Shown in pieces: positions 1 through 64,000 of a stretch of 64,000 nucleotides of DNA. The notes under the pieces are model-generated. The model did no database searches and was not told where the DNA came from. It saw nothing but the letters and a program-made list of their open reading frames with translations. Position 1 is the first letter of the stretch. Every line of letters begins with the position of its first letter. The DNA lies in NCBI GenBank assembly GCA_025055675.1, contig JANWWT010000001.1, positions 1 through 64,000 on the forward strand, given 5' to 3'. A program made the translations under genes and the position numbers. The stretch comes from Pseudanabaenaceae cyanobacterium SKYG29. GTDB taxonomy: Bacteria; Cyanobacteriota; Cyanobacteriia; Pseudanabaenales; Pseudanabaenaceae.

Positions 1-534
1 CTCCCCCTGCGGGTCGTACAAATTCAGTGTCTCTGCCGTCAACTCAAACCTTATCCCCAATCGCGGACTCACCCACCCGTTCATCTCTTCAATGTCCCTC
101 AACTCACCCCCCTGCCGCTGCAGTCCAGCCAGGTCATTCCCATCAGGGTCATAGATGTAGTACTCCTCCACACCATAGTGGTTGTAGAAGAATAATTTGC
201 GGTTCATCTCTCTGATGGTGTTGCCTGGCGACAAAACTTCAAACACGACCTGAGGAGCAATGTTGTCTTCTTCCCACTGTTTGTAGGAACCTCTGTCCCC
301 TTTCGGTCTGCCAAAGACCACCATGACATCAGGAGCAATACGAATATCAGGACGACCTTCCACGGGATACCAAAGTAAATCCCCCGCCACAAATACTCTC
401 TCATCCTGGCGGAACAAGTATTCCAGGTTTTCTTTGATGGTGACAATCCAGCGGAATTGTTTGGTGTTGTCTGCCATGGGCTGTCCGTCGCTGTCGGGGT
501 AAACGATCGGTTTGGTTTGTGGTGTTATGGTCAT
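1..534 (-). CDS. Uma2-family (PD-(D/E)XK) protein, copy 1, partial at window edge
   Basis: The frame is open from an ATG at 534 (minus strand) to the left edge, about 178 codons, so the C-terminus is missing. An AGGAGG ribosome site lies just before the ATG. The protein is nearly the same as the next copy: the N-terminal IVYPDSDGQPM segment, then RPDIR.APDVMVVFGR, then QVVFEVLSPGN and EEYYIYDPDGN. These are hallmarks of the Uma2 (DUF820) family, which has a restriction-endonuclease-like fold and is expanded in cyanobacteria. Cellular function is unknown. It is the promoter-distal member of a three-gene tandem array, and the stop of copy 2 lies about 14 bp upstream. Confidence 0.85.
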   Translation of the reverse strand, partial: MTITPQTKPIVYPDSDGQPMADNTKQFRWIVTIKENLEYLFRQDERVFVAGDLLWYPVEGRPDIRIAPDVMVVFGRPKGDRGSYKQWEEDNIAPQVVFEVLSPGNTIREMNRKLFFYNHYGVEEYYIYDPDGNDLAGLQRQGGELRDIEEMNGWVSPRLGIRFELTAETLNLYDPQGE

Positions 535-1888
535 GGTTTGTCCTCCTGTCAAACGATTGTGTCGGGGTCTAGTCCCAACTCCCGCAGTTTGGCAGCGAAG
601 CGATCGGCTCTGAGTTTTTCCTGCCCTGCCCGTTGGGCTTCCTGTTCTGCTCTGAGTCTTTCCTGCTCCGCCCGTTGCGCCTCTTGTTCCGCTCTCAGCC
701 TCTCTTGCTCTGCTCTGTGCCTTTCCTGTTCAGCTCGCTCCCGTATCTGCACAGGGGTCAAAAATACCTCCCCCTGCGGGTCATACAAATTCAGCGTCTC
801 TGCCGTCAACTCAAACCTGATACCCAACCTGGGACTGACCCACCCATTAATTTCCTCCACTTGCCTCAAGCCCTCACCCTGCCTCTGCAAACCTTCCAAC
901 TGATTGCTGTCGGGGTCATAGATGTAGTACTCTTCCACACCGTAGTGGTTGTAGAAGAATAATTTGCGGTTCATCTCTCTGATAGTGTTGCCTGCCGACA
1001 AAACTTCAAACACTACCTGAGGAGCAATGTTGTCTTCTTGCCACTGTTTGTAGGAACCTCTGTCCCCTTTCGGTCTGCCAAAAACTACCATCACATCGGG
1101 AGCGGTGCGGATGTCGGGACGACCTTCTACGGGATACCAAAGCAAATCCCCCGCCACAAATACTCTCTCATCCTGGCGGAACAAGTATTCCAGGTTTTCT
1201 TTGATGGTGACAATCCAGCGGAATTGTTTGGTGTTGTCTGCCATGGGTTGTCCGTCGCTGTCGGGGTAAACGATCGGTTTGGTTTGTGGTGTTATGGTCA
1301 TGGTTTGTCCTCCTGTCAAACAATCCTGTCGGGGTCTAGTCCCAATTCTCGCAGTTTGGCAGCCAACCGATCGGCTCTTTCTCTCATCTGTACTGGTATT
1401 AGGAAGGGATTGCCTTGGGAATCGTAGATATTAAGAGTCTCAGGAGTCAGACGGAAGCGAATACCAAGTCTTGGACTTATCCACTCATTGATGTTATCGA
1501 TCGTGCTTAACTCGCCCTCTTGTCTTTGCAGCCCCGTCAGTTCGTTCTTATCAGGGTCATAGATATAGTACTCTTCTACACCGTGGCGATTGTAAAACAG
1601 TAACTTGTGAGTCATTTCTTTGAGGGTATTGCCTGGGGAGAGGATTTCAAACACCACCTGGGGGGGAATGTAGTCTTCTTCCCACTGTTTGTAGGAACCT
1701 CTATCGCCCTTGGGTCTACCGAACACAACCATGACATCAGGAGTGGTGCGGATGTCGGGACGACTTTCTACGGGATACCAGAGTAAATCTCCTGCCACAA
1801 ACACATTCGCATCCTGGCGGAACAAGTATTCCAGGTTTTCTTTGATGGTGACAATCCAGCGGAATTGTTTGGTGTTGTCTGCCATGGG
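403..1888. repeat. 78-bp block repeated identically in the three Uma2 genes
   Basis: The blocks at 403-480, 1170-1247 and 1811-1888 are the same over 78 bases, while flanking coding sequence differs. Between copies 1 and 2 the near-identity extends much further, through the start codons and ribosome sites. The pattern is a tandem gene duplication with local homogenisation. Confidence 0.9.
549..1301 (-). CDS. Uma2-family protein, copy 2, with heptad-repeat tail
   Basis: A 250-residue Uma2/DUF820 protein. I start it at the ATG at 1301, which has a good AGGAGG seven bases upstream; an in-frame ATG six codons earlier lies in front of that site and overlaps the previous stop. The core has the family motifs (PDVMVVFGRPKGDRG, EVLSAGNT, EEYYIYDPD). 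Unlike copy 3 it carries six tandem heptads of the form RAEQERx before the conserved end AAKLRELGLDPD, likely a charged coiled coil. A nuclease fold is inferred from the family, but no biological role is known. It is probably co-transcribed with copies 1 and 3. Confidence 0.85.
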   Translation of the reverse strand: MTITPQTKPIVYPDSDGQPMADNTKQFRWIVTIKENLEYLFRQDERVFVAGDLLWYPVEGRPDIRTAPDVMVVFGRPKGDRGSYKQWQEDNIAPQVVFEVLSAGNTIREMNRKLFFYNHYGVEEYYIYDPDSNQLEGLQRQGEGLRQVEEINGWVSPRLGIRFELTAETLNLYDPQGEVFLTPVQIRERAEQERHRAEQERLRAEQEAQRAEQERLRAEQEAQRAGQEKLRADRFAAKLRELGLDPDTIV

Positions 1889-1945
1889 CTGACCATCGCT
1901 GTCGGGGTAAACTATTTGCTCACCGCCTTTTCTCACTGTGACCAT
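1316..1945 (-). CDS. Uma2-family protein, copy 3
   Basis: A 209-residue Uma2/DUF820 protein, first of the tandem array in transcription order. The start chosen is the ATG at 1945, preceded by a GGAAGAG ribosome site and giving the same N-terminal length as copies 1 and 2; an in-frame upstream start at 1981 is less likely. Motifs include PDVMVVFGRPKGDRG, FEILSPGNT and EEYYIYDPDKN. It lacks the heptad tail of copy 2 and ends directly in ADRLAAKLRELGLDPD. A 78-bp stretch is identical in all three genes, suggesting recent duplication or gene conversion. Function unknown. Confidence 0.85.
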   Translation of the reverse strand: MVTVRKGGEQIVYPDSDGQPMADNTKQFRWIVTIKENLEYLFRQDANVFVAGDLLWYPVESRPDIRTTPDVMVVFGRPKGDRGSYKQWEEDYIPPQVVFEILSPGNTLKEMTHKLLFYNRHGVEEYYIYDPDKNELTGLQRQEGELSTIDNINEWISPRLGIRFRLTPETLNIYDSQGNPFLIPVQMRERADRLAAKLRELGLDPDRIV

Positions 1946-2062
1946 TTTCTCTTCCCAATGATCAGCTCCTCTGTTCACCAATATTCTACGCTGGTTGATC
2001 TGGGGCTGTGTAAAAGAGGGCTAACCCCCTAGGATTAACCCCCGTTGCTTACCCGATCGTAA

Positions 2063-4060
2063 CTATGCTCCCAAAACGCGGTGGCAAGCTGCTAATACGT
2101 TATCGACCGTGAAGCCGAATTTTTCATAACAAACAGCACCAGGAGCGGAGGCACCAAAGGTGTCGATGCCCACGATCGCGCCATCAAAACCAGTATACTT
2201 GTGCCAGCCAAAGGTAGCGCCTGCTTCAATGGCAACCCGTTTGCGACAACTGGAAGGTAAGACGCTTTCTTTGTATTCCTGGGATTGTTCTTCAAAGATT
2301 TCCCAACAGGGCAGAGAGACTACCCGCACAGCCTTGCCTTCTTCTCGCAACTTGGCAGCTGCTTGGACAGCGAGAGCCAGTTCTGAGCCGGTAGCAATCA
2401 AAATTAGGTCGGGATTAACTGCGTCTTCTACGATGTAGCCGCCCTTTTGCGCTCCTTCTACCGAAGTACCAGGGATGTTTTTCACGTTTTGGCGCGTGAA
2501 TGCCAGGATGGTAGGCCGTTTGCGCTCTCTGATGGCCACTATGTAGGAAGCCACCGTTTCATTGGCATCGGCAGGACGGTAAACTAACAAGTTGGGAGTG
2601 GCACGGAGAGAAGCCAGGGTCTCGATCGGTTGGTGAGTAGGTCCGTCTTCTCCCAGCATAATGGAGTCATGGGTCATCACATAGATAACGCCTACTTTGG
2701 ACAGGGCAGATAGGCGAATGGCGGCTTTCATGTAATCCGCAAAGACCAGGAAGGTAGCGCCGTAGGGAATTAAGCCACCATGGAGTGTCATGCCGTTGAG
2801 GATTGCTCCCATGCCATGTTCCCGTACACCAAAGCGAAAGTTGCGCCCTTCGTAGGAACCAGCCTGGAAGTCAGGCATACCCTTGAGGTAGGTCATGTTG
2901 GAGTGGGCTAGGTCGGCTGACCCTCCTAACAGTTCCGGAATAACGCCTGCTAAAGCATTCAAGCAAGCTTCTGAGAGTAAGCGGGTGGATTTTTCCATCT
3001 GGGTGACGGGTTCTAGGGCTTTTTCCCACCCTACAGGTAATTCCCCTGCCATGATGCGCTTAAATTCGGCAGCTTCAGCGGGATAGGCTTTTTCATACTC
3101 GGCAAAACGGGCATTCCACTCTGCTTCCGCTTTTGCTCCCTTATCGATCGCTTGTCTAAACCGTTTGAGAGCATCTTCAGGAATGACAAAGGGTTCATAC
3201 TCCCAGCCCAAATTTTGTCTAGTGGCTATCACTTCATCACCACCGAGGGGCGCACCATGCACTTTTTCGCTCCCTGCCTTCTTGGGGGAACCATAACCGA
3301 TCGTGGTCTCCACAATAATCAGACTGGGCTTGTCGGTGACAGCTTTAGCATTGGCGATGGCTGTAGCAATAGCTTCCAGGTCATGGTTACCGTCAGCTAC
3401 TTTTTGGACGTGCCAACCATAGGCTTCGTAGCGCTTGCCCACATCTTCAGTAAATGCTAGGTCAGTGCTGCCGTCGATGGAGATGTGATTGCTGTCATAG
3501 AGCATGATCAGCTTGCCCAACTTTAAGTGACCCGCTAAGGAAGCTGCCTCAGAAGCGACTCCTTCCATGTTGCAGCCGTCCCCCAAAATGACATAGGTGT
3601 AATGGTCAACGATCGTGTGCCCTGGTTTGTTGAAGCGGGCGGCAAGATGGGCTTCCGCAATGGCTAGACCTACGGCGTTACCTACTCCCTGTCCCAAAGG
3701 ACCGGTGGTGACCTCTACCCCCTCCGTTTCAAAGTTTTCGGGGTGACCGGGGGTTTTACTGCCCCACTGCCGAAAGTTTTTAATTTCATCCAGAGTAACG
3801 CTGTCGTACCCCGTCAAATGTAGGAGGGCGTACTGCAACATACAGCCGTGCCCCGCCGAGAGGACAAACCGATCCCGATCGACCCACTTGGGGTTTTTGG
3901 GATTGAACTTGAGGAATTGATCCCACAGGACAAAAGCCATCGGTGCTGCTCCCATGGGCAGACCAGGGTGCCCGGACTTAGCTTTTTCTACCGCATCAAT
4001 GGCGAGGAAGCGGATAGTGTTGATACAAAGTTGTTCGATAGATTGAGTTGCCACTGCCAT
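2063..4060 (-). CDS. tkt: Transketolase
   Basis: A 665-residue cytosolic enzyme, full family length. It moves two-carbon ketol units between sugar phosphates in the Calvin cycle and the pentose phosphate pathway using thiamine diphosphate. The N-terminal region has [14 protein letters not shown] (about residues 29-42), and the thiamine-diphosphate motif starts GDGCNMEG near residue 160. The pyrimidine domain has [12 protein letters not shown] and the C-terminal domain follows. The start is the ATG giving [10 protein letters not shown]. It lies 61 bp downstream of serA on the same strand, so it may have its own promoter. Nothing unusual was seen. Confidence 0.97.
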
Positions 4061-4121
4061 AGGATTTTTCTGGGAACGTTCTAGCTATATTCTCATGCCA
4101 AGGTGGTCAGGATCATAGAAA

Positions 4122-5705
4122 CTACAAATTGACAACATAGGCATCCCGTACTCCTTGCACCTTCAGGATTTCCTCCCGCAGTCCTTCGGGTAGGGGGTCA
4201 TCGATGTTGAGCACCATCACGGCATCCCCCCGCACCATGCGTCTACCCACCTGCATACTAGCAATGTTGACGTTGAAGTTGCCCAGCAGCGACCCGATCG
4301 CGCCAATGATACCTGGCATATCGCGGTGGAGGGTCAGCAACATGTACTGACTAGGAGCGACGTTGATGGGAAAGCCGTTGATGTTGGTAATGCGCAGTTC
4401 TGATCGGCTCAAAATCGCCCCTGCCACGGATTGCTGCCCCTGGGAGCCTTGGGCTGTCAGATGGATTGACCCGCTGTAGTCTTCCACGGTGGCATCCCTG
4501 GTTTCTGTCACCCTGATTCCCCGCTCCTTAGCTTCGATGGAGGCATTGACAAAGTTCACCCTTTCCCGCAGCGCAGGGGAGAGGAGACCCTTGAGGGCAG
4601 CAACCACGATCGGTTGGGTTTCGCCGTGGGCGAGTTCCCCTTGCAGTTTTACATCGAGGGATTCCACCCTACCCCCTGCCAGTTGGGAGACCAGGTTACC
4701 CAGCATTTCCGCTAGTTGGAGATAGGGCTTGAGTTTTTGCCACACTTCAGGGCGCAGCCCAGGGATATTAACGGCAGTACGGGCAGGCAGCCCTAAAAGG
4801 ACATCGCGGATTTGCTCTGCCACATCGATCGCCACATTAGTCTGTGCCTCTTCCGTGGATGCCCCCAGGTGGGGAGTGAGTACAAGGTTTTTGCCAATTT
4901 TGAGGAGAGGGGAATCTGGTGCTAGAGGTTCATTTTCGTAGACATCAAGGGCTGCCCCCGCAATCCGTCCTTCCTGCAAAGCTTCCGCCAGTGCCACTTC
5001 ATCGATAATGCCCCCCCTAGCACAGTTGATAATGCGGGCAGTGGGCTTCATGAGAGCCAGCCGATCGCGGTTAATTAGGTGTTGGGTTTCCTTGGTCTTG
5101 GGGATGTGGAGGGTAATAAAATCAGATTCGCGGATGAGAATCTCCAGTTCCACGAGGGTTACCCCCAACTGTTCTGCCCTGTCCGTAGTGATGTAGGGGT
5201 CATAGGCAAGGAGTTTCATGCCCAGGGAGCGAGCTACCGTTGCCACATGGGAACCGATTTTGCCCAAGCCAATGATGCCTAGGGTTTTTTTGTAGAGTTC
5301 TACACCTGTGAAACTTTTTCTATCCCACTCACCGCTTTTGATGGAGAAGTTAGCATCAGGAATGTAACGGGATAGGGAGAGCATAAGAGCTAAGGTATGT
5401 TCTGCCGCCGCGATCGTGTTTCCTTCCGGCGAATTGACGACTACAATCCCCATGCGGGTAGCTGTGGGTACATCCACGTTATCCACCCCGACCCCCGCCC
5501 GACCGATGATTTTGAGATTTTTGCCTGCTTCAATTACTTCCCTGGTAAGACGGGTGCCCGATCGGATCATGATGGCATCGTAATCACCAATGATGGATTG
5601 CAGCTCTGCGGGGGAAAGACCCGTTTTCACATCTACGGTTGCCACCTGGGACAAAATTTTGATTCCTGCTTGGTCGATGGGGTCAGAGACAAGGACTTTA
5701 GGCAT
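4122..5705 (-). CDS. serA: D-3-phosphoglycerate dehydrogenase
   Basis: A 527-residue long-form SerA. It oxidises 3-phosphoglycerate to 3-phosphohydroxypyruvate with NAD, the first step of serine synthesis. I start at the ATG giving MPKVLVSDPID; an upstream in-frame start at 5759 would add 18 unlike residues and overlap the neighbour. Visible features are the Rossmann motif GLGKIG, the catalytic region NCARGGIID, HLGASTEEAQ, an intervening domain, and a C-terminal ACT domain (MLLTLHRDMPGIIG). The ACT domain suggests serine feedback by analogy, but that is not proven here. It follows the chorismate enzyme gene by about 17 bp and may be co-transcribed with it. Confidence 0.97.
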   Translation of the reverse strand: MPKVLVSDPIDQAGIKILSQVATVDVKTGLSPAELQSIIGDYDAIMIRSGTRLTREVIEAGKNLKIIGRAGVGVDNVDVPTATRMGIVVVNSPEGNTIAAAEHTLALMLSLSRYIPDANFSIKSGEWDRKSFTGVELYKKTLGIIGLGKIGSHVATVARSLGMKLLAYDPYITTDRAEQLGVTLVELEILIRESDFITLHIPKTKETQHLINRDRLALMKPTARIINCARGGIIDEVALAEALQEGRIAGAALDVYENEPLAPDSPLLKIGKNLVLTPHLGASTEEAQTNVAIDVAEQIRDVLLGLPARTAVNIPGLRPEVWQKLKPYLQLAEMLGNLVSQLAGGRVESLDVKLQGELAHGETQPIVVAALKGLLSPALRERVNFVNASIEAKERGIRVTETRDATVEDYSGSIHLTAQGSQGQQSVAGAILSRSELRITNINGFPINVAPSQYMLLTLHRDMPGIIGAIGSLLGNFNVNIASMQVGRRMVRGDAVMVLNIDDPLPEGLREEILKVQGVRDAYVVNL

Positions 5706-5722
5706 GGTTGTCGCGTTTACTT

Positions 5723-7072
5723 CTATCTGCTTATACCATGATGGGGTAAAAGGGAGCAATGGAGGGCGCTAATCTGGGCTTTAGCTTTCTGGAGGGATTC
5801 CAGCCATTCTTTTGGCGGGTCACTGTCGGCAACGATACCTGCTCCCACCTGTCCCCACACCCGATCGTTGTGTTTGAGCATAGTACGAATGAGGATATTG
5901 AGGTCGAGGTAGCCACGGCGATCGAGGTAACCACAGGAGCCATAAAACAGGCTGCGCCGCTGGGGTTCTAGGGTTTCAATAATTTCCATCGCCCTCACTT
6001 TGGGGCAGCCAGTGATCGTGCCACCGGGGAAAACAGCTTTTACCACATCCACCCAAGAGCATTCTGGTCTGATTTCCCCCCGCACATTGCTAACTAAATG
6101 CACCACATGACTGTAGTATTCCTGCACCAACAGTTCATTTACCTCTACCGTACCCCAGCGACATACCTTGCCCAGGTCATTTCTTTCCAAGTCCACTAGC
6201 ATAATGTGTTCCGCTACATCTTTGCAGGAATTGAGGAGAGCTTGGGCATCAAATTGGGGGTCAGCGGTTTTGGGGACAGTACCAGCGATCGGTCGGGTTT
6301 CGGCAATATTGTCCCGAATTCGTAGCAATCGTTCAGGAGAGCAACTAATGATTTCCCCCCAGGGAGTCCGCCAATAGCAGGCAAAGGGAGAGGGGTTGAT
6401 TTGATGTAACCGGCGATAGATTTGCCAACCGGAACCCCCATAGGTAGTTGTAAATCGCACTGACAAGTTAGCTTGAAAAATATCCCCCTTAGCAATATGT
6501 TGTTTAGCTATTTCCACCATACGGCAGAAAGCAGACCGATCGGGGATAAATGTAATTTCACCACATTCAGCAGGAGGAAATTCTAAGTTCAACGGTTGTT
6601 GAATTTTAGTTACCAGCTCTGGCAGTGCTTGGGGATTAGTAGTAGCTAGCCATAGTTCCCGGCGTTGGTGATCGATGACAATGAATTCTTGGGGTTCATA
6701 CCAGAAAGCCACGGGGAAAGGGAGGTCATCTTGTTTTAGGTAAGGCAAATTTTCAATCTCCCAAGCCAAGTCATAACCAAACCAACCCAAATAACCCCCA
6801 GTAAAGGGCAAATAATTAGGCACCACTCCTGTCTGGTGAGCTTGTCGAACCAGAGCTTGTTGAACCAGAGCTTGTCCAACCAGCACCTGACCCAAACAAT
6901 CCAATACACTACCCAAACTGGGTTGCCAGGTTTGCAGAGGATTGCCCGCCACGATCGAGAAATTAGAACAATCTTCCAAAACAGTGGAAATAGGAGCAGT
7001 GGCAAATAGCCTTTCCCAGACAGTTTGAGCAGAGAAATGACCCTTAATACATTCCCAATACCAGTCCGTCAC
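5723..7072 (-). CDS. Anthranilate synthase component I / aminodeoxychorismate synthase (TrpE/PabB family)
   Basis: A 449-residue chorismate-utilising enzyme. The C-terminal catalytic domain shows the family signatures TRPIAGTVP, DLERNDLGKVC, GGTITGCPKVRAMEII and GQVGAGIVADSDP. Length and gene context (away from trp genes) fit PabB, which makes aminodeoxychorismate for folate. However, the active-site segment reads PIAGT as in TrpE, not PIKGT with the lysine nucleophile of classical PabB, so substrate chemistry is open. Translation starts at a GTG directly after the upstream stop. Most cyanobacteria have a second TrpE, which cannot be checked here. Confidence 0.85.
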   Translation of the reverse strand: MTDWYWECIKGHFSAQTVWERLFATAPISTVLEDCSNFSIVAGNPLQTWQPSLGSVLDCLGQVLVGQALVQQALVRQAHQTGVVPNYLPFTGGYLGWFGYDLAWEIENLPYLKQDDLPFPVAFWYEPQEFIVIDHQRRELWLATTNPQALPELVTKIQQPLNLEFPPAECGEITFIPDRSAFCRMVEIAKQHIAKGDIFQANLSVRFTTTYGGSGWQIYRRLHQINPSPFACYWRTPWGEIISCSPERLLRIRDNIAETRPIAGTVPKTADPQFDAQALLNSCKDVAEHIMLVDLERNDLGKVCRWGTVEVNELLVQEYYSHVVHLVSNVRGEIRPECSWVDVVKAVFPGGTITGCPKVRAMEIIETLEPQRRSLFYGSCGYLDRRGYLDLNILIRTMLKHNDRVWGQVGAGIVADSDPPKEWLESLQKAKAQISALHCSLLPHHGISR

Positions 7073-7073
7073 C

Positions 7074-7583
7074 CTAGTTATCTAAACGCAAAGATTGGAT
7101 TTTCTCAGGCTTGAGGGGCTCCATAATCCGCCGCGATCGGCGTAACAATTCCTCGGGGCCTTTTACCGCTACCAAATATTTCCCTTCTGCTAAGCGATTA
7201 CGCAGGGGTAGAGACTCGCCACTACCAGACGCCACCCCTACACCCCCACCCACAAACACACTACCTAATGCCCCCCCGATCGCTCCCAAGCCACCTGAGA
7301 TAACTAAACTACCCCACTGCCCCGCCCAAGCAAAAGTATCGAGCTTGGTAATCAAACTAAAAGCCACCCCCGCCGCAAAGCCAAAAGGCAGCAACCAAGT
7401 AGCCATCAACAGCGCCTGTCTTCTTCCCTTCTCCAGAGGGTCAATCAAGCCGAACTCCTCCGCCGTTTTGTAGCCCCGTCCCAAGATCGCCAACTGTCCC
7501 TGGGGAATTCCCTGATTTTCTAGTTGGGAATAGATATTTTCCGCTTGAATCCGATCGGTGCAAACAGCAATCAGATAGTTCAC
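7074..7583 (-). CDS. Unrecognised glycine-rich membrane protein
   Basis: A 169-residue protein. The first 40 residues look like a small alpha/beta domain (MNYLIAVCTDRIQAENIYSQ), followed by two or three hydrophobic glycine-rich segments (about residues 60-120, e.g. GGLGAIGGALGSVF) and a basic C-terminal region. This layout resembles general-stress-type membrane proteins with an N-terminal alpha/beta domain, but I do not recognise the family. It starts at a GTG (7583), and a TATAAT-like -10 lies at 7615-7620. Its stop is almost fused to the start of the chorismate enzyme gene, so the two are probably one transcript. Confidence 0.7.
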   Translation of the reverse strand: MNYLIAVCTDRIQAENIYSQLENQGIPQGQLAILGRGYKTAEEFGLIDPLEKGRRQALLMATWLLPFGFAAGVAFSLITKLDTFAWAGQWGSLVISGGLGAIGGALGSVFVGGGVGVASGSGESLPLRNRLAEGKYLVAVKGPEELLRRSRRIMEPLKPEKIQSLRLDN

Positions 7584-7626
7584 CCTGGACTTCCCTGCGC
7601 CTCATTCCCAGTTTATTATAATCTGA

Positions 7627-8328
7627 TTAGCCAAATTCCTGTTCGATAATCCGCCAGCGCACAGCTACTACCCCCGGTTCCAAACTCAGACGACTGACAA
7701 CTTGTTCTAAAAGGGCATCGCTCTGTTCCTGCGTCACAATCTGTGCTTCTACCTTGACCCGATCGGTTTTGTCTTCCAAATCTTCACTAGCAAGAGCACG
7801 CAGTCTCAGTTTGCTACTACCCAAAGATTGCAGTAATAATGCCCTCACATGGGCTTCATCCTGACTACGGCAGACCACTTCACAGCGATAGCAGAGTTCT
7901 AATTCCGTGCCTTTGAGGGGTTGCTGGTTGATGCGATAGCCTAAGGGACGCAAAACTAAATTTGCTAGCAAAACTGCTAACGTACCTGCTGTTGCCTCAA
8001 GAAACATGCCTGAGCCTGCTAAACTACCGATCGCGGCTGCGCACCACAAAGTGGCTGCGGTGTTGAGTCCCCTTACGGTTAGTCCTTCCCGTAAAATCAC
8101 ACCCCCTGCTAAAAAGCCAATACCAGAAACCACTTGGGCTGCGACTCGTGTGGGGCTAGAATCACCAGGGGTAAGGACAGAGAGCATGACAAACAAAGCT
8201 GCTCCCGTTGCCACCAAAGTGTTTGTACGTAGCCCTGCCAGGCGTTGCCGCCACTGCCGCTCTAAACCTAAAATCGCTCCCAAAAGGAAAGCCACCGCTA
8301 GACGGATGATAAACTCTCTGCCAGTCAC
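7627..8328 (-). CDS. MgtC/SapB-family membrane protein
   Basis: A 233-residue inner-membrane protein. The N-terminal about 140 residues carry four to five membrane segments with MgtC hallmarks: LGAILGLERQ near residue 20, RTNTLVATGAALF, SGIGFLAGGVI and GLNTAATLW. The C-terminal about 85 residues form a soluble ACT-like tail. MgtC proteins affect survival under low magnesium and modulate ATP synthase in pathogens; their role in cyanobacteria is not established. It starts at a GTG, divergent from the DUF2252 gene 32 bp away, so the promoters of the two must be compact or overlapping. Confidence 0.9.
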   Translation of the reverse strand: MTGREFIIRLAVAFLLGAILGLERQWRQRLAGLRTNTLVATGAALFVMLSVLTPGDSSPTRVAAQVVSGIGFLAGGVILREGLTVRGLNTAATLWCAAAIGSLAGSGMFLEATAGTLAVLLANLVLRPLGYRINQQPLKGTELELCYRCEVVCRSQDEAHVRALLLQSLGSSKLRLRALASEDLEDKTDRVKVEAQIVTQEQSDALLEQVVSRLSLEPGVVAVRWRIIEQEFG

Positions 8329-8360
8329 GCTGCACCTGCCCTTGCTACCTTCACAATACC

Positions 8361-9698
8361 ATGAATAAATTGATTGCCGATCGCATTGCCTACGGTAAGT
8401 CTCTGCGCCAGATTGTGCCTCGCTCTGCCCATAGAGAATGGTCTGCCCATAGCGATCGTGCCCACCCCCTTACTCTCTTGCATCAGTCTAATCAACAACG
8501 TCTGCCAGAACTAATTCCCCTGCGCTATGGACGGATGCTGCAATCTCCTTTTACCTTTCTACGGGGCAGCGCCATCATCATGGCAGCAGATTTAGCCACC
8601 ACTCCCACCACGGGCATCATGGTACAAGCCTGCGGGGACTGTCATTTGCTTAACTTTGGTGGGTTTGCTACACCAGAACGGAACCTTATCTTTGATGTGA
8701 ATGATTTTGATGAAACTCTGGTTGCTCCTTGGGAGTGGGATGTCAAACGTCTGGTTACTAGTGTTGTTCTTGCTGGTAGGGACTTACAACTATCAGATGC
8801 AGAGAGTAGCAATGCTGCCCTTGCTGCTGCCCAGGCTTACCGATTAGCTATGGCGCAATACAGCCAGATGAGCACGTTAGAAGTATGGTATGCCCGCCTC
8901 GATGCCAAATTGTTGATTGAACACGCTCCCGATAGTGAAACCCGCCTGCACTGGGAAAAGATGACTGCCAGAGCTTTCAAACGCACCCTGAGACAGACTG
9001 TATCCCAAATCACTACAGTGGTAGATGGCAAGTGGCGTTTTATAGACAATCCCCCTATCCTCTACCATGTACCCAACCAAGCAGAGTATTTTGCCCAAAT
9101 TAGCAATCTGTTTGAAGAGTACCGTGACACGTTGCAGGTCGATCGGCAATTTTTACTCGATCGTTATCGTTTAGTTGATGTAGCAATGCGAGTAGTGGGA
9201 GTGGGCAGTGTTGGTACCCATTGCGGCGTAGCCCTGTTATTAGATCAAAACGACGACCCCCTGCTATTGCAGTATAAAGAAGCCCGTCCCTCTGTATTAG
9301 AACCTTACCTGGGCAAGAGTCCCTATCCCCACCAGGGGCAACGAATTGTCAGTGGTCAGAGACTGATGCAGGCAGCTAGTGATATTTTTCTAGGCTGGAC
9401 GACCAACAATGAAGGCAGAGACTTCTATTTCCGCCAATTCCGTGACATGAAGACAGCCATTAAACTCAAGGGCATGTCCGCCGCCAGCTTAACAGACTAC
9501 GCGGAAATTTGTGGAGCAGCCCTTGCCAAAGCCCACGCCCGTACAGGTGACCCCGCTGTCATCAGTGGCTATCTAGGGGAAGAAGATACCTTCGATCGTG
9601 CCGTCCTAGATTTTGCCCTTACCTATGCTCACCAGGTGGAACAAGACTACCAGGTGCTAGTTGCAGCCGTACAAGCAGGACAGTTGACAGTGAGCTAG
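8361..9698 (+). CDS. DUF2252-family protein
   Basis: A 445-residue soluble protein. Family marks are RYGRMLQSPFTFLRGSA near residue 56, CGDCHLLNFGG near residue 93 and FDVNDFDETLVAPWEWDVKRL near 110. DUF2252 proteins have a kinase/aminoglycoside-phosphotransferase-like core, and the HLLNFG and NDFDE motifs would correspond to catalytic and metal-binding loops. Substrate is unknown. It starts at an ATG divergent from mgtC. Its TAG stop overlaps the stop of the convergent gene through a shared CTAG. Confidence 0.88.
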   Translation: MNKLIADRIAYGKSLRQIVPRSAHREWSAHSDRAHPLTLLHQSNQQRLPELIPLRYGRMLQSPFTFLRGSAIIMAADLATTPTTGIMVQACGDCHLLNFGGFATPERNLIFDVNDFDETLVAPWEWDVKRLVTSVVLAGRDLQLSDAESSNAALAAAQAYRLAMAQYSQMSTLEVWYARLDAKLLIEHAPDSETRLHWEKMTARAFKRTLRQTVSQITTVVDGKWRFIDNPPILYHVPNQAEYFAQISNLFEEYRDTLQVDRQFLLDRYRLVDVAMRVVGVGSVGTHCGVALLLDQNDDPLLLQYKEARPSVLEPYLGKSPYPHQGQRIVSGQRLMQAASDIFLGWTTNNEGRDFYFRQFRDMKTAIKLKGMSAASLTDYAEICGAALAKAHARTGDPAVISGYLGEEDTFDRAVLDFALTYAHQVEQDYQVLVAAVQAGQLTVS

Positions 9699-10252
9699 AA
9701 CCTATAGGCTTTGTTCCCTAGCCAGAGAGCACGAAGAACCGCTTTACCCGATCGTCCCACTTTTACTTCTGCTATAGCTTGTCTCTGGTGCGTTGCCTCT
9801 GCTGCTTCTGTATTAATTTGTTCCCGTTGTGCTTCGGGAAAATAGAGTTCTTCAATGCCATAAATTACCTGTTCGTATCTAACAGTACCCTTGACAGCAA
9901 TTTCTTGAGGGGATAAATCACCGGGAAAAGAGGTGCTAACTCTCACAGGTTGCCAAGGCGCAGGAGCAGTAGAATTACTATTCTTAGGAGCAACAAACAC
10001 AACGTAAACAGTCCCAGAATTATAGTCTATATTTTTGCCTCCAGGTAGGGATTGTAGATAGGAGAGGGAACTGAACTCATAGTTCACTATTTGGGAGTAA
10101 CCCCGCAAAATGTCATAGGGGTCAACGGGCACTGTCTGCAGATAAACTGTCGTACCTGTGAGAACAACTGTAAAAGGTTCTGTTGCCATGCTCAGAGGAA
10201 TAGCAATCTGCAACATTAGAGGTAATACCAAGCGCCAGTAAGGTAGTTTCAT
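9695..10252 (-). CDS. GDYXXLXY-domain membrane-anchored protein
   Basis: A 185-residue protein with one N-terminal hydrophobic segment (LVLPLMLQIAIPLSM), either signal peptide or anchor. The motif DPYDILRGYSQIVNYEFSSL (about residues 43-62) is a version of the GDYXXLXY signature. Such proteins are usually encoded next to DUF2157 or DUF4401 membrane proteins, exactly as here: its ATG overlaps the stop of the upstream DUF2157 gene in ATGA. Function is unknown, and the pair probably forms one membrane complex. Confidence 0.85.
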   Translation of the reverse strand: MKLPYWRLVLPLMLQIAIPLSMATEPFTVVLTGTTVYLQTVPVDPYDILRGYSQIVNYEFSSLSYLQSLPGGKNIDYNSGTVYVVFVAPKNSNSTAPAPWQPVRVSTSFPGDLSPQEIAVKGTVRYEQVIYGIEELYFPEAQREQINTEAAEATHQRQAIAEVKVGRSGKAVLRALWLGNKAYRF

Positions 10253-11625
10253 GAATTTGCCTCCATCGATCGTTGTTGTAGATACCGTTCAAACCAGATG
10301 CCCCAACCTAAGATTGCCACACCACACAAACCTAACACAAATGCTTTGAGACTTAGTCCTGTGTCATATTCAAAGAAGCGGCTAATAATTTGTAGGCAGA
10401 GGAGAATCATCCCGAACCAAAATTTAGCTCGCTGTAGTTTTTCTGTACCCAGACGAATTAAAGTAAGACTGAGTGCTGCTAGGAAGCAATTAGTAATAAA
10501 TGTATGGATTATGAAATAATCACTATAGTTAGCATAGTAATCATAGTAGGAAATAGTAGTAGGTCTGATGAAACTTAGTGTAGTGAAACCAACTAAGGCA
10601 CCGAACATAACCTTCGTCATAATCTCATTTCTGACGAGCAGTTGTCTGACAACTACATAAAGAGCTACTCCACATAACAAACCAAAGTATAACTGCTCCA
10701 GGGAATTAAGTTTTACCCATGAATTAGATGGGTCAATATCTACAAATAAACCAAATGAACTGGCATGCCAAACAAACTTGAATGAGTAGAAGTATAAGCA
10801 AATTCCTAGGAGTAAAACACTGAAGACCCTCGCCACAGGCTGCATGGGTTTGTGAGATAGATAAGACCCTAACCGATCGAGTTTCAAACTATCATCGTAA
10901 CCCCATAGTATAACTGCAGGTAAGATAAAAATTAGCGGTTTGCTGCCATACCAGACAGTTTGACCTTGGCTAAATAACCATAGGAGAATAATTAGTACAA
11001 ATACTGCTCGTGATTCTAACCAATAGGCAAGGGGCAGCAGTAGTAGAGAAATAATAGGCATCAACTCCCCGATCGGGTGTAATTCTCGGTCAAAATTAAA
11101 AAAGTAACTACCATACCCAATTGCCAGGATAATTAGCCCCATCATTGTCAGGGTCTGAAATCGCAAACTACCTCCCATTACCAATACGCCAATACTCCAG
11201 ATGAAAAACAAGCCATAGAGCGGGCCACTGAGATGAAATATTTGGGCAACTAAGGCAATCACTCCCCCCAAACTTAAGCCAGCTGCTAATAATATGCCCT
11301 GACCCAAGCGTTGCAGTGATTGGGTATATTGCCAGAGATAAAAGCCCAAACTGTTACTGACGATCAGCCATGTTAGTAACAAGATGAACTTCGATATTCT
11401 GTCTAAGTTCTGCCAATTGGCAGCTACTGAAGTAATTACTGCTAGACCAATTAAAATGCCCCCCACCGCATATAAAATTGTGCTAAACGCCTGACCACTA
11501 GCACTAAGTTGATCGAATTGATACCGATCGGCTAACCTTTGCCACACCTCCTGGGAAATTAGCCCCTCCTGTCGCCATTGCTCTGACTCTTGCTTCAGTT
11601 CTCGCCTAAACCTTTCCCCTGCCAT
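10249..11625 (-). CDS. DUF2157-domain polytopic membrane protein
   Basis: About 458 residues from the ATG at 11625; an in-frame GTG lies two codons upstream. The soluble N-terminus LKQESEQWRQEGLISQEV is the typical DUF2157 start, followed by roughly 12 to 14 hydrophobic segments from residue 45 to the end. No enzymatic motif was seen. It is translationally coupled to the GDYXXLXY gene downstream. The family is widespread but undescribed; a role in the cell envelope is only a guess. Confidence 0.87.
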   Translation of the reverse strand: MAGERFRRELKQESEQWRQEGLISQEVWQRLADRYQFDQLSASGQAFSTILYAVGGILIGLAVITSVAANWQNLDRISKFILLLTWLIVSNSLGFYLWQYTQSLQRLGQGILLAAGLSLGGVIALVAQIFHLSGPLYGLFFIWSIGVLVMGGSLRFQTLTMMGLIILAIGYGSYFFNFDRELHPIGELMPIISLLLLPLAYWLESRAVFVLIILLWLFSQGQTVWYGSKPLIFILPAVILWGYDDSLKLDRLGSYLSHKPMQPVARVFSVLLLGICLYFYSFKFVWHASSFGLFVDIDPSNSWVKLNSLEQLYFGLLCGVALYVVVRQLLVRNEIMTKVMFGALVGFTTLSFIRPTTISYYDYYANYSDYFIIHTFITNCFLAALSLTLIRLGTEKLQRAKFWFGMILLCLQIISRFFEYDTGLSLKAFVLGLCGVAILGWGIWFERYLQQRSMEANS

Positions 11626-11755
11626 GACCACTGCCTAAACTCTAAGCCAAGGGTAACCCCCTCCCAAGTCTACCTCACCAAGCATTGTGCCACTTTTCTA
11701 GCTGTCCCTGCCAAGTGTAAAAAAAGTTACAAACTTCCCCTAGTTCTACTATCAG

Positions 11756-11784
11756 TTGACGTTAAGATAAATTTAGGAGATAAT
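11756..11784 (+). promoter_or_regulatory. Sigma70-type promoter of the small membrane gene
   Basis: TTGACG at 11756-11761 and GATAAT at 11779-11784 are separated by 17 bp. The predicted transcript would start near 11791, about 19 bases before the ATG at 11810. This is one of the clearest consensus promoters in the window. Confidence 0.7.
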
Positions 11785-11809
11785 ACCTAGGGCAGTGAGG
11801 CAAAAAACT

Positions 11810-12031
11810 ATGGCATTTGCGTTATTTCTGTGGGTTTTAGTTGTGATTCTTTCCTTATCTTTTATAGTTAGTTATTTGCTCTGGTCCCCCCGTTCTAAAT
11901 CCCCTAGTGCGATTGCCGTGGAAGTAATGGAAATTTCCTCCCGTTTATCTGTATTGGTCTGTAGTTTCACTGTGTTTCTGCTAGCCATTTGGGTAACATT
12001 GGCTGTGCTGCATTTTTTTCAGGCTCTCTAA
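11810..12031 (+). CDS. Small two-helix membrane protein, unrecognised
   Basis: About 73 residues from the ATG at 11810, which follows a GAGG ribosome site at 11797-11800; a GTG five codons earlier lies over that site and is less likely. Two hydrophobic helices (FALFLWVLVVILSLSFIV and LSVLVCSFTVFLLAIWVTL) are separated by a short loop with Pro and Ser. No family was recognised. It has its own strong promoter, and its 3' end overlaps the convergent rimI gene by 51 bp. Confidence 0.7.
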   Translation: MAFALFLWVLVVILSLSFIVSYLLWSPRSKSPSAIAVEVMEISSRLSVLVCSFTVFLLAIWVTLAVLHFFQAL

Positions 12032-12556
12032 CCAGACCCAACCCTTTTCTTGCAGTTTGTCTTTGATTGCTCCTTTCTGGAGAGCTAATTTATCCTTGAA
12101 TTCGGGCTTGTGTACTCCCTTACACCACAAAACCAGGGCATCTTCGCCGTCATTTTCATAGTATTCTTTCCTAGTGCCCACGACAGCAAAGCCAAATTTC
12201 TCATATAGTTTAATTGCTCTGGTGTTGCTGACTCTCACTTCTAAAACTACCCACTCTGCCCCGTAGTGATGTGCTCTGTGCAATAATTGCCACAGCAGGG
12301 CACTGCCCAACCCTTGGTTCTGCCACTCTGGCTTGACCGCAAAGACGATAATATGCCCCTCCTCGCAGTAAAACCAGGCACAGGCAAATCCCAAAACTTC
12401 TCCCCCACCATGAATAACCAACAACTCACTGTTGTCATTTTCTAACTCCCTAAGATATGATGTCTCAGACCAAAAACCGCCTAAACAAACCCGATCGATT
12501 AACACCATTTCTTTGATGTCTGATTCCGTGGCACGAGTAATGACAAATTCCCGCAC
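11981..12556 (-). CDS. rimI: Ribosomal protein S18 alanine N-acetyltransferase (GNAT family)
   Basis: A 191-residue GNAT acetyltransferase. The acetyl-CoA motif is V..EWQNQGLGSALLWQLL (about residues 76-92), followed by LEVRVSNTRAIKLYEKFGF, the classical RimI C-terminal half. RimI acetylates the N-terminal alanine of ribosomal protein S18. The protein is about 40 residues longer than E. coli RimI because of a lysine-rich tail (KPEFKDKLALQKG onward). It starts at a GTG at 12556, inside the 5' end of the divergent pyrF gene. The tail overlaps the convergent small membrane gene. Confidence 0.85.
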   Translation of the reverse strand: MREFVITRATESDIKEMVLIDRVCLGGFWSETSYLRELENDNSELLVIHGGGEVLGFACAWFYCEEGHIIVFAVKPEWQNQGLGSALLWQLLHRAHHYGAEWVVLEVRVSNTRAIKLYEKFGFAVVGTRKEYYENDGEDALVLWCKGVHKPEFKDKLALQKGAIKDKLQEKGWVWLESLKKMQHSQCYPNG

Positions 12557-13250
12557 TGTTACCGACCCTCAAGAACGTATTATCTTGGCATTGGACGTTC
12601 CTAATTTTAGCGAAGCACAAGCCTGGATCGATCGGTTACCTGAGGTTAAATTTTGGAAGGTGGGGTTACAGCTATTTGTAGCCGATGGACAGAGGGTATT
12701 AAACTATTTGCGAGAGCAAGAAAAACGCATTTTCCTCGATTTGAAACTCCACGATATACCTAATACTGTAGCCCGTGCCTGTGCTAGTGCCTTAATTTAT
12801 CAAGTAGACTTTCTCACGGTGCACATCAGCGGCGGCAAAACCATGTTGCAACAAGCCCAAGCAGTAGTACAAAATAGCGCTACTAAACTACTAGGAATAA
12901 CCGTCCTTACCAGTTTGACCGATGTTGATCTAGCTTGCCTAAAAGTGTCAATGACAACGCCAGAATATGTACAACATTTAGCACAAATAGCCCAGGAACT
13001 TGGCTTAGCGGGTGTCGTCTGTTCTCCCCAGGAATTAGCGGTTTTACGATCGATGTTTCCTTCTCCCTTCTTATTGGTAACCCCTGGCATTAGACTAGAG
13101 GGGGATGCAGCTGGCGATCAACACCGTTACGGCACACCCTCCCAGGCGTTTAGTCAGGGAGCTGATTACATTGTGGTGGGACGATCGGTGCTGGGGGCAG
13201 ACCATCCTGAGTTAGCTTGGGCAAGTCTATGTGCCAGTATCTCACTGTAA
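12540..13250 (+). CDS. pyrF: Orotidine 5'-phosphate decarboxylase
   Basis: A 236-residue enzyme from the ATG at 12540. It converts OMP to UMP, the last step of pyrimidine synthesis. Motifs are RIILALDVPNF at the N-terminus, the catalytic FLDLKLHDIPNTV (Asp and Lys residues), LLVTPGIR and GADYIVVGRSV. The start overlaps the start of divergent rimI by 17 bp, and I see no later start codon that keeps the conserved first strand. Longer in-frame starts upstream would run fully antisense to rimI. The overlap implies promoters located inside the opposite gene. Confidence 0.95.
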   Translation: MTNSRTVTDPQERIILALDVPNFSEAQAWIDRLPEVKFWKVGLQLFVADGQRVLNYLREQEKRIFLDLKLHDIPNTVARACASALIYQVDFLTVHISGGKTMLQQAQAVVQNSATKLLGITVLTSLTDVDLACLKVSMTTPEYVQHLAQIAQELGLAGVVCSPQELAVLRSMFPSPFLLVTPGIRLEGDAAGDQHRYGTPSQAFSQGADYIVVGRSVLGADHPELAWASLCASISL

Positions 13251-13369
13251 AGCTCTCCTTAACTGGCGAGCAGTTGTGCCAGAGGGGGGAGATAGAGTGC
13301 GGAAACTTGCCTGGAAATTACCAGATTTTTGGGTGATATTGTCGGATGGCGTAGTAAAGGAGTGAGGCG

Positions 13370-16300
13370 ATGGCTTTTATTCAAGGCAGTGCAGGCAATG
13401 ATGTATTAGACGGAACTCCCCTGGGAGATGAAATTCTGGGACTAGCAGGTAATGACTTCATTCGCGGTTTAGGCGGCAGTGACATGGTCGACGGCGGTGA
13501 AGGGGATGACACCGTCAACGGCAATGAAGGCAACGATTTTGTCCAGGGGGGGCGTGGCAATGATTTCGTCTACGGCGGTCAGGGAGAGGATGTCGTTGTG
13601 GGCGGTGAAGGGAGCGACAATGTCAACGGTAACAAGGGGGATGACATTGTATTTGGCGGTGTTGGCAATGACACGGTGCGGGGTGGTCAAGATAACGACA
13701 CGGTTTTAGGCGGTGATGGGAATGATGTCCTCTACGGGGATATAGGAACAGATGAACTGATTGGTGGTTCTGGTATTGATGTGTTTGTGCTGCAGGCAGG
13801 TAAGGGCGCAGACACGATCGTGGACTTCACTTTCGGGGAGGACTGGTTAGGTTTAGACACCTTGGAAGGGGGAGGCAACCCCAGCTTAGCCAACTTCACC
13901 TTTAGCCAGGTGGGGAACGACGTGAGAATATCACTTCTTGGGCAAGTAATTGCCATTGTGAAAAATGCCCAGGTGAGCGACTTGACAGAGGAAATATTCA
14001 CTACCGATTTGACTGCCAAGACCAGTTCGCCCCAAATTGTCCGCGGTAATAACATTACAGGCACAGCCAATGATGACTCGATCGGGGTTAGCAGCAGCCC
14101 AGGAGTGACAGGCACACCGGGCAACACCGCTACCGCTCAAAATGACACTATTAACGGTTTAGGGGGGAATGACCTAATTAGCGGTTTAGGAGGGAATGAC
14201 CTAATTAACGGCGGCGAAGGCAATGACGTAATCATCGGTGGGGAAGGCAACGACACCCTCATTGGCGAAGCAGGGAATGACACACTGCAGGGTCTCAACG
14301 GCAACGATAGTCTGGCAGGGGGACTGGGTAATGATGTTCTTAACCCAGGGGCAGGCAATGACACCGTGAGTGGTGGGGCTGGTTTGGATGTAGTAGTTTT
14401 AGACTCCACGACCACTGTCCTAGTCACTGACTTTAACAGCAGTGAAGACTATATTGGGCTTTCGGGACTGACCAGGGCTAGTCTCTCGGTGGAACAAACG
14501 GGAGCAAACACAATCATTCGCTTATTACCCTCCCGCCAGGTGCTAGCTACTTTAAACAACGTAGATTCCTCCACCTTGACCGATCGCAATTTCACCACTG
14601 ACCTCACTTCTCCCACCAATCCTCCTATTCTCATTCCTGGCAACCAAATCAGCGGCACGATCGGGAATGACCTGATTGGCACCACTTCTTCCGCGGGGGT
14701 AACAGGACTGCCGGGGAATGTAGCTACCAACGGCAATGACACGATCAACGCTATTCAAGGCAACGACACGGTCAACGCTTTGGGGGGTAACGATTTTGTC
14801 GAAGGTGGGGATGGTAACGACCTGCTTTTGGGAGCGGAAGGCAACGATACCCTCATCGGCGGTTTTGGCAACGACACATTTCAGGGGGGAGCTGGCAACG
14901 ACAGTGTTATTGGCGGACCCGGCAATGATGTGATTGACCCAGGGGAGGGCAACGACACAGTGACAGGGGGAATCGATCGGGATGTGTTTGTGCTCTTCCC
15001 CCGCACAGAGCCAGTATTGATTACAGACTTTACCCCTGCGGATGACTTTATTGCCCTGACCAACGGTCTATCTCTGGCTAACATTCAGCGTTCCCAGGTA
15101 GGTAGTGATACAGTTATCACCTTCAACAACATCACGATCGCTCGTCTGTTCAACTTCCCCGTTGTCAATCTCTTAAACAGCAACTTCACCAGCGGGATTG
15201 TCCTACCACCTGACCAGGGAGTACCAGGGAACACGATTACTGGTACAGCAGGCAATGACCTCATCAGTACAATCGCTACCCCTGGAGTAACAGGGGGCAC
15301 AGCCACGGACAACAATGACACCATTCTGGGTTTAGCGGGCAATGACACCCTCAGTGGTCTCGGCGGCAATGACAGTATTGATGGCGGTGACGGCAATGAC
15401 ATCCTAGAGGGCGGTGCCGGGGAAGATACCATTCTAGGGGGCAACGGCAATGACACTCTCCTGGGCGGTGCAGGTAATGACTCCCTCAACAGCGGCGAGG
15501 GCAACGATGTTTTGTTTGGTGGTCTGGGCAACAGCACTTTGACTGGTGGTGCTGGTTTTGATGTGTTTGTCCTTGACAGTGTGGTCAACCAGAGCATCAC
15601 CGTTACAGACTTCAATGTCAATCAAGACTACTTGGGCTTGGGAGGCGGTCTCACCTTTGAAGCCCTCAGTTTCACCGTTGAGGGTCTCAACACCATCATC
15701 CGTACCGCTGGCAGAACGATCGCTACTTTGCAGGGAGTAATCCTATCACCCATTCCTCTGGCTAACTTCACCACTGAACTCACCAGCAAAACAGCAGCCC
15801 CAGGGGGAGTAGTTACAGGAGGGAATTCCATTCAAGGTACAGTCAACAACGACACGATCGGGGTAACCAGCAGCGCAGGTGTAACAGGTAATCCTGCCAA
15901 CACTGCCACCAACTTTGCCGACACAATCGCCGGCGGGGCAGGCAACGACCAAATCTCTGGTTTAGGGGGCAATGACAGCATCCTGGGTGAGTCTGGTAAC
16001 GATACCATCCTAGGTGGGGATGGCAACGACACGATCGATGGTGGTTCAGGGGAAGACTCTATCTTTGGCGAAAATGGGGATGACCTGCTGATTGGGGGGG
16101 ATAACAACGATACCCTAGAAGGAGATTCTGGCAATGACACTGTGCAAGGGGGAGGCGGTAACGATGTAGTGACTGGCGAAGATGGCAATGACCTCCTCGA
16201 GGGCAGCTCTGGCAACGATCGGGTAGAGGGCGGTGATGGCAACGATACCTTGCGGGGTGGGTCGGGCAATGACACCCTGATCGGAGGCGGTGGTATTGAT

Positions 16301-16738
16301 GTCTTCTTCTTTGAAACTGCGGGGGACAATGGCACTGATTTACTGACAGACTTTGTGCCCGGCAATGGTGACATTCTCAACTTCTCCTTGGAAAACGCAC
16401 TGCGCCCCTTCCGCGGTACTGGTCAGCCTGCCGTAGCATTGATCAGCGCTAGTGGCACCAACATTGGTAGTAATAACGTCTTGGTGTTTAGCAATTTGAC
16501 GTTAGTAGCTAATGCTCCTCTAGCTGGTGTTGCCCCCAACACAGTCACTGGGGGAAATGTAGGCGATCGGGTGTTGGTAGTTTTTGAAAGAAACTTTAGT
16601 GGGGACTTCTTTACAACTATTGCTACTGCTAGTCTCACAGCGGATGGGCGATTTACCAGTACCAATGATGTTGCCTCTTTCCCAGGCAGAATTAACAACT
16701 ACCTGGGCTTTGCTGCCAATGACTTTCGCTTTACTTAA
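13370..16738 (+). CDS. RTX-type (hemolysin-like calcium-binding) repeat protein
   Basis: A 1122-residue acidic protein without an N-terminal signal peptide, starting at an ATG after AAAGGAGTGAGG. Large blocks consist of GGxGNDxxx nonapeptides that form calcium-binding beta-rolls (about residues 1-140, 225-340, 425-540, 625-735, 825-985). Between blocks are similar about 80-residue segments with the pattern DVFVL, TDFN..DY.GL, IIR, ATL and NFTTDLT, then GNxIxGT and SSxGVTG. Thus four to five related modules are strung together. A final non-repeat region (about 985-1122) may hold the type I secretion signal. It is probably secreted or surface-associated. No catalytic domain was seen. Confidence 0.9.
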   Translation: MAFIQGSAGNDVLDGTPLGDEILGLAGNDFIRGLGGSDMVDGGEGDDTVNGNEGNDFVQGGRGNDFVYGGQGEDVVVGGEGSDNVNGNKGDDIVFGGVGNDTVRGGQDNDTVLGGDGNDVLYGDIGTDELIGGSGIDVFVLQAGKGADTIVDFTFGEDWLGLDTLEGGGNPSLANFTFSQVGNDVRISLLGQVIAIVKNAQVSDLTEEIFTTDLTAKTSSPQIVRGNNITGTANDDSIGVSSSPGVTGTPGNTATAQNDTINGLGGNDLISGLGGNDLINGGEGNDVIIGGEGNDTLIGEAGNDTLQGLNGNDSLAGGLGNDVLNPGAGNDTVSGGAGLDVVVLDSTTTVLVTDFNSSEDYIGLSGLTRASLSVEQTGANTIIRLLPSRQVLATLNNVDSSTLTDRNFTTDLTSPTNPPILIPGNQISGTIGNDLIGTTSSAGVTGLPGNVATNGNDTINAIQGNDTVNALGGNDFVEGGDGNDLLLGAEGNDTLIGGFGNDTFQGGAGNDSVIGGPGNDVIDPGEGNDTVTGGIDRDVFVLFPRTEPVLITDFTPADDFIALTNGLSLANIQRSQVGSDTVITFNNITIARLFNFPVVNLLNSNFTSGIVLPPDQGVPGNTITGTAGNDLISTIATPGVTGGTATDNNDTILGLAGNDTLSGLGGNDSIDGGDGNDILEGGAGEDTILGGNGNDTLLGGAGNDSLNSGEGNDVLFGGLGNSTLTGGAGFDVFVLDSVVNQSITVTDFNVNQDYLGLGGGLTFEALSFTVEGLNTIIRTAGRTIATLQGVILSPIPLANFTTELTSKTAAPGGVVTGGNSIQGTVNNDTIGVTSSAGVTGNPANTATNFADTIAGGAGNDQISGLGGNDSILGESGNDTILGGDGNDTIDGGSGEDSIFGENGDDLLIGGDNNDTLEGDSGNDTVQGGGGNDVVTGEDGNDLLEGSSGNDRVEGGDGNDTLRGGSGNDTLIGGGGIDVFFFETAGDNGTDLLTDFVPGNGDILNFSLENALRPFRGTGQPAVALISASGTNIGSNNVLVFSNLTLVANAPLAGVAPNTVTGGNVGDRVLVVFERNFSGDFFTTIATASLTADGRFTSTNDVASFPGRINNYLGFAANDFRFT

Positions 16739-16746
16739 GGGGGGGC

Positions 16747-16752
16747 TATAAT
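16747..16752 (+). promoter_or_regulatory. Possible -10 element close to the ComFB gene
   Basis: A TATAAT lies between the RTX stop and the ComFB start. The transcript would begin near 16759, leaving a leader of only about 16 bases and no clear Shine-Dalgarno. The -35 region is poor. Confidence 0.4.
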
Positions 16753-16774
16753 TGCGGTAAGTGCTCTGGTCGGT

Positions 16775-17779
16775 ATGGGTAACTGCCGCAACGTTTTAGA
16801 AAGCATAGTTTTGCAGGAAGTCCAAGCTCAGCTAAAAAAACTGAGTCCTGACCTGCAGAAGAAATACAATGTCGCAGATTTAGTTGCCTATGCTCTCAAT
16901 CGGTTGCCTCCCATGTACGTTACGACTCAGAAGGGATGGGTACAATCTCGCTCCCGTGCCCTCAAGGAAATTAATCATCAAGTTGTCGATGTTGTCAAAA
17001 AAGCTCTTCACTCCTGCCGTCCTGACCCCCTGAAAAAAAGAGAACCCCTACCTGAATCGGAACTAGCCAGTGAACCCCGCACTCTAGTTTTATTGCAGGA
17101 GTTTTTGGGGAATCCCAATCTACGCTGGGATCAATTGCCCCAAGCAGTGGAACGCGCCCTCAATAATGTGACTGTAGGCGGCAATGCCCGTTCTAGTACC
17201 CCTAATCGGCGTACCCTTGATCTGCAAACCTATCTAGGGAAGAAAAAAGCCCAACCTCAACCTGAAGTAAAAGAAGAACATGATACGGAAGAGGCTCGGA
17301 TCAAAGGTACAGTAGATGCCAATGACTTTGCCCTCTATCTCCAAGTTGGGAAAATGGAATACCGCAATATTCTGGAAAGCATTGTTACTTCTGTCGCCCG
17401 CTTGCAGATTTCCCATCTTGCCCCCGAACAAGCTGATAAAGTCAATTTGGATGAAGTAACTGCCTACACCCTTAACCGCCTGCCCCCCATGTATGCCACT
17501 GATGCAGAAACCCTCAAAGAAATGCGCCTCAAAGCGAAAAACGAACTCTCCCAACAAATTGCCAATAACGTTCGCCAAGGGATTCAGTTGGTGCTGCAAT
17601 CCCCTAAGCCTGTCAAGGTGAAACCCCAGTTCCTGCGCTTCAACCGAGATATGGAAAAAGCAATCCAGGAAATCAATCGCATGCTTAACCGATCGGACGT
17701 TACCTGGCGCAACATTTTAGATATTTTGAAGCAGGAAATTGAAACAAGGCGGGAAGCTCTGCGTAACCAAAATTTCTAG
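16775..17779 (+). CDS. Tandem ComFB-domain protein (putative cyclic-dinucleotide receptor)
   Basis: A 334-residue protein with two ComFB (late competence development) domains. Domain 1 spans about residues 5-85 (NVLESIV...VAYALNRLPPMYVT), domain 2 about 196-280 (RNILESIV...TAYTLNRLPPMYAT). Each is followed by a similar 30-40 residue helical piece with a tryptophan (NPNLRWDQLPQAVERAL; RSDVTWRNILDILKQEI). Between them is a charged linker. ComFB-type proteins of cyanobacteria bind c-di-GMP or c-di-AMP and affect competence or cell size, so this is likely a two-site receptor. Adjacency to the RTX gene may reflect surface or motility control, which is inference only. Confidence 0.85.
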   Translation: MGNCRNVLESIVLQEVQAQLKKLSPDLQKKYNVADLVAYALNRLPPMYVTTQKGWVQSRSRALKEINHQVVDVVKKALHSCRPDPLKKREPLPESELASEPRTLVLLQEFLGNPNLRWDQLPQAVERALNNVTVGGNARSSTPNRRTLDLQTYLGKKKAQPQPEVKEEHDTEEARIKGTVDANDFALYLQVGKMEYRNILESIVTSVARLQISHLAPEQADKVNLDEVTAYTLNRLPPMYATDAETLKEMRLKAKNELSQQIANNVRQGIQLVLQSPKPVKVKPQFLRFNRDMEKAIQEINRMLNRSDVTWRNILDILKQEIETRREALRNQNF

Positions 17780-18459
17780 TAGCTTGCAGGATTACGAATA
17801 TCGGCTTTGCCCCAGCAGTGATAACGGAAAAAACAATCCAGACAATTTTTACTGTCGGTCGTAGGGGGAAATTGCTGGTCTTCTAGTTGGTCTAAAACCC
17901 GATCGAGTTTCCCTTGGTCTGCTTCCTTCCTTTGCTGGTTATAGGGAAAAGAAATTGTCTTGCCATCTTGGGCATACCAAAAATGGAGAGAGATTGACTC
18001 AGGGGCAACGTCTTTGTACCAATGCCACAACAGGGGATACAGACTGTGTTGCCAAGAAATTGTCTCTTTCCCTGTCTTCCAGTCCCAAATTTCATAACCA
18101 GTGGCGGTGATGACCAACCGATCGTATTTTGCCTGCAACTTCCAACCCCGATATTGCCAGTGGACAGGGAATTCACTGTAAACCTTGCCCTTTGCTTGGT
18201 CTAAGCCCGCGCGGCGGAAATTTTCCCACCAGGAGCGGACTTTGGGATCGACCCGATCGAGCCAAGGCTGTCGTTCAGCGGGAGTGAGGTGGGTCAAAAT
18301 TGCCACTAGACGATGGAATTGGGTACCCCGTCTGCCGTGGTCCTCCAGGGAAATGCGCAGCTTATCGGGCGCAAGATAGATATAGAAAAATTTGCGGGGG
18401 CACAGAGTGTAAATATCCAAGCTAGAGGCACTCAGGCATAGCGATCGGGGGTCTATCAT
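17776..18459 (-). CDS. PD-(D/E)XK nuclease-family protein with four-cysteine (AddB/Cas4-type) pattern
   Basis: A 227-residue protein. The N-terminus SLDIYTLCPRKFFYIYL has the first cysteine; the C-terminus has CLDCFFRYHC (C-x2-C-x5-C). This 1+3 cysteine layout is the iron-sulfur staple known from AddB and Cas4 nucleases. Between them are H..V (QFHRLVAIL), and YEIWDWKTGK, the D-x-K motif with Q..LY (the QhXXY element, HSLYPLLW). It is a likely RecB-like DNA nuclease for repair. No CRISPR array or cas gene is present. Its start overlaps the malQ stop (ATGA) and its stop is shared with the ComFB stop. Confidence 0.85.
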   Translation of the reverse strand: MIDPRSLCLSASSLDIYTLCPRKFFYIYLAPDKLRISLEDHGRRGTQFHRLVAILTHLTPAERQPWLDRVDPKVRSWWENFRRAGLDQAKGKVYSEFPVHWQYRGWKLQAKYDRLVITATGYEIWDWKTGKETISWQHSLYPLLWHWYKDVAPESISLHFWYAQDGKTISFPYNQQRKEADQGKLDRVLDQLEDQQFPPTTDSKNCLDCFFRYHCWGKADIRNPASY

Positions 18460-19949
18460 CGACTGTAGAGGTGAGTGAGATGGCGCAATTTATCGGCGGT
18501 GCCGTCCGGAATGTAGGTATAACGCCAGGCCCAGTTACCAGCTGCCAAGCCAGGTCGATTCATACGGGCACCGTTGTCCAAACCTAACACATCCTGCATG
18601 GGAATGATACACAAACGGGCCACTGAAGCCAAGCCTATCCGTATCAACAGCCAAGGTACATCTTCTGCCCTAGGCATCGCCGGTAAGCCCCAGTAATCAA
18701 CTAGGCGGGATCGTTCCTGGCTAGAGATTTTCAACCACCATCCCAACACAGTATCGTTATCGTGGGTACCTGTGTAGACTACAGTATTTTCCTGGAAATG
18801 GTGGGGCAAGTGGGCATTACTGCTATCACCGCCAAAGGCAAACACCAACACCTTCATCGTGGGGAAGCCAAACTTTTCCCTAAGCATTGCTACTTCTGGG
18901 CGCAGGTCACCCCCTAGGTCTTCCGCCAGGATGGGCAAACTCCCCAACTTGTCTAGCAGGATGGTAAAGAACTTTTCTCCTGGTGCTTCCTGCCATTCTC
19001 CTTTGATAGCCGTCGTTTCCCCTGCTGGCACCTGCCAATAGGTATCAAAGCCGCGAAAATGGTCGATGCGTATCCAGTCCACCAACTTGGTCAAATGCTC
19101 AAAGCGATTGATCCACCAGCGGAAGCCGTCCTGCTCCATGTAGTCCCAGTTGTAGATGGGATTGCCCCACAATTGCCCCGTCGGGCTAAAGTAATCGGGG
19201 GGGACACCCGCCATAAACGCTACCTCTAGGGTTTCGGGGTCAAGGGCAAAGTTTTGTGGATGCGCCCAGACATCAGCACTGTGGTGAGCCACGTAAATGG
19301 GAATGTCCCCAATAATCTGTATCTGCCGCTCATTGGCATATTGCCGCAAATTCTGCCACTGCTTGTAGAAACAATACTGCTGGAATTTGTGAAAACCGAT
19401 CGTGTCTTCTAGCTTTTCCCTGGCAGCGGCAAGAGCTTGGGGGTCACGGCGAGCTAGTTCCCTTTGCCATTGGCACCAGGACTGATTGGGATAAACTTCT
19501 GTCAACGCCATGAACAGAGCGTAGTCTTCTAACCAATCCCGTTGCACCTCGCAAAACTCCGTAAATGCCTCCTGGAGGTGCTCTTGCGTGAGGAAATGGG
19601 TATAGGCATCCTGGAGAATCTGCTGTTTGTAGGGAATCACCTGGTCAAAATCCACCACATCAGCGGGGAAGGGACGTTGATACCGATTGGCTTCGAGTAA
19701 ACCATCCTGGATCAGCAGCTCAGGACTAATCAGAAGAGGGTTCCCCGCAATAGCGCTGAAACTCATGTAGGGGGAATTACCGTAGCCTGTGGGAGTTAAG
19801 GGTAGCACCTGCCAGAACTTCTGCCCACTCTGTTGCAAAAAATCGACAAAATGGTAAGCATTGCTACCTAAATCACCAATACCGTAAGGGCTGGGTAGGG
19901 AGGTAGGGTGAAGCAAGATACCACTAGCACGGGGAAGTTGCATATGCAC
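18456..19949 (-). CDS. malQ: 4-alpha-glucanotransferase (amylomaltase)
   Basis: A 497-residue GH77 enzyme, usual bacterial length. It disproportionates alpha-1,4-glucans in glycogen turnover in the cytoplasm. Motifs are SGILLHPTSLPS near the N-terminus, LRQYANERQIQIIGDIPIYVA, WIRIDHFRGFDTYWQVPAGE (with the nucleophilic Asp) and ILAEDLGG (acid/base Glu), then TGTHDNDT. The ATG start at 19949 is preceded by AGAGG. The downstream nuclease gene is translationally coupled (ATGA), although no functional link is evident. Confidence 0.97.
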   Translation of the reverse strand: MHMQLPRASGILLHPTSLPSPYGIGDLGSNAYHFVDFLQQSGQKFWQVLPLTPTGYGNSPYMSFSAIAGNPLLISPELLIQDGLLEANRYQRPFPADVVDFDQVIPYKQQILQDAYTHFLTQEHLQEAFTEFCEVQRDWLEDYALFMALTEVYPNQSWCQWQRELARRDPQALAAAREKLEDTIGFHKFQQYCFYKQWQNLRQYANERQIQIIGDIPIYVAHHSADVWAHPQNFALDPETLEVAFMAGVPPDYFSPTGQLWGNPIYNWDYMEQDGFRWWINRFEHLTKLVDWIRIDHFRGFDTYWQVPAGETTAIKGEWQEAPGEKFFTILLDKLGSLPILAEDLGGDLRPEVAMLREKFGFPTMKVLVFAFGGDSSNAHLPHHFQENTVVYTGTHDNDTVLGWWLKISSQERSRLVDYWGLPAMPRAEDVPWLLIRIGLASVARLCIIPMQDVLGLDNGARMNRPGLAAGNWAWRYTYIPDGTADKLRHLTHLYSR

Positions 19950-20013
19950 CTAGAGGAAATTTGCTGCTAAGGTAACCCGATCTCCTACCCCAGGGGCAAA
20001 ATCTCCACATATT

Positions 20014-20041
20014 TTTAGAATCTCGGTAGAGAGAATATACT
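20014..20041 (+). promoter_or_regulatory. Probable promoter of prfC
   Basis: TTTAGA at 20014-20019 and TATACT at 20036-20041 are spaced by 16 bp. The predicted start is near 20048, giving an 18-base leader to the ATG at 20066. Confidence 0.45.
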
Positions 20042-20065
20042 CATAATTAGTGTTTACACAGGGAT

Positions 20066-21676
20066 ATGACGGAGTTAGAACGGGAAGTCAACCGCCGCCG
20101 TACTTTTGCTATTATTTCTCACCCCGACGCGGGGAAAACAACCCTCACGGAAAAGTTGTTGCTCTATGGGGGCGCAATTCATCTGGCGGGGGCGGTCAAA
20201 GCCAAGGCGGCCCAGCGTCATGTCACCTCAGACTGGATGGAGTTGGAAAAACAAAGGGGAATTTCTATCACTTCAACGGTTTTGCAGTTTAATTACGATA
20301 ACTACTGTGTCAATCTCCTAGATACGCCTGGGCACAAAGATTTCAGTGAAGACACCTACCGCACATTGGCAGCCGTAGACAATGCAGTAATGTTGCTAGA
20401 TGGCGCGAAAGGACTGGAAAGCCAGACTTTGAAATTGTTTGAGGTATGTCGTCTGCGGTCATTACCCATCTTCACCTTCATCAACAAAATGGACAGACCG
20501 ACCAAAGAACCCCTTGCCCTGTTAGACGAGATTGAGCGGGAATTGGGCATCATTCCCTATGTGATGAACTATCCCATTGGCACAGGGGATCAATTTCAGG
20601 GAGTGTATGACCGCCAGAGCCAGACAGTACACTTATTTGAACGGACAGCCCACGGCAGCAAGGAAGCAGGTGTGCAGGTGTTGTCAATTCTCGATCCGCG
20701 CCTGCAGGAGATCATCCATCCCGATCGGTGGCAGCAGTTCCAGGAGGAATGGGAGATGGTGACAGAATTGGGAGCACAGTGGGATGGGGAAGCCCTCAGA
20801 CAGGGCAAGATGACTCCTGTTTATTTTGGCTCAGCTATGACCAATTTTGGGGTGGAATTATTTTTGAAGTCCTTTTTGGCGCAGGCACTGCCCCCAGGGG
20901 AACATGACAGCAATTTGGGTAAGGTCAAACCGACAGAGGAGGAATTTTCCGCCTTTGTCTTTAAGTTGCAGGCAAACATGGACCCCAAACACCGTGACCG
21001 CATTGCCTTTATTCGCATCTGTTCCGGCAAGTTTGAAAAGGATATGACGGTAACCCACATGCGCACTGGCAAAACCATCCGCCTTGCCCACGCCCAAAAA
21101 TTGTTCGGACAGGATAGGGAAGCGATCGAGACTGCCTATGCAGGGGATGTGATTGGATTGAATAACCCTGGTACTTTTGCTATTGGGGACACGATTTGTG
21201 TGGGGAAAAAGCGCTTTTTTGCCGGCATTCCCAGTTTCTCCCCGGAATTGTTTGCTTATTTACAATCCCCCGAACCCTCCAAGTTCAAGCAATTCCGCAA
21301 GGGTGTATCCGAGTTGGAGGAGGAGGGAGCGATTCAAATTATGTATTCCGTCGATGACAGTAAGAGAGAACCAATCCTAGCAGCAGTCGGTCAGTTGCAG
21401 TTTGAAGTAGTGCAATATCGCCTGCAGTCAGAGTATGGGGTAGAAACTAAGCTGCAACCTCTGCCCTACAGTGTAGCCCGTTGGGTAGTGGAGGGTTGGT
21501 CTGCTCTGGAAGCTGCTGGTAGATTGTTCAACACAATGGTTGTGAAAGACCGCTGGGAACGACCTGTTTTACTGTTCAAAAACCAATGGAACCTAGAACA
21601 GGTGATGCATGACCACCCCAAACTAAAGTTAAGTGCGATTGCGCCTGTCCTTGGTTTCGCTCAGGTGTCTGCCTAG
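20066..21676 (+). CDS. prfC: Peptide chain release factor 3
   Basis: A 536-residue translational GTPase. RF3 recycles RF1/RF2 from the ribosome after termination. The G-domain shows [21 protein letters not shown] (P-loop), [14 protein letters not shown] (G3) and [12 protein letters not shown] (G4), followed by the RF3-specific domains II and III ([28 protein letters not shown]). Length and motif order are typical. Its TAG stop is shared with the convergent DJ-1 gene through CTAG. Confidence 0.97.
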
Positions 21677-22215
21677 GTGACCAGCATAGCTGCGGCAACC
21701 GATCGGGCTTTTTCTTCCCCCGCCAGATATTTCACGAGAGCCAGGGCAAAGCTGGTAGCAGTACCGGGTCCCCGACTGGTAAGGAGATGCCCATCCTGGA
21801 CAACTGCTTCAGTGACATAGCTACCGCATTGTAGTTGGTCTTGCACCGAGGGATAGGCAGTCACCTGCTTGCCCTCTAAAATGCCCGCCTCCGACAGCAC
21901 CAGGGGAGCCGCACAGATAGCCGCTGTCAGTTGCCCCGATCGGTAATTATGCTGCAACATCTGGCGCAGGAGTTGATTTTCTTTCAGCTCTTTGACACCT
22001 GGACCGCCGGGTAGGACAATAGCGTTGATTTCCTCTGGCTTGACCTCGGACAAAAGAGTATCAGCAATAACTGTAATTTGATGGGAACCGGTCACCTCCT
22101 TGCCGTTTACCCCTGCGGTAATCACCGTAATTTCACCCCGTCGCAGTACATCGATAATAGTAATTGCTTCCATTTCTTCAAACCCATCAATCAAGGGCAC
22201 TAGCACAGCAGGCAT
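21673..22215 (-). CDS. DJ-1/PfpI-family protein
   Basis: A 180-residue protein of the DJ-1/ThiJ/PfpI superfamily. The nucleophile elbow is AAICAAP (about residues 97-103) with the reactive cysteine, and an acidic partner is near DGFEEMEA (about residues 10-17). [10 protein letters not shown] and [16 protein letters not shown] are also family marks. This subgroup is close to DJ-1 rather than to intracellular proteases, so a protective or deglycase-like activity is possible but disputed for the family. It is divergent from ntcA, and an NtcA box lies between them. Confidence 0.93.
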
Positions 22216-22240
22216 AACTTTTACCTCCCCTTTGTGTTTG

Positions 22241-22254
22241 GTAATGACTAATAC
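22241..22254 (+). promoter_or_regulatory. NtcA-binding site upstream of ntcA
   Basis: GTA at 22241-22243 and TAC at 22252-22254 flank exactly eight bases, matching the GTAN8TAC NtcA consensus. Its centre is 96 bp before the ntcA start. If activation is of the usual -41.5 type, the transcript would begin near 22289; a TAGCAC at 22281-22286 is the nearest -10 candidate and is imperfect. Confidence 0.7.
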
Positions 22255-22343
22255 AAAATGCTACGCTAAATCTAGCAGACTAGCACTCTAGCCACAATTG
22301 ATCATGACATAATTTAATTCTTTGCACTGGTTGGAGGTCTGGC

Positions 22344-23009
22344 GTGTTTGGTGATGAGCGTCCCATGATTGATGTATTTCGGGAGATTGGCGGCAGTCAA
22401 ACCCCCATTGAAAAATATGAACGGGGCAAGACGATTTTTTTCCCCGGTGATCCGGCGGAGCGGTTTTATTTTCTGGTATCGGGAGCAGTAAAACTCTCGC
22501 GGGTCTATGAGTCAGGGGAGGAAATTACTGTCGCTCTGCTGCGGGAAAACAGCATTTTTGGCGTGCTATCCCTGATTACGGGCAATCGCTCCGATCGTTT
22601 TTACCATGCCGTTGCCTTTACGCCAGTGCAGCTGATCTCTGTACCGATCGAGCAGGTAGAAGTTGCCCTCAAGGAAAACCCTGATTTACCCATGATGTTA
22701 CTGCGGGGACTCTCTTCCCGCATCCTGCAAACAGAGATGATGATTGAGACCCTAGCCCACCGCGACATGGGATCGCGTTTAGTCAGTTTCCTACTGATTC
22801 TCTGCCGTGACTTTGGCGAGCCGACTCCCCAGGGGGGTGTCAAAATTGACCTCAAACTCTCCCATCAAGCCATTGCCGAAGCGATCGGTTCCACCCGTGT
22901 TACAGTCACCCGTCTCCTGGGCGAACTACGGGATAAAAAACTGATTTCCATCTCCCAAAAACATATTACCGTCCATGACCCCATCAGCCTGGGACAACAG
23001 TTTGCCTAG
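22344..23009 (+). CDS. ntcA: Global nitrogen regulator NtcA (CRP/FNR family)
   Basis: A 221-residue transcription factor. The N-terminal cyclic-nucleotide-like effector domain has [16 protein letters not shown] and [15 protein letters not shown]; in NtcA it binds 2-oxoglutarate. The long dimer helix is [20 protein letters not shown]. The C-terminal helix-turn-helix is [20 protein letters not shown] (about residues 172-191), the DNA-reading helix typical of NtcA. The GTG start at 22344 has GGAGG six bases upstream; an ATG seven codons later is less well placed. The N-terminus is slightly shorter and less conserved than in model species. It likely autoregulates through the upstream GTAN8TAC. 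Confidence 0.97.
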
Positions 23010-23011
23010 TC

Positions 23012-23038
23012 AAAAAATGCCCCCGCCCTGGGGCGGGG
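23012..23038 (-). terminator. Intrinsic terminator of the phosphatase/phytase-like gene
   Basis: On the minus strand a 7-bp GC-only stem (arms at 23032-23038 and 23021-23027, 4-base loop) is followed by six T residues (23017-23012). It lies about 12 bp after the stop at 23050. On the plus strand the stem has no T-run, so termination of ntcA here is less certain. Confidence 0.85.
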
Positions 23039-23049
23039 TATCGGTACTC

Positions 23050-25401
23050 CTAGCGCGCACCTATATCGATGGCAAATGCCATGATTTGGGTAAAGGTGGG
23101 AGTAGGATTGGGATTAAACTTGTTGAAGTTGTTGTCACTGACAATGATCAACGACTGCTGACCATTGGGCAACAATGGTCCGAACACCATCCCCTCAATG
23201 TTATCCAAGCCGGTGGGGAGGCGCAAGCTATCGAAGTTTAACAACAACCGTTTCTCCACAGGTCTGATGTCCCGTAGCTGTTGGGGGGTGAGGGCATTGA
23301 GGGAATCAATGCGGCTGATGTCAGTAGCATTGTCCAGGGTAATTTCATAGAGCTTGATAGAATTGCCTGTGCCTGGTGTCCCCGCTGTGAAAGAGCGCTC
23401 CAAAGCCAGCAAGGTGCCGCGGTCATCGATCGGCAAAAGATCAACCAAACCGCTAACAGCAAAATTAGTTCCCGTCGGTGCCAAAACAATCGGGTCTGCC
23501 ACGTAGAGGAATTCCCCATCGGGTCTGCCCGTGAGGAGGTCATAGCGGAGAATGCGGGCGCGGGTGGAGTTAGTAGCAGTCGCTTCTGGTCCGTCCTGTA
23601 CTAGGGCACCTTCTGTAGCAGTATAGAGTTGGCGACCGTTGGGAGTAAGGGCAAGGCTTTCGAAGGCGAGGTTATTGCGCACGCCCCGGGTTTGATTGGC
23701 ACCAAAGCCATTGGGGATATACTTGTCTGGGATGGGTAAAGAGCGCAGTTCCCTGCCCGTGTAGAGATCAAATTCTTTGATGAAGGGCGCTGTTACTCTA
23801 GCAGCACTGGCTTCCCCCTCGGAACTGATATAGACCGTACCCCGTCCACTCAGAGCAATACCTTCGGGGTCAAGGGAGAGGGGAGCGAAATTTCTGCCTT
23901 GGGGGTCAGTGAGAATAGTAACACTACCAAACTTAACGTTGGCATTGCCAAAGCTAGTGGGGTTGAGGTCTAGTTTGAGGGTATAAAAGCGGGGAGTAGG
24001 TCCTTCATCTTCTGTGCGGGCATCGGAGAGAGCATAGAAAGTTTTGGTCAGGTCATCATAGGCAATACCCGAAATCCCTGCAAATTCAGTGTTTGCTACA
24101 TCGAGACTGCGCCCAAAGAAAGTCGCCTGCCCAATAAACCGTAAATTTGTGACTGTATTCCGCGCTCCCCCAGGACCTATGGGCACATCAATATCGACAA
24201 ACACAGCACTGTGGTCAGACGTAGGTTGCAGATCAATGCTAAAGGGGCTAAACGCATCACCGCGGGAACCCACCAAACGGAAGAGGGGGTCATTGCTGGG
24301 GGGCCAGAACACCTCCGCCCGCCGAATACTCAAATCCGCAGAGGGCAACACATAGTCAATGCGCAAATTGCCAGGACCGCCAGGACGATCGTTAAAGTCT
24401 GTAGTATCAAATCTGGGGTCACCCCGATGCAGGTCATTGACACCGCCATCTTCCCCGTTTTCCAGCCCCCCCAAGCTAGAGGGAATGACACGATTGTTGA
24501 TGCGGGGATTTTCTGTCAATTGGCGGGCAGCGTTATTGTAGCTATCACCATCGAAGGGGTCAGCATTGAGGTCACCGGCAATCACAAAACTCCGCCCTGC
24601 CGGTAGTCCCCCGCGCCTGCCATTATCATCGTAAATGTAGCTACTAGCTGCCGGGTTGATATAGTCCGCCCAAAAACGAATTTCGTCAAAGTTCCGCTTA
24701 CCGTTACGGTCTTCCGGTCCATCAAACACAGGAGGCGTGGGGTGACAAACCAGAAAATGAACGATCGTGCCGTTGATGTTAATGGGTACATCCCAGTGGC
24801 TCTTGGAAGATAAACGCAGGACATTAATCTCTTCCTGACTGTAGAACCCCCTGAGATTTTCATTCACAGGAGTAGCAGGGTCATCCACAGTGGGGTCATT
24901 GGTGAGCAAGTTGTTGGGCATATCCTTCCACAGGAAGTTTTGGAAGGTACGCACATTGGCGACATCGATGGGGAACTTGGACAAAACCACCATGCCGTAC
25001 TGCCCAGGGAAAAAGCCAAAGCCAAAGGCATCATTCCCGTACTCCACTGTCCCTGGGGTAGTGACCACCCTGCCATCGTTATTCAAGTCAAAGCCAGAGG
25101 GAATACCAGTGTTGGAAGGAGCAACATAGACAAAGGGGAATTCAATGGGAGGAGCACCATTTTGCGAGCGGGAGAGATAATTTTGTTGGAAGAGACGCAC
25201 AGGACGCAGGGGGTCACTGGCTAGGTAGTCAAACTCGTTGAGCAAAATGACATCAGGATTAATCCGTTGAATAGTCTCAGCAACATTCCGTAGTTGTTGG
25301 CTGTCAGGGTTGGATAACACCTCCGCAAACTGTCCCTCTCTTCTGTGCAATTCGCTGGTGTATATATTGAATTGGGCAAACCTTACTGTTCTGGTAGTCA
25401 T
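23050..25401 (-). CDS. Endonuclease/exonuclease/phosphatase domain fused to phytase-like esterase domain
   Basis: A 783-residue two-domain protein. Residues about 1-375 form an EEP domain: FAQFNIYTSEL, VILLNEFDYL (metal Glu), VIAGDLNADPFDGDSYN (catalytic D-x-N) and the end PTSDHSAVFVDI (SDH). Residues about 395-783 match the esterase-like-activity-of-phytase domain: LDPEGIALSGRGTVYISSEG, AFESLALTPNG, and GLDNIEGMVFG...LIIVSDNNF. No N-terminal signal peptide is visible, so export, if any, would use another route. A PHO-box-like array precedes it, which points to phosphate scavenging from nucleic acids or phosphoesters. A strong terminator follows. Confidence 0.88.
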   Translation of the reverse strand: MTTRTVRFAQFNIYTSELHRREGQFAEVLSNPDSQQLRNVAETIQRINPDVILLNEFDYLASDPLRPVRLFQQNYLSRSQNGAPPIEFPFVYVAPSNTGIPSGFDLNNDGRVVTTPGTVEYGNDAFGFGFFPGQYGMVVLSKFPIDVANVRTFQNFLWKDMPNNLLTNDPTVDDPATPVNENLRGFYSQEEINVLRLSSKSHWDVPININGTIVHFLVCHPTPPVFDGPEDRNGKRNFDEIRFWADYINPAASSYIYDDNGRRGGLPAGRSFVIAGDLNADPFDGDSYNNAARQLTENPRINNRVIPSSLGGLENGEDGGVNDLHRGDPRFDTTDFNDRPGGPGNLRIDYVLPSADLSIRRAEVFWPPSNDPLFRLVGSRGDAFSPFSIDLQPTSDHSAVFVDIDVPIGPGGARNTVTNLRFIGQATFFGRSLDVANTEFAGISGIAYDDLTKTFYALSDARTEDEGPTPRFYTLKLDLNPTSFGNANVKFGSVTILTDPQGRNFAPLSLDPEGIALSGRGTVYISSEGEASAARVTAPFIKEFDLYTGRELRSLPIPDKYIPNGFGANQTRGVRNNLAFESLALTPNGRQLYTATEGALVQDGPEATATNSTRARILRYDLLTGRPDGEFLYVADPIVLAPTGTNFAVSGLVDLLPIDDRGTLLALERSFTAGTPGTGNSIKLYEITLDNATDISRIDSLNALTPQQLRDIRPVEKRLLLNFDSLRLPTGLDNIEGMVFGPLLPNGQQSLIIVSDNNFNKFNPNPTPTFTQIMAFAIDIGAR

Positions 25402-25430
25402 AATTACACTGCATAAATGCCAACCCCCCT

Positions 25431-25436
25431 AACATA
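25431..25436 (-). promoter_or_regulatory. Candidate -10 of the phosphatase/phytase-like gene
   Basis: On the minus strand TATGTT begins 8 bp after the last PHO-box-like repeat, close to the spacing seen in PhoB-activated promoters where the PHO box replaces the -35. The leader would be about 20-25 bases. Confidence 0.45.
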
Positions 25437-25444
25437 CCCCCCGC

Positions 25445-25496
25445 AGGTTAAGGTTGCATCACCAATTCAATTAAGAACAGATTAAGGAAAGTTAAA
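25445..25496 (-). promoter_or_regulatory. PHO-box-like direct repeats (PhoB/SphR target candidate)
   Basis: Minus-strand octamers of the type PyTTAAPyPyN occur at 25496-25489 (TTTAACTT), 25486-25479 (CTTAATCT) and 25475-25468 (CTTAATTG), spaced 10 and 11 bp, with a fourth exact CTTAACCT at 25452-25445, 23 bp further on. The cyanobacterial PHO box is three such octamers at 11-bp steps. The array sits between thiO and the fusion gene. Confidence 0.65.
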
Positions 25497-25507
25497 CAAT
25501 TGTTTAA
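25492..25507. repeat. 16-bp perfect palindrome at the thiO stop
   Basis: TTAAACAATTGTTTAA reads the same on both strands. It contains the thiO stop codon and half of it overlaps the first PHO-like octamer. It may be a weak stem-loop at the thiO mRNA end or part of the binding region. Confidence 0.6.
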
Positions 25508-26553
25508 GTTGAGGACTGCAGGAAGGGGAGAAATTCCTGTACCAGGGGGTCAGCAGTTTGCCCCAGAATCCAGCGGCTAAGCAAATGGGCGGTAATCGGT
25601 GCCCATAGAATGCCGTTGCGGTAGTGACCTGTCCCGATCGTCAAGTTTTCGTACTTAGTTGCACCCAGCAAGGGAATTTCCTTGGGGGCATAGGGACGGA
25701 AGCCCCACCAGGTTTCTGTAATCGGCAAATCAGCCAGAAATGGTAGAACTGCGATCGCGTTGCTGAGTAAACTATTGATGCCACCGGCAGTAATTCCTGG
25801 TAGGAAGCCCACATCCTCCACCGTAGCCCCCAGCACGATCGTGCCATCCTGGCGGGGGACGATATAAGCCCCAGGAGCGTAGATTACCTGTTGCAGTCGC
25901 CGTTGGGGGTCGAAGAAGGAGAGCATCTGCCCTTTACGGGGTTGCACTGGCACTGGCAATAATTCCCGCGACCAGGCTCCACTGGCGAGCAAATAATGCC
26001 CTGCCACTAATTCCCCTTGGGGAGTTTGCACACTGGTAATCTGCCCATTATTGGTGTTAAAGCCAACAACATTGACCCCCTCCCTAATTTCCACTCCCTG
26101 GAGACGGGCAGCTAGGAGCAAGTTTTGCATCAACAGACGATTGTCTACTTGTCCATCCTCGACATACCACATGCCCCCTGTTACTTTCTCCCCTAATTCT
26201 GGCTGGCGTTGCAGGAGTGCCGATCGGTCGCGATAGTATTCCGAGGGGGGCGCTTCCCCATTAAAGAGAGGGGCAATGATACCACAGCACCAGTAACCAC
26301 AGGATTGTCCTGTCACGCCTTGGATTTCTTTGATCCATTGGGGATAGAGGGAACGACTTTTAATACCTAGAGCCAGTAGATCCCCTGTTAGTTGTTCCGC
26401 TTGCGGTGCCAGCATACCCGCCGCTGCCCAGGAAGCTCCCTGTCCACAGGTACCCCGCTCTACCACACACACCTTTACACCTGCCTTTGCTAGTTCCCAG
26501 GCTGTGGCAATGCCGATAATGCCACCCCCAATTACCAGTACGTCTGACACCAT
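25504..26553 (-). CDS. thiO: Glycine oxidase ThiO (FAD-dependent)
   Basis: A 349-residue flavoprotein from the ATG at 26553; an in-frame TTG two codons upstream is less likely. It oxidises glycine to iminoglycine for the thiazole ring of thiamine. The N-terminal FAD motif is VLVIGGGIIGIATAWELA, then GQGASWAAAGMLAPQAE. The C-terminal end has ATVEDVGFLPGIT, WWGFRPYAPKEIPLLG and GTGHYRNGILWAPITA. In many cyanobacteria ThiO is fused to ThiG; here it ends after the oxidase domain and stands alone. I found no TPP riboswitch upstream. Confidence 0.92.
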   Translation of the reverse strand: MVSDVLVIGGGIIGIATAWELAKAGVKVCVVERGTCGQGASWAAAGMLAPQAEQLTGDLLALGIKSRSLYPQWIKEIQGVTGQSCGYWCCGIIAPLFNGEAPPSEYYRDRSALLQRQPELGEKVTGGMWYVEDGQVDNRLLMQNLLLAARLQGVEIREGVNVVGFNTNNGQITSVQTPQGELVAGHYLLASGAWSRELLPVPVQPRKGQMLSFFDPQRRLQQVIYAPGAYIVPRQDGTIVLGATVEDVGFLPGITAGGINSLLSNAIAVLPFLADLPITETWWGFRPYAPKEIPLLGATKYENLTIGTGHYRNGILWAPITAHLLSRWILGQTADPLVQEFLPFLQSST

Positions 26554-26854
26554 GAACAACCCATAAGCAATTACAGCATAGTTATAAGTTACCCCTAATT
26601 CTTGCTCCCCAGACCATTCCTAGGAATGAGATTCCCTGCTTAGAGCAATCCCTCCCCAGGCTCCTAACAGCAAATAAGTTTTCTTTGATACAGTCATAAC
26701 CAGCAGTGGATTTGTGCCTAGGGAGTCCTCTACCTCTCCCTGAGCTATACCGCCGCCGAAATTGCTAGACCTATACAACTGCCAAGGATTGCTACTGTCC
26801 TGTTAAACTTTAGTTGACCGACTTTACGGGGGGTAGGCTGCGGCAATTAGGATT
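26554..26854. other. About 300-bp divergent intergenic region between thiO and galT
   Basis: It holds the promoters of two divergent genes but no consensus promoter, riboswitch or RNA gene that I can support. The one notable element is a 14-bp perfect palindrome at 26615-26628. Confidence 0.6.
26615..26628. repeat. 14-bp perfect palindrome in thiO-galT gap
   Basis: CATTCCTAGGAATG is its own reverse complement. It could be an operator for either divergent gene; no known factor is assigned. Confidence 0.5.
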
Positions 26855-27859
26855 ATGTCTGAAATTCGGCAAAATATTATTACCAAAGATTGGGTGATTT
26901 TCGCCCCCGAACGAGCAAAGCGCCCCCATGAGTTTGTTGACTGCCAACCGGCACCGCTGCCTCCTATCTATCGTGCTAACTGTCCTTTTTGCCGCGGCAA
27001 TGAGTACCTAGACAACACGCCCGAAACTCTGCGGCTGGGGGGAGAAAATTGGCAGGTAAGGATCGTACACAACAAGTTCCCCGCCCTGCGACCAGTAGGA
27101 GAAAGAGTCCGATCGGGTACAGGTATCTATCACAGTGTAACGGGCTTTGGCTACCATGAGGTGATCATTGAGCACCCTGAACATAACCGTCATTTTGCTC
27201 TCTTCTCCGTCAGTGAGATTGAAACAATTTTGACCGCTTATCTACTTCGCTACCGCCAAATATTGGCAGACCAGCGCATTGAAACGATCGTTATCTTCAA
27301 AAATCACGGCATTAAGGCAGGTACATCTTTGGAGCACCCCCATTCCCAATTAGCAGGGTTACCGATCGTGCCCTTTCATTTTCGGATGCGGATTGATGTT
27401 GCCATTCGCTATTTTGATGACAATGGCCAGTGTTTGTTTTGTGATACTATTGCTGACGAGATTGCCAAAGAGAAACGAATTATCACCTTATCCGAACATT
27501 TTGTCGCCTTTATTCCCTATGCTGCTCTGTCCCCTTTTCACATTTGGATTTTCCCCCGTCGCCATTTCAGTTGTTTTAGCAACACCCAGCCCTCTGAACT
27601 GCGAGACTTAGCCGCTGTATTAAAGGAAGTCCTCGCCCGCCTCTACTGGGGTTTAGGCAATCCGGACTACAATTTCATCATTCGTTCCAGTCCCACAGGA
27701 GAAAGAGACACCGAATATTATCATTGGTATATTTCGATCGTGCCTAGAGTCAGCCCCACTGCTGGCTTTGAGTTGGGTACAGGTATGTACATCAACACAT
27801 CTTTACCAGAGGACAGCGCCCAGTTTTTACGGAATGTGGTTGTTCCTGACTTCCCCTAG
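26855..27859 (+). CDS. galT: Galactose-1-phosphate uridylyltransferase
   Basis: A 334-residue HIT-superfamily enzyme. It transfers UMP between UDP-glucose and galactose-1-phosphate (Leloir pathway). The zinc site CPFC is near residue 48, and the catalytic HPHSQ (His nucleophile region) near residue 155. FPRRHFSCF and the C-terminal [20 protein letters not shown] are also conserved. No other gal gene is adjacent. The stop is shared with the convergent dnaK stop (CTAG). Confidence 0.93.
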
Positions 27860-29703
27860 CTGGTAGGATTTTCTACCCGCTGTACCTGAGAGTAACGCTC
27901 CACTGCTTGAGTGAGGTCAAACAGAGTTTGCTGCAGAGCCTTATGTTTCTCCTTGATCTCCTCTAGTTGGATTTCATCCTGCTCCAGGAGTTCCTTCAAG
28001 GCGGCAAGGTTTTGCTGGGCAGGTTTGCGCAAACTTTCTGTAATCACTACAGGTCCATGGTCTGCCAACATTTGCTCCACACTGCGAATCAAACTAGTGG
28101 AGATATTGCGCATATTGGCAATCTCTTTACGCATCATGTCTTCCTCGCGATAGACCTCCTCTTCCATAATTGCCCTCTGAATCTCCGTCGGGCTTAACCC
28201 ACCTGTATTGGTAATACTAATACTCTGCTCCACGCCTGTGTCTATATCGCGGGCAGAGACTTTCAAAATCCCATTTGCATCTATATCAAAAGATACCTCA
28301 ATCTGGGGTACGCCGCGGGGTGCTGGTCTAATTCCTGTTAGTTCAAAGCGTCCCAGAGTTTTGTTGTCCTTTGCCATTGCCCGCTCCCCCTGGAGGATGT
28401 GAATCTCCACCGTGGATTGGTTGTCCGCCGCCGTCGAGAATATCTGGGTTTTGCTGGTGGGAATCGTGGAGTTGCGCTCCAATATCTTCGTGAATACACC
28501 CCCCATGGTCTCTAACCCGATCGACAGGGGAATCACATCCAACAGAAGTAGGTCTTTTACTTCTCCCCCCAATATCCCCGCCTGCACCGCTGCTCCGATC
28601 GCTACCGCTTCATCGGGATTGACAGATTGCTCCGGCTTCTTGCCATCAAAGAATTTGGTAATTGCCTCCTGTACAGCAGGAATCCGCGTAGAGCCACCCA
28701 CCAGGATAATCCGATCGATTTCCTTTGTCGTCAACCCTGCATCCTTGAGGGCTTGGGCAGTTGGCTCTAGGGTCATTTTGACCAAATGGGCAGTCAGTTC
28801 ATCAAATTTTGCCCGCGTCAGTTCCACCTCCAAATTCTTTGGTCCACTGGCATCCACAGCAATAAAGGGGAGATTAATGAGGGAGATAGGGGCACGGGAT
28901 AGTTCTATCTTGGCGTTCTCCGCTGCTTCCCGTAGGCGTTGCATTGCCGCTTTATCTTCCCTCAGGTCAATCCCATGCTCCTCCTTGAAGTTCTCTACTA
29001 GCCACTTGACAATGCAGGCATCAAAGTCATCTCCCCCCAAGTGGTTGTTACCAGAGGTAGAGATTACCTCAAATACCCCGTCTCCCAATTGCAGGATGGA
29101 GACATCAAAAGTACCACCCCCTAGGTCAAACACCAGTATTTTTTGCCCTTTGTCCTGCTTGTCCATCCCGTAGGCAAGAGCAGCTGCTGTCGGCTCGTTG
29201 ACAATGCGCTTGACATCCAAACCCGCAATTTGTCCCGCATCTTTGGTCGCTTGCCGTTGGGCATCAGTAAAATAAGCAGGCACGGTAATCACTGCTTCCG
29301 TTACCCGTTCCCCTAGATAGTTCTCCGCGTCCTCCTTGAGCTTACTCAAAATCATGGCAGAAATTTGTTGGGGAGTATAGGTTTTTTCCCCAATCATTAC
29401 ATCCACCGTACCATCCTTGCCCATGGTTAGAGTGTAGGGCACGCGGGAGCGCTCGTCTTCTGTTTCATCCCACCGCCTACCAATGAATCGCTTGATACTG
29501 TAAACTGTGTTGGCGGCATTGGTAATCATCTGGCGTTTAGCTACTTGACCTACCACCCGCTCTTTGCCATCCTTCAGGAAACCCACAATGCTGGGGGTAG
29601 TACGCCCCCCCTCGGCACTAGTGATAACCACAGGTTTCCCACCTTCTAACACTGCTACACAACTATTAGTGGTACCGAGGTCAATGCCGATGATCTTGCC
29701 CAT
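27856..29703 (-). CDS. dnaK: Molecular chaperone DnaK (Hsp70), grpE-linked copy
   Basis: A 615-residue Hsp70. ATPase motifs are [17 protein letters not shown] (N-terminus), [14 protein letters not shown] and [13 protein letters not shown]; the interdomain linker is [17 protein letters not shown]; the substrate domain and helical lid follow. It ends in a neutral tail (RVENPTS) and lacks the acidic end common in Hsp70s. It lies 31 bp downstream of grpE on the same strand, so it is a GrpE-linked unit, but no dnaJ follows. It is clearly different from the DnaK2-type copy at the right edge (NSCVAV against NSVVAV), so the genome has at least two Hsp70s. Confidence 0.97.
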
Positions 29704-29734
29704 ACTACGGTTTCGCCTTTACATACCTTTCAGT

Positions 29735-30448
29735 TTACCCATTTGTCACCTCGTTGGCTACAACTTTTTCCGCTGGCGGGATGGCAACTTTAACTAGGGC
29801 ATGGCGCAGCACTTTCTCCCCTAGCATGTAGCCCGGTTGTACTTCTACTACCACTGTACCTTCTGCGTATTCCGTAGTCTCTTCCTGGGCAATTGCCTCC
29901 TGTAAGTTGGGGTCAAAGGGCTGCCCTACTACTTGCATCCGCGCTACCCCTAGGTCTTTCAGGCTTTTCGTAAAGTTGCGATAGACAGACTGATAACTGT
30001 TGTGAATTTTGGCTTCTCCCTCATTGTTAGGCTTGATCTGCAGTTGTGCTCGCTCGAAGTCGTCCACAATGGGTAGAATTTTACGCAACAGTTTGATGGT
30101 AATCCGCTCTTCTTGCTCCTCCTTTTCGCGCAATGTCCGTTTACGGTAGTTGTCAAAGTCAGCGTAGAGGCGTTTGTACTGGTTGTCTTTCTCCTCCAGT
30201 TGCTTGGTCAGTTCCATAATCTGATTGGTTAGATTGGCTACCTTTTGTTCGTGCTTCTGTTTGAGAGTCTCTAAGTCTTCCCCTGCCCCCTGGGGTTCCT
30301 CTGTGCTAACGACTGCTGGTGCTGCCTCTGCTGCCTCTACTACTTCTATTAGTTCACCAATGTTAATTTCTTCTTCCTCTGCGAGGTCTGGCAGCTCTTC
30401 GTTGTTTTCGTTGTCTGGCAATATTTCTTCTGTCATTGCGTCACTCAC
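29735..30448 (-). CDS. grpE: Nucleotide exchange factor GrpE
   Basis: A 237-residue protein. An acidic disordered N-terminus (about residues 1-60) is followed by a long coiled coil (LETLKQKHEQKVANLTNQIM onward) with YADFDNYRKRTLRE, and the C-terminal beta domain with VVGQPFDPNLQEAIAQE and GYMLGEKVLRHALVKVA. It releases ADP from DnaK. The start is the GTG at 30448 or the ATG at 30436; no strong ribosome site separates them. A TATAAT-like -10 lies at 30472-30467. No CIRCE element was seen. Confidence 0.95.
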   Translation of the reverse strand: MSDAMTEEILPDNENNEELPDLAEEEEINIGELIEVVEAAEAAPAVVSTEEPQGAGEDLETLKQKHEQKVANLTNQIMELTKQLEEKDNQYKRLYADFDNYRKRTLREKEEQEERITIKLLRKILPIVDDFERAQLQIKPNNEGEAKIHNSYQSVYRNFTKSLKDLGVARMQVVGQPFDPNLQEAIAQEETTEYAEGTVVVEVQPGYMLGEKVLRHALVKVAIPPAEKVVANEVTNG

Positions 30449-30466
30449 ACAGATAGGCTGTTAAAA

Positions 30467-30472
30467 ATTATA
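30467..30472 (-). promoter_or_regulatory. Candidate -10 for the grpE-dnaK operon
   Basis: TATAAT on the minus strand, 18 bp before the GTG and 30 bp before the ATG of grpE; the -35 region is weak. It lies in the 71-bp divergent gap shared with the metallo-hydrolase gene. Confidence 0.4.
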
Positions 30473-30519
30473 TCTCTATAGACTACACTATTTGAGGCAA
30501 TCGCTGACGGGAATTTGCT

Positions 30520-31485
30520 ATGGCAAGGATGTGGTACAGGGGAGTGGGGGCGTTACTGCTGAGTATGCTAGCCTTTGTGCTGACTTGGGCGACTGTGCTG
30601 TCGCAGCCACAATCTGGGTTAGATTTGGCTAAAGCAGGTCTGCAATTGCAGCAGGTTGGGTCAGGGGTTTATGCTCTGGTGGGGCAAGAGGACATTCCCC
30701 CCGCTAGTCCCGATCGCTGTTTTGTCAATGGGGGATTTGTGATTGGCAGTGAAGGGGTGTTGGTTATTGATACTCTTCCCACTCCCCGGTTGGCGGAGCT
30801 GCTGTTTGCCACGATTAAGTCCTTGACGGATAAGCCAATTCGCTATGTCATCAATACTCACTTCCATCCTGACCACACGGGGGGCAACGCGGTGCCTGCC
30901 CAGCAGAATATTCCGATCGTGGGGCGCGGGCGCATTCGAGAACTGATGGCTAGGACTAATCCCCAACTGGTACCCCCCAACGTAATTATCAATAGCGAAA
31001 CAGAATTTTGGTTGGGCGATCGCCGCGTCCGGGTCGAGCGGGTAGAGGGACATGCCAAGGGAACGGATTTGGTGGTCTATGTCCCCGATGCCAAGGTGTT
31101 GTTTGCCGGGGATATGGTGTTTAACCAGAGATTCCCCTTTACAGGGGACGGCAATATTAAAGAGTGGCAGGGCAGTTTGTACCGCTTAATTACTACCTAC
31201 CCCGATGCCAAAGTGGTGCCCGGTCATGGGGAGGTAGGGGATGTGTCTATTTTGCGGGCCCAGTTTGCCTACTTTAATTTCCTGGAACAGTTAGCTTTGT
31301 CCTGGAAGGCGCAGGGTTTAAGCAAAGAGCAGGCGATCGCTCAGTCTCAGGAGATTCCCCCTGCCTACAAAGACTACAAATTTCAGGGTCTCTATGCTGG
31401 TAACCCCAATACAGGGCTACAGAATAATCTGGACTCTGCCTATGACCAGTTCGCCCGCAGTCTAGGTATTCCCCTCTTGCCCTAG
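30520..31485 (+). CDS. Metallo-beta-lactamase-fold hydrolase, exported
   Basis: A 321-residue protein. A signal-like N-terminus (WYRGVGALLLSMLAFVLTWA, cleavage near LSQPQ) suggests a periplasmic location. The metal motif is THFHPDHTGG (about residues 116-125), followed by GHAKGTDLVVY, AGDMVFNQRF and VPGHGEVG. The layout matches the quinoprotein-relay-type or SoxH-like MBL subgroup, whose substrates are mostly unknown. It is divergent from grpE, and its 3' end overlaps the convergent hydrolase by 24 bp. Confidence 0.9.
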   Translation: MARMWYRGVGALLLSMLAFVLTWATVLSQPQSGLDLAKAGLQLQQVGSGVYALVGQEDIPPASPDRCFVNGGFVIGSEGVLVIDTLPTPRLAELLFATIKSLTDKPIRYVINTHFHPDHTGGNAVPAQQNIPIVGRGRIRELMARTNPQLVPPNVIINSETEFWLGDRRVRVERVEGHAKGTDLVVYVPDAKVLFAGDMVFNQRFPFTGDGNIKEWQGSLYRLITTYPDAKVVPGHGEVGDVSILRAQFAYFNFLEQLALSWKAQGLSKEQAIAQSQEIPPAYKDYKFQGLYAGNPNTGLQNNLDSAYDQFARSLGIPLLP

Positions 31486-32355
31486 CCAATATTGCAGAAG
31501 CAGGGGATTGACTACCTGCGGCAGTTCGTCCTGGGGACAGTGACCAGCACCCACAATGGGAATAAACGCCTGCACAGCGGGATACCTTTGCCAGGTTTGG
31601 GCAATACCGATCGGTTCCCAGGGGTCTTCCGTACCCCAGAGTAAAACAGCGGGACAGGGTAAGGTCTCTAGTAGCTCTTCTGGGGTCGGTCCGCCGGAGT
31701 AGCGCACGAATGCCACAAATACATCCAAAGCACCGGGGTCATAGGCAGGTTGCTGCAGCATCTCTACCAGTTCCGGTGTAATTGCGCTCTTTTGGGCATA
31801 GGCTTGCTGGAGAATTTGGCGAATCGCCTGGGGCTGCCGCACCTGGGCAAAAAATAGCTGGGCAAAGGGACGAAAAGCAAGTAAATTTTGCATCACCTGC
31901 GCACCTAGGGACTGGTACCAAGGCAGATGGACTCTTTTTTTCTCGTGTAGTTGGCGCAGAGAACAGTTGAGGAGGATGGTCTTGAGCACTAAGGAGGGAG
32001 CATAGTGGGCTGCCTGCATTGCCACGATCGCCCCGATGGAATTCCCCGCTAAGGTTACTGGTGTGCCCACAATTTCCTGGCAAAAATCCACGACCAACTT
32101 TCCCCAGGTAGCAAAGGTGTAATTCACAGTCGGACTAGGCGCAGGTTTAGCGGAAGCGCCAAATCCCAGTAAATCCAGGGCATAGACTCGTCCCTCTGTT
32201 GCCAGGGCGGGTATATTTTTCCGCCAATGCCCACTGGAAGCGCCAAAACCATGGATTAGCACTAGGGCTGGTCGCTCCCTGTCCCCCAGCTCTCCCGCTG
32301 CTCTGTAGCTAATCTTGTGCCCTCGCCACTCCCAGGTTGTCTGTAGGGTTCCCAT
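31462..32355 (-). CDS. Alpha/beta-fold hydrolase
   Basis: A 297-residue protein. LVLIHGFGASSGHWRKNI is the oxyanion-hole region (about residues 32-49), AGNSIGAIVAMQAA holds the nucleophile elbow G-N-S-I-G (about residue 108), LLWGTEDPW carries the acid and GAGHCPQDELP the catalytic histidine. Plant and cyanobacterial relatives include pheophytinase-like and other lipid or pigment esterases, but the substrate cannot be read from sequence. It lies 27 bp downstream of ndhD on the same strand. Confidence 0.9.
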   Translation of the reverse strand: MGTLQTTWEWRGHKISYRAAGELGDRERPALVLIHGFGASSGHWRKNIPALATEGRVYALDLLGFGASAKPAPSPTVNYTFATWGKLVVDFCQEIVGTPVTLAGNSIGAIVAMQAAHYAPSLVLKTILLNCSLRQLHEKKRVHLPWYQSLGAQVMQNLLAFRPFAQLFFAQVRQPQAIRQILQQAYAQKSAITPELVEMLQQPAYDPGALDVFVAFVRYSGGPTPEELLETLPCPAVLLWGTEDPWEPIGIAQTWQRYPAVQAFIPIVGAGHCPQDELPQVVNPLLLQYWLGQEGNT

Positions 32356-32382
32356 AACAAAACTTAATTTTTTGTTACTATT

Positions 32383-33837
32383 CTAATTGATGCTCCAGGA
32401 CTGCGTAGTGGCGGTAATCCAGCGCAACAGGGCTTGCGGTTGCATGCCCAAAAACACCACGATCGTGCTGATTACAATGCTAGGCAAGCGGTCTGACCAG
32501 GTGACAGCGGGAATGTTATCTTGGCACAGACGACCGAAGAAGGCCTTGTCCAAAAGGATCAGGAAGTAAACCGCTGTTAAACCACTCCCCACCATACATA
32601 AGACCGTCTGCCCAGGGAAAACAGGAAAACTACCCCGAAAAATTAAAAACTCTGCCACGAAACCCATCATGCCAGGAATACCCGCACTTGCCATTGCCCC
32701 TAGGACACTCAAACTGCCAATCAGGGGCAACCCCCGTTCGGGATTGAAGAGACCACTTAAACGATCGAGGTCACGCGTCCCCAACTTGTGATAAATCACC
32801 CCCACCAACAGGAACAGCAGCGCGGAGATCAGACCATGACTGACCATTTGCATTGTCACTCCCGCAATTGCTAGGGGTGTACCCGCGGCTAACCCCAGCA
32901 GGATGTAGCCCATATGACCGATGGAGCTAAATGCTACCATCTTCTTCATATCCTTTTGGGTGATTGCCACCAAACAGCCGTAGAGGACAGACACTACTGC
33001 CCAGATTGCTAGCAAAGGAGCAAAGCGATGCCACGCCTGGGGAAACAGCCCCACGCCAAACCGCAGCAGCCCGTAGGTACCCAACTTCAGCAGTACCCCC
33101 GCCAACAACACCGATATGGGCGTAGAAGCTTCCACATGGGCATCGGGCAACCAGGTATGGAAGGGTACAAGGGGAATTTTAATGCCGAAAGCAAGTAGAA
33201 AGATAATTAGGAGCAGAGCCTCCAGGGAGGGAGCAAACTGACGCGCCTGCAAATCGGCAAAGTCAAAGCTGAGGGGCAAATTGTTTTCACTCAAACCCAC
33301 GATCCCGTAGCACCCACCCAGCAGGAGAATTCCGGATAAAGCTGTGAAAATTAAGAACTTAGTAGCAGCATAGCCCCGCCGCCCGCCCCCCCAGATGGCT
33401 ATCAGTAAATAGAGGGGGATAAGTTCCACTTCGTAGAAAAGAAAGAACAGGAGAGCATTCTGGGCTAGAAATACTCCTGCTACACCCCCCGCCAACAAGA
33501 ATAAAAGGGCATAATAGAGTTGGGGGCGACTGATCCCTTTAGGAGTACTGTAAACAGCTATCCAAATCAAAAGACTGTTGAGAATAACTAGGGGTAGGGA
33601 AATACCATCGATCCCCAGGCGGTAGGAAATACCCAAAACACTAATCCAGGTTAGATTTTCCTCCAGCTGCAGATTAGCTTGACTGGGGTCAAATTGAGTC
33701 AAGAGAAACCCCGTGAGACCCAGCAAACCTGTTGCTCCCCCCAGGGCAAGATTGCGCACAACACCATTTTTCTCCCTGGGCAAAGAGGCTAGTAACACTG
33801 CCCACACTACAGGGAACCATAGAACTAAACTCAACAT
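32383..33837 (-). CDS. ndhD: NDH-1 complex subunit NdhD (NuoM-like), NdhD3/D4-like
   Basis: A 484-residue proton-pumping antiporter-like subunit with about 14 membrane helices. Conserved elements are LFFLFYEVELIPLYLLIAIWGG (key Glu in TM5), YAATKF, PFHTWLPDAHVEASTPISV, and KDMKKMVAFSSIGHMGY. The N-terminal segment (LGISYRLGIDGISLPLVILN) and total length look closer to NdhD3/NdhD4, which serve CO2-uptake NDH-1 complexes, than to the longer NdhD1/D2. However, ndhF3/4 and cup genes are not next to it. It is four bases downstream of the nitroreductase gene. Confidence 0.93.
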   Translation of the reverse strand: MLSLVLWFPVVWAVLLASLPREKNGVVRNLALGGATGLLGLTGFLLTQFDPSQANLQLEENLTWISVLGISYRLGIDGISLPLVILNSLLIWIAVYSTPKGISRPQLYYALLFLLAGGVAGVFLAQNALLFFLFYEVELIPLYLLIAIWGGGRRGYAATKFLIFTALSGILLLGGCYGIVGLSENNLPLSFDFADLQARQFAPSLEALLLIIFLLAFGIKIPLVPFHTWLPDAHVEASTPISVLLAGVLLKLGTYGLLRFGVGLFPQAWHRFAPLLAIWAVVSVLYGCLVAITQKDMKKMVAFSSIGHMGYILLGLAAGTPLAIAGVTMQMVSHGLISALLFLLVGVIYHKLGTRDLDRLSGLFNPERGLPLIGSLSVLGAMASAGIPGMMGFVAEFLIFRGSFPVFPGQTVLCMVGSGLTAVYFLILLDKAFFGRLCQDNIPAVTWSDRLPSIVISTIVVFLGMQPQALLRWITATTQSWSIN

Positions 33838-33841
33838 AGTT

Positions 33842-34492
33842 TTAGGGTAGGTAAGTCACTATCTCAGATTTGGCAAAGCGCACCTTGGGACGCATAGCGT
33901 TTTTATCATCAGCCGCCCTGTAGCCCGCCGGGCACAACACCACCGATCGGTAACCCCGCTGCGGCAAGCTCAAAATCTCATCGTACTTCGCAGGTATAAA
34001 CCCCTCCATGGGACAGGTATCCACTCCTAGCATTGCCGCTGCCGTCATAAATTGTCCCAAAGCAATGTAAACCTGTTTCGTCGCCCACTCCTGTAAATTG
34101 ACGGGGGGTTTTTCGATAAAGCCTTTTAACATACTGCCAAAGCTCTCTAACTTTTCCAGGGGAACGCCCTGCACCTCTGCCATCCGCCGCAAATACCGAT
34201 CGGCATATTCCGTATCCAAATTGATCTTGATGGCAAACACCACCAAATGGGAAGCATCCACCACCTGAGTTTGGTTGAAGGAATGGGGGAGGAGTTGCTG
34301 ACGGAGGTCAGGGTCCTGAATGACAAAAAACTGCCAGGGCTGCAGCCCGAAGGAGGAAGGGGCTAAAACCAAACTATCTTCTAAAGCTTCCCAAATTGCC
34401 AGGGGGATTTTACGGGTAGGGTCAAACTTTTTCGTAGCATAACGCCACTTGAGGTTACTGACTAATTGTTGCGGAGAGATAAAGGTGTCCAT
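33842..34492 (-). CDS. Nitroreductase-family NAD(P)H-dependent oxidoreductase
   Basis: A 216-residue FMN enzyme from the ATG at 34492; an in-frame ATG at 34522 would add ten residues and neither has a good ribosome site. Motifs are LKWRYATKKFDPTRK (FMN phosphate contact), EDSLVLAPSSFGLQPWQFFVI and GVDTCPMEGFIPAKYDEIL, the typical NfsB/oxygen-insensitive subgroup. The physiological acceptor is unknown. It is probably co-transcribed with ndhD. Confidence 0.9.
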   Translation of the reverse strand: MDTFISPQQLVSNLKWRYATKKFDPTRKIPLAIWEALEDSLVLAPSSFGLQPWQFFVIQDPDLRQQLLPHSFNQTQVVDASHLVVFAIKINLDTEYADRYLRRMAEVQGVPLEKLESFGSMLKGFIEKPPVNLQEWATKQVYIALGQFMTAAAMLGVDTCPMEGFIPAKYDEILSLPQRGYRSVVLCPAGYRAADDKNAMRPKVRFAKSEIVTYLP

Positions 34493-34645
34493 GCTGTAGA
34501 CCGATCGTTTTTCTCCCTGCATTATAGGAACAAAAGCTTACCCCCTGTCACTCCCCAGTTAGGTAATCCAGGAGAATTAGTCGGCAGAGGGAAACACAAG
34601 ATTAACTGTGCCTAGGCAGTTGCTTCCCACAATTTCCCATACCTA

Positions 34646-34660
34646 ATGCAATAATTGCAT
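34646..34660. promoter_or_regulatory. 7-1-7 palindrome, possible Fur-family operator
   Basis: ATGCAAT-A-ATTGCAT is a perfect 15-bp inverted repeat with a one-base centre, the geometry of Fur and PerR boxes. It lies between an iron-uptake-type porin gene and a nitroreductase gene. The central AATAATT also occurs in the dps operator at 57363-57377. Confidence 0.5.
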
Positions 34661-34751
34661 CAGAGGCGGTTCAAATCAGCAGAGAGTTGAGGCAGAGAAA
34701 ATATCAGCAGGGACTTTCGTGAAGAGGATAAGTTTGGTATGGTTATAGACA

Positions 34752-34792
34752 GCCTAGACCCAAAGGCATGGGGGATAAATTTTCCTCTAGGC
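34752..34792 (+). other. Possible leader stem-loop of the porin mRNA
   Basis: GCCTAGA at 34752-34758 pairs with TCTAGGC at 34786-34792; the 27-base interior can form a second small CCC/GGG hairpin. It could be an mRNA structure only if transcription starts upstream of it. Confidence 0.35.
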
Positions 34793-34857
34793 ACGTCTAT
34801 CTATCTGCTATACCAGCGGGTAGAATAACAAGGTGAGTTACTCTTGAGGAGTGAATG

Positions 34858-36528
34858 ATGGCAAAAAACTGGACATTGGTAGGTGGTTTGGCTGGCACGG
34901 CAGTTCTATTGTCGATGGGAGCACAAGCCCAAATGGTGGGCACACCGGCAAGTAAGATTTTAGAACGCATTAGTGAATTGCAGGGTGGTACACCCAAGGC
35001 AGAGGAAGTGGCACAGGTCACCTCGGTTTCGGAACTGTCTGACGTAAAGCCAACGGATTGGGCATTTTCTGCTCTTCAATCTCTGGTAGAGCGCTATGGC
35101 TGTATCGAGGGCTATCCCGATCGTACCTATAGAGGACAGCGGGCATTGAGTCGCTTTGAGTTTGCCGCGGGTTTGAATGCCTGTTTAGACAAAGTCAATG
35201 AACTGATTGCTGCTGGTTTAGCTGATAAAGTTAGCAAAGACGACTTAGCAAATTTACAACGCCTGCAGGAAGAATTTGCCGCAGAGCTGGCAGCTGTCAA
35301 GGGACGTTTGGACACCCTGGAAGGTAAGGTGAGACGACTGGAAGGGCAGCAATTTTCCACGACGACTAAGCTGTCGGGGGAAGTGATTTTCGCTATTGCA
35401 GGAGGTGGTACGAGCAGCGGTTTCGGACCGAGCTTGGTGGCTAAGAACGGCAAGACGGGCACTCCCTTTACTGATACATCCACTAATGTGATTGCTAGTG
35501 CCAAGGCAGTTCTCAACTTCAATACTTCTTTTACAGGGAACGACTTGCTAGTAACAAGGCTAGAGAGCGGGATCGGTGGTGATGCAGTACAGTCTGGTTT
35601 GGCAGTCAACCCTGCTGGTAACTTGGGCTTTCTGGGATTTGCTACCTTTGGGCAGGACTTTGCTGGGTTAAAGAACACCTTCGCTCTTGGCAAACTGACC
35701 TATGATTTCCCCCTAGGGCGGGACTTCAACGTGACTCTGGGAGCAGCCATGGCTCCCTTTGACTATATCGACTTGAACAGTTTTGCCAACCTTAATTCCA
35801 GTGATTTCTCCAGTACCTTCTTTGTCAACAGCCCCTTTGCCATTTTGGTGGGTAGTGGTTCTGGGGCAGTGTTACGTTGGAATCCCGGTGGCGGCGATAT
35901 TACAATTAAGGCTCTCTATGTAGCGGCCAATGCCAGTGCCCCCACTGCGGGTCTCAATGCTGCTGACATCCGTACCAATCGGGGTCTCACGGGCGATCCC
36001 TACCAGGGCACGTTTGAACTGGAGTTTGCACCCAGGGACAAGGACGGCAATATTAAAAATTTTGCGCTCCGCCTACTATACAACAATGCTTCTGTCAGCA
36101 ATGCCACGATCAACACAGGAGTAGTCAACTTTGAATACGCTTTCTCCAAGAAAGTAGCCATTTTCGGGCGCTATGGCTTCGGCACGATCGATACCCGTGC
36201 CCAACAGATTGCTGCTAGCCAATTCCTGTCCAACTTTGTCAACAAAGATGCAACGGGCAATAGCATCTCTCCGCAAACCTGGATGGCAGGCTTTGCTTTT
36301 CCAGAGTTGTTCCGTCGCAACGATCTGCTGGGGATTGCTGTAGGTCAACCCTTTATTGAGAGTAAAGTCGGTAACACTACTCAGACCAATTTGGAAGTCT
36401 TCTACCGCATTCCTGTGTCTGACAATATCACGATTACTCCCGACTTGCAGTTTATCTTCAACCCCAACAACAACAGCGAGAACAGCACGATAACGATCGG
36501 GTCTCTGCGCACGACCTTTACTTTCTAA
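34858..36528 (+). CDS. Iron-uptake porin (SLH plus OprB-type beta-barrel)
   Basis: A 556-residue outer-membrane protein from the second of two adjacent ATG codons, which fits the GAGGAG ribosome site best. It has a signal peptide with LVGGLAGTAVLLSMGAQAQ. An SLH domain (about residues 55-115: VKPTDWAFSALQSLVERYGC, YPDRTYRGQRALSRFEFAAGLN) binds peptidoglycan. A coiled coil (ELAAVKGRLDTLEGKVRRLE) precedes the beta-barrel, which ends in the aromatic TTFTF. This architecture is the cyanobacterial porin family linked to iron uptake. A strong terminator follows. Confidence 0.93.
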   Translation: MAKNWTLVGGLAGTAVLLSMGAQAQMVGTPASKILERISELQGGTPKAEEVAQVTSVSELSDVKPTDWAFSALQSLVERYGCIEGYPDRTYRGQRALSRFEFAAGLNACLDKVNELIAAGLADKVSKDDLANLQRLQEEFAAELAAVKGRLDTLEGKVRRLEGQQFSTTTKLSGEVIFAIAGGGTSSGFGPSLVAKNGKTGTPFTDTSTNVIASAKAVLNFNTSFTGNDLLVTRLESGIGGDAVQSGLAVNPAGNLGFLGFATFGQDFAGLKNTFALGKLTYDFPLGRDFNVTLGAAMAPFDYIDLNSFANLNSSDFSSTFFVNSPFAILVGSGSGAVLRWNPGGGDITIKALYVAANASAPTAGLNAADIRTNRGLTGDPYQGTFELEFAPRDKDGNIKNFALRLLYNNASVSNATINTGVVNFEYAFSKKVAIFGRYGFGTIDTRAQQIAASQFLSNFVNKDATGNSISPQTWMAGFAFPELFRRNDLLGIAVGQPFIESKVGNTTQTNLEVFYRIPVSDNITITPDLQFIFNPNNNSENSTITIGSLRTTFTF

Positions 36529-36550
36529 GGCGGTGATTAGTAATGTATGG

Positions 36551-36581
36551 ATGGGGGGCAACAATGCTCCCCATTTTTTTT
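36551..36581 (+). terminator. Intrinsic terminator of the porin gene
   Basis: A 9-bp stem (36551-36559 with 36566-36574, one G-T pair, loop of six) is followed by a run of eight T residues. Confidence 0.9.
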
Positions 36582-36636
36582 GATCAGTTGTACTGGGTTT
36601 TAGGGCAAAATAAAGCACATGTAGCGACCAAATTTT

Positions 36637-37953
36637 ATGAGCGACGTTATAGAGCAAGTCAAGAGGCATTTTGACGAAGGTCCCTACCCTGATGTGCCCT
36701 TGGACAAAAAAGGTTGTAATGACTTAAATGACTTGTATCGCTGGTCTTTGATCACACCTTTTTATCGCAAGTATCAAAAACTAGTTAGTACAGAGGGCAT
36801 GAAAGTCCTGGATGTGGGCTGCGGCTCTGGTTATGTTGCTCTTCGGCTTGTGGAGGCAAATCCTGGGATCAGCCTAACGGGGGTTGACCTATCCCCTAAA
36901 TCAGTGGAAGTAGCCCAGGCACGCTTTGCGCATCATGGCTATAAAGAGCACAAGTTTATAGTTATGTCAGCGGAGGATTTGGCACAACTGGGAGAAAGTT
37001 TTGACTATATTAACTGCCATGAGACCCTGTACCTCCTACCTGACCCCCTAGCAGGACTAAAAGCGATGAAAGCGGTACTTAAGCCCGAGGGCATCATTCG
37101 TACCAACGTACACAATCGGTATCAAAGATGGGAGTATCTGCGCATACAGGAGCTATTCAAATTCCTCGGGGTAATGGATGATTGTTCCTTGAAAACCAGT
37201 ATTGAATTGACGAGGAGCTTTATCGAGTGTTTGAAACCCAATACTGCCCTACGGTCTTCTTGGGAGGCTAGTGATAAATCTGATGAGTACATAACTGCGA
37301 ATCTAATTTTGCAAGGGGATAAGGCCTTTACAGTGCCAGAAACTTTTGCTCTCCTGGAGCAGGCTGATTTGGAGTTTATCAGTACTACAAATTGGCAATT
37401 CTGGAACTTATTTCAACTGTTTGACGACTATAAGCAATTACCAGAAGAATTTTCTCTCCTCCTGGAGTCAGCAACAGAGCCGCAAATGTTGCACCTGTTT
37501 GAGTTGATTCATCCTGCTAATCGCCTGTTCGATTTCTGGTGTAGTCACAAAGATACCCCGACTACTTATTTCTACCCTTCCCTGCTGTCCCTGGAGGAAT
37601 GGGAGACCAAAACAGTACAGGTTAATCCTGTGATCCAAGACCTACGGTTTTCCCCCCAGATTAATTTGCGAGAAGCACTCCAAGAAGCAATTGTCAAGTC
37701 CACTCCCCTACCCCTCAATAAATACTTCTCTGCCACTAGCCCAGAATTGATTAGCATGCATGTCGATCCCTGTATATTGTTGTATCACTTGTGGGAGAAA
37801 CCCCTGCCTTTTCCGGAGTTAGTGGCAATGTGGTCAAAACTACGCCCCCTCGATCCCCTGACTCTGCAACCCCGCACCCCCCAACAAACTGCCACAAGTC
37901 TGCTCCAAATTCTGGTTATGCTAGAAGACCGATCGTTAATCCTGGTAACTTAG
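36637..37953 (+). CDS. Class I SAM-dependent methyltransferase with large C-terminal regulatory region
   Basis: A 438-residue protein. The N-terminal catalytic part (about residues 25-190) has VLDVGCGSGYVALRL (SAM motif I, about residues 63-77), LTGVDLSPKSVEVAQ and HETLYLLPDP. The remainder (about 190-438) is helical without known catalytic motifs and resembles the methyltransferase regulatory region seen in protein-methyltransferase-like proteins. Substrate is unknown. It stands alone between the porin terminator and rpsA. Confidence 0.87.
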   Translation: MSDVIEQVKRHFDEGPYPDVPLDKKGCNDLNDLYRWSLITPFYRKYQKLVSTEGMKVLDVGCGSGYVALRLVEANPGISLTGVDLSPKSVEVAQARFAHHGYKEHKFIVMSAEDLAQLGESFDYINCHETLYLLPDPLAGLKAMKAVLKPEGIIRTNVHNRYQRWEYLRIQELFKFLGVMDDCSLKTSIELTRSFIECLKPNTALRSSWEASDKSDEYITANLILQGDKAFTVPETFALLEQADLEFISTTNWQFWNLFQLFDDYKQLPEEFSLLLESATEPQMLHLFELIHPANRLFDFWCSHKDTPTTYFYPSLLSLEEWETKTVQVNPVIQDLRFSPQINLREALQEAIVKSTPLPLNKYFSATSPELISMHVDPCILLYHLWEKPLPFPELVAMWSKLRPLDPLTLQPRTPQQTATSLLQILVMLEDRSLILVT

Positions 37954-37980
37954 TTTGCCAACTCCTCCTGTCTGTGTTAG

Positions 37981-37986
37981 TATAAT
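37981..37986 (+). promoter_or_regulatory. -10 element of rpsA
   Basis: A perfect TATAAT 48 bp before the rpsA ATG; the best -35-like hexamer (TTGCCA at 37955-37960) is 20 bp away, longer than usual. Confidence 0.5.
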
Positions 37987-38033
37987 GTTCCTGTGCCCAT
38001 ATATTTCTGAACGGAGCCTGAGAACACTATACT

Positions 38034-39068
38034 ATGCCAACTACTCGGAACAAGAAAAAAACAGCTAAACACCCCGATGTGGGGTTCACCCACGAAGACT
38101 TTGCCGCTCTCCTCGATCGCTATGACTACCGTTTTAGCCCAGGGGATATTGTGGCGGGGACTGTTTTTAGTATTGAACCGAGGGGGGCGCTGATTGACAT
38201 TGGAGCGAAGACGGCTGCCTTCATCCCTCTGCAGGAGATGTCCATCAATCGGGTGGACAGTCCGGAGGAAGTGCTCAAGAACAACGACACAAGGGAATTT
38301 TTTATTCTGGCAGATGAAAATGAGGAAGGGCAACTGACGCTGTCAATTCGGCGGATTGAGTACATGCGGGCGTGGGAGCGGGTGCGACAGCTACAGAAGG
38401 AGGATGCCACCGTTCGCTCTTTGATATTTTCTACTAACCGAGGGGGAGCGTTAGTGCGGATTGAAGGATTGCGGGGTTTTATCCCTGGCTCCCACATCAG
38501 TACGCGCAAGCCAAAGGAAGAGTTAGTGGGGGAGGAGTTGCCCCTTAAGTTTTTAGAGGTAGATGAGGAAAGAAACCGTCTGGTCTTGAGCCACCGCCGC
38601 GCTCTAGTAGAGCGAAAGATGAACAAATTGGAAATCGGCGAAGTGGTAGAGGGGGTAGTGCGGGGAATCAAGCCCTACGGCGCCTTTATCGATATTGGTG
38701 GGGTCAGTGGGCTGTTGCATATTTCAGAAATTTCCCACGAACACATCGAGACGCCCCACAATGTATTCAATGTCAACGATGAGGTCAAGGTGATGATCAT
38801 TGACCTGGATTCAGAGCGGGGTAGAATTTCTCTCTCTACGAAGCAACTAGAGGCAGAGCCAGGGGATATGGTGCGTGATCCCAAGCTGGTTTATGCTAAG
38901 GCGGAAGAAATGGCAGCGAAATATAGAGAACAGCTGCGTTTAGCAGCGGCAGGGGTGGAGGTACCACCAGCTATGGCAGAACCAGAACCGCCTATTAATG
39001 AAATTAATGAAGAGGACATTCCCAGTGCGGTAGAAGAGGAGCAGACGGAAACCATGACAGTGGGCTAG
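38034..39068 (+). CDS. rpsA: 30S ribosomal protein S1
   Basis: A 344-residue S1 of the short cyanobacterial/chloroplast type with three S1 (OB) domains at about residues 35-105, 120-185 and 200-275. Examples are FSPGDIVAGTVFSIEPRGAL, ATVRSLIFSTNRGGALVRIEG and LEIGEVVEGVVRGIKPYGAFIDIG. The tail is acidic and glutamate-rich. It binds mRNA on the small subunit. The ATG start gives MPTTRNKKK. dacB follows after three bases. Confidence 0.96.
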   Translation: MPTTRNKKKTAKHPDVGFTHEDFAALLDRYDYRFSPGDIVAGTVFSIEPRGALIDIGAKTAAFIPLQEMSINRVDSPEEVLKNNDTREFFILADENEEGQLTLSIRRIEYMRAWERVRQLQKEDATVRSLIFSTNRGGALVRIEGLRGFIPGSHISTRKPKEELVGEELPLKFLEVDEERNRLVLSHRRALVERKMNKLEIGEVVEGVVRGIKPYGAFIDIGGVSGLLHISEISHEHIETPHNVFNVNDEVKVMIIDLDSERGRISLSTKQLEAEPGDMVRDPKLVYAKAEEMAAKYREQLRLAAAGVEVPPAMAEPEPPINEINEEDIPSAVEEEQTETMTVG

Positions 39069-39071
39069 GGG

Positions 39072-40316
39072 ATGTGGGGTCTACTGGCACTATGGCTGTG
39101 GTATAGATTCCCCGATCGTTTACCTGTGGTTCTGCTACAAACTATGTCCCCTGTGTTGGCTCAGGGAGTGTCTGATTCTGTGGCAGGGCGAGCGGTGGAG
39201 CAGCATCTGGCTACGTTAGAGAGGTATGGCTATCCCCGATCGGGGCAAGGGGTGTGGATTCAGAGCCAGGAGGGAGAGCTACTTGCTAGTCACCAAGGAG
39301 ACAAACCTTTACCAGTGGCTTCTCTGACAAAAATTGCTACTACCTTGGCGGTACTGAGCACCTGGCACAGTCAGTCCCAGTTTATTACCCAAATTGCTAC
39401 CGATGGTCAGTTAGTGGGGGATACGCTACAGGGGAATTTGATTATTGTGGGGGGCGGTGACCCTCTGTTTGTGTGGGAGGATGGGATTAGAATTGGCAAT
39501 AAACTACAAACTCTGGGTATCAGGCAGGTGACAGGGGATTTAGTGGTGACCCCTGGTTTTTATATGAATTTCACCACCGATCGCTTAGAGTCAGCGCAGT
39601 TATTCCGTCAGGCAATCGATAGCAGTCAGTGGCAGGGAGAAGTGCTCACCCAGTACCAAACTCTCCCAGCGGGTACACCCCGTCCTCAGATTACTATCAA
39701 GGGTGGAGTCAGGCTGTTGCCCCAGGCTAGGGGTAGGGTATTGCTCAAACACCGATCGTTGCCCCTGTGGTACATTCTCAAGCAGATGAATATTTATAGC
39801 AATAATGTTATTGCGGATGTGCTCATGGCAAATCTGGGGGGAGCACAAAAGGTGACGGATAAACTGGTAGCAGCAACAGGGCTTTCGCGGCTAGAGATCA
39901 GGCTAGTGAATGGGTCGGGGTTGGGACAGGCAAATCAGATTTCCCCTAGGGGAGTAGTAGCCCTTTTGTTAGCAACTCAGCAACAAGCCAGGAGCCAAGG
40001 TCTCAGTTTAGCTGACCTCTTTCCCATGGGGAATTGTCGCTGTGGCACTATTCAAGACCGTAGGTTCAACGCCAGTGCTGTCCTAAAAACAGGAACACTC
40101 AGTGATGTCAGTAGCTTAGCAGGGATCATCCAGACAAAGAAACAGGGAACGGTGTGGTTTGCTCTCATTAATCGGGGGGAGGGGGATATTGCCATCTTTC
40201 ACCGTGCCCAGGAGGCAGTGCTGGGAAGTTTGTACCAGCAGTGGGGTGAATTTCCTCTATGGCAACCTAGGCTGGCAGCCCTAGAGTTCGATCGTGATGA
40301 AATCATGGCACCATGA
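39072..40316 (+). CDS. dacB: D-alanyl-D-alanine carboxypeptidase/endopeptidase (PBP4, peptidase S13)
   Basis: A 414-residue penicillin-binding protein. A hydrophobic N-terminus (LLALWLWYRF onward) is probably a signal or anchor. The three active-site motifs are SLTK (about residue 86), SNN (NIYSNNVIADVL, about residue 240) and KTG (VLKTGTLSDVSSLAG). It is shorter than E. coli DacB because the inserted domain is reduced. It acts on peptidoglycan in the periplasm. It starts three bases after the rpsA stop, so probably shares that transcript. Confidence 0.92.
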   Translation: MWGLLALWLWYRFPDRLPVVLLQTMSPVLAQGVSDSVAGRAVEQHLATLERYGYPRSGQGVWIQSQEGELLASHQGDKPLPVASLTKIATTLAVLSTWHSQSQFITQIATDGQLVGDTLQGNLIIVGGGDPLFVWEDGIRIGNKLQTLGIRQVTGDLVVTPGFYMNFTTDRLESAQLFRQAIDSSQWQGEVLTQYQTLPAGTPRPQITIKGGVRLLPQARGRVLLKHRSLPLWYILKQMNIYSNNVIADVLMANLGGAQKVTDKLVAATGLSRLEIRLVNGSGLGQANQISPRGVVALLLATQQQARSQGLSLADLFPMGNCRCGTIQDRRFNASAVLKTGTLSDVSSLAGIIQTKKQGTVWFALINRGEGDIAIFHRAQEAVLGSLYQQWGEFPLWQPRLAALEFDRDEIMAP

Positions 40317-40400
40317 GCGATCCCCGTTCTAAAATTCCCCGTCCCAATTGATCCCCGGAGTTGATACTATAGAGGAGTCCAGAGATATACCTACCTCGCC

Positions 40401-40700
40401 ATGCAGACCCTTGATAACTCTGACTTCCGTACCCCTGCCCTCTCCGATCGGGAAATCCAAGTGATTGAGCTGGTAGCGTCCGGCTTGAGTAATGAACAGA
40501 TAGCGGCGCAACTGGCGATTAGTAAACGCACTGTAGATAATCACATCAGCAATATCTTGGACAAAACCCGCACCCACAATCGCGTCGCTTTGGTCCGTTG
40601 GGCAATGCAGTGGGGCAAAATCTGTATTGATGGCTTCAACTGCTGTCCCCTGCCCAAGCCCTCTAGTCAGGTGGGGAATGAATCTAAACCGGGAACATGA
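40401..40700 (+). CDS. LuxR-type (PedR-like) transcriptional regulator
   Basis: A 99-residue single-domain protein. It is a GerE/LuxR helix-turn-helix: LSDREIQVIELVASGLSNEQ then IAAQLAISKRTVDNHISNIL, followed by the cyanobacterial end NRVALVRWAMQWGKICIDGFNCC. The small size and the C-terminal cysteines match PedR, which in Synechocystis senses photosynthetic electron transport through thioredoxin. Redox control is therefore likely by family analogy. The stop overlaps the next ATG (ATGA). Confidence 0.85.
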   Translation: MQTLDNSDFRTPALSDREIQVIELVASGLSNEQIAAQLAISKRTVDNHISNILDKTRTHNRVALVRWAMQWGKICIDGFNCCPLPKPSSQVGNESKPGT

Positions 40701-40960
40701 ACTGGCAAGTGATTTATGACCCACCCCTACCCTTGACCATGTACCGCGAGTTAGCCGCTCACCTCAGCCAAATTGAGGGGGTGCAGGTGGAGTTGTTAGC
40801 GCCACGCACCGATCGGTTTGACTACAATGCTAGTCAGGTAGGAGGAATCAATATCGTGCTGCCTGTCCTGCCGCCCCTGCAGGAGGCATTATTGCAAAAA
40901 ATTCTCCACCATTACGGTAATTTTCGCTGTACTTATGATCCAGACCCTGCGGGGCACTAA
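40697..40960 (+). CDS. Small conserved-looking protein of unknown function
   Basis: An 87-residue protein starting MNWQVIYDPPLPLTMYRELA and ending RCTYDPDPAGH. It is soluble with mixed alpha/beta character. No domain was recognised. It is coupled to the PedR-like gene by an ATGA overlap and overlaps the start of hisS by 26 bp, so the three genes are probably one transcript. Confidence 0.7.
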   Translation: MNWQVIYDPPLPLTMYRELAAHLSQIEGVQVELLAPRTDRFDYNASQVGGINIVLPVLPPLQEALLQKILHHYGNFRCTYDPDPAGH

Positions 40961-42179
40961 AGACATTTACGGTGCCGAGATTTACTACTGGCAACACCTA
41001 GAGCAGGTGGCAAGGGAGATATTACAACGACGGAGCTATGTAGAAATTCGTACTCCCATTCTGGAGGTCACCGAGTTATTTGCGCGGGGCATTGGGGAAA
41101 CCACAGATATTGTCAACAAGGAAATGTACACCTTCCTCACCAAGGGAGAGGAATCGGTAACCTTACGACCGGAGGGGACAGCGGGGGTTGTACGTGCCTA
41201 TATCCAAAATAAACTCCATGGGGGAGTACAGCGTCTGTGGTATATGGGACCAATGTTTCGCTATGAACGCCCCCAGAAAGGCAGACAGAGGCAATTTCAC
41301 CAGCTGGGGGTAGAGCTATTGGGCAGTAGTGATCCCCGCGCCGATGCGGAGGTGATTGCCCTGGCTTACACAATTCTGCAAACTCTGGGGCTAAAGGAAC
41401 TGGTAGTTTCCCTCAATTCCGTCGGCGATAGCACCGATCGCGCCCTATACCGCCAGGCTCTGGTGGATTACTTCAACCCCTACCGCGCCGACCTCGATGC
41501 GGATTCCCAACAGCGTCTTGATCGTAATCCGCTACGCATCTTGGACAGCAAAGACCCTAAAACCCAAGCTATCTGTCAGTCTGCGCCCAGTATCCTAGAT
41601 TATCTGCAGGGAGAGTCGCGGCGGCGATTTGAGCGGGTACAGTTTCTGCTAACAGAACTGGGGGTGGAATATACCCTTGATCCGCGGCTGGTGCGTGGTT
41701 TGGACTACTATACCCATACAGCCTTTGAGATTCAATCCCAAGACTTGGGTGCCCAGTCTGCTGTCTGTGGCGGCGGGCGTTACGATCGGTTGGTAGGCGA
41801 GTTGGGGGGACCAGAGACTCCTGCGGTTGGCTGGGCAATGGGCTTGGAGCGCTTGATTTTACTCCTAGAAAGTCGTCAGACCCTTACCCCCCCTGCCCCA
41901 GATTTTTACATTGTTTCGCGGGGGGAAAAGGCTGAAGCCTACGCCTTGGTAGTGTGGCAGAAGTTATGTCAGGCGGCAGTACGGGTGGAGCTGGATTTGA
42001 CGGGGGCAAAATTCGATAAACAACTGAAACGGGCAGACCAGAGTGGCGCCAAGGCGGCTATTATTCTCGGTGACAGTGAGGCGGAGAATCAGACCCTGCA
42101 GGTGAAGTGGTTGCAAGACGGCAGACAGGAAGCGATGACAATTGAAGCCCTATTGAACAGTTGTTTGACTAGGGGGTAG
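40935..42179 (+). CDS. hisS: Histidyl-tRNA synthetase
   Basis: A 414-residue class II synthetase. IQTLRGTKDIYGAEIYYWQ is the usual N-terminus; TLRPEGTAGVVRAY, GPMFRYERPQKGRQRQFHQ (motif 2), LVRGLDYYTHTAFE and GWAMGLERLILLL (motif 3) follow, then the anticodon-binding domain. The ATG lies inside the preceding gene, but it gives the conserved N-terminus. The 3' end overlaps the convergent tyrA by 30 bp. Confidence 0.96.
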   Translation: MIQTLRGTKDIYGAEIYYWQHLEQVAREILQRRSYVEIRTPILEVTELFARGIGETTDIVNKEMYTFLTKGEESVTLRPEGTAGVVRAYIQNKLHGGVQRLWYMGPMFRYERPQKGRQRQFHQLGVELLGSSDPRADAEVIALAYTILQTLGLKELVVSLNSVGDSTDRALYRQALVDYFNPYRADLDADSQQRLDRNPLRILDSKDPKTQAICQSAPSILDYLQGESRRRFERVQFLLTELGVEYTLDPRLVRGLDYYTHTAFEIQSQDLGAQSAVCGGGRYDRLVGELGGPETPAVGWAMGLERLILLLESRQTLTPPAPDFYIVSRGEKAEAYALVVWQKLCQAAVRVELDLTGAKFDKQLKRADQSGAKAAIILGDSEAENQTLQVKWLQDGRQEAMTIEALLNSCLTRG

Positions 42180-43007
42180 ATACCGTTGGCGGCAGACTTG
42201 GGCATGGCTAAGGAGGCTATCTAGTTCTGCCCAGGCATTAGTCTCAATTGCTTGCCTAATTGACTGTAAACTGGCTTGGTAGTGATCGAGGGCAAGGAGG
42301 AGTGCTTCGCGGTTCAGCTGTGCCATCAGCCGTCCCAATTCAGGATTGCCACCACCTACCCTACTAGTGTCAGCAAAACCAGAGCTAGCTAGTTTTTCCC
42401 CTAAAACTTTTACTGCCCAGTTGGCTTCCCGATCGCAAGCTAGGTTCAAAGCGGCACTTACCATCACTGGCAAATGGCTAATCCAGGCAACTGCCCGATC
42501 GTGTTCCTCCTCGCCACAAAAATAAATAGTCATCCCTACCCTGCGCCATAGGTCAGCGACTAACTCCCCTAACTCATTGCCCGCCTCAGCTATCACCGCA
42601 CAGGGACGACCGCGAAACAACCCCCCTTGGGCTGCGCCAATGCCCGTGTTATTGTTACCTGCCATGGGGTGACTGCCCACAAACCCTGACCATAGGGACA
42701 TTGCTGCCTTGACTATAGGAGCTTTGACGGAACCCACGTCTGTAACGATCGTGTCTGCCGGCAGGTAGGGCACTAACTCCACCAGGGTCGGGATAATACG
42801 ATCGAGGGGAGTACAGAGAACTAGTATGTCCGTATCGGCGGGGAGGGGAGACCCCAGGTGATAGTAGGTATCGATAGCACCCCGCGCCAATGCTTGTTGA
42901 CAGGTACTCTCCCGTCGACTCATACCCCAGACCCGATAGCCCAGGCAGCGCAAGTCCAGACCTAGGGAGCCACCGATGAGACCTAGCCCGACAATGCCAA
43001 TGTGCAC
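42150..43007 (-). CDS. tyrA: Prephenate/arogenate dehydrogenase
   Basis: A 285-residue dehydrogenase of tyrosine synthesis. The nucleotide motif is IGIVGLGLIGGSLGLDLR, followed by CTPLDRI, SVKAPIV and FVGSHPMAGN. Cyanobacterial TyrA usually uses arogenate with NADP; the cofactor cannot be fixed here. It starts at a GTG immediately after the rpmB stop with no gap, so translation probably depends on ribosomes finishing rpmB. Confidence 0.93.
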   Translation of the reverse strand: MHIGIVGLGLIGGSLGLDLRCLGYRVWGMSRRESTCQQALARGAIDTYYHLGSPLPADTDILVLCTPLDRIIPTLVELVPYLPADTIVTDVGSVKAPIVKAAMSLWSGFVGSHPMAGNNNTGIGAAQGGLFRGRPCAVIAEAGNELGELVADLWRRVGMTIYFCGEEEHDRAVAWISHLPVMVSAALNLACDREANWAVKVLGEKLASSGFADTSRVGGGNPELGRLMAQLNREALLLALDHYQASLQSIRQAIETNAWAELDSLLSHAQVCRQRYLPPSQTTVQ

Positions 43008-43244
43008 TTAAAACTTACTGAGGTCGATACCAGCTTCACGGGCAAAGGTAGATAGACCCTTTTTGGAGAGAGTTTTGATAGCCTTGGTGGACAGGCGCAG
43101 AGTGACATAGCGTTTCCCTTCCGCCCACCAAACCTTTTTGGGCTGGAGGTTGACCTGTTGCAGTCGCTTGTGGCACTTGTGGGAAAAAGAGATACTGATA
43201 GCATTGTTTGCCTTCTTCCCCGTCAGTTGACAACGTCTCGCCAT
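43008..43244 (-). CDS. rpmB: 50S ribosomal protein L28
   Basis: A 78-residue basic protein with the L28 pattern: [37 protein letters not shown] and [16 protein letters not shown]. Full length and ATG start are typical of cyanobacterial L28. It is directly followed by tyrA. Confidence 0.97.
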
Positions 43245-43290
43245 AGCTAAATCTTATTAAAATAAGCTCCTCATTTTAACAATTGTTTCT

Positions 43291-44031
43291 ATGGACAGTC
43301 AATTGCCCCGTATAACAGTTTCCCTCCCCCCTGGACAAGTGGGAGATAGTTTTGTCCTGCCTGCCGATCGGTTGCACTATCTGCAGCGGGTGTTGCGGTT
43401 GGGAACAGGGGCAGAATTTGTAGTGATGAATGGTAAGGGGGACAGATGGAGAGCACAATTGCAGGGCAACAGGGGCATTCTCCTGGCTCGGCTAGAAAAT
43501 ACTAGGGAACTACTGCGACAAATTCACCTGGGCGTGGCTATGCCTAAGGGCACAGGTATGGAAACCATCATCAAACAAACCACAGAAGTGGGAGTAGTTA
43601 GTATTACCCCCCTTATCTCCCAGCGGACTCTCCTGCACCCCAGTGACCACAAGCGGGAGAGGTGGCAAAAAATTGCCCAGGAAGCAGCTGAACTCGCCTG
43701 CCGTAGCTTTGTTCCCCTAGTCCACGCACCTGTGGCACTGGATAGTTTCCTTGCCCACAACTTGCCCCATAAATTTATCGGTGTCACTACTGCCGCTCCC
43801 CCCCTGGCGAGTCTTCTAGCTGACTTACCAGAGGTAGGGGACATAGTTTTACTGACTGGACCGGAGGGCGGTTGGACAGAAGCAGAAGTTAAGAGGGCAC
43901 AGGACTGGGGTTGGCAACCCATGTCCCTAGGGGCAGCAGTGTTAAGTGCCGTTACTGCTCCCGTAGTTGCCGCTGCTGTTGTGAGCGCCTTTATATTCAG
44001 TAAATCATCGTACCAATCCCACTGTCCGTGA
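43291..44031 (+). CDS. rsmE: 16S rRNA m3U1498 methyltransferase
   Basis: A 246-residue SPOUT methyltransferase. The N-terminal PUA-like domain has [20 protein letters not shown]; the knot domain has [25 protein letters not shown]-type segments and [14 protein letters not shown], then [20 protein letters not shown]. It methylates 16S rRNA near the decoding site. The 3' end overlaps the convergent argB by 35 bp. Confidence 0.94.
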
Positions 44032-44848
44032 ACACTTCCAACAAGATGGAATGAGGTACCCGACCGTCTAGGATGTGGGCAGCTCGTACTCCCTGGGCTA
44101 GGGAACGTACACAACACTGCACCTTAGGAATCATCCCCCCACTGACTATACCCTGCTGAATTAATTCCCGCGCTTCCCCTATGGTCAAACTGCGAATTAG
44201 GGTAGAGGGGTCACGGTAATCCCGTAAAATGCCGGAAATGTCAGTCAAGAGTAACAGTTTTTCTGCCCCCAGGGCTGCAGCAATTTCCCCTGCCACGGTG
44301 TCTGCATTGATATTGTAGGCTTGCCCCGTCTCATCCGATGCCACGCTGGAAATTACTGGGATATGTCCCCCCTTAATCAAGGCTTCTAGGAGGTGGGTGT
44401 TGATGGCACTGACTTCTCCCACAAAGCCAATTTCCTCCCGTCCCTGGGAGCGTGCCTTGATAATATTGCCATCCTTGCCACATAAACCCACGGCAGAGCC
44501 ACCTTCTAGGTTAATTAGCTCCACAATTTTTTTGTTGACCCTGCCTACCAAGACCATTTCTACTACTTCCATCGTGGCGGCATCCGTTACCCGCAAACCG
44601 TTGAGGAACTGCGGCTCAATTCCCAGTTTCTCTAACCACACGTTGATCTCCGGACCGCCCCCATGTACCACCACCGGTCGTACGCCCATCGAGGCTAATA
44701 AAACAATATCCCGCATAACCGTCTGAGACAGGCTGGGGTCTTTCATGGCTGCCCCACCGTATTTGATTACCATCACCCGCCCAGCAAATTGTTGGATGTA
44801 GGGCAGGGCCTCACTTAGTACTTTAACCCGATCGATGTCTGTAATCAT
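43997..44848 (-). CDS. argB: Acetylglutamate kinase
   Basis: A 283-residue kinase, second step of arginine synthesis; in cyanobacteria it is the target of PII. Motifs are [48 protein letters not shown] and [10 protein letters not shown]. The N-terminus before the kinase core is the region that forms the hexamer and permits arginine feedback. The start overlaps the upstream stop (ATGA). Confidence 0.96.
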
Positions 44849-45678
44849 AGATTCCTTGGTTCTTTGGGTTGTAAGCGGCGGTTAGTTGGTAAATCCGGTA
44901 GAGGGGTATACTGGTTGCCCGTGAAGTTTCTACTCACCTTGAGGCGTTGGGTGACGATCGTAATCCCCCCCTCCTGTACCAAAACCGCCGAAATCCATCG
45001 CTGTCCCTCCTGGAAGGGAGCACTGCCAATTTTGAATATCCCCCCTGCCCGTAGAGGCGCTAAATCTACCGATCGTTCCTTCAGGTAGTTGCCGCTGTTG
45101 ACAGGTTCCTCCAGAATAGCTCCTAGGACAAAGCTGTTGCCCAGGGGGCGGGTGACAATAGCATCAACGGTGTAGTTACGTCCTACGCCAATTTCTGTGG
45201 GCAAGCGTAGTTCCACCGCGGGCGGGTCATCCCCCGCTTTCAGTACACTCCGTTCTGCCAAGATATTTTGTCTTACCATCTGCCAGCGGTTGTTTTGCCA
45301 GCGATAGGTCTGCTCGGAGCTAATTTTTGCCTCTAGGGTAAAGTCATCCCTGTCTCGCGGCTGCCACCCCCTAATTGTCGTTGTCGTTTTGATGAGATAA
45401 TTCCCCTCCCGTTCCTCCCAGCCTTCAACCGTGGTGCGGTACTGCATCTGTCCATAGCGACCCCATAGGGTTTGCAGATGTGCCCGCAATTGCTCGGCGT
45501 TCATACCATCACTGGTCTGGAACTCAGGTGCAATATAACTCAAAAGACGATCCAGGTTGCGCTCATTAGCGCTTTGCTCAATGGCAAGGATGGTGGCTCT
45601 TACTTGCGGTAGTAGCTCTGCCCCCCATACCGAGGGGGATAGGGATAGAAATAAAGCTGTAGCTAACCAGCGATTCAT
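44845..45678 (-). CDS. Exported protein with NTF2-like domain, function unknown
   Basis: About 277 residues from the ATG at 45678, which begins a signal peptide ([19 protein letters not shown]). Residues about 20-150 resemble an NTF2/SnoaL-like fold ([36 protein letters not shown]). The second half (about 155-277) is beta-rich with no recognised motif. It is likely periplasmic or lipid-associated. It is coupled to argB by ATGA overlap. Confidence 0.78.
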
Positions 45679-45764
45679 GTTCTTTATAGTAACTTGATAG
45701 GGGAGCATATATTTAATCTTTCTTTTGATAGAATGGGGCGTACGCTTAGGGAGAGGAAAAATTT

Positions 45765-45860
45765 ATGGGTGAATTTGCCAATGCCGCTGTGTTGTCTGTA
45801 GTGCTAGTTATGGTGGGTGTAGGTTTGGGTTATCTCTTGCTACGCCTGCAGGGCGAGTAA
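45765..45860 (+). CDS. petM: Cytochrome b6f complex subunit PetM
   Basis: A 31-residue single-helix protein (MGEFANAAVLSVVLVMVGVG, then ending LLLRLQGE). The short N-terminus, the single hydrophobic helix and the end L-x-L-Q-G-E are typical of PetM, subunit VII of the thylakoid b6f complex. It has a ribosome site AGGGAGAGG. The last 21 bp overlap the 3' end of convergent aspC. Confidence 0.88.
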   Translation: MGEFANAAVLSVVLVMVGVGLGYLLLRLQGE

Positions 45861-47012
45861 ACTAGACACAAATTCCTGTACCCGCTGACACCCCTCCGCG
45901 ATCGTGGTGGGGTCTGTAGCATAGGAAAGGCGGACACACTGATCCGCGCCAAAGGCAATACCCGGCACTAATGCCACCTGCTTTTCCCGCAACAAGCGCT
46001 CACAAAATTCCAGAGACCCCAAGCCTGTCTGGGTGATGTCAGGAAACAGGTAAAATGCTCCCTGGGGCAAGGGGCAGCGCAAGCCCTCCATTTCTGACAG
46101 CAATTTATAGGCAAGGTGGCGACGCTCGGCATAGGATTGACGCATTTGTGCTACACACCCTTGGTCTCCCGTCACAGCATAGAGGGCACCATACTGGGCA
46201 AAGGTACAGACATTCGAGGTACTGTGCCCCTGCAGCATAGCTGTTGCTTTGATGATTTCCCGATTGCCTACCAGGTATCCCACTCGCCACCCCGTCATGG
46301 CATAGGCTTTAGCAAACCCACTCACCAGCATCGTCCGATCGGGTAAATAGTGAGCAATACTGCGGTGGACAGCTGGGGGATAGACAATTTGACTGTAAAT
46401 TTCATCTGCCACCACCCATACATGGGGATGGGCTTCTAGGACTTCAGCCAGAGCTGCTACTTCCTCAGGACTATAGACACTCCCTGTCGGATTAGCGGGG
46501 GAGTTGAAGACAAACAACTTAGTGCGAGGAGTGATAGCTTCTGCCAATTGAGCAGGTGTAATTTTATAGTCCCGTTCCCAGGTCGTAGGTAAAAATACAG
46601 GTTTTGCCTCCGCCAACCGCACCATTTCCGGATAGCTCACCCAATAGGGACTGGGAATGATTACTTCTTCTCCTGGATTGAGCAAACACATCATTAAGTT
46701 GTAGAGGGCTTGCTTCCCGCCATTGGTGACAATTACTTGCTCAGGGCTATATTGCAGGTTATAGTCTTGACGTAGGCGATCGGTAATTGCCTGCCTTAGC
46801 TCTGGTATGCCTGCCACAGGACCGTATTTAGTCTTGCCCGCCTGCAGTGCTTGGATAGCCGCTTCTTTGATGGGAGGGGGCGTATCGAAATCTGGTTCCC
46901 CTGCACTCAAGTCCCATACCCTAACTCCCTGCCGACGGAGCTCGCCAGCCTGTTGCGCAATAGATAAGGTGAGGGAGGGAGTAATTTGGTCGAGACGGTG
47001 GGCAAATTCCAT
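45840..47012 (-). CDS. aspC: Aspartate aminotransferase (class I/II PLP enzyme)
   Basis: A 390-residue aminotransferase. GEPDFDTPPPIKEAA, VTNGGKQALYNL, NSPANPTGSVYS and SGFAKAYAMTGWRVGYLVG (with the PLP lysine) identify the Ib subgroup used in thermophiles, plastids and cyanobacteria. Members can also act as prephenate or arogenate transaminases, which cannot be excluded. It starts at an ATG at 47012 and is convergent with petM. Confidence 0.94.
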   Translation of the reverse strand: MEFAHRLDQITPSLTLSIAQQAGELRRQGVRVWDLSAGEPDFDTPPPIKEAAIQALQAGKTKYGPVAGIPELRQAITDRLRQDYNLQYSPEQVIVTNGGKQALYNLMMCLLNPGEEVIIPSPYWVSYPEMVRLAEAKPVFLPTTWERDYKITPAQLAEAITPRTKLFVFNSPANPTGSVYSPEEVAALAEVLEAHPHVWVVADEIYSQIVYPPAVHRSIAHYLPDRTMLVSGFAKAYAMTGWRVGYLVGNREIIKATAMLQGHSTSNVCTFAQYGALYAVTGDQGCVAQMRQSYAERRHLAYKLLSEMEGLRCPLPQGAFYLFPDITQTGLGSLEFCERLLREKQVALVPGIAFGADQCVRLSYATDPTTIAEGCQRVQEFVSSLLALQA

Positions 47013-47141
47013 AGTGTTAGTTAAAGCTAGGGCAAAATTGTAGCAAAATCTTCTTTGTCAATTGTTATTTGCCATACCGCCCCCCCTTGCCATTCGGTTA
47101 AGAGCTGGTTATATTTAGCGCAAGTTTTTGTGGGGAGGACT

Positions 47142-47897
47142 ATGAGCAAGGGAATTTCTGCACCGCGGCAACCGCTGGCACGACATCTCAAGGTAGCCAA
47201 AAAGAAGTGGGTATCCCTCCTGCAAAACGTGAGCAATCTGCCCCGCTGGATGTATGCCTTGGGGGGGTTTACCCTCTCTCTCCCCCTGTTCCTGGCGACT
47301 GCCTCTGCTCCCAGTCGCACTCCAAAGTCCCAACCGACCCAGATTAAGCCCGTGCCTGCTCCCCTACCTGCGCCAGATACCTTGTTCGGGCACTATGCCT
47401 ATGATGAAGCCCCCGCCAGCGACTTGGTCACGATCGCCATAGCTGCCGATGGCTATGAATTAAAGCTACGCCGAGCTGCTGCCCAGAATTTTATGCGCAT
47501 GCAAAGGGATGCCAAGGCTGTAGGTATCAACCTCGTTCCTCTGTCCGGTTACCGATCGAAGGAGGAGCAGGAACATTTATTCTTTGGTATTGGACAAGAA
47601 CGCAATCAAATTCCCGCCGAACGGGCGAAAGTCAGTGCTCCCCCTGGTTACAGTGAACATCACACTGGTTACGCGATTGACATCGGGGATGGTGACAACC
47701 CCAGCACTGATTTGGCAGAAACCTTTGCCCAAACTGAGGCTTACCAATGGCTCCGCCACAACGCTGCTCGCTATGGTTTTGAGTTATCCTTCCCCCCCAA
47801 CAATCCCCAGGGAGTGATGTATGAACCTTGGCACTGGCGCTTTGTCGGTGATACAGATAGCCTCAAAACTTTTTACAAAGTACGGAATCGTAGGTAA
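47142..47897 (+). CDS. M15-family D-alanyl-D-alanine carboxypeptidase (VanY/LdcB-like)
   Basis: A 251-residue protein from the ATG at 47142, with GGGGAGG just upstream; a longer frame exists but lacks signals. A membrane anchor is at about residues 36-55 (WMYALGGFTLSLPLFLA) and a proline-rich linker follows. The peptidase domain has LSGYRSKEEQ, YSEHHTGYAIDIGDG (zinc His and Asp) and EPWHWRFVG (zinc His). It likely trims peptidoglycan stem peptides outside the membrane. Confidence 0.93.
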   Translation: MSKGISAPRQPLARHLKVAKKKWVSLLQNVSNLPRWMYALGGFTLSLPLFLATASAPSRTPKSQPTQIKPVPAPLPAPDTLFGHYAYDEAPASDLVTIAIAADGYELKLRRAAAQNFMRMQRDAKAVGINLVPLSGYRSKEEQEHLFFGIGQERNQIPAERAKVSAPPGYSEHHTGYAIDIGDGDNPSTDLAETFAQTEAYQWLRHNAARYGFELSFPPNNPQGVMYEPWHWRFVGDTDSLKTFYKVRNRR

Positions 47898-47902
47898 ACC
47901 CC

Positions 47903-47930
47903 TTGCATGTCGTGGGGATTCAAGTATAAT
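47903..47930 (+). promoter_or_regulatory. Promoter of tRNA-Asn
   Basis: TTGCAT at 47903-47908 and TATAAT at 47925-47930, spacing 16 bp, about 16 bases before the tRNA 5' end. Confidence 0.75.
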
Positions 47931-47946
47931 TGAGTTCTGTTGTCAA

Positions 47947-48018
47947 TCCTCGGTAGCTCAGCGGTAGAGCGGTCGGCTGTTAACCGATTGGTCGCAGGTT
48001 CGAATCCTGCCCGGGGAG
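47947..48018 (+). tRNA. tRNA-Asn (anticodon GTT)
   Basis: A 72-base cloverleaf: 7-bp acceptor (one G-T pair), D stem GCTC/GAGC, anticodon stem with loop CTGTTAA (GTT at 47979-47981), T stem GCAGG/CCTGC with TTCGAAT, discriminator G. The CCA is not encoded. Confidence 0.96.
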
Positions 48019-48022
48019 TTTT

Positions 48023-48712
48023 CTACATAAGCTGGTCAGGGTCAATGCCAAGGGAGCGGAGATATTGGGCTAGCTTCTCTTTTGCTTTGCGCTCTGCTTC
48101 TTTCTCCTGCCGTTCCTTGGCCAACAACTCCTCCAAACTCAAAATGCGGTTTCCCGCCCCATCAAACCAGCTCAACTGCTCCCTCGCCCCCACCCAACAC
48201 CTGCCTATCCCCAAGCCTACCTCTGCCATCCACACCGGCTCACCCCCCTGCACCTCATACTCCCCACCAACTAGCTTGTACACCATAAACGGCTCCCGCC
48301 TGTCCCGCTGCCAGTACTCCGGATTGTATATCGCGTAGTACAACACTCCCATACTCTGGTATACCTGCATCTTGCGGCTGTATTCTCCCCCTGGTGTCTG
48401 GGATACCATCTCTATCACCAGCACGGGCACTATGTTGTCTTCTTCCCACAGCACGTAACTCAAACGGGATTTACCTCCCCTGCGGCGTGGTACTCCTACG
48501 CAGAGAAAGGCATCGGGAACAATTGGCGTGCGGGGTTGGCTGGGATGATATATGCCCATGTCAACGGCAAAAAACCAGTCTTCCCGATCGTGCCAGTACT
48601 GCAGGAGGCTGAACAGGAGGATGTTGGGGATAAGGTTCTGGTCTTCATTATCCACGGGGGTATCGTCGGAGCAGGGCAGTTCCGCACTGGAGGGCAGTCT
48701 TTCTATCAGCAT
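48023..48712 (-). CDS. Uma2-family protein, copy 4 (divergent)
   Basis: A 229-residue Uma2/DUF820 protein. IPDAFLCVGVPRRRGGKSRLSY-type and VIEMVSQTPGGE with VLYYAIYNPEYW are family motifs; the tail is a charged helix (LLAKERQEKEAERKAKEKLA) ending LRSLGIDPDQ, like the tails of the array at the left edge. Overall it belongs to a different branch from copies 1-3. It ends four bases after the tRNA-Asn gene. A 15-bp palindrome lies 21 bp before its ATG. Confidence 0.85.
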   Translation of the reverse strand: MLIERLPSSAELPCSDDTPVDNEDQNLIPNILLFSLLQYWHDREDWFFAVDMGIYHPSQPRTPIVPDAFLCVGVPRRRGGKSRLSYVLWEEDNIVPVLVIEMVSQTPGGEYSRKMQVYQSMGVLYYAIYNPEYWQRDRREPFMVYKLVGGEYEVQGGEPVWMAEVGLGIGRCWVGAREQLSWFDGAGNRILSLEELLAKERQEKEAERKAKEKLAQYLRSLGIDPDQLM

Positions 48713-48732
48713 TGTGGCAACCGGGGGCTTTG

Positions 48733-48747
48733 TATCTATGATAGATA
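48733..48747. promoter_or_regulatory. 7-1-7 palindrome upstream of Uma2 copy 4
   Basis: TATCTAT-G-ATAGATA is a perfect 15-bp inverted repeat 21-35 bp before the Uma2 ATG, where a promoter would be expected. It may be an operator; no factor is assigned. Confidence 0.4.
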
Positions 48748-48782
48748 GAGTTTTCCCAGGCGCTCTACTGCCCTAACACCCA

Positions 48783-50465
48783 CTATTCGTCAAACCGATC
48801 GGTTACCGCTCCCAAACTACTACTAGAGACCTGTTTGGCATATTTAGCTAGGACACCTCTCCTATAGCGGGGGGGGGGCTGTTTCCAGTTCTGACGGCGT
48901 TGGGCGAGGACTTCAGCACTGACATTGAGTTGTAACAGGCGACGATGGGCATCGATCGTGATGGAATCTCCTTCTTCTACTAAAGCAATCGTGCCACCTA
49001 CATAGGCTTCTGGAGCAACATGACCAACTACCATGCCGTAAGTGCCACCAGAGAACCTGCCATCAGTAATCAAGCCCACGGAGTCACCCAAACCAGCACC
49101 AATCAGCGCACTGGTGGGAGAGAGCATTTCCCGCATCCCTGGACCGCCCTTGGGACCTTCATAGCGAATGACGATTACATCACCGGGTTTGATCTGCCCT
49201 GCCAAGATCGCTGCTAAACAGGACTCCTCTGAGTCAAATACCCGCGCTGGACCAGTAATTACAGGATTCTTGACACCACTGATTTTAGCTACTGCTCCCT
49301 CTTCCGCTAAATTGCCCTTAAGGATAGTGATGTGCCCAGAGTTGTAAAGGGGGTAATGAAAAGGACGAATAATATCCTGGTTGGGGTCGGGGTCAACGGG
49401 AATGTCAGCGAGAGTTTCCTCGATCGTTTTTCCCGTAATTGTCAGGGCATCGCCGTGAATTAAGCCCTGGGACAAAAGCATTTTCATCACCTGGGGTACA
49501 CCCCCTACCCGATGGAAGTCTGTAGTCACATAGCGCCCTGAGGGTTTCAAATCGCAGAGAACAGGCACCTTGGCGCGGATAGTTTCAAAGTCATCGATCG
49601 TTAGAGGCACTTCCGCCGCGTGGGCAATGGCTAACAGGTGCAATACAGCATTGGTCGATCCCCCCACCGCCATCAAAACAGCAATGGCATTTTCCAGGGC
49701 TTTACGGGTGACAATATCCCGGGGCAGGATTTGTTTCTCGATCGCTTGCACCAGTACGCGGGCTGACTCCCCTGTGCTAATTCTTTTTTCGGCATCTTCC
49801 GCTGCCATGGTTGAGGAACGGGGTAAACTCATCCCCATAGCCTCAAACAGGGAAGACATGGTGTTGGCTGTATACATCCCCCCGCAGGAACCAGCCCCAG
49901 GACAAGCTTTGCGCTCAATTGCCAGTAATTCTTCCTCGGTAATCTTGCCTGCACTGTACTGCCCCACGGCTTCAAAGGCACTGACGATCGTTAAATCCTT
50001 GCCGTTGAGGTTCCCAGGCTTGATCGTGCCCCCGTAGACAAAGATCGCAGGGATATTCATGCGCACCATGGCAATCATCGCCCCTGGCATATTCTTGTCA
50101 CAACCCCCGATCGCTAACAGTCCATCCAGGGATTGGCCATTACATACCGTCTCGATCGAGTCCGCAATCACATCGCGGGAGACTAGGGAGTATTTCATCC
50201 CCTCCGTACCCATGGAGATACCATCACTGATGGTGATCGTGCCGAACATCTGGGGCATAGCACCACTGCTGCGCAGTTCCGCCATAGCTGTCAGTGCCAG
50301 TTCGTTAATTCCCATGTTGCAGGGGGTAATATTGCTGTAGGCGTTGGCAACTCCCACGATCGGTTTGGTGAAGTCTTCGTCCTTGAACCCCACTGCCCGC
50401 ATCATGGCGCGATTAGGGGAACGGTGGATGCCCTGGGTGACAACACGACTCCGTAGCTCAGCCAT
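48783..50465 (-). CDS. ilvD: Dihydroxy-acid dehydratase
   Basis: A 560-residue iron-sulfur enzyme of branched-chain amino acid synthesis. Cluster cysteines appear in [15 protein letters not shown] and [38 protein letters not shown] marks the C-terminal domain. I start at the ATG at 50465 giving [12 protein letters not shown], after GAGAGG; a GTG four codons earlier overlaps that site. It is divergent from the exported small protein, with a gap under 50 bp. Confidence 0.97.
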
Positions 50466-50511
50466 AGTACCTCTCACAGCGATAGATTTATTGTAACGAC
50501 AAGGGAACTAT

Positions 50512-50964
50512 ATGAAGACTCTTTATCCTACCCTGCTTTTACTCTTAGCCTTGCTTGTGATTTTGCCTTTTCCTAGTAGTGCTGCCCAAAATCCAAGGCG
50601 GGGTGTAGAATGCCGAGTATTTAGTAAGCTTTACACCAGCTGGCACAGTCAAAAAACACCCAAAATCAACCACGCTACTATTGCCCAGGAACTTAGTACC
50701 AAACTAGCAACGGACATCAGTGCCCTTAATTTGGCAGACGAAACCTTGCAAAGAATTCAGACCAGATTGGTCACAGACTTGCAAGCAGTGGCAGGAGTCT
50801 TTAGAAACATTAGGGAGGGACAACTAGTGGGTGACCCCTACGTCATTGACCGCCATCTACCTGACTTGCAGACTCTCACCGCTAACATCAATAGTACTAC
50901 CCAGGAACTGAATAATTACTGCCGCGGGATATGGGGCTATCGCGCGATCCCCGTTGACAAGTGA
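50512..50964 (+). CDS. Small exported protein of unknown function
   Basis: A 150-residue protein with a clear signal peptide (TLYPTLLLLLALLVILPF, cleavage near SSAAQ). The mature part is helical with two cysteines (EC near residue 33 and YC near residue 138) that could form a disulfide. No family was recognised. It lies between ilvD (divergent) and sodB (same strand). Confidence 0.7.
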   Translation: MKTLYPTLLLLLALLVILPFPSSAAQNPRRGVECRVFSKLYTSWHSQKTPKINHATIAQELSTKLATDISALNLADETLQRIQTRLVTDLQAVAGVFRNIREGQLVGDPYVIDRHLPDLQTLTANINSTTQELNNYCRGIWGYRAIPVDK

Positions 50965-51047
50965 CATGTCCCAGGAGAGATTGCGGAAGAGTACAGTTCG
51001 TGGGATCATCAATTACGTCTCATGCCTGATTATTGAGAGGAAAAGTA

Positions 51048-51653
<606 letters not shown>

Positions 51654-51699
51654 TTTTTTGCCTCTCTCCTAGCTGGGAGAGGGGTAGCGGTTTAGCTGT

Positions 51700-51981
51700 A
51701 TGCATGCGCTCTCTTTGCCCACCTGGGTGATTCACATTTCCAGTGTTATAGAGTGGATGGTAGCGATCGCCATCCTCTGGCAGTCCGATCGGTTACGTCC
51801 CCTGGCAGGGGGCATGATTCCTGCTTTGTTTGGTGCGTTGTGTGCTTGTATCTGGCATCTATTTGACAATGACCCCAGTATGGAATGGCTGGTAACTTTA
51901 CAGGCAAGTTTGACCTTGGTGGGTAACTGTATCTTGGCAGTCGCGGCTTACCGTATCTACACCGATCGTGGGCAAGGGTGA
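51700..51981 (+). CDS. DUF2499 (Ycf49-type) membrane protein
   Basis: A 93-residue protein with three hydrophobic segments. The start LSLPTWVIHISSVIEWMVA and the middle CACIWHLFDN are marks of the Ycf49/DUF2499 family of cyanobacteria and plastids. Function is unknown. The stop overlaps the GTG of tlyA (GTGA), so the two are translationally coupled. Confidence 0.85.
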   Translation: MHALSLPTWVIHISSVIEWMVAIAILWQSDRLRPLAGGMIPALFGALCACIWHLFDNDPSMEWLVTLQASLTLVGNCILAVAAYRIYTDRGQG

Positions 51982-52748
51982 AGGAAAGGCTGGATGTACT
52001 ACTGGTGAAGAGGGGTTTAGCTGCCTCCCGCGAACAAGCCCAGCGGGTAATTAGGGCAGGGTGGGTGCTAATTGATGAGGTGGTAATTGACAAGCCAGGG
52101 ACAGAAATTACTGTAGATGCATCGATTCGCCTGAAGGAGCAGTACGAGTACGTCTCACGGGGGGGAGAAAAGTTAGCAGGAGCAATAAAGACGTTTGGCG
52201 TCAGGGTAACCGATCGAGTCTGTCTGGACGGCGGCATTTCTACGGGGGGGTTTACGGGGTACTTGCTGGAGCGGGGAGCAACACGGGTATACGGCATTGA
52301 TGTGGGCTATGGGCAGGTGGCTTGGTCTTTACGCAATGATCCCCGACTAGTGTTGCGGGAACGGACTAATCTCCGCTACCTCACGCCTGAGGAACTGTAC
52401 AATCCTGGCGACCCCATTCCCGACCTAGCAGTGGTGGATTTGTCCTTTATTTCCCTCACTAAAGTCCTCGCTGCCCTCTGGCAATTACTCCAACCCCCCA
52501 GGGAGATGCTCTTGTTAGTGAAGCCTCAGTTTGAGGTGGGTAGGGACAAGGTGGGTAAGCAGGGAATAGTACGGGAGCAATCACTCCAGCTAGCGGCGGT
52601 AGAGCAAGTATCACAGGCAGCAATGACTTACGGCTGGCAACCACAGGGCATACTCCCCGCCCCCATCACGGGCAAAAAGGGCAACCAGGAATACTGGCTC
52701 TGGCTTATCCAGGGTGTGGGAATCGAACCCACATGTCAACGATTATGA
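51978..52748 (+). CDS. tlyA: TlyA-family rRNA methyltransferase
   Basis: A 256-residue protein. The N-terminal S4 RNA-binding domain is RLDVLLVKRGLAASREQAQR onward; the FtsJ-like methyltransferase has VCLDGGISTGGFTGYLL (SAM motif, normally DxGxS), GIDVGYGQ and VVDLSFISLTKVL with VKPQFEVG. TlyA 2'-O-methylates rRNA cytidines. The C-terminal residues IQGVGIEPTCQRL are encoded by the antisense of a tRNA gene, so the reading frame has no stop of its own before the tRNA. It starts with a GTG. Confidence 0.88.
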   Translation: MKERLDVLLVKRGLAASREQAQRVIRAGWVLIDEVVIDKPGTEITVDASIRLKEQYEYVSRGGEKLAGAIKTFGVRVTDRVCLDGGISTGGFTGYLLERGATRVYGIDVGYGQVAWSLRNDPRLVLRERTNLRYLTPEELYNPGDPIPDLAVVDLSFISLTKVLAALWQLLQPPREMLLLVKPQFEVGRDKVGKQGIVREQSLQLAAVEQVSQAAMTYGWQPQGILPAPITGKKGNQEYWLWLIQGVGIEPTCQRL

Positions 52749-52779
52749 GTCGTTTGCTTTACCTGTCAGCCAACCCTGG
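52708..52779 (-). tRNA. tRNA with CAT anticodon (tRNA-Ile2 or elongator tRNA-Met)
   Basis: A 72-base cloverleaf: acceptor CCAGGGT/ACCCTGG, D arm GGCTG...GTAAAGC, anticodon stem AACGA/TCGTT with loop CTCATAA, T arm GTGGG/CCCAC, discriminator A, no encoded CCA. A paired first base rules out the initiator. The D arm recalls plastid trnI-CAU, so I lean to the lysidine-type isoleucine tRNA. It overlaps tlyA by 41 bp on the opposite strand. Confidence 0.9.
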
Positions 52780-52787
52780 GCGTTTTC

Positions 52788-52793
52788 ATTATA
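52788..52793 (-). promoter_or_regulatory. -10 of the CAT-anticodon tRNA
   Basis: TATAAT on the minus strand, 8 bp before the tRNA 5' end, with a weak TTTCAG 17 bp upstream. Confidence 0.5.
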
Positions 52794-52819
52794 TGCTAAT
52801 CAAAGTGTAACTGAAATAT

Positions 52820-53047
52820 ATGCCCAAGTCCCGTTCTAAAAAAAAACTGACTGGCGATTTTTATACTATTCTCTTGCTCCTCATGCTGATTGTGGGGTTC
52901 AGCTCTGCTCTCATAGGTTTTATCTTAGGCAGACAGGCGATTAAGCAGGTCAACCCTAACCCCTCCGATCGGCGTGTCCTCCGTCCCAATCATCACAATA
53001 AACCCCGCAAAGTTAATAGCACTCCCCCCCAAGTGACCTTTGGATGA
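52820..53047 (+). CDS. Small single-helix membrane protein, unrecognised
   Basis: A 75-residue protein: basic N-terminus (PKSRSKKKLTGD), one membrane helix (FYTILLLLMLIVGFSSALIG) and a basic, asparagine- and proline-rich tail. No family was recognised and the ribosome site is weak, so it is a modest call. Confidence 0.55.
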   Translation: MPKSRSKKKLTGDFYTILLLLMLIVGFSSALIGFILGRQAIKQVNPNPSDRRVLRPNHHNKPRKVNSTPPQVTFG

Positions 53048-53097
53048 GTGTGGTAGAATTTTGTTACTTTGGCGCTTAAGGGTGACATCAACGCTGC

Positions 53098-54384
53098 TTG
53101 ACTTTCCTTATCCCGCTTCTGTTAATAAATGCTCTGTTTGTTATTGCGGAATTTGCAGTTGTTTCCCTCCGCCGTTCCCGTGTGCATCAGCTAGTCGATG
53201 AGGGATCAAGTTCTGCCCTAGTTGTTCAGAGACTGCAAAGACAGATCGATCGGTTTCTGTCGGCAACCCAAATTGGTATTACTTTAGCGAGTGTGACTTT
53301 AGGCTGGGTAGGGCAAGACAACGTAACCCAACAAGTTTTGGGTTGGCTAGGGGACAAAGAGTGGGCAATATTTTTAGCTCCTGCTCTCAGTTTGAGTTTG
53401 ATAGTTTATTTACAGATAGTCCTAGGGGAATTGCTGCCCAAATCAATCGCCCTTGCCCATACAGAGAAGTTGGCATTGGTATTAGCCCGCCCCAGTGAAA
53501 TTGTCATGGAACTGATGAGTCCCTTGCTCTGGCTCTTAAGTCAATCTACTCGGTTACTATTGCGATTATTGGGAGTGGAATATAGCCCTAAGTCCTGGTA
53601 CAGCGCTGTTAGTGCCGAAGAGTTACAGAGAATAATTACCACCTCTACGGAATCCAGCGGTTTGGAAACAGAGGAACGGCAACTCCTAAAAAACGTGTTT
53701 GAGTTTAGCGACATTACTGCTGGGGAAGTGATGCGTCCCCGTACTAGTATTGATTACCTAGAAGTGACAGCCACCTTGCGTGACCTTTTTAGTGCGGTTG
53801 CTCGGACACACCATCGCCGCTATCCCATAGCGGGGGAATCCCTAGATGACATCCGTGGTATTGTTGACCTCAAGGAAATCAGCGCCAAGTTGCCCAGCCA
53901 AGACTACAACCTTGACCAACCCATCACTCCCTACATCCGCCCTGTACGCTTTGTGTCTGAGGATATTTACCTGGCAGAACTATTGCCCCAAATGCAGCGA
54001 GCGAATCAGCAGATGGTCATGGTGGTGGATGAGTACGGGGGGACAGCGGGCTTGCTGACCATGACTGACATTATTAGGGAGATTCTGGGGGACGAAAATG
54101 ACCCCCCCAACCAGTCTGTCCCAGAAATTACGGTTTTAGATGAACGTACCTTTTTAGTCCAAGCCCAAGTCAGTGTGGAAGAAGTAAATGAGTCTCTAGG
54201 GTTGAATTTGCCCCTCCACGAGGACTACCAAACTTTGGGGGGATTTGTCATGTTTCACCTGCAGAAAATTCCCAGCCCTGGGGAACAGTTTGTGTTTGAT
54301 AACTTGGAAATCACGGTTGCCTCGACCGATGGACCCAGAATCGATCGTGTGCGCATCTGTTCCCTAGAGCAGCCCCCACCTTAG
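53098..54384 (+). CDS. CNNM/CorC (HlyC/TlyC) family membrane protein
   Basis: A 428-residue protein. The N-terminal DUF21/CNNM domain (about residues 1-185) has NALFVIAEFAVVSLRRSRV and GITLASVTLGWVGQ with four helices. Two CBS domains (about 205-325: VMRPRTSIDYLEV, VVDEYGGTAGLLTMTDII) and a C-terminal CorC-HlyC domain (YQTLGGFVMFHLQKIPSPGE) follow. The family is linked to magnesium or cobalt transport; 'hemolysin' is a historical label. It starts at a TTG because an in-frame stop closes the frame just upstream. Confidence 0.92.
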   Translation: MTFLIPLLLINALFVIAEFAVVSLRRSRVHQLVDEGSSSALVVQRLQRQIDRFLSATQIGITLASVTLGWVGQDNVTQQVLGWLGDKEWAIFLAPALSLSLIVYLQIVLGELLPKSIALAHTEKLALVLARPSEIVMELMSPLLWLLSQSTRLLLRLLGVEYSPKSWYSAVSAEELQRIITTSTESSGLETEERQLLKNVFEFSDITAGEVMRPRTSIDYLEVTATLRDLFSAVARTHHRRYPIAGESLDDIRGIVDLKEISAKLPSQDYNLDQPITPYIRPVRFVSEDIYLAELLPQMQRANQQMVMVVDEYGGTAGLLTMTDIIREILGDENDPPNQSVPEITVLDERTFLVQAQVSVEEVNESLGLNLPLHEDYQTLGGFVMFHLQKIPSPGEQFVFDNLEITVASTDGPRIDRVRICSLEQPPP

Positions 54385-54436
54385 GCAATACTACAATCTG
54401 CTTGTACAATATTCCCCAGGCTGCAGGTCGTAGAGT

Positions 54437-54634
54437 ATGAACAAAGGACTACAGTTGTTTTGGGGTATTGCCACGATCGTTGGTGTGATTGTCATTGCCC
54501 TCTGGTTCTTGGGCAGACTGCAACGATTGTTATTTTGGTTACGGTTCCAACTGGTGCCGGGGTTAACCTTACTGGCGATCGTGGTTGGCATTATCTACCT
54601 TGGTTGGGTGATTTTTTTCAAAGAAGAGCGCTAA
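54437..54634 (+). CDS. Small two-helix membrane protein, unrecognised
   Basis: A 65-residue protein with helices LFWGIATIVGVIVIALWFLG and LVPGLTLLAIVVGIIYLGWV and a short charged end. No family was recognised. The ATG lacks a strong ribosome site. Its stop overlaps the stop of the convergent permease (CTAA). Confidence 0.55.
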   Translation: MNKGLQLFWGIATIVGVIVIALWFLGRLQRLLFWLRFQLVPGLTLLAIVVGIIYLGWVIFFKEER

Positions 54635-55662
54635 TAGCGAATGCGGGGGTCAATAAGCGCGTTGAGGATGTCAACTAAAATACTGAATAGGGTAGCAATA
54701 ATAGCGAAGAAAACCACCAATCCCTGCACTACGGGGTAGTCCCTGCCCAGGATAGCACTGTAAAGGCGATGGGCAAGACCAGGCCAGGAGAAGGTTACTT
54801 CCGTCATCACAGCTCCCCCCAGCAAAGCAGCAAAGGTCAGACCAAAGACTGTCACTACAGGAATAAGAGCATTGCGAATGCCATGACTCCAGAGGATGCG
54901 CCTTTCAGAAATACCCCTAGCCCTGGCAGCTTCCACGTGATCACTCTGTAGTGCCTCTTGCAGATTGACCCGCATGATCCGCTCAAAAATACCACTCAAA
55001 ACTAACCCCAGGGCGAAAGATGGTAGGACTAGATGATGCAAACTAACCAAAAAGAGACTAAGATTGCCCTGTAAAAGACTATCGATCGTGTAAAGACCCG
55101 TGATTGTTTTACCAATTTGGATTGTCGTTGGTATTCTCCCGCCCAGGGGAAACCAGCCCAGTTGCACAGAGAAAAGTAATTGCAAAACCATACCCAGCCA
55201 AAACAAAGGCAAGGCATACGTGACAATGCTAAATAATTTACCTGGCAACTCCCAACGCGGTTTTGTCGCTGTCAGAATGCCCAAGCTAATACCAATTACT
55301 AAAGCAATGACCGTACTGTAAATCGCTAATTCTGCGGTGGCGGGAAAAAAGTCTTGGATAATTTTACTGACAGGTTCTCCCCTAGTGGACAGGGATTTGC
55401 CCAAATCAAAACGTAACAGCCCCCCCAGGTAACGGAAATATTGCTGCACCAGGGAACCATCCAAGCCCGTTTGTTGGCGTAAATTTGCCTTCACCACCAG
55501 AGGCGCACGGGTACCAACAATAGCATCAATGGGGTCACCAGGGGCTAAACGCATCAGGGCAAAAACGATCGTGGCTACCACCAAGACCAGCAAGGGGGCA
55601 AGGGCTAAACGGAGCAAACAATAGCGAATTAAAGACCGCCAACGTTCCCAGTTGATGTACAT
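54631..55662 (-). CDS. ABC transporter permease (DppB/OppB family)
   Basis: A 343-residue inner-membrane permease of the peptide/nickel class, about six helices. The N-terminal anchor is followed by a periplasmic part (MRLAPGDPIDAIVG) and the permease core with TYALPLFWLGMVLQLLFS and the cytoplasmic EAA-type loop EAARARGISERRILWSHG. No binding protein, second permease or ATPase gene is adjacent, so partners are elsewhere. The ATG follows the rnd stop without gap, at the end of the dps gene string. Confidence 0.9.
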   Translation of the reverse strand: MYINWERWRSLIRYCLLRLALAPLLVLVVATIVFALMRLAPGDPIDAIVGTRAPLVVKANLRQQTGLDGSLVQQYFRYLGGLLRFDLGKSLSTRGEPVSKIIQDFFPATAELAIYSTVIALVIGISLGILTATKPRWELPGKLFSIVTYALPLFWLGMVLQLLFSVQLGWFPLGGRIPTTIQIGKTITGLYTIDSLLQGNLSLFLVSLHHLVLPSFALGLVLSGIFERIMRVNLQEALQSDHVEAARARGISERRILWSHGIRNALIPVVTVFGLTFAALLGGAVMTEVTFSWPGLAHRLYSAILGRDYPVVQGLVVFFAIIATLFSILVDILNALIDPRIRY

Positions 55663-56292
55663 CTACTGATGGGAGAAGATGTCTTCATAACCAAGTAGGT
55701 CGAGATCGACCAGAGTGGGGAGAAACTGACAACAAGCTAGAGCATATTCATAGCGCTCTTCCCGTTTTAACATTTCTACCAGTTTGTGATAAATACTAAT
55801 TAAATAACGCACATCGTTAGCGGCATAGGCAATCTGTTCCTCTGACAAGTAATAGGCATTCCCCCAATCGGAACTCTGCTCTGTCTTATCCAGCTCTACT
55901 TTCTCCAACTCCCGCACCAGTTCTTTTAAGCCATGTTTGGGGGAATAAGTGCGGGCTAACTTACTAGCAATCTTGGTACAAAAAAAAGGACGGGTCTGAA
56001 TCCCTAGATGATACTTGAGGGCACCGATGTCAAAGCGGGCATAGTGAAATATTTTTAGGACATTCTCTGCTTCCATGAGTTGCTGTAAGTTGGGGGCAGA
56101 TTTCACCCCCCGATCGAGTTTCACTAGGCTAATTCGCCCTGCGACATCGCCCATCTGCACCAGACACAATCGATCGCGCCTGGGAATTAACCCCATAGTC
56201 TCCGTATCTACCGCCAGTAGGGGACTTTGCAGATAGGTCTGGAGCACCTCTGCTGGTAAGTCGTTGTGAAAGATGTTGATGTCTGTCGTCAT
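55663..56292 (-). CDS. RNase D-like 3'-5' exonuclease (DEDDy)
   Basis: A 209-residue nuclease domain without HRDC domains. Exo I is LLAVDTETMG, Exo II KIFHYARFDIGALKYH, Exo III YAANDVRYLISIY with the tyrosine of the DEDDy class. It is the small single-domain form common in cyanobacteria, probably for RNA 3'-end trimming. It follows the YtxH gene after three bases and abuts the permease gene. Confidence 0.92.
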   Translation of the reverse strand: MTTDINIFHNDLPAEVLQTYLQSPLLAVDTETMGLIPRRDRLCLVQMGDVAGRISLVKLDRGVKSAPNLQQLMEAENVLKIFHYARFDIGALKYHLGIQTRPFFCTKIASKLARTYSPKHGLKELVRELEKVELDKTEQSSDWGNAYYLSEEQIAYAANDVRYLISIYHKLVEMLKREERYEYALACCQFLPTLVDLDLLGYEDIFSHQ

Positions 56293-56295
56293 GGG

Positions 56296-56595
56296 CTACT
56301 CAAATAAAGAACGTCTTTGTCCTTCCGAGCGGGCACTGGTTTCGACGGTGGATATATTGTCTTTGACTTCATGGAGTCTTTGACTGGCTTCCCGTCCCGC
56401 AATGATAGCTTCCTGCAATCTCTCTAGGGTCTCTTCCCAAGCTTTCTCCGCTAACAGAGGAATTTGCCTAGCCGATTTTTTGAGCAAGTTCCGCGTGTCT
56501 TTACCCGATCGGGGTGCAATTAAAATACCTGTGACCACACCGATTGCTGTGCCGACTACTACCCCCCCTAAAAACTTACCGATGCCGTTTGTCAT
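56296..56595 (-). CDS. YtxH-domain protein
   Basis: A 99-residue protein. The N-terminal glycine-rich hydrophobic segment GKFLGGVVVGTAIGVVTGIL with the following APRSGKDTRNLLKK is the YtxH signature; the rest is a charged helix. YtxH-type proteins are often stress-induced. It overlaps the preceding gene by 20 bp and precedes the exonuclease gene. Confidence 0.88.
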   Translation of the reverse strand: MTNGIGKFLGGVVVGTAIGVVTGILIAPRSGKDTRNLLKKSARQIPLLAEKAWEETLERLQEAIIAGREASQRLHEVKDNISTVETSARSEGQRRSLFE

Positions 56596-56872
56596 GGGTT
56601 TTCTGCCATCGTTTTTTCCATGATAGTAGGAAAGTGCCCCATTGATAAAACAGTTGTGCCCGCCGGTAGGTTTGCTGCCACTGCAGAAGATAGAGGCGAT
56701 TGCGGTGTTGCTTGAGGGTAAATAGGGGAAAGCGTACAGCCAGATATTGGTGCCAACGATCGAGGGCGCGGGTAGCCCGCTTTGTCCCCCGATACCAACG
56801 CCAGCAGTGCCAGGTCAACCATACCAATACGCCGCTAAGGGCAAGATTGAGGAGGAGGACTGTGATAATCAC
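56576..56872 (-). CDS. Membrane protein of unknown function in the dps operon
   Basis: About 98 residues from the GTG at 56872, which shares its G with the dps TAG stop (TAGTG); a longer in-frame start at 56923 would lie inside dps. One hydrophobic segment (ITVLLLNLALSGVLVWLTW) is followed by a strongly basic and aromatic tail rich in Arg, Trp and Tyr. No family was recognised. Confidence 0.65.
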   Translation of the reverse strand: MIITVLLLNLALSGVLVWLTWHCWRWYRGTKRATRALDRWHQYLAVRFPLFTLKQHRNRLYLLQWQQTYRRAQLFYQWGTFLLSWKKRWQKTHDKRHR

Positions 56873-57330
56873 TAGTTGGTTACTAAACCATCTCCCCGCC
56901 GTAGTATCTCTCGCAAAAACCACCGCTGTTTCTGATGTACTTGCACAATGCGGGTAAATAGATCAGCTGTACCAATGTCGTTGGCTTGGCTGGCAGTATC
57001 TGCGTCTTGGTGCAGTTCGTCGATAACCCGATCGTGATTGGCAATCGCTTCCTCTACCATCCCCTTCAGCGTCAGACTTCCCACCGAAGGCTGAACAGTA
57101 GCAATTTTGAGATATTGATCCGGGTCAGCTACAGGTGCCCCCCCCAGCACTAAACTGCGTTCTGCTAACTCATCGATCGTCTCCAACACCTGACTGCCGT
57201 GCTCCTCAAACAAAAGGTGCAGGTCGCGAAATAAAGGACCATAGCTCAGCCAGTGATACTTCTTGTAGTTGAGATACATCACCAAAGCATTCGCCTGCTG
57301 ACGATTCAACCCCTTAACAACTGCATCCAT
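56872..57330 (-). CDS. dps: Dps-family ferritin-like protein
   Basis: A 152-residue protein from the ATG at 57330 (MDAVVKGLN), with GAGG upstream. The ferroxidase pattern is KYHWLSYGPLFRDLHLLFEEHG (His, Asp and Glu ligands, about residues 24-45), with NHDRVIDELHQDADTASQ in the later helix. Dps shells store iron and protect DNA from peroxide. Its promoter contains a 15-bp palindrome between -35 and -10. It leads a tight string of five genes on the minus strand. Confidence 0.93.
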   Translation of the reverse strand: MDAVVKGLNRQQANALVMYLNYKKYHWLSYGPLFRDLHLLFEEHGSQVLETIDELAERSLVLGGAPVADPDQYLKIATVQPSVGSLTLKGMVEEAIANHDRVIDELHQDADTASQANDIGTADLFTRIVQVHQKQRWFLREILRRGDGLVTN

Positions 57331-57354
57331 AGAAATTACCTCAACTCTAACTTG

Positions 57355-57384
57355 ATTATACTTCAGAATAATTCTGATTTGCAA
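57355..57384 (-). promoter_or_regulatory. Sigma70-type promoter of dps
   Basis: On the minus strand TTGCAA (57384-57379) and TATAAT (57360-57355) are spaced by 18 bp. The predicted start is about 57348, a leader of under 20 bases. Confidence 0.75.
57363..57377. promoter_or_regulatory. Palindromic operator in the dps promoter (Fur/PerR-type geometry)
   Basis: TCAGAAT-A-ATTCTGA is a perfect 7-1-7 inverted repeat lying entirely between the -35 and -10 hexamers, the position of a repressor site. PerR-type regulators control dps/mrgA in several bacteria. The sequence is not an exact match to the Bacillus PerR box. Confidence 0.65.
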
Positions 57385-57389
57385 TAAAT

Positions 57390-58412
57390 TTAAGGTTGGG
57401 CGAGGAATTGTCGGAGTTGCATGAGTTTATCCCAGGGGGCACCCGATCGGATGAGGTTGAGGGCGTGGGGATAGGCGGTTTGCCAGGTGGGGTATTGACC
57501 CGCCAGGGTGAGAGCGAGGGCGCTATTGAGGGCAACGCATTGGGTTTGGGCATCTGTTCCTTTACCTTGCAGGACTTGGCTAAGAATGACAGCATTAGCT
57601 GCCACATCGCCGCCCAGGAGTGCAGTGAGGGGGGTAGGGGGAATGTCTACAGTGCGGGGGTCTAGTTCTTGAGGAGTTATCTGTCCCTGGTGGAGATAGA
57701 CGAGGTCAGTGATGTCGCCTAGACCAACTTCATCTAAACCTTCGCGGCTGTGGAGGACATAAGCCTGGGGCAGTCCCAGCAGATGGAGGGCTTCCGCCAT
57801 AGGTTGCAGGAGGTAGGGGGCATAAACCCCCAGGACTTGGGCGGTAGGTCGGTAGGGATTGACCAGGGGTCCCAAAAGATTGAACACCGTACGGATGCCC
57901 AGATTTTTGCGCAAGGGTGCCACAGCTTTCATAGCGGGATGCCAGTGGGGAGCAAACAGGAAGGTCACCCCCACCGCTGCCAAGGCGGCTTGCATTTGGG
58001 TAAGAGGAGCATTCAAGTTAATACCCAGGGCTTCCAGGACATCAGCCGACCCCGATCGACTAGAGACCGATCGATTGCCATGTTTTGCTACGGGGATACC
58101 TGCTGCCGCCACCACAAACGCTACAGCTGTAGAGATATTAAAGGTATGTTTGCCGTCCCCCCCCGTACCACAGGTATCTAGGAGGATTTCCTGATTGAGC
58201 TTAGGCACAGGGGTTGCCATTTCCCTGAGTACTGCTGCCATTGCTGCCAATTCTGCCCCCGTGACTCCCTTCAGCTGCAGTGCCACCAGGATTGCCCCCG
58301 ATACTTCGGGTAGGATTGCCCCCTCGAGCCAACCAGTCATCAGCGATCGTGCCTGCTCAGGTGTAAGAGATTGCCGATCGAGTAGTTGTTTAAGCAAATC
58401 TGTCCAGTTCAT
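57390..58412 (-). CDS. trpD: Anthranilate phosphoribosyltransferase
   Basis: A 340-residue enzyme of tryptophan synthesis from the ATG at 58412. It joins anthranilate and PRPP. Motifs are DTCGTGGDGKHTFNIST (PRPP/anthranilate site), PVAKHGNRSVSSRSGSADVLEALG and GLDEVGLGD. The start overlaps the glycosyltransferase stop (ATGA). It ends about 60 bp before the dps ATG, and the dps promoter begins right after its stop. Confidence 0.96.
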   Translation of the reverse strand: MNWTDLLKQLLDRQSLTPEQARSLMTGWLEGAILPEVSGAILVALQLKGVTGAELAAMAAVLREMATPVPKLNQEILLDTCGTGGDGKHTFNISTAVAFVVAAAGIPVAKHGNRSVSSRSGSADVLEALGINLNAPLTQMQAALAAVGVTFLFAPHWHPAMKAVAPLRKNLGIRTVFNLLGPLVNPYRPTAQVLGVYAPYLLQPMAEALHLLGLPQAYVLHSREGLDEVGLGDITDLVYLHQGQITPQELDPRTVDIPPTPLTALLGGDVAANAVILSQVLQGKGTDAQTQCVALNSALALTLAGQYPTWQTAYPHALNLIRSGAPWDKLMQLRQFLAQP

Positions 58413-59257
58413 TTCACCAAACCCCGATTGAAGTGATTGCCAATATAAACCCAAGTGGGGCGCATAAAGGGATAGATAATTTCCGAAAATTGTTTGACCT
58501 TACCCGTGCGGATGCCTTGCCAGAGAATTTTGTAGTTTTTGAGGATGAAAGTATCGCGGATTGCCTGCCCTAGGGTATAGTTTTCCCCCACCAAACGCCA
58601 GCCGTAACCCTCATCCTGACATCTACGCCAGATTTGCCTGAAGTTGTAGTTGTGGGTGTGGTAGACAAAGGCTTCGCTGTAGACAATTTCGTGCCCTTTG
58701 TGGTGGATGCGCCGTTGGAAAGCCTTATCCTCGGAAATGTCGATCTGTCCAAAGGGGTACTTTTCCCACACCGATCGTCTGATGGCGCAGTTGACGGTAG
58801 AGAAGCCCATATTGTGGTAGCGTTTGATCCAATTTTTCGATTCGGAAGTAAAGTAAAAGCGCTCGCCGCAGGAATCCCAGAAAAAGCGCTCCATATCATC
58901 CCGTTCCCGAATGCCGCCTTGGACAGCTAGCACCTGGGGGTCAGCAAAGGGAGCTATCATACCTTCTAACCAGTGGTCATTGCCAGGTTCGGCATCCTGA
59001 TTGATGAAGATGAGGAATTCGCCTGTGGTCATAGTGGCACCGAGGTCGCGGGTCGCACCGTGATTAAAGGTATGTTTGGGGATTTGGTGCAGGCGGACAG
59101 GAAATTCCTGGAAAATTGCCATCGTGTCGGGACGAGAGCCAGAGTCGATGATCATCACCTCAAATTGTTTGTTAGTTTGTTGGCGATAGATGGCTGCCAG
59201 AGTACGTCGCAGCAGGGCACCGCCGTTGAGGGTAGGGATAATAATGCTGACATCCAT
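58409..59257 (-). CDS. Family 2 glycosyltransferase
   Basis: A 282-residue GT-A enzyme. It begins MDVSIIIPTLNGGALLRRTL, with VMIIDSGSRPD, FLIFINQDAEPGNDHWL (the D-x-D-type metal motif) and ISEDKAFQRRIHHKG. It resembles rhamnosyl- and other sugar transferases for surface polysaccharides; donor and acceptor are unknown. No transmembrane segment. Coupled to trpD by ATGA, although the pathways are unrelated. Confidence 0.9.
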   Translation of the reverse strand: MDVSIIIPTLNGGALLRRTLAAIYRQQTNKQFEVMIIDSGSRPDTMAIFQEFPVRLHQIPKHTFNHGATRDLGATMTTGEFLIFINQDAEPGNDHWLEGMIAPFADPQVLAVQGGIRERDDMERFFWDSCGERFYFTSESKNWIKRYHNMGFSTVNCAIRRSVWEKYPFGQIDISEDKAFQRRIHHKGHEIVYSEAFVYHTHNYNFRQIWRRCQDEGYGWRLVGENYTLGQAIRDTFILKNYKILWQGIRTGKVKQFSEIIYPFMRPTWVYIGNHFNRGLVK

Positions 59258-59337
59258 AGGCTTGTCTGGGATTGCAAATTGTGTTACAGAATCATGTGGG
59301 CTTGCCGCTTAAATGAGCTTGTCGAACTTCAGTGTAT

Positions 59338-59850
59338 ATGGCTTTTGTTTCCCTTGATAGTGTTCTTAATCGGATGCAATCCCAGGAGAAGTGGGCGCAG
59401 GAAAGGCTATGGCGTAAGATTTTTCGGCACTGGCAGGAAGCCGTGGGGGAATTGGTTGCTCCCCATACCCGTCCTACGGGTCTCCATCGACGGATTTTAC
59501 AAGTGGCTGTCTCCAGTCCCGTTTGGGCGCAAACTCTCGCTTGGCAACGCCGATCGATTTTGCAGAAACTGAACCAACTCTTGGCAGAGGACACGATCGT
59601 GGATATTCATTTTTCTACTGCCCGTTGGGAACCAGTCAACAGCAATCCCCAGCCAGTACCGCCTGCCGCAGCAAGGAAGATGCCGACCACACCCCAAGAG
59701 GCAGTCGATCGCTGTCGTGCTCTTGCCCAGGTAAGGAAACAACTCTGCCCCTGTCCCCACTGTGGTGCCCCTGCCTCCCGCTTTGAGCTAGAGCGGTGGC
59801 GGATGTGTCAGCACTGTGTAGTGCGTTACTTTTTCACCGACCGGTCATGA
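59338..59850 (+). CDS. DUF721 protein (DciA-type helicase loader) with C-terminal zinc ribbon
   Basis: About 170 residues from the ATG at 59338; a GTG two codons upstream is also possible. The DUF721 domain (about residues 1-100) has LDSVLNRMQSQ, FRHWQEAVGELVAPHTRPTG and LQVAVSSPVWAQTLAWQRR, the KH-like core of DciA, which assists DnaB helicase loading. A linker with prolines leads to a C-terminal zinc ribbon CPCPHCGAP...CQHC. The stop overlaps the start of the M23 gene (ATGA). Confidence 0.85.
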   Translation: MAFVSLDSVLNRMQSQEKWAQERLWRKIFRHWQEAVGELVAPHTRPTGLHRRILQVAVSSPVWAQTLAWQRRSILQKLNQLLAEDTIVDIHFSTARWEPVNSNPQPVPPAAARKMPTTPQEAVDRCRALAQVRKQLCPCPHCGAPASRFELERWRMCQHCVVRYFFTDRS

Positions 59851-60968
59851 GAGCCTATTGGTTGAGGCTGATACTCAGTTTGGGGCTAATGTTTTTCTGT
59901 TGCACAGGCTCGGTGAGAGCAATCAGTGACCTAGACCAATACCAAAGGTTTTTGGAATACCAGAAACAACAGATTCAACAGCGGCAAGACCGCATCGATC
60001 GCTTAACTGCCCCTGCCCAAAAACGCCTAGAGGAGTTGCAAGCTAATATCAACAAAACGGAGACCTACCTAGAAGAAAATGAACAGCGCCTGGAGCAGAT
60101 TCGCAGGGAACTAGGAGTAGTCACAGAACGCTATCAAAATCTCAAAGCGGTATTTCAGAGGACAAAGGCGAGGACGATCGCCCGCCTGCGGTTTCTGCAA
60201 CGACAACCCCCTGCTACTTGGTGGCTGGCTCTTTTAGGTAGTGACAGCTTGACTGAACTGCTCGATCGTCGTCATCAACTCCTGTATCTGCACAAAAAAG
60301 ACAAAGACTTGTTAGCCCAACTAAAGACAAGTGCGGATCAAGTCTTGGCGGAATGGGATAAAGTAAAATCTTTAGAAAATGAAGCCCTCTTAGTACAACA
60401 ACAACTCAACTATCAAAAACAGCTCTACACTGCCGAAGCGGAGACCCAAAAACAGATCATCGATCGGTTGCAGAAAGACAGAGCCGCCCTAGAAAGAGCA
60501 GAAGAGAGACTCCTAGAAGATTCCCGTCGGTTAGCGGGATGGATTCGTGACCGCAGTGGGGATGGTTATACCCTGCCCCCTGGCAACGGCTACCTCGCTT
60601 ATCCCACCTATGGCGCAGTTACTAGTCCCTATGGTTGGCGCACGCATCCTATCCTCGGCTATGAAAAATTCCACACTGGCATTGATTTTGGCGCAGACTA
60701 TGGTACTCCCATCTATGCCGCCCAGACAGGCACAGTGATTTGGGCAGATTGGTACGGCGGCTACGGCAACACGATCGTGATTGACCACAGCAACGGCATT
60801 GCTACCCTCTATGCCCACTTGCAGTCAGTTTACGTGCAACCAGGGGAGACAGTAGAGCGAGGACAGGTAATCGGCGAAGTGGGATCGACGGGCTTTTCCA
60901 CTGGGCCCCATCTGCATTTTGAACTGAGAGTGCAGGGTGAACCGATCGATCCGGCTCCTTACCTCTAA
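59847..60968 (+). CDS. M23-family peptidoglycan endopeptidase with long coiled coil (EnvC/NlpD-like)
   Basis: A 373-residue protein from the ATG at 59847. It has a signal peptide (LRLILSLGLMFFCCTGSVRA), a long coiled coil (about residues 30-235) and the LytM/M23 domain with FHTGIDFGADYGTPIYA (zinc His and Asp), YAHLQSV and GPHLHFELRV (zinc His). All four metal-site motifs look intact, so it may be an active amidase/endopeptidase or a divisome activator. Translationally coupled to the DciA-type gene. Confidence 0.94.
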   Translation: MRAYWLRLILSLGLMFFCCTGSVRAISDLDQYQRFLEYQKQQIQQRQDRIDRLTAPAQKRLEELQANINKTETYLEENEQRLEQIRRELGVVTERYQNLKAVFQRTKARTIARLRFLQRQPPATWWLALLGSDSLTELLDRRHQLLYLHKKDKDLLAQLKTSADQVLAEWDKVKSLENEALLVQQQLNYQKQLYTAEAETQKQIIDRLQKDRAALERAEERLLEDSRRLAGWIRDRSGDGYTLPPGNGYLAYPTYGAVTSPYGWRTHPILGYEKFHTGIDFGADYGTPIYAAQTGTVIWADWYGGYGNTIVIDHSNGIATLYAHLQSVYVQPGETVERGQVIGEVGSTGFSTGPHLHFELRVQGEPIDPAPYL

Positions 60969-60995
60969 GTTATCTCCTGTTCTTTTAGGTTTCAA

Positions 60996-62010
60996 CTAGC
61001 ACTCAGGATTATCAGTCCCTGACTGCAAGAAGTAGTTACCTACTGGCTCCCACTGACTCAAATTCCTCAGACCATAGAGTTTAGAAACAATAATTGCTGT
61101 AATTATTAGCCATATACTGTATAGGAAGGCAAAAATCGATCCTGGTCCCTCAGATTCTAGGAACAGATAGAGCAGGAGGAAAGGAGGATTGCTCAAAACT
61201 ATTAGGAATTCCCGACTCAAGACAGAGGGGGTTATCTCTGTTAAACTAAGTCCGCATCCTGTATAGAGATTGATGAAAAAGTGAAAAGCAACTGTTGGTA
61301 GGAGATAACCGCGACTGGAGTTGTAGATGGAAGTCAGAATGATTCCTGCGATCATTAGGTCAAGGAAAATTTTTACAGAAATAAACAATCCCACAGGGAA
61401 AAATGCTACATGGGTTACTGTCCGCATTAAAACTAAAATGACAGTTGAATTAAAGGCATTGTGATTAGCCTGCAAGTGAGGTAGGACAAAGCCCCGCCAA
61501 GCTAATTCTTCTAATGCAGTTGCTAGAACTAGTATCAACAAACCAGTGATTAAATCGATCGGTGTACGCCACACATGACCTGTAATAGGGGAACTCCACA
61601 GAGTATCAGGCGAGAGTTTGCTGTCTGGCACAAAAGGGGTGCTGCCGGAGTCGAGGAGAGGAAATACTAACTGAATTTGTTCCTTTCTTACTGCCCACCA
61701 AATAACTGCTAGAAGGGGGATTAGAAGCAATGGGGATAATACCAAACAAGAAACCTCTAGCCTAGGGATAAATAGCTTTAGTCTGCCCAGAAGTTTCAGC
61801 ACACCTACTTTGCCATAAAAGTAAAGAGTAGTAATCAATGCTCCCAAAGCGACACTGAGGGCAAGTAAAAAATAAGACGGAATACCATCTGTCTGTCTGG
61901 ACTGACAAGTACAGAGGCTGCCGCGATGGGCTGAAGAGTTGTCGAAGTATAATCTCAATAACAATCGTAATTGCTAGAAAGGTAGATAGTGTTCTAGCCA
62001 CGGCTCTCAC
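60996..62010 (-). pseudogene. CPBP intramembrane protease gene, frameshifted near its 5' end
   Basis: The main frame encodes most of a CPBP (Abi) glutamic protease: EELAWRG (about 150 residues from the N-terminus, EExxxR), RTVTHVAFFP and FHFFIN, with about eight helices. Its only start in that frame is a TTG at 61964 followed by non-membrane residues. The other frame begins at a GTG at 62010 with a good first helix (TLSTFLAITIVIEIILRQLF). The frames join exactly if one unit of the (TCTG)3 repeat at 61888-61899 is removed, giving about 336 residues. Either a recent frameshift, a sequencing error or slippage control. Confidence 0.75.
61888..61899. repeat. (TCTG)3 tetranucleotide repeat at the CPBP frameshift
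   Basis: Three tandem TCTG units (CAGA on the coding strand). Two units would keep the CPBP reading frame open; three break it. Confidence 0.85.
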
Positions 62011-62074
62011 CCCAGTCTGAGAATAAGGTATGCCTAATTATAGACTCACCCTAGTCTGAGAAGTAAGATATGCC
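62006..62074. repeat. Imperfect 29/30-bp direct repeat at the livG 3' end
   Basis: Copies at 62006-62034 and 62045-62074 differ at only a few positions and by one base in length. The second covers the last codons and stop of livG, the first the start of the CPBP gene. Confidence 0.8.
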
Positions 62075-62794
62075 TGCCTCGGTACCCAGATAGGCACTGA
62101 TTACTTGGGGGTTTTCTTTGATTTCTGCGGGGGTGCCTAGAGCAATTAATTCCCCAAAATTCAACACCCCAATCCGATCGCAGACGGACATTACCAAAGG
62201 GACATGGTGTTCAATCAACAAAATAGTCAAATTAAAACGCTGGCGTAAATCCTGGATCAAATTACTCAGCTCCAGCTTTTCCTTGGGATTCATACCTGCT
62301 GCCGGTTCGTCCAACAACAACAACTGGGGCTGTACAGCCAAAGCTCTGGCTATTTCTAATCTCCTTTGCTCACCATAGGACAAGCTCCTGGCCGCCAAAT
62401 GATAACGATCGCCTAAGCCCATCAACGCCAACAATTCCAGACTGGATTCCCGTACCTGCCTACTGGTCAAGTCCCGTCGCAGGTGATGACCAATCATCAC
62501 ATTCTCCAACACTGACAACTCGCGAAATAGACGGATATTCTGAAATGTACGCGCCATACCCTTCTGGGCGAGGTGATAGGAACGATCGGTAGTGATGTCT
62601 TCCCCGCGCAAAAACAAACGACCACTGCTTGGTTCTATAACCCCCGTAATGATATTGAAGAGGGTAGTTTTGCCCGCCCCATTGGGGCCAATGAGACCAA
62701 AAATTTCCCCCGCCGCCACGACAAAGGAGACATCCTGGAGAGCAATTAGCCCCCCAAACCGACGGCTCACCTTGTCCAGCACCAATAAATCCAT
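62051..62794 (-). CDS. Branched-chain/neutral amino acid ABC transporter ATPase (LivG/NatA-like)
   Basis: A 247-residue ATPase. Walker A GPNGAGKTT (about residues 37-45), signature LSYGEQRRLEIARAL, Walker B LLLLDEPAAGMNP and the H-loop IEHHVPLVM. The segment GMARTFQNIRLFRELSVLENV is typical of LivG. It would energise uptake of hydrophobic amino acids with two permeases and a partner ATPase that are not in this window. Its 3' end is repeated in the following gap. Confidence 0.93.
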   Translation of the reverse strand: MDLLVLDKVSRRFGGLIALQDVSFVVAAGEIFGLIGPNGAGKTTLFNIITGVIEPSSGRLFLRGEDITTDRSYHLAQKGMARTFQNIRLFRELSVLENVMIGHHLRRDLTSRQVRESSLELLALMGLGDRYHLAARSLSYGEQRRLEIARALAVQPQLLLLDEPAAGMNPKEKLELSNLIQDLRQRFNLTILLIEHHVPLVMSVCDRIGVLNFGELIALGTPAEIKENPQVISAYLGTEAGISYFSD

Positions 62795-62826
62795 CCGTGA
62801 CCTAGTCTAGGGTTCGGTAAATACTA

Positions 62827-62848
62827 CCTGCAAGGGCGGCTTTGCAGG
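62827..62848. other. Stem-loop upstream of dnaK2
   Basis: CCTGCAA at 62827-62833 pairs with TTGCAGG at 62842-62848 around an 8-base loop. It lies between divergent livG and dnaK2, upstream of the dnaK2 promoter; without a T-run it is not a standard terminator. Confidence 0.4.
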
Positions 62849-62879
62849 CTGTGTCTTGGGGGCAAAACTGGCTACCCTG

Positions 62880-62908
62880 GTGACATGGGATTAGTTATCT
62901 AATAATAT
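62880..62908 (+). promoter_or_regulatory. Probable promoter of dnaK2
   Basis: GTGACA at 62880-62885 and TAATAT at 62903-62908, spacing 17 bp, with the ATG at 62925. The leader would be about ten bases, containing AGGAAG. Confidence 0.5.
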
Positions 62909-62924
62909 TGGAGTAGGAAGCCTT

Positions 62925-64000
62925 ATGGCAAAAGTAGTAGGAATCGATCTAGGGACAACCAACTCAGTAGTCGCGGTCATGGAAGGGGGAAAGCCCACCG
63001 TAATTGCTAATGCAGAGGGCTTCCGAACTACTCCTTCTGTGGTTGCCTATACTAAAACTGGCGATCGGTTGGTGGGGCAGATCGCTAAGCGCCAAGCAGT
63101 GATTAACCCTGACAATACTTTTTACTCCGTGAAGCGCTTTATTGGTAGAAGGTATGATGAGGTCACCAATGAGGCTAAGCAGGTACCCTACAAGGTGGTC
63201 AGGGTGGGAGATAGTGTGCGCCTAGAAGCCCCCGCTGTCAATAAGCAGTTTGCTCCCGAAGAGATTTCCGCTCAAGTTTTGCGTAAGCTAGTCGATGATG
63301 CCAGTAAGTATTTAGGGGAAAAGGTCACCCAAGCGGTCATTACAGTACCTGCCTATTTCAACGACTCCCAAAGGCAAGCTACCAAGGACGCAGGCAAAAT
63401 TGCCGGAATAGAGGTGCTGCGGATTATCAATGAACCGACTGCTGCTGCCCTCGCCTATGGGTTAGACAGCCGCAAAAATGAAACAATCCTGGTGTTTGAC
63501 CTCGGTGGCGGTACGTTTGACGTGTCCATCCTGGAAGTGGGGGATGGGGTGTTTGAGGTGTTGGCTACTAGCGGGGACACCCACCTAGGGGGCGATGACT
63601 TTGACAAAAAGATTGTGGACTGGCTGGCTAACAACTTCCTGGCTAAAGAAGGTATTGACCTGCGCAAGGACAAACAAGCCCTGCAACGCCTGACTGAGGC
63701 AGCGGAAAAAGCCAAAATTGAACTCTCCAGTGTCACCCAGACGGAAATCAACTTGCCCTTTATTACTGCTGATGCCAACGGACCTAAGCACCTAGATGAA
63801 GTCCTGACCCGTGCTAAGTTTGAAGAATTGTGCTCAGATTTAATCGATCGTTGTCGTGGTCCTGTAGAGCAAGCCCTCAGGGATGCCAAGTTAGACAAGT
63901 CCAAGATCAGCGAAGTGGTATTGGTAGGTGGTTCGACGCGAATTCCTGCTATTCAAGAGCTAGTACGGCGGATGCTGGGCAAAGAGCCTAACCAAACTGT
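62925..64000 (+). CDS. dnaK2: Molecular chaperone DnaK2 (Hsp70), partial at window edge
   Basis: The N-terminal 358 residues, open to the right edge. [60 protein letters not shown] and [14 protein letters not shown] show the ATPase domain. The wording ([25 protein letters not shown]) is that of cyanobacterial DnaK2, the essential stress-responsive Hsp70. It differs from the grpE-linked copy at 27856-29703. No dnaJ is seen before the window ends. Confidence 0.95.

Follow-up and report, generated by a model that had tools for sequence, protein, structure and literature searches.

Do two perfect palindromes with the same centre, one ahead of a porin gene and the other ahead of a dps gene, belong to a single Fur-family regulator? 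The question is raised by the window (the whole 64,000-nucleotide stretch of DNA analysed here), which is part of a cyanobacterial genome of 2.56 Mb in 18 contigs (G000). The original prediction had attributed both sites to one regulator of this family with a local version of its site. Its description of the sites was accurate: both are perfect 15-bp palindromes of 7-1-7 geometry with an AATAATT centre, they lie where they had been placed, and the genes downstream are iron-related, one encoding a porin recognised by the 'iron uptake porin' model and the other a Dps/ferritin-like protein (Table 1).

Table 1. Features of the window considered in this work, with the zinc-transporter site of the genus
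Feature	Position	Strand	Evidence
Nitroreductase-family gene, divergent from the porin gene	33842..34522	-	PF00881 E 4.5e-26
Palindrome ATGCAATAATTGCAT, probably chance, not a Fur or PerR box	34646..34660	.	Nonconserved; 8 mismatches to the Fur and PerR boxes
SLH-OprB 'iron uptake porin' gene	34855..36528	+	NF033921 E 7e-107; PF04966, PF00395
dps, ferritin-like DNA/iron protection protein, 152 aa	56872..57330	-	PF00210 E 2e-31
-10 element TATAAT, dps promoter (predicted)	57355..57360	-	TTGCAA-18-TATAAT, 10/12 consensus matches
PerR operator of dps (putative)	57363..57377	-	Perfect palindrome; TCAGAATAATTCTGA on the + strand, TCAGAATTATTCTGA on the dps strand
-35 element TTGCAA, dps promoter (predicted)	57379..57384	-	TTGCAA-18-TATAAT, 10/12 consensus matches
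TGATAATCATTATCG site, probable Zur box	1501-1515 of L143, L139 and L141; G000:C1:782127-782141 and matching places in G001 and G002

Based on 40 first-order Markov simulations, the window would hold 4.05 perfect 7-1-7 palindromes with any centre (sd 2.1) and 0.05 with an AATnATT centre, and we observed six and two, respectively. The AATnATT core occurs 928 times in the G000 genome and 23 times in the window, and none of the 136 cores in a 400-kb sample of G000 extends to a perfect 15-bp palindrome. From base composition, ~4.3 perfect AATnATT palindromes are predicted for the 928 cores of the whole genome and 0.11 for the 23 cores of the window; by Poisson arithmetic, a single one in the window would be unremarkable (~10%), whereas a pair would not (~0.5%). 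Since one member of the pair could thus easily be due to chance, it is conservation that decides which of the two it is, and the other evidence probably points to the dps palindrome, not the porin palindrome, as the functional one.

The dps palindrome and its counterpart at perR

In the predicted dps promoter, the -35 and -10 elements are 18 bp apart, and the dps palindrome fills this spacer, a placement that fits promoter occlusion. The product of the gene is also matched by DpsA models, with scores under their curated cut-offs. Sequence TCAGAATnATTCTGA precedes dps in all three genomes of the genus (G000, G001 and G002), is perfect in each of them, and begins 47 to 54 bp ahead of the matched dps start; its central base on the dps strand is T in G000 and G002 and C in G001. 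A promoter at equal spacing was recognised by eye in both sister genomes, with a TATAAT -10 element in G002 and with GTGCAA and TAAAAT in G001. The sequence upstream of dps, again by eye, is alike in G000 and G002 and divergent in G001, where the box is still intact.

This box shows no mismatch to the pattern TMAKAATNATTMTKA and four to the Fur pattern TGATAATNATTATCA. Exact matches to TMAKAATNATTMTKA number two in each genome of the genus, and they are always the dps and perR/prx sites only. When one mismatch is allowed, the genome-wide counts (6, 18 and 5 in G000, G001 and G002) barely exceed those of the reversed control (6, 16 and 3), so only the exact sites are informative. The second exact site leads to perR (G000:C7:13745-14149), which is transcribed divergently from the peroxiredoxin gene prx; TCATAATAATTCTTA, two letters off TCAGAATNATTCTGA, lies between the two genes in all three genomes. 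The match between the dps and perR/prx boxes, like the conservation and position of the dps box and the two palindromes themselves, is read directly from the DNA.

The perR gene is one of three Fur-family genes in G000, which include those for Fur (L001) and a Zur-like paralog (L003). Its product has B. subtilis PerR as its nearest structure in the PDB (2fe3, E 6e-23), and the alignment to 2fe3 places H34, D82, H88, H90 and D101, together with Cys 93, 96, 132 and 135, at positions that we take to be the metal ligands of the B. subtilis protein. An Asp, not a Glu, occupies the position of B. subtilis D104 and the Cys4 zinc site is present, both features being presumably diagnostic of a PerR-type protein. 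Its best NCBIfam match is the PerR model NF052545, which is possibly narrower than PerR overall, with 109 bits against a cut-off of 180; the PerR name therefore rests on the structure match, the residues and the gene context.

The box recurs at perR well beyond the genus. The pattern TMAKAATNATTMTKA was written after 30 perR loci had been viewed; 10 extra loci and 80 loci from named cyanobacterial records were previously unseen. Among 58 genomes of relatives, 40 have a PerR ortholog at E 2e-42 or better, and the other 18, where the best PerR match is no better than 1.8e-13, were left out of the counts. A divergent peroxiredoxin gene accompanies 36 of these 40 orthologs, and a box with at most one mismatch to TMAKAATNATTMTKA lies upstream of 37 of them, being exact in 27 and identical in letters to the dps box in four; three perR loci (L098, L160 and L163) have none at this threshold. 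Inside the PerR reading frames, a control whose base composition is unlike that of intergenic DNA, no such box was found (0/40). The 10 unseen extra loci alone gave a box with at most one mismatch in eight cases, exact in four.

The named records gave similar results. An alignment search confirmed 199 PerR loci, and among the best 80 of these, 71 have a box with at most one mismatch to TMAKAATNATTMTKA within 600 bp upstream, exact in 52, and nine have none at this threshold. The commonest exact box (31/80) is TCAGAATAATTCTGA, i.e., the dps box of the window. The reversed pattern was found at 0/80 of these loci, and the box at 0/80 downstream (80 scanned, 77 over at least 300 bases). A divergent peroxiredoxin was scored at 73/80. 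At least two of the 80 loci (L190 and L191) are apparently from the same genomes as G002 and G001, and some porin and PerR rows come from closely similar genomes, so the counts are of genomes and not of independent events.

The arrangement of the perR/prx promoter was analysed at 72 loci with a plausible divergent peroxiredoxin, L222 being dropped for an impossible negative perR-prx spacing; the 65 with a box of at most one mismatch were examined and the other seven dropped. TATTCT occupies box positions 8-13 on the prx strand in 62 of the 65, which is largely dictated by the box consensus. Independently of the consensus, TTGA is found 17 nt upstream of this hexamer at 55/65 loci and TTGAC at 32/65; the 11 remaining spacings in the range 12 to 23 yield no TTGAC.

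The same arrangement is known from Synechocystis PCC 6803, where perR (slr1738) is likewise divergent from a peroxiredoxin gene (sll1621), and where the mapped sll1621 promoter has a TAttcT -10 element and a TTGACt -35 element 17 nt apart, according to the available text of PMC3293774. The same text reports that this promoter is more active without Slr1738 and shows repression by Slr1738, whose region is described as 33 bp and AT-rich; in this 2012 study, no consensus is given among the presumed targets. In contrast to that report, a 15-bp palindromic consensus emerges here across cyanobacteria, and also at dps. The palindrome appears to fit the sll1621 promoter as mapped in PMC3293774. Speaking against a PerR site at dps, genes for peroxiredoxin and thioredoxin reductase are given as the only non-viral targets of perR in Synechococcus 7002, and dps goes unmentioned in the part of the text that is accessible (PMC4628125). 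A literature search for the exact box strings, covering text other than figures and subscription papers, found no cyanobacterial paper.

Because the dps box matches the consensus of the perR/prx box, is conserved throughout the genus and is placed within the promoter, dps is very probably a target of a PerR of the Slr1738 type. We infer from this binding of PerR at dps, repression there and a response to peroxide. Metal-loaded PerR dimers would bind the 15-bp 7-1-7 box in the 18-bp spacer of the dps promoter and block RNA polymerase; peroxide would oxidise PerR at its iron site, and PerR would leave the DNA. Dps would then be made, take up iron and shield the DNA. A similar box covers the promoter of the divergent prx gene beside perR, and on this basis we propose that iron sequestration is switched along with the removal of peroxide. 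The same logic is found in B. subtilis, where PerR controls the dps-family gene mrgA; the operator of that PerR, TTATAATnATTATAA, has outer arm bases unlike those of TCAGAATnATTCTGA at dps of the window.

Additional PerR targets were sought with TCAGAATNATTCTGA at up to two mismatches, which gave 10, 9 and 6 sites in G000, G001 and G002 against 4, 7 and 2 for the reversed pattern. This mild excess may leave room for further targets, and we claim none. Six of the 25 sites are those of dps and perR/prx; at 18 of the other 19 (G001:C189 was left out), the neighbouring reading frames were read by eye, no gene recurring between genomes and about half of the sites lying within reading frames. The intergenic sites of G000 include one before an ndhD-like gene (L068) and one before a surE-like gene (L164), named by eye, and another G000 site (L074) has no long reading frame within 400 bp. 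A further two-mismatch relative of the dps box, TCAGACTAATGCTGA, has a broken core and is flanked by a different SLH porin gene and a flavoprotein-like gene, also named by eye (L077 at 1501-1515; G000:C1:829404-829418). The one-mismatch site TAATGATCATTATGA, common to G000 and G002 (L135 and L134), falls within a reading frame.

The porin palindrome and the alternative readings

The porin palindrome is located in the intergenic region common to the divergent nitroreductase and porin genes. It shares with the dps box only the AATnATT core, and it has 8 mismatches in 14 positions to both the Fur and the PerR boxes, all four outer positions of each arm being different. No palindrome with this core was found within 700 bp upstream of the porin gene in either sister genome, G002 (whose porin is 91% identical) or G001. 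A BLAST comparison with the sister loci delimited conserved blocks that extend to ~34535 on the nitroreductase side and start at ~34744 on the porin side; the palindrome lies between them in unmatched DNA, ~110 bp from the end of the first block and ~84 bp from the second. Segment 34535-34744 of the window is a junction, and the blocks on its two sides are each conserved in the sister genome, but separately. The nitroreductase and porin genes, neighbours in the window, have their best G002 matches on two different contigs. Relatives of the porin palindrome with up to two mismatches number 2 (itself included), 6 and 5 in G000, G001 and G002, against 4, 6 and 2 for the reversed control; thus the recurrence ahead of other iron or redox genes that the original prediction had put forward as a check did not emerge in G000. 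A part in a sigma-70-like promoter or a terminator was rejected, none having been found; for the promoter, the segment covered was 34520-34870.

The canonical Fur/Zur box is TGATAATnATTATCA. It has in common with both palindromes of the window the 7-1-7 geometry and the AATnATT core, and differs by 4 mismatches from the dps box and by 8 from the porin palindrome. Within 700 bp upstream of the best-matching porin gene, one locus per genome, it was found with at most one mismatch at 17 of 30 loci (region set L041-L062); as a control, the porin reading frames, with their base composition unlike intergenic DNA, never came closer than 4 mismatches. With Fur boxes at 17/30 loci, Fur control of such porins is plausible elsewhere in the family, through that box and not through the palindrome of the window. 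None of the three genomes of the genus has a Fur box before the porin among these 30 loci and within the same 700 bp, and this suggests that Fur control of this porin has been lost or changed in the genus of the window.

Considering these data, binding of both palindromes by one Fur-family regulator, as local versions of one site, is very improbable. The perfect 7-1-7 form, the common AATAATT centre and the position of both sites ahead of iron-related genes speak for it, as do the Fur boxes (at most one mismatch to TGATAATNATTATCA) before the best-matching porin in 17/30 relatives and the TCAGACTAATGCTGA site upstream of a different SLH porin in G000. The four outermost bases of each arm, however, differ between the two palindromes, the core alone occurs at 928 places, and in TCAGACTAATGCTGA even this core is broken; the porin palindrome is missing in G001 and G002 and has fewer two-mismatch sites in G000 than its reversed control. 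A role of the porin palindrome as a Fur or PerR box was rejected on its lack of conservation, its 8 mismatches, the absence of any excess and its position in unmatched DNA. Recognition by an unrelated regulator of the nitroreductase gene or the porin gene, which the perfect 15-bp symmetry and the position between two divergent genes would allow, is unlikely as well, though a little less so: the palindrome is outside both conserved blocks, no sigma-70-like promoter accompanies it, ~4 such palindromes are expected per genome by composition, and the core palindrome is absent within 400 bp upstream of seven other nitroreductase homologues (0/7), on which count its role as the nitroreductase operator was rejected. 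The porin palindrome is most likely a chance resemblance; the lineage-specific gain of a real site is conceivable, the comparison resting on two sister genomes.

A different objection concerns the dps palindrome, which could be a Fur or Zur box and not a PerR box. Its geometry and AATnATT core are those of Fur/Zur boxes, G000 encodes both Fur and the Zur-like paralog, and one paper, by its title, deals with the control of a DpsA homologue by FurA in Anabaena. Set against this are the four mismatches to TGATAATNATTATCA compared with none to the perR/prx consensus, on which the assignment was rejected, and the genomic distribution of TGATAATNATTATCA, which is not enriched over its reversed control (12/13, 14/19 and 8/6 in the three genomes of the genus). 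The sole Fur/Zur-type site noted in all three genomes is TGATAATCATTATCG, which precedes a znuA-like gene. We therefore judge the Fur/Zur reading of the dps palindrome improbable. Taken together, we consider it highly likely both that the dps palindrome is the operator of a Slr1738-type PerR and that the one before the porin is there by chance, in a junction specific to the lineage. Of the original prediction, the part on a Fur-family regulator is strongly supported at dps, where this regulator can be named as a Slr1738-type PerR, and the extension of the same regulator to the porin finds no support.

Two kinds of Fur/Zur-type sites were observed apart from these loci. In each of the genus's three genomes, the TGATAATCATTATCG site immediately precedes a znuA-like gene for a His-rich zinc transporter, and it is probably a Zur box. 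One-mismatch sites in two genomes of the genus (L140 and L144 at 1501-1515; G000:C1:217507 and G002:C4:235666) both precede the same small conserved gene, whose product begins MKVAYxFxHPRCGTYKLGQMILPQ.

Putative operators of dps in other cyanobacteria

Cyanobacteria do not in general have a PerR box at dps. Matches to Dps at E 1e-50 or better were obtained in 47 of 291 genomes, and the best 30, of which 26 were new, were combined with the nine closest dps loci of a previous search into a set of 35. Only the three loci of the genus have an exact PerR box within 600 bp of dps, and the 32 loci outside the genus have none. A second, related box, TCRTWAYGASTATGA, lies upstream of dps with at most one mismatch on either strand at 24/35 loci (L271-L294 and others), a descriptive count given that the motif was written after viewing the same loci; downstream of dps it was found at 0/35. 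In L012, the match begins inside the dps gene. The second box is often embedded in ACTCRTWATGAGTATGA-like sequence where it precedes close homologues of dps in other cyanobacteria. Five genomes additionally have a divergent second dps homologue at most ~1 kb away from a Fur-family gene (G007:C122, G012:C133, G010:C76, G045:C1 and G046:C2).

The second box resembles the operator of another peroxide regulator of the Fur family, FurC (PerR) of Anabaena PCC 7120, for which the available part of PMC10406281 gives the box CAAAATCATAACGACTTTG. Its core, TCATAACGACT, matches the second box before dps in other cyanobacteria and is common to this published box and to two of the sites, which read TCATAACGACTATGA. 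The dps box of the window differs from the FurC box given there in being fully symmetrical, TCAGAATnATTCTGA.

The distribution of regulators is in part consistent with an exchange. Genome G057, which is without a Slr1738-type PerR, carries the second box and encodes three Fur paralogs, one similar to G000 Fur (64%), one to the Zur-like L003 (52%) and a third with 31% at best; by exclusion, this third paralog would be FurC-like, with no close counterpart among the three Fur-family genes of G000. Two incomplete genomes with no match to a Slr1738-type PerR (G007 and G012) have TCGGAATCAGTATGA at dps. Against a simple swap, G040 and G041 possess a Slr1738-type PerR yet have the second box at dps, and G047 possesses this PerR and has neither box there; additionally, an intermediate box, TCATAATGAGTATGA, is found in L282. 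With these exceptions and intermediates, the swap is only a lead. We tentatively propose, with slightly less than even confidence in the whole, that cyanobacterial dps switched peroxide regulators, most of the close loci carrying a FurC-like box and the genus of the window the symmetrical Slr1738-type PerR box, and that a single 15-bp consensus defines the Slr1738-type operator.

As Fur, Zur and PerR boxes share AATnATT and this core is common in the genome, the shared core alone is a poor basis for grouping Fur-family targets. For the operator of Slr1738-type PerR, we offer a compact consensus where the accessible text of PMC3293774 reports none. The PerR box is a known kind of operator, and its assignment to dps in this lineage would be new: through a predicted operator, dps of this cyanobacterial lineage is assigned to the peroxide regulon. 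If the proposed exchange of regulators is true, this would be a case of a conserved stress gene that answers the same signal as before through a new operator and a new repressor.
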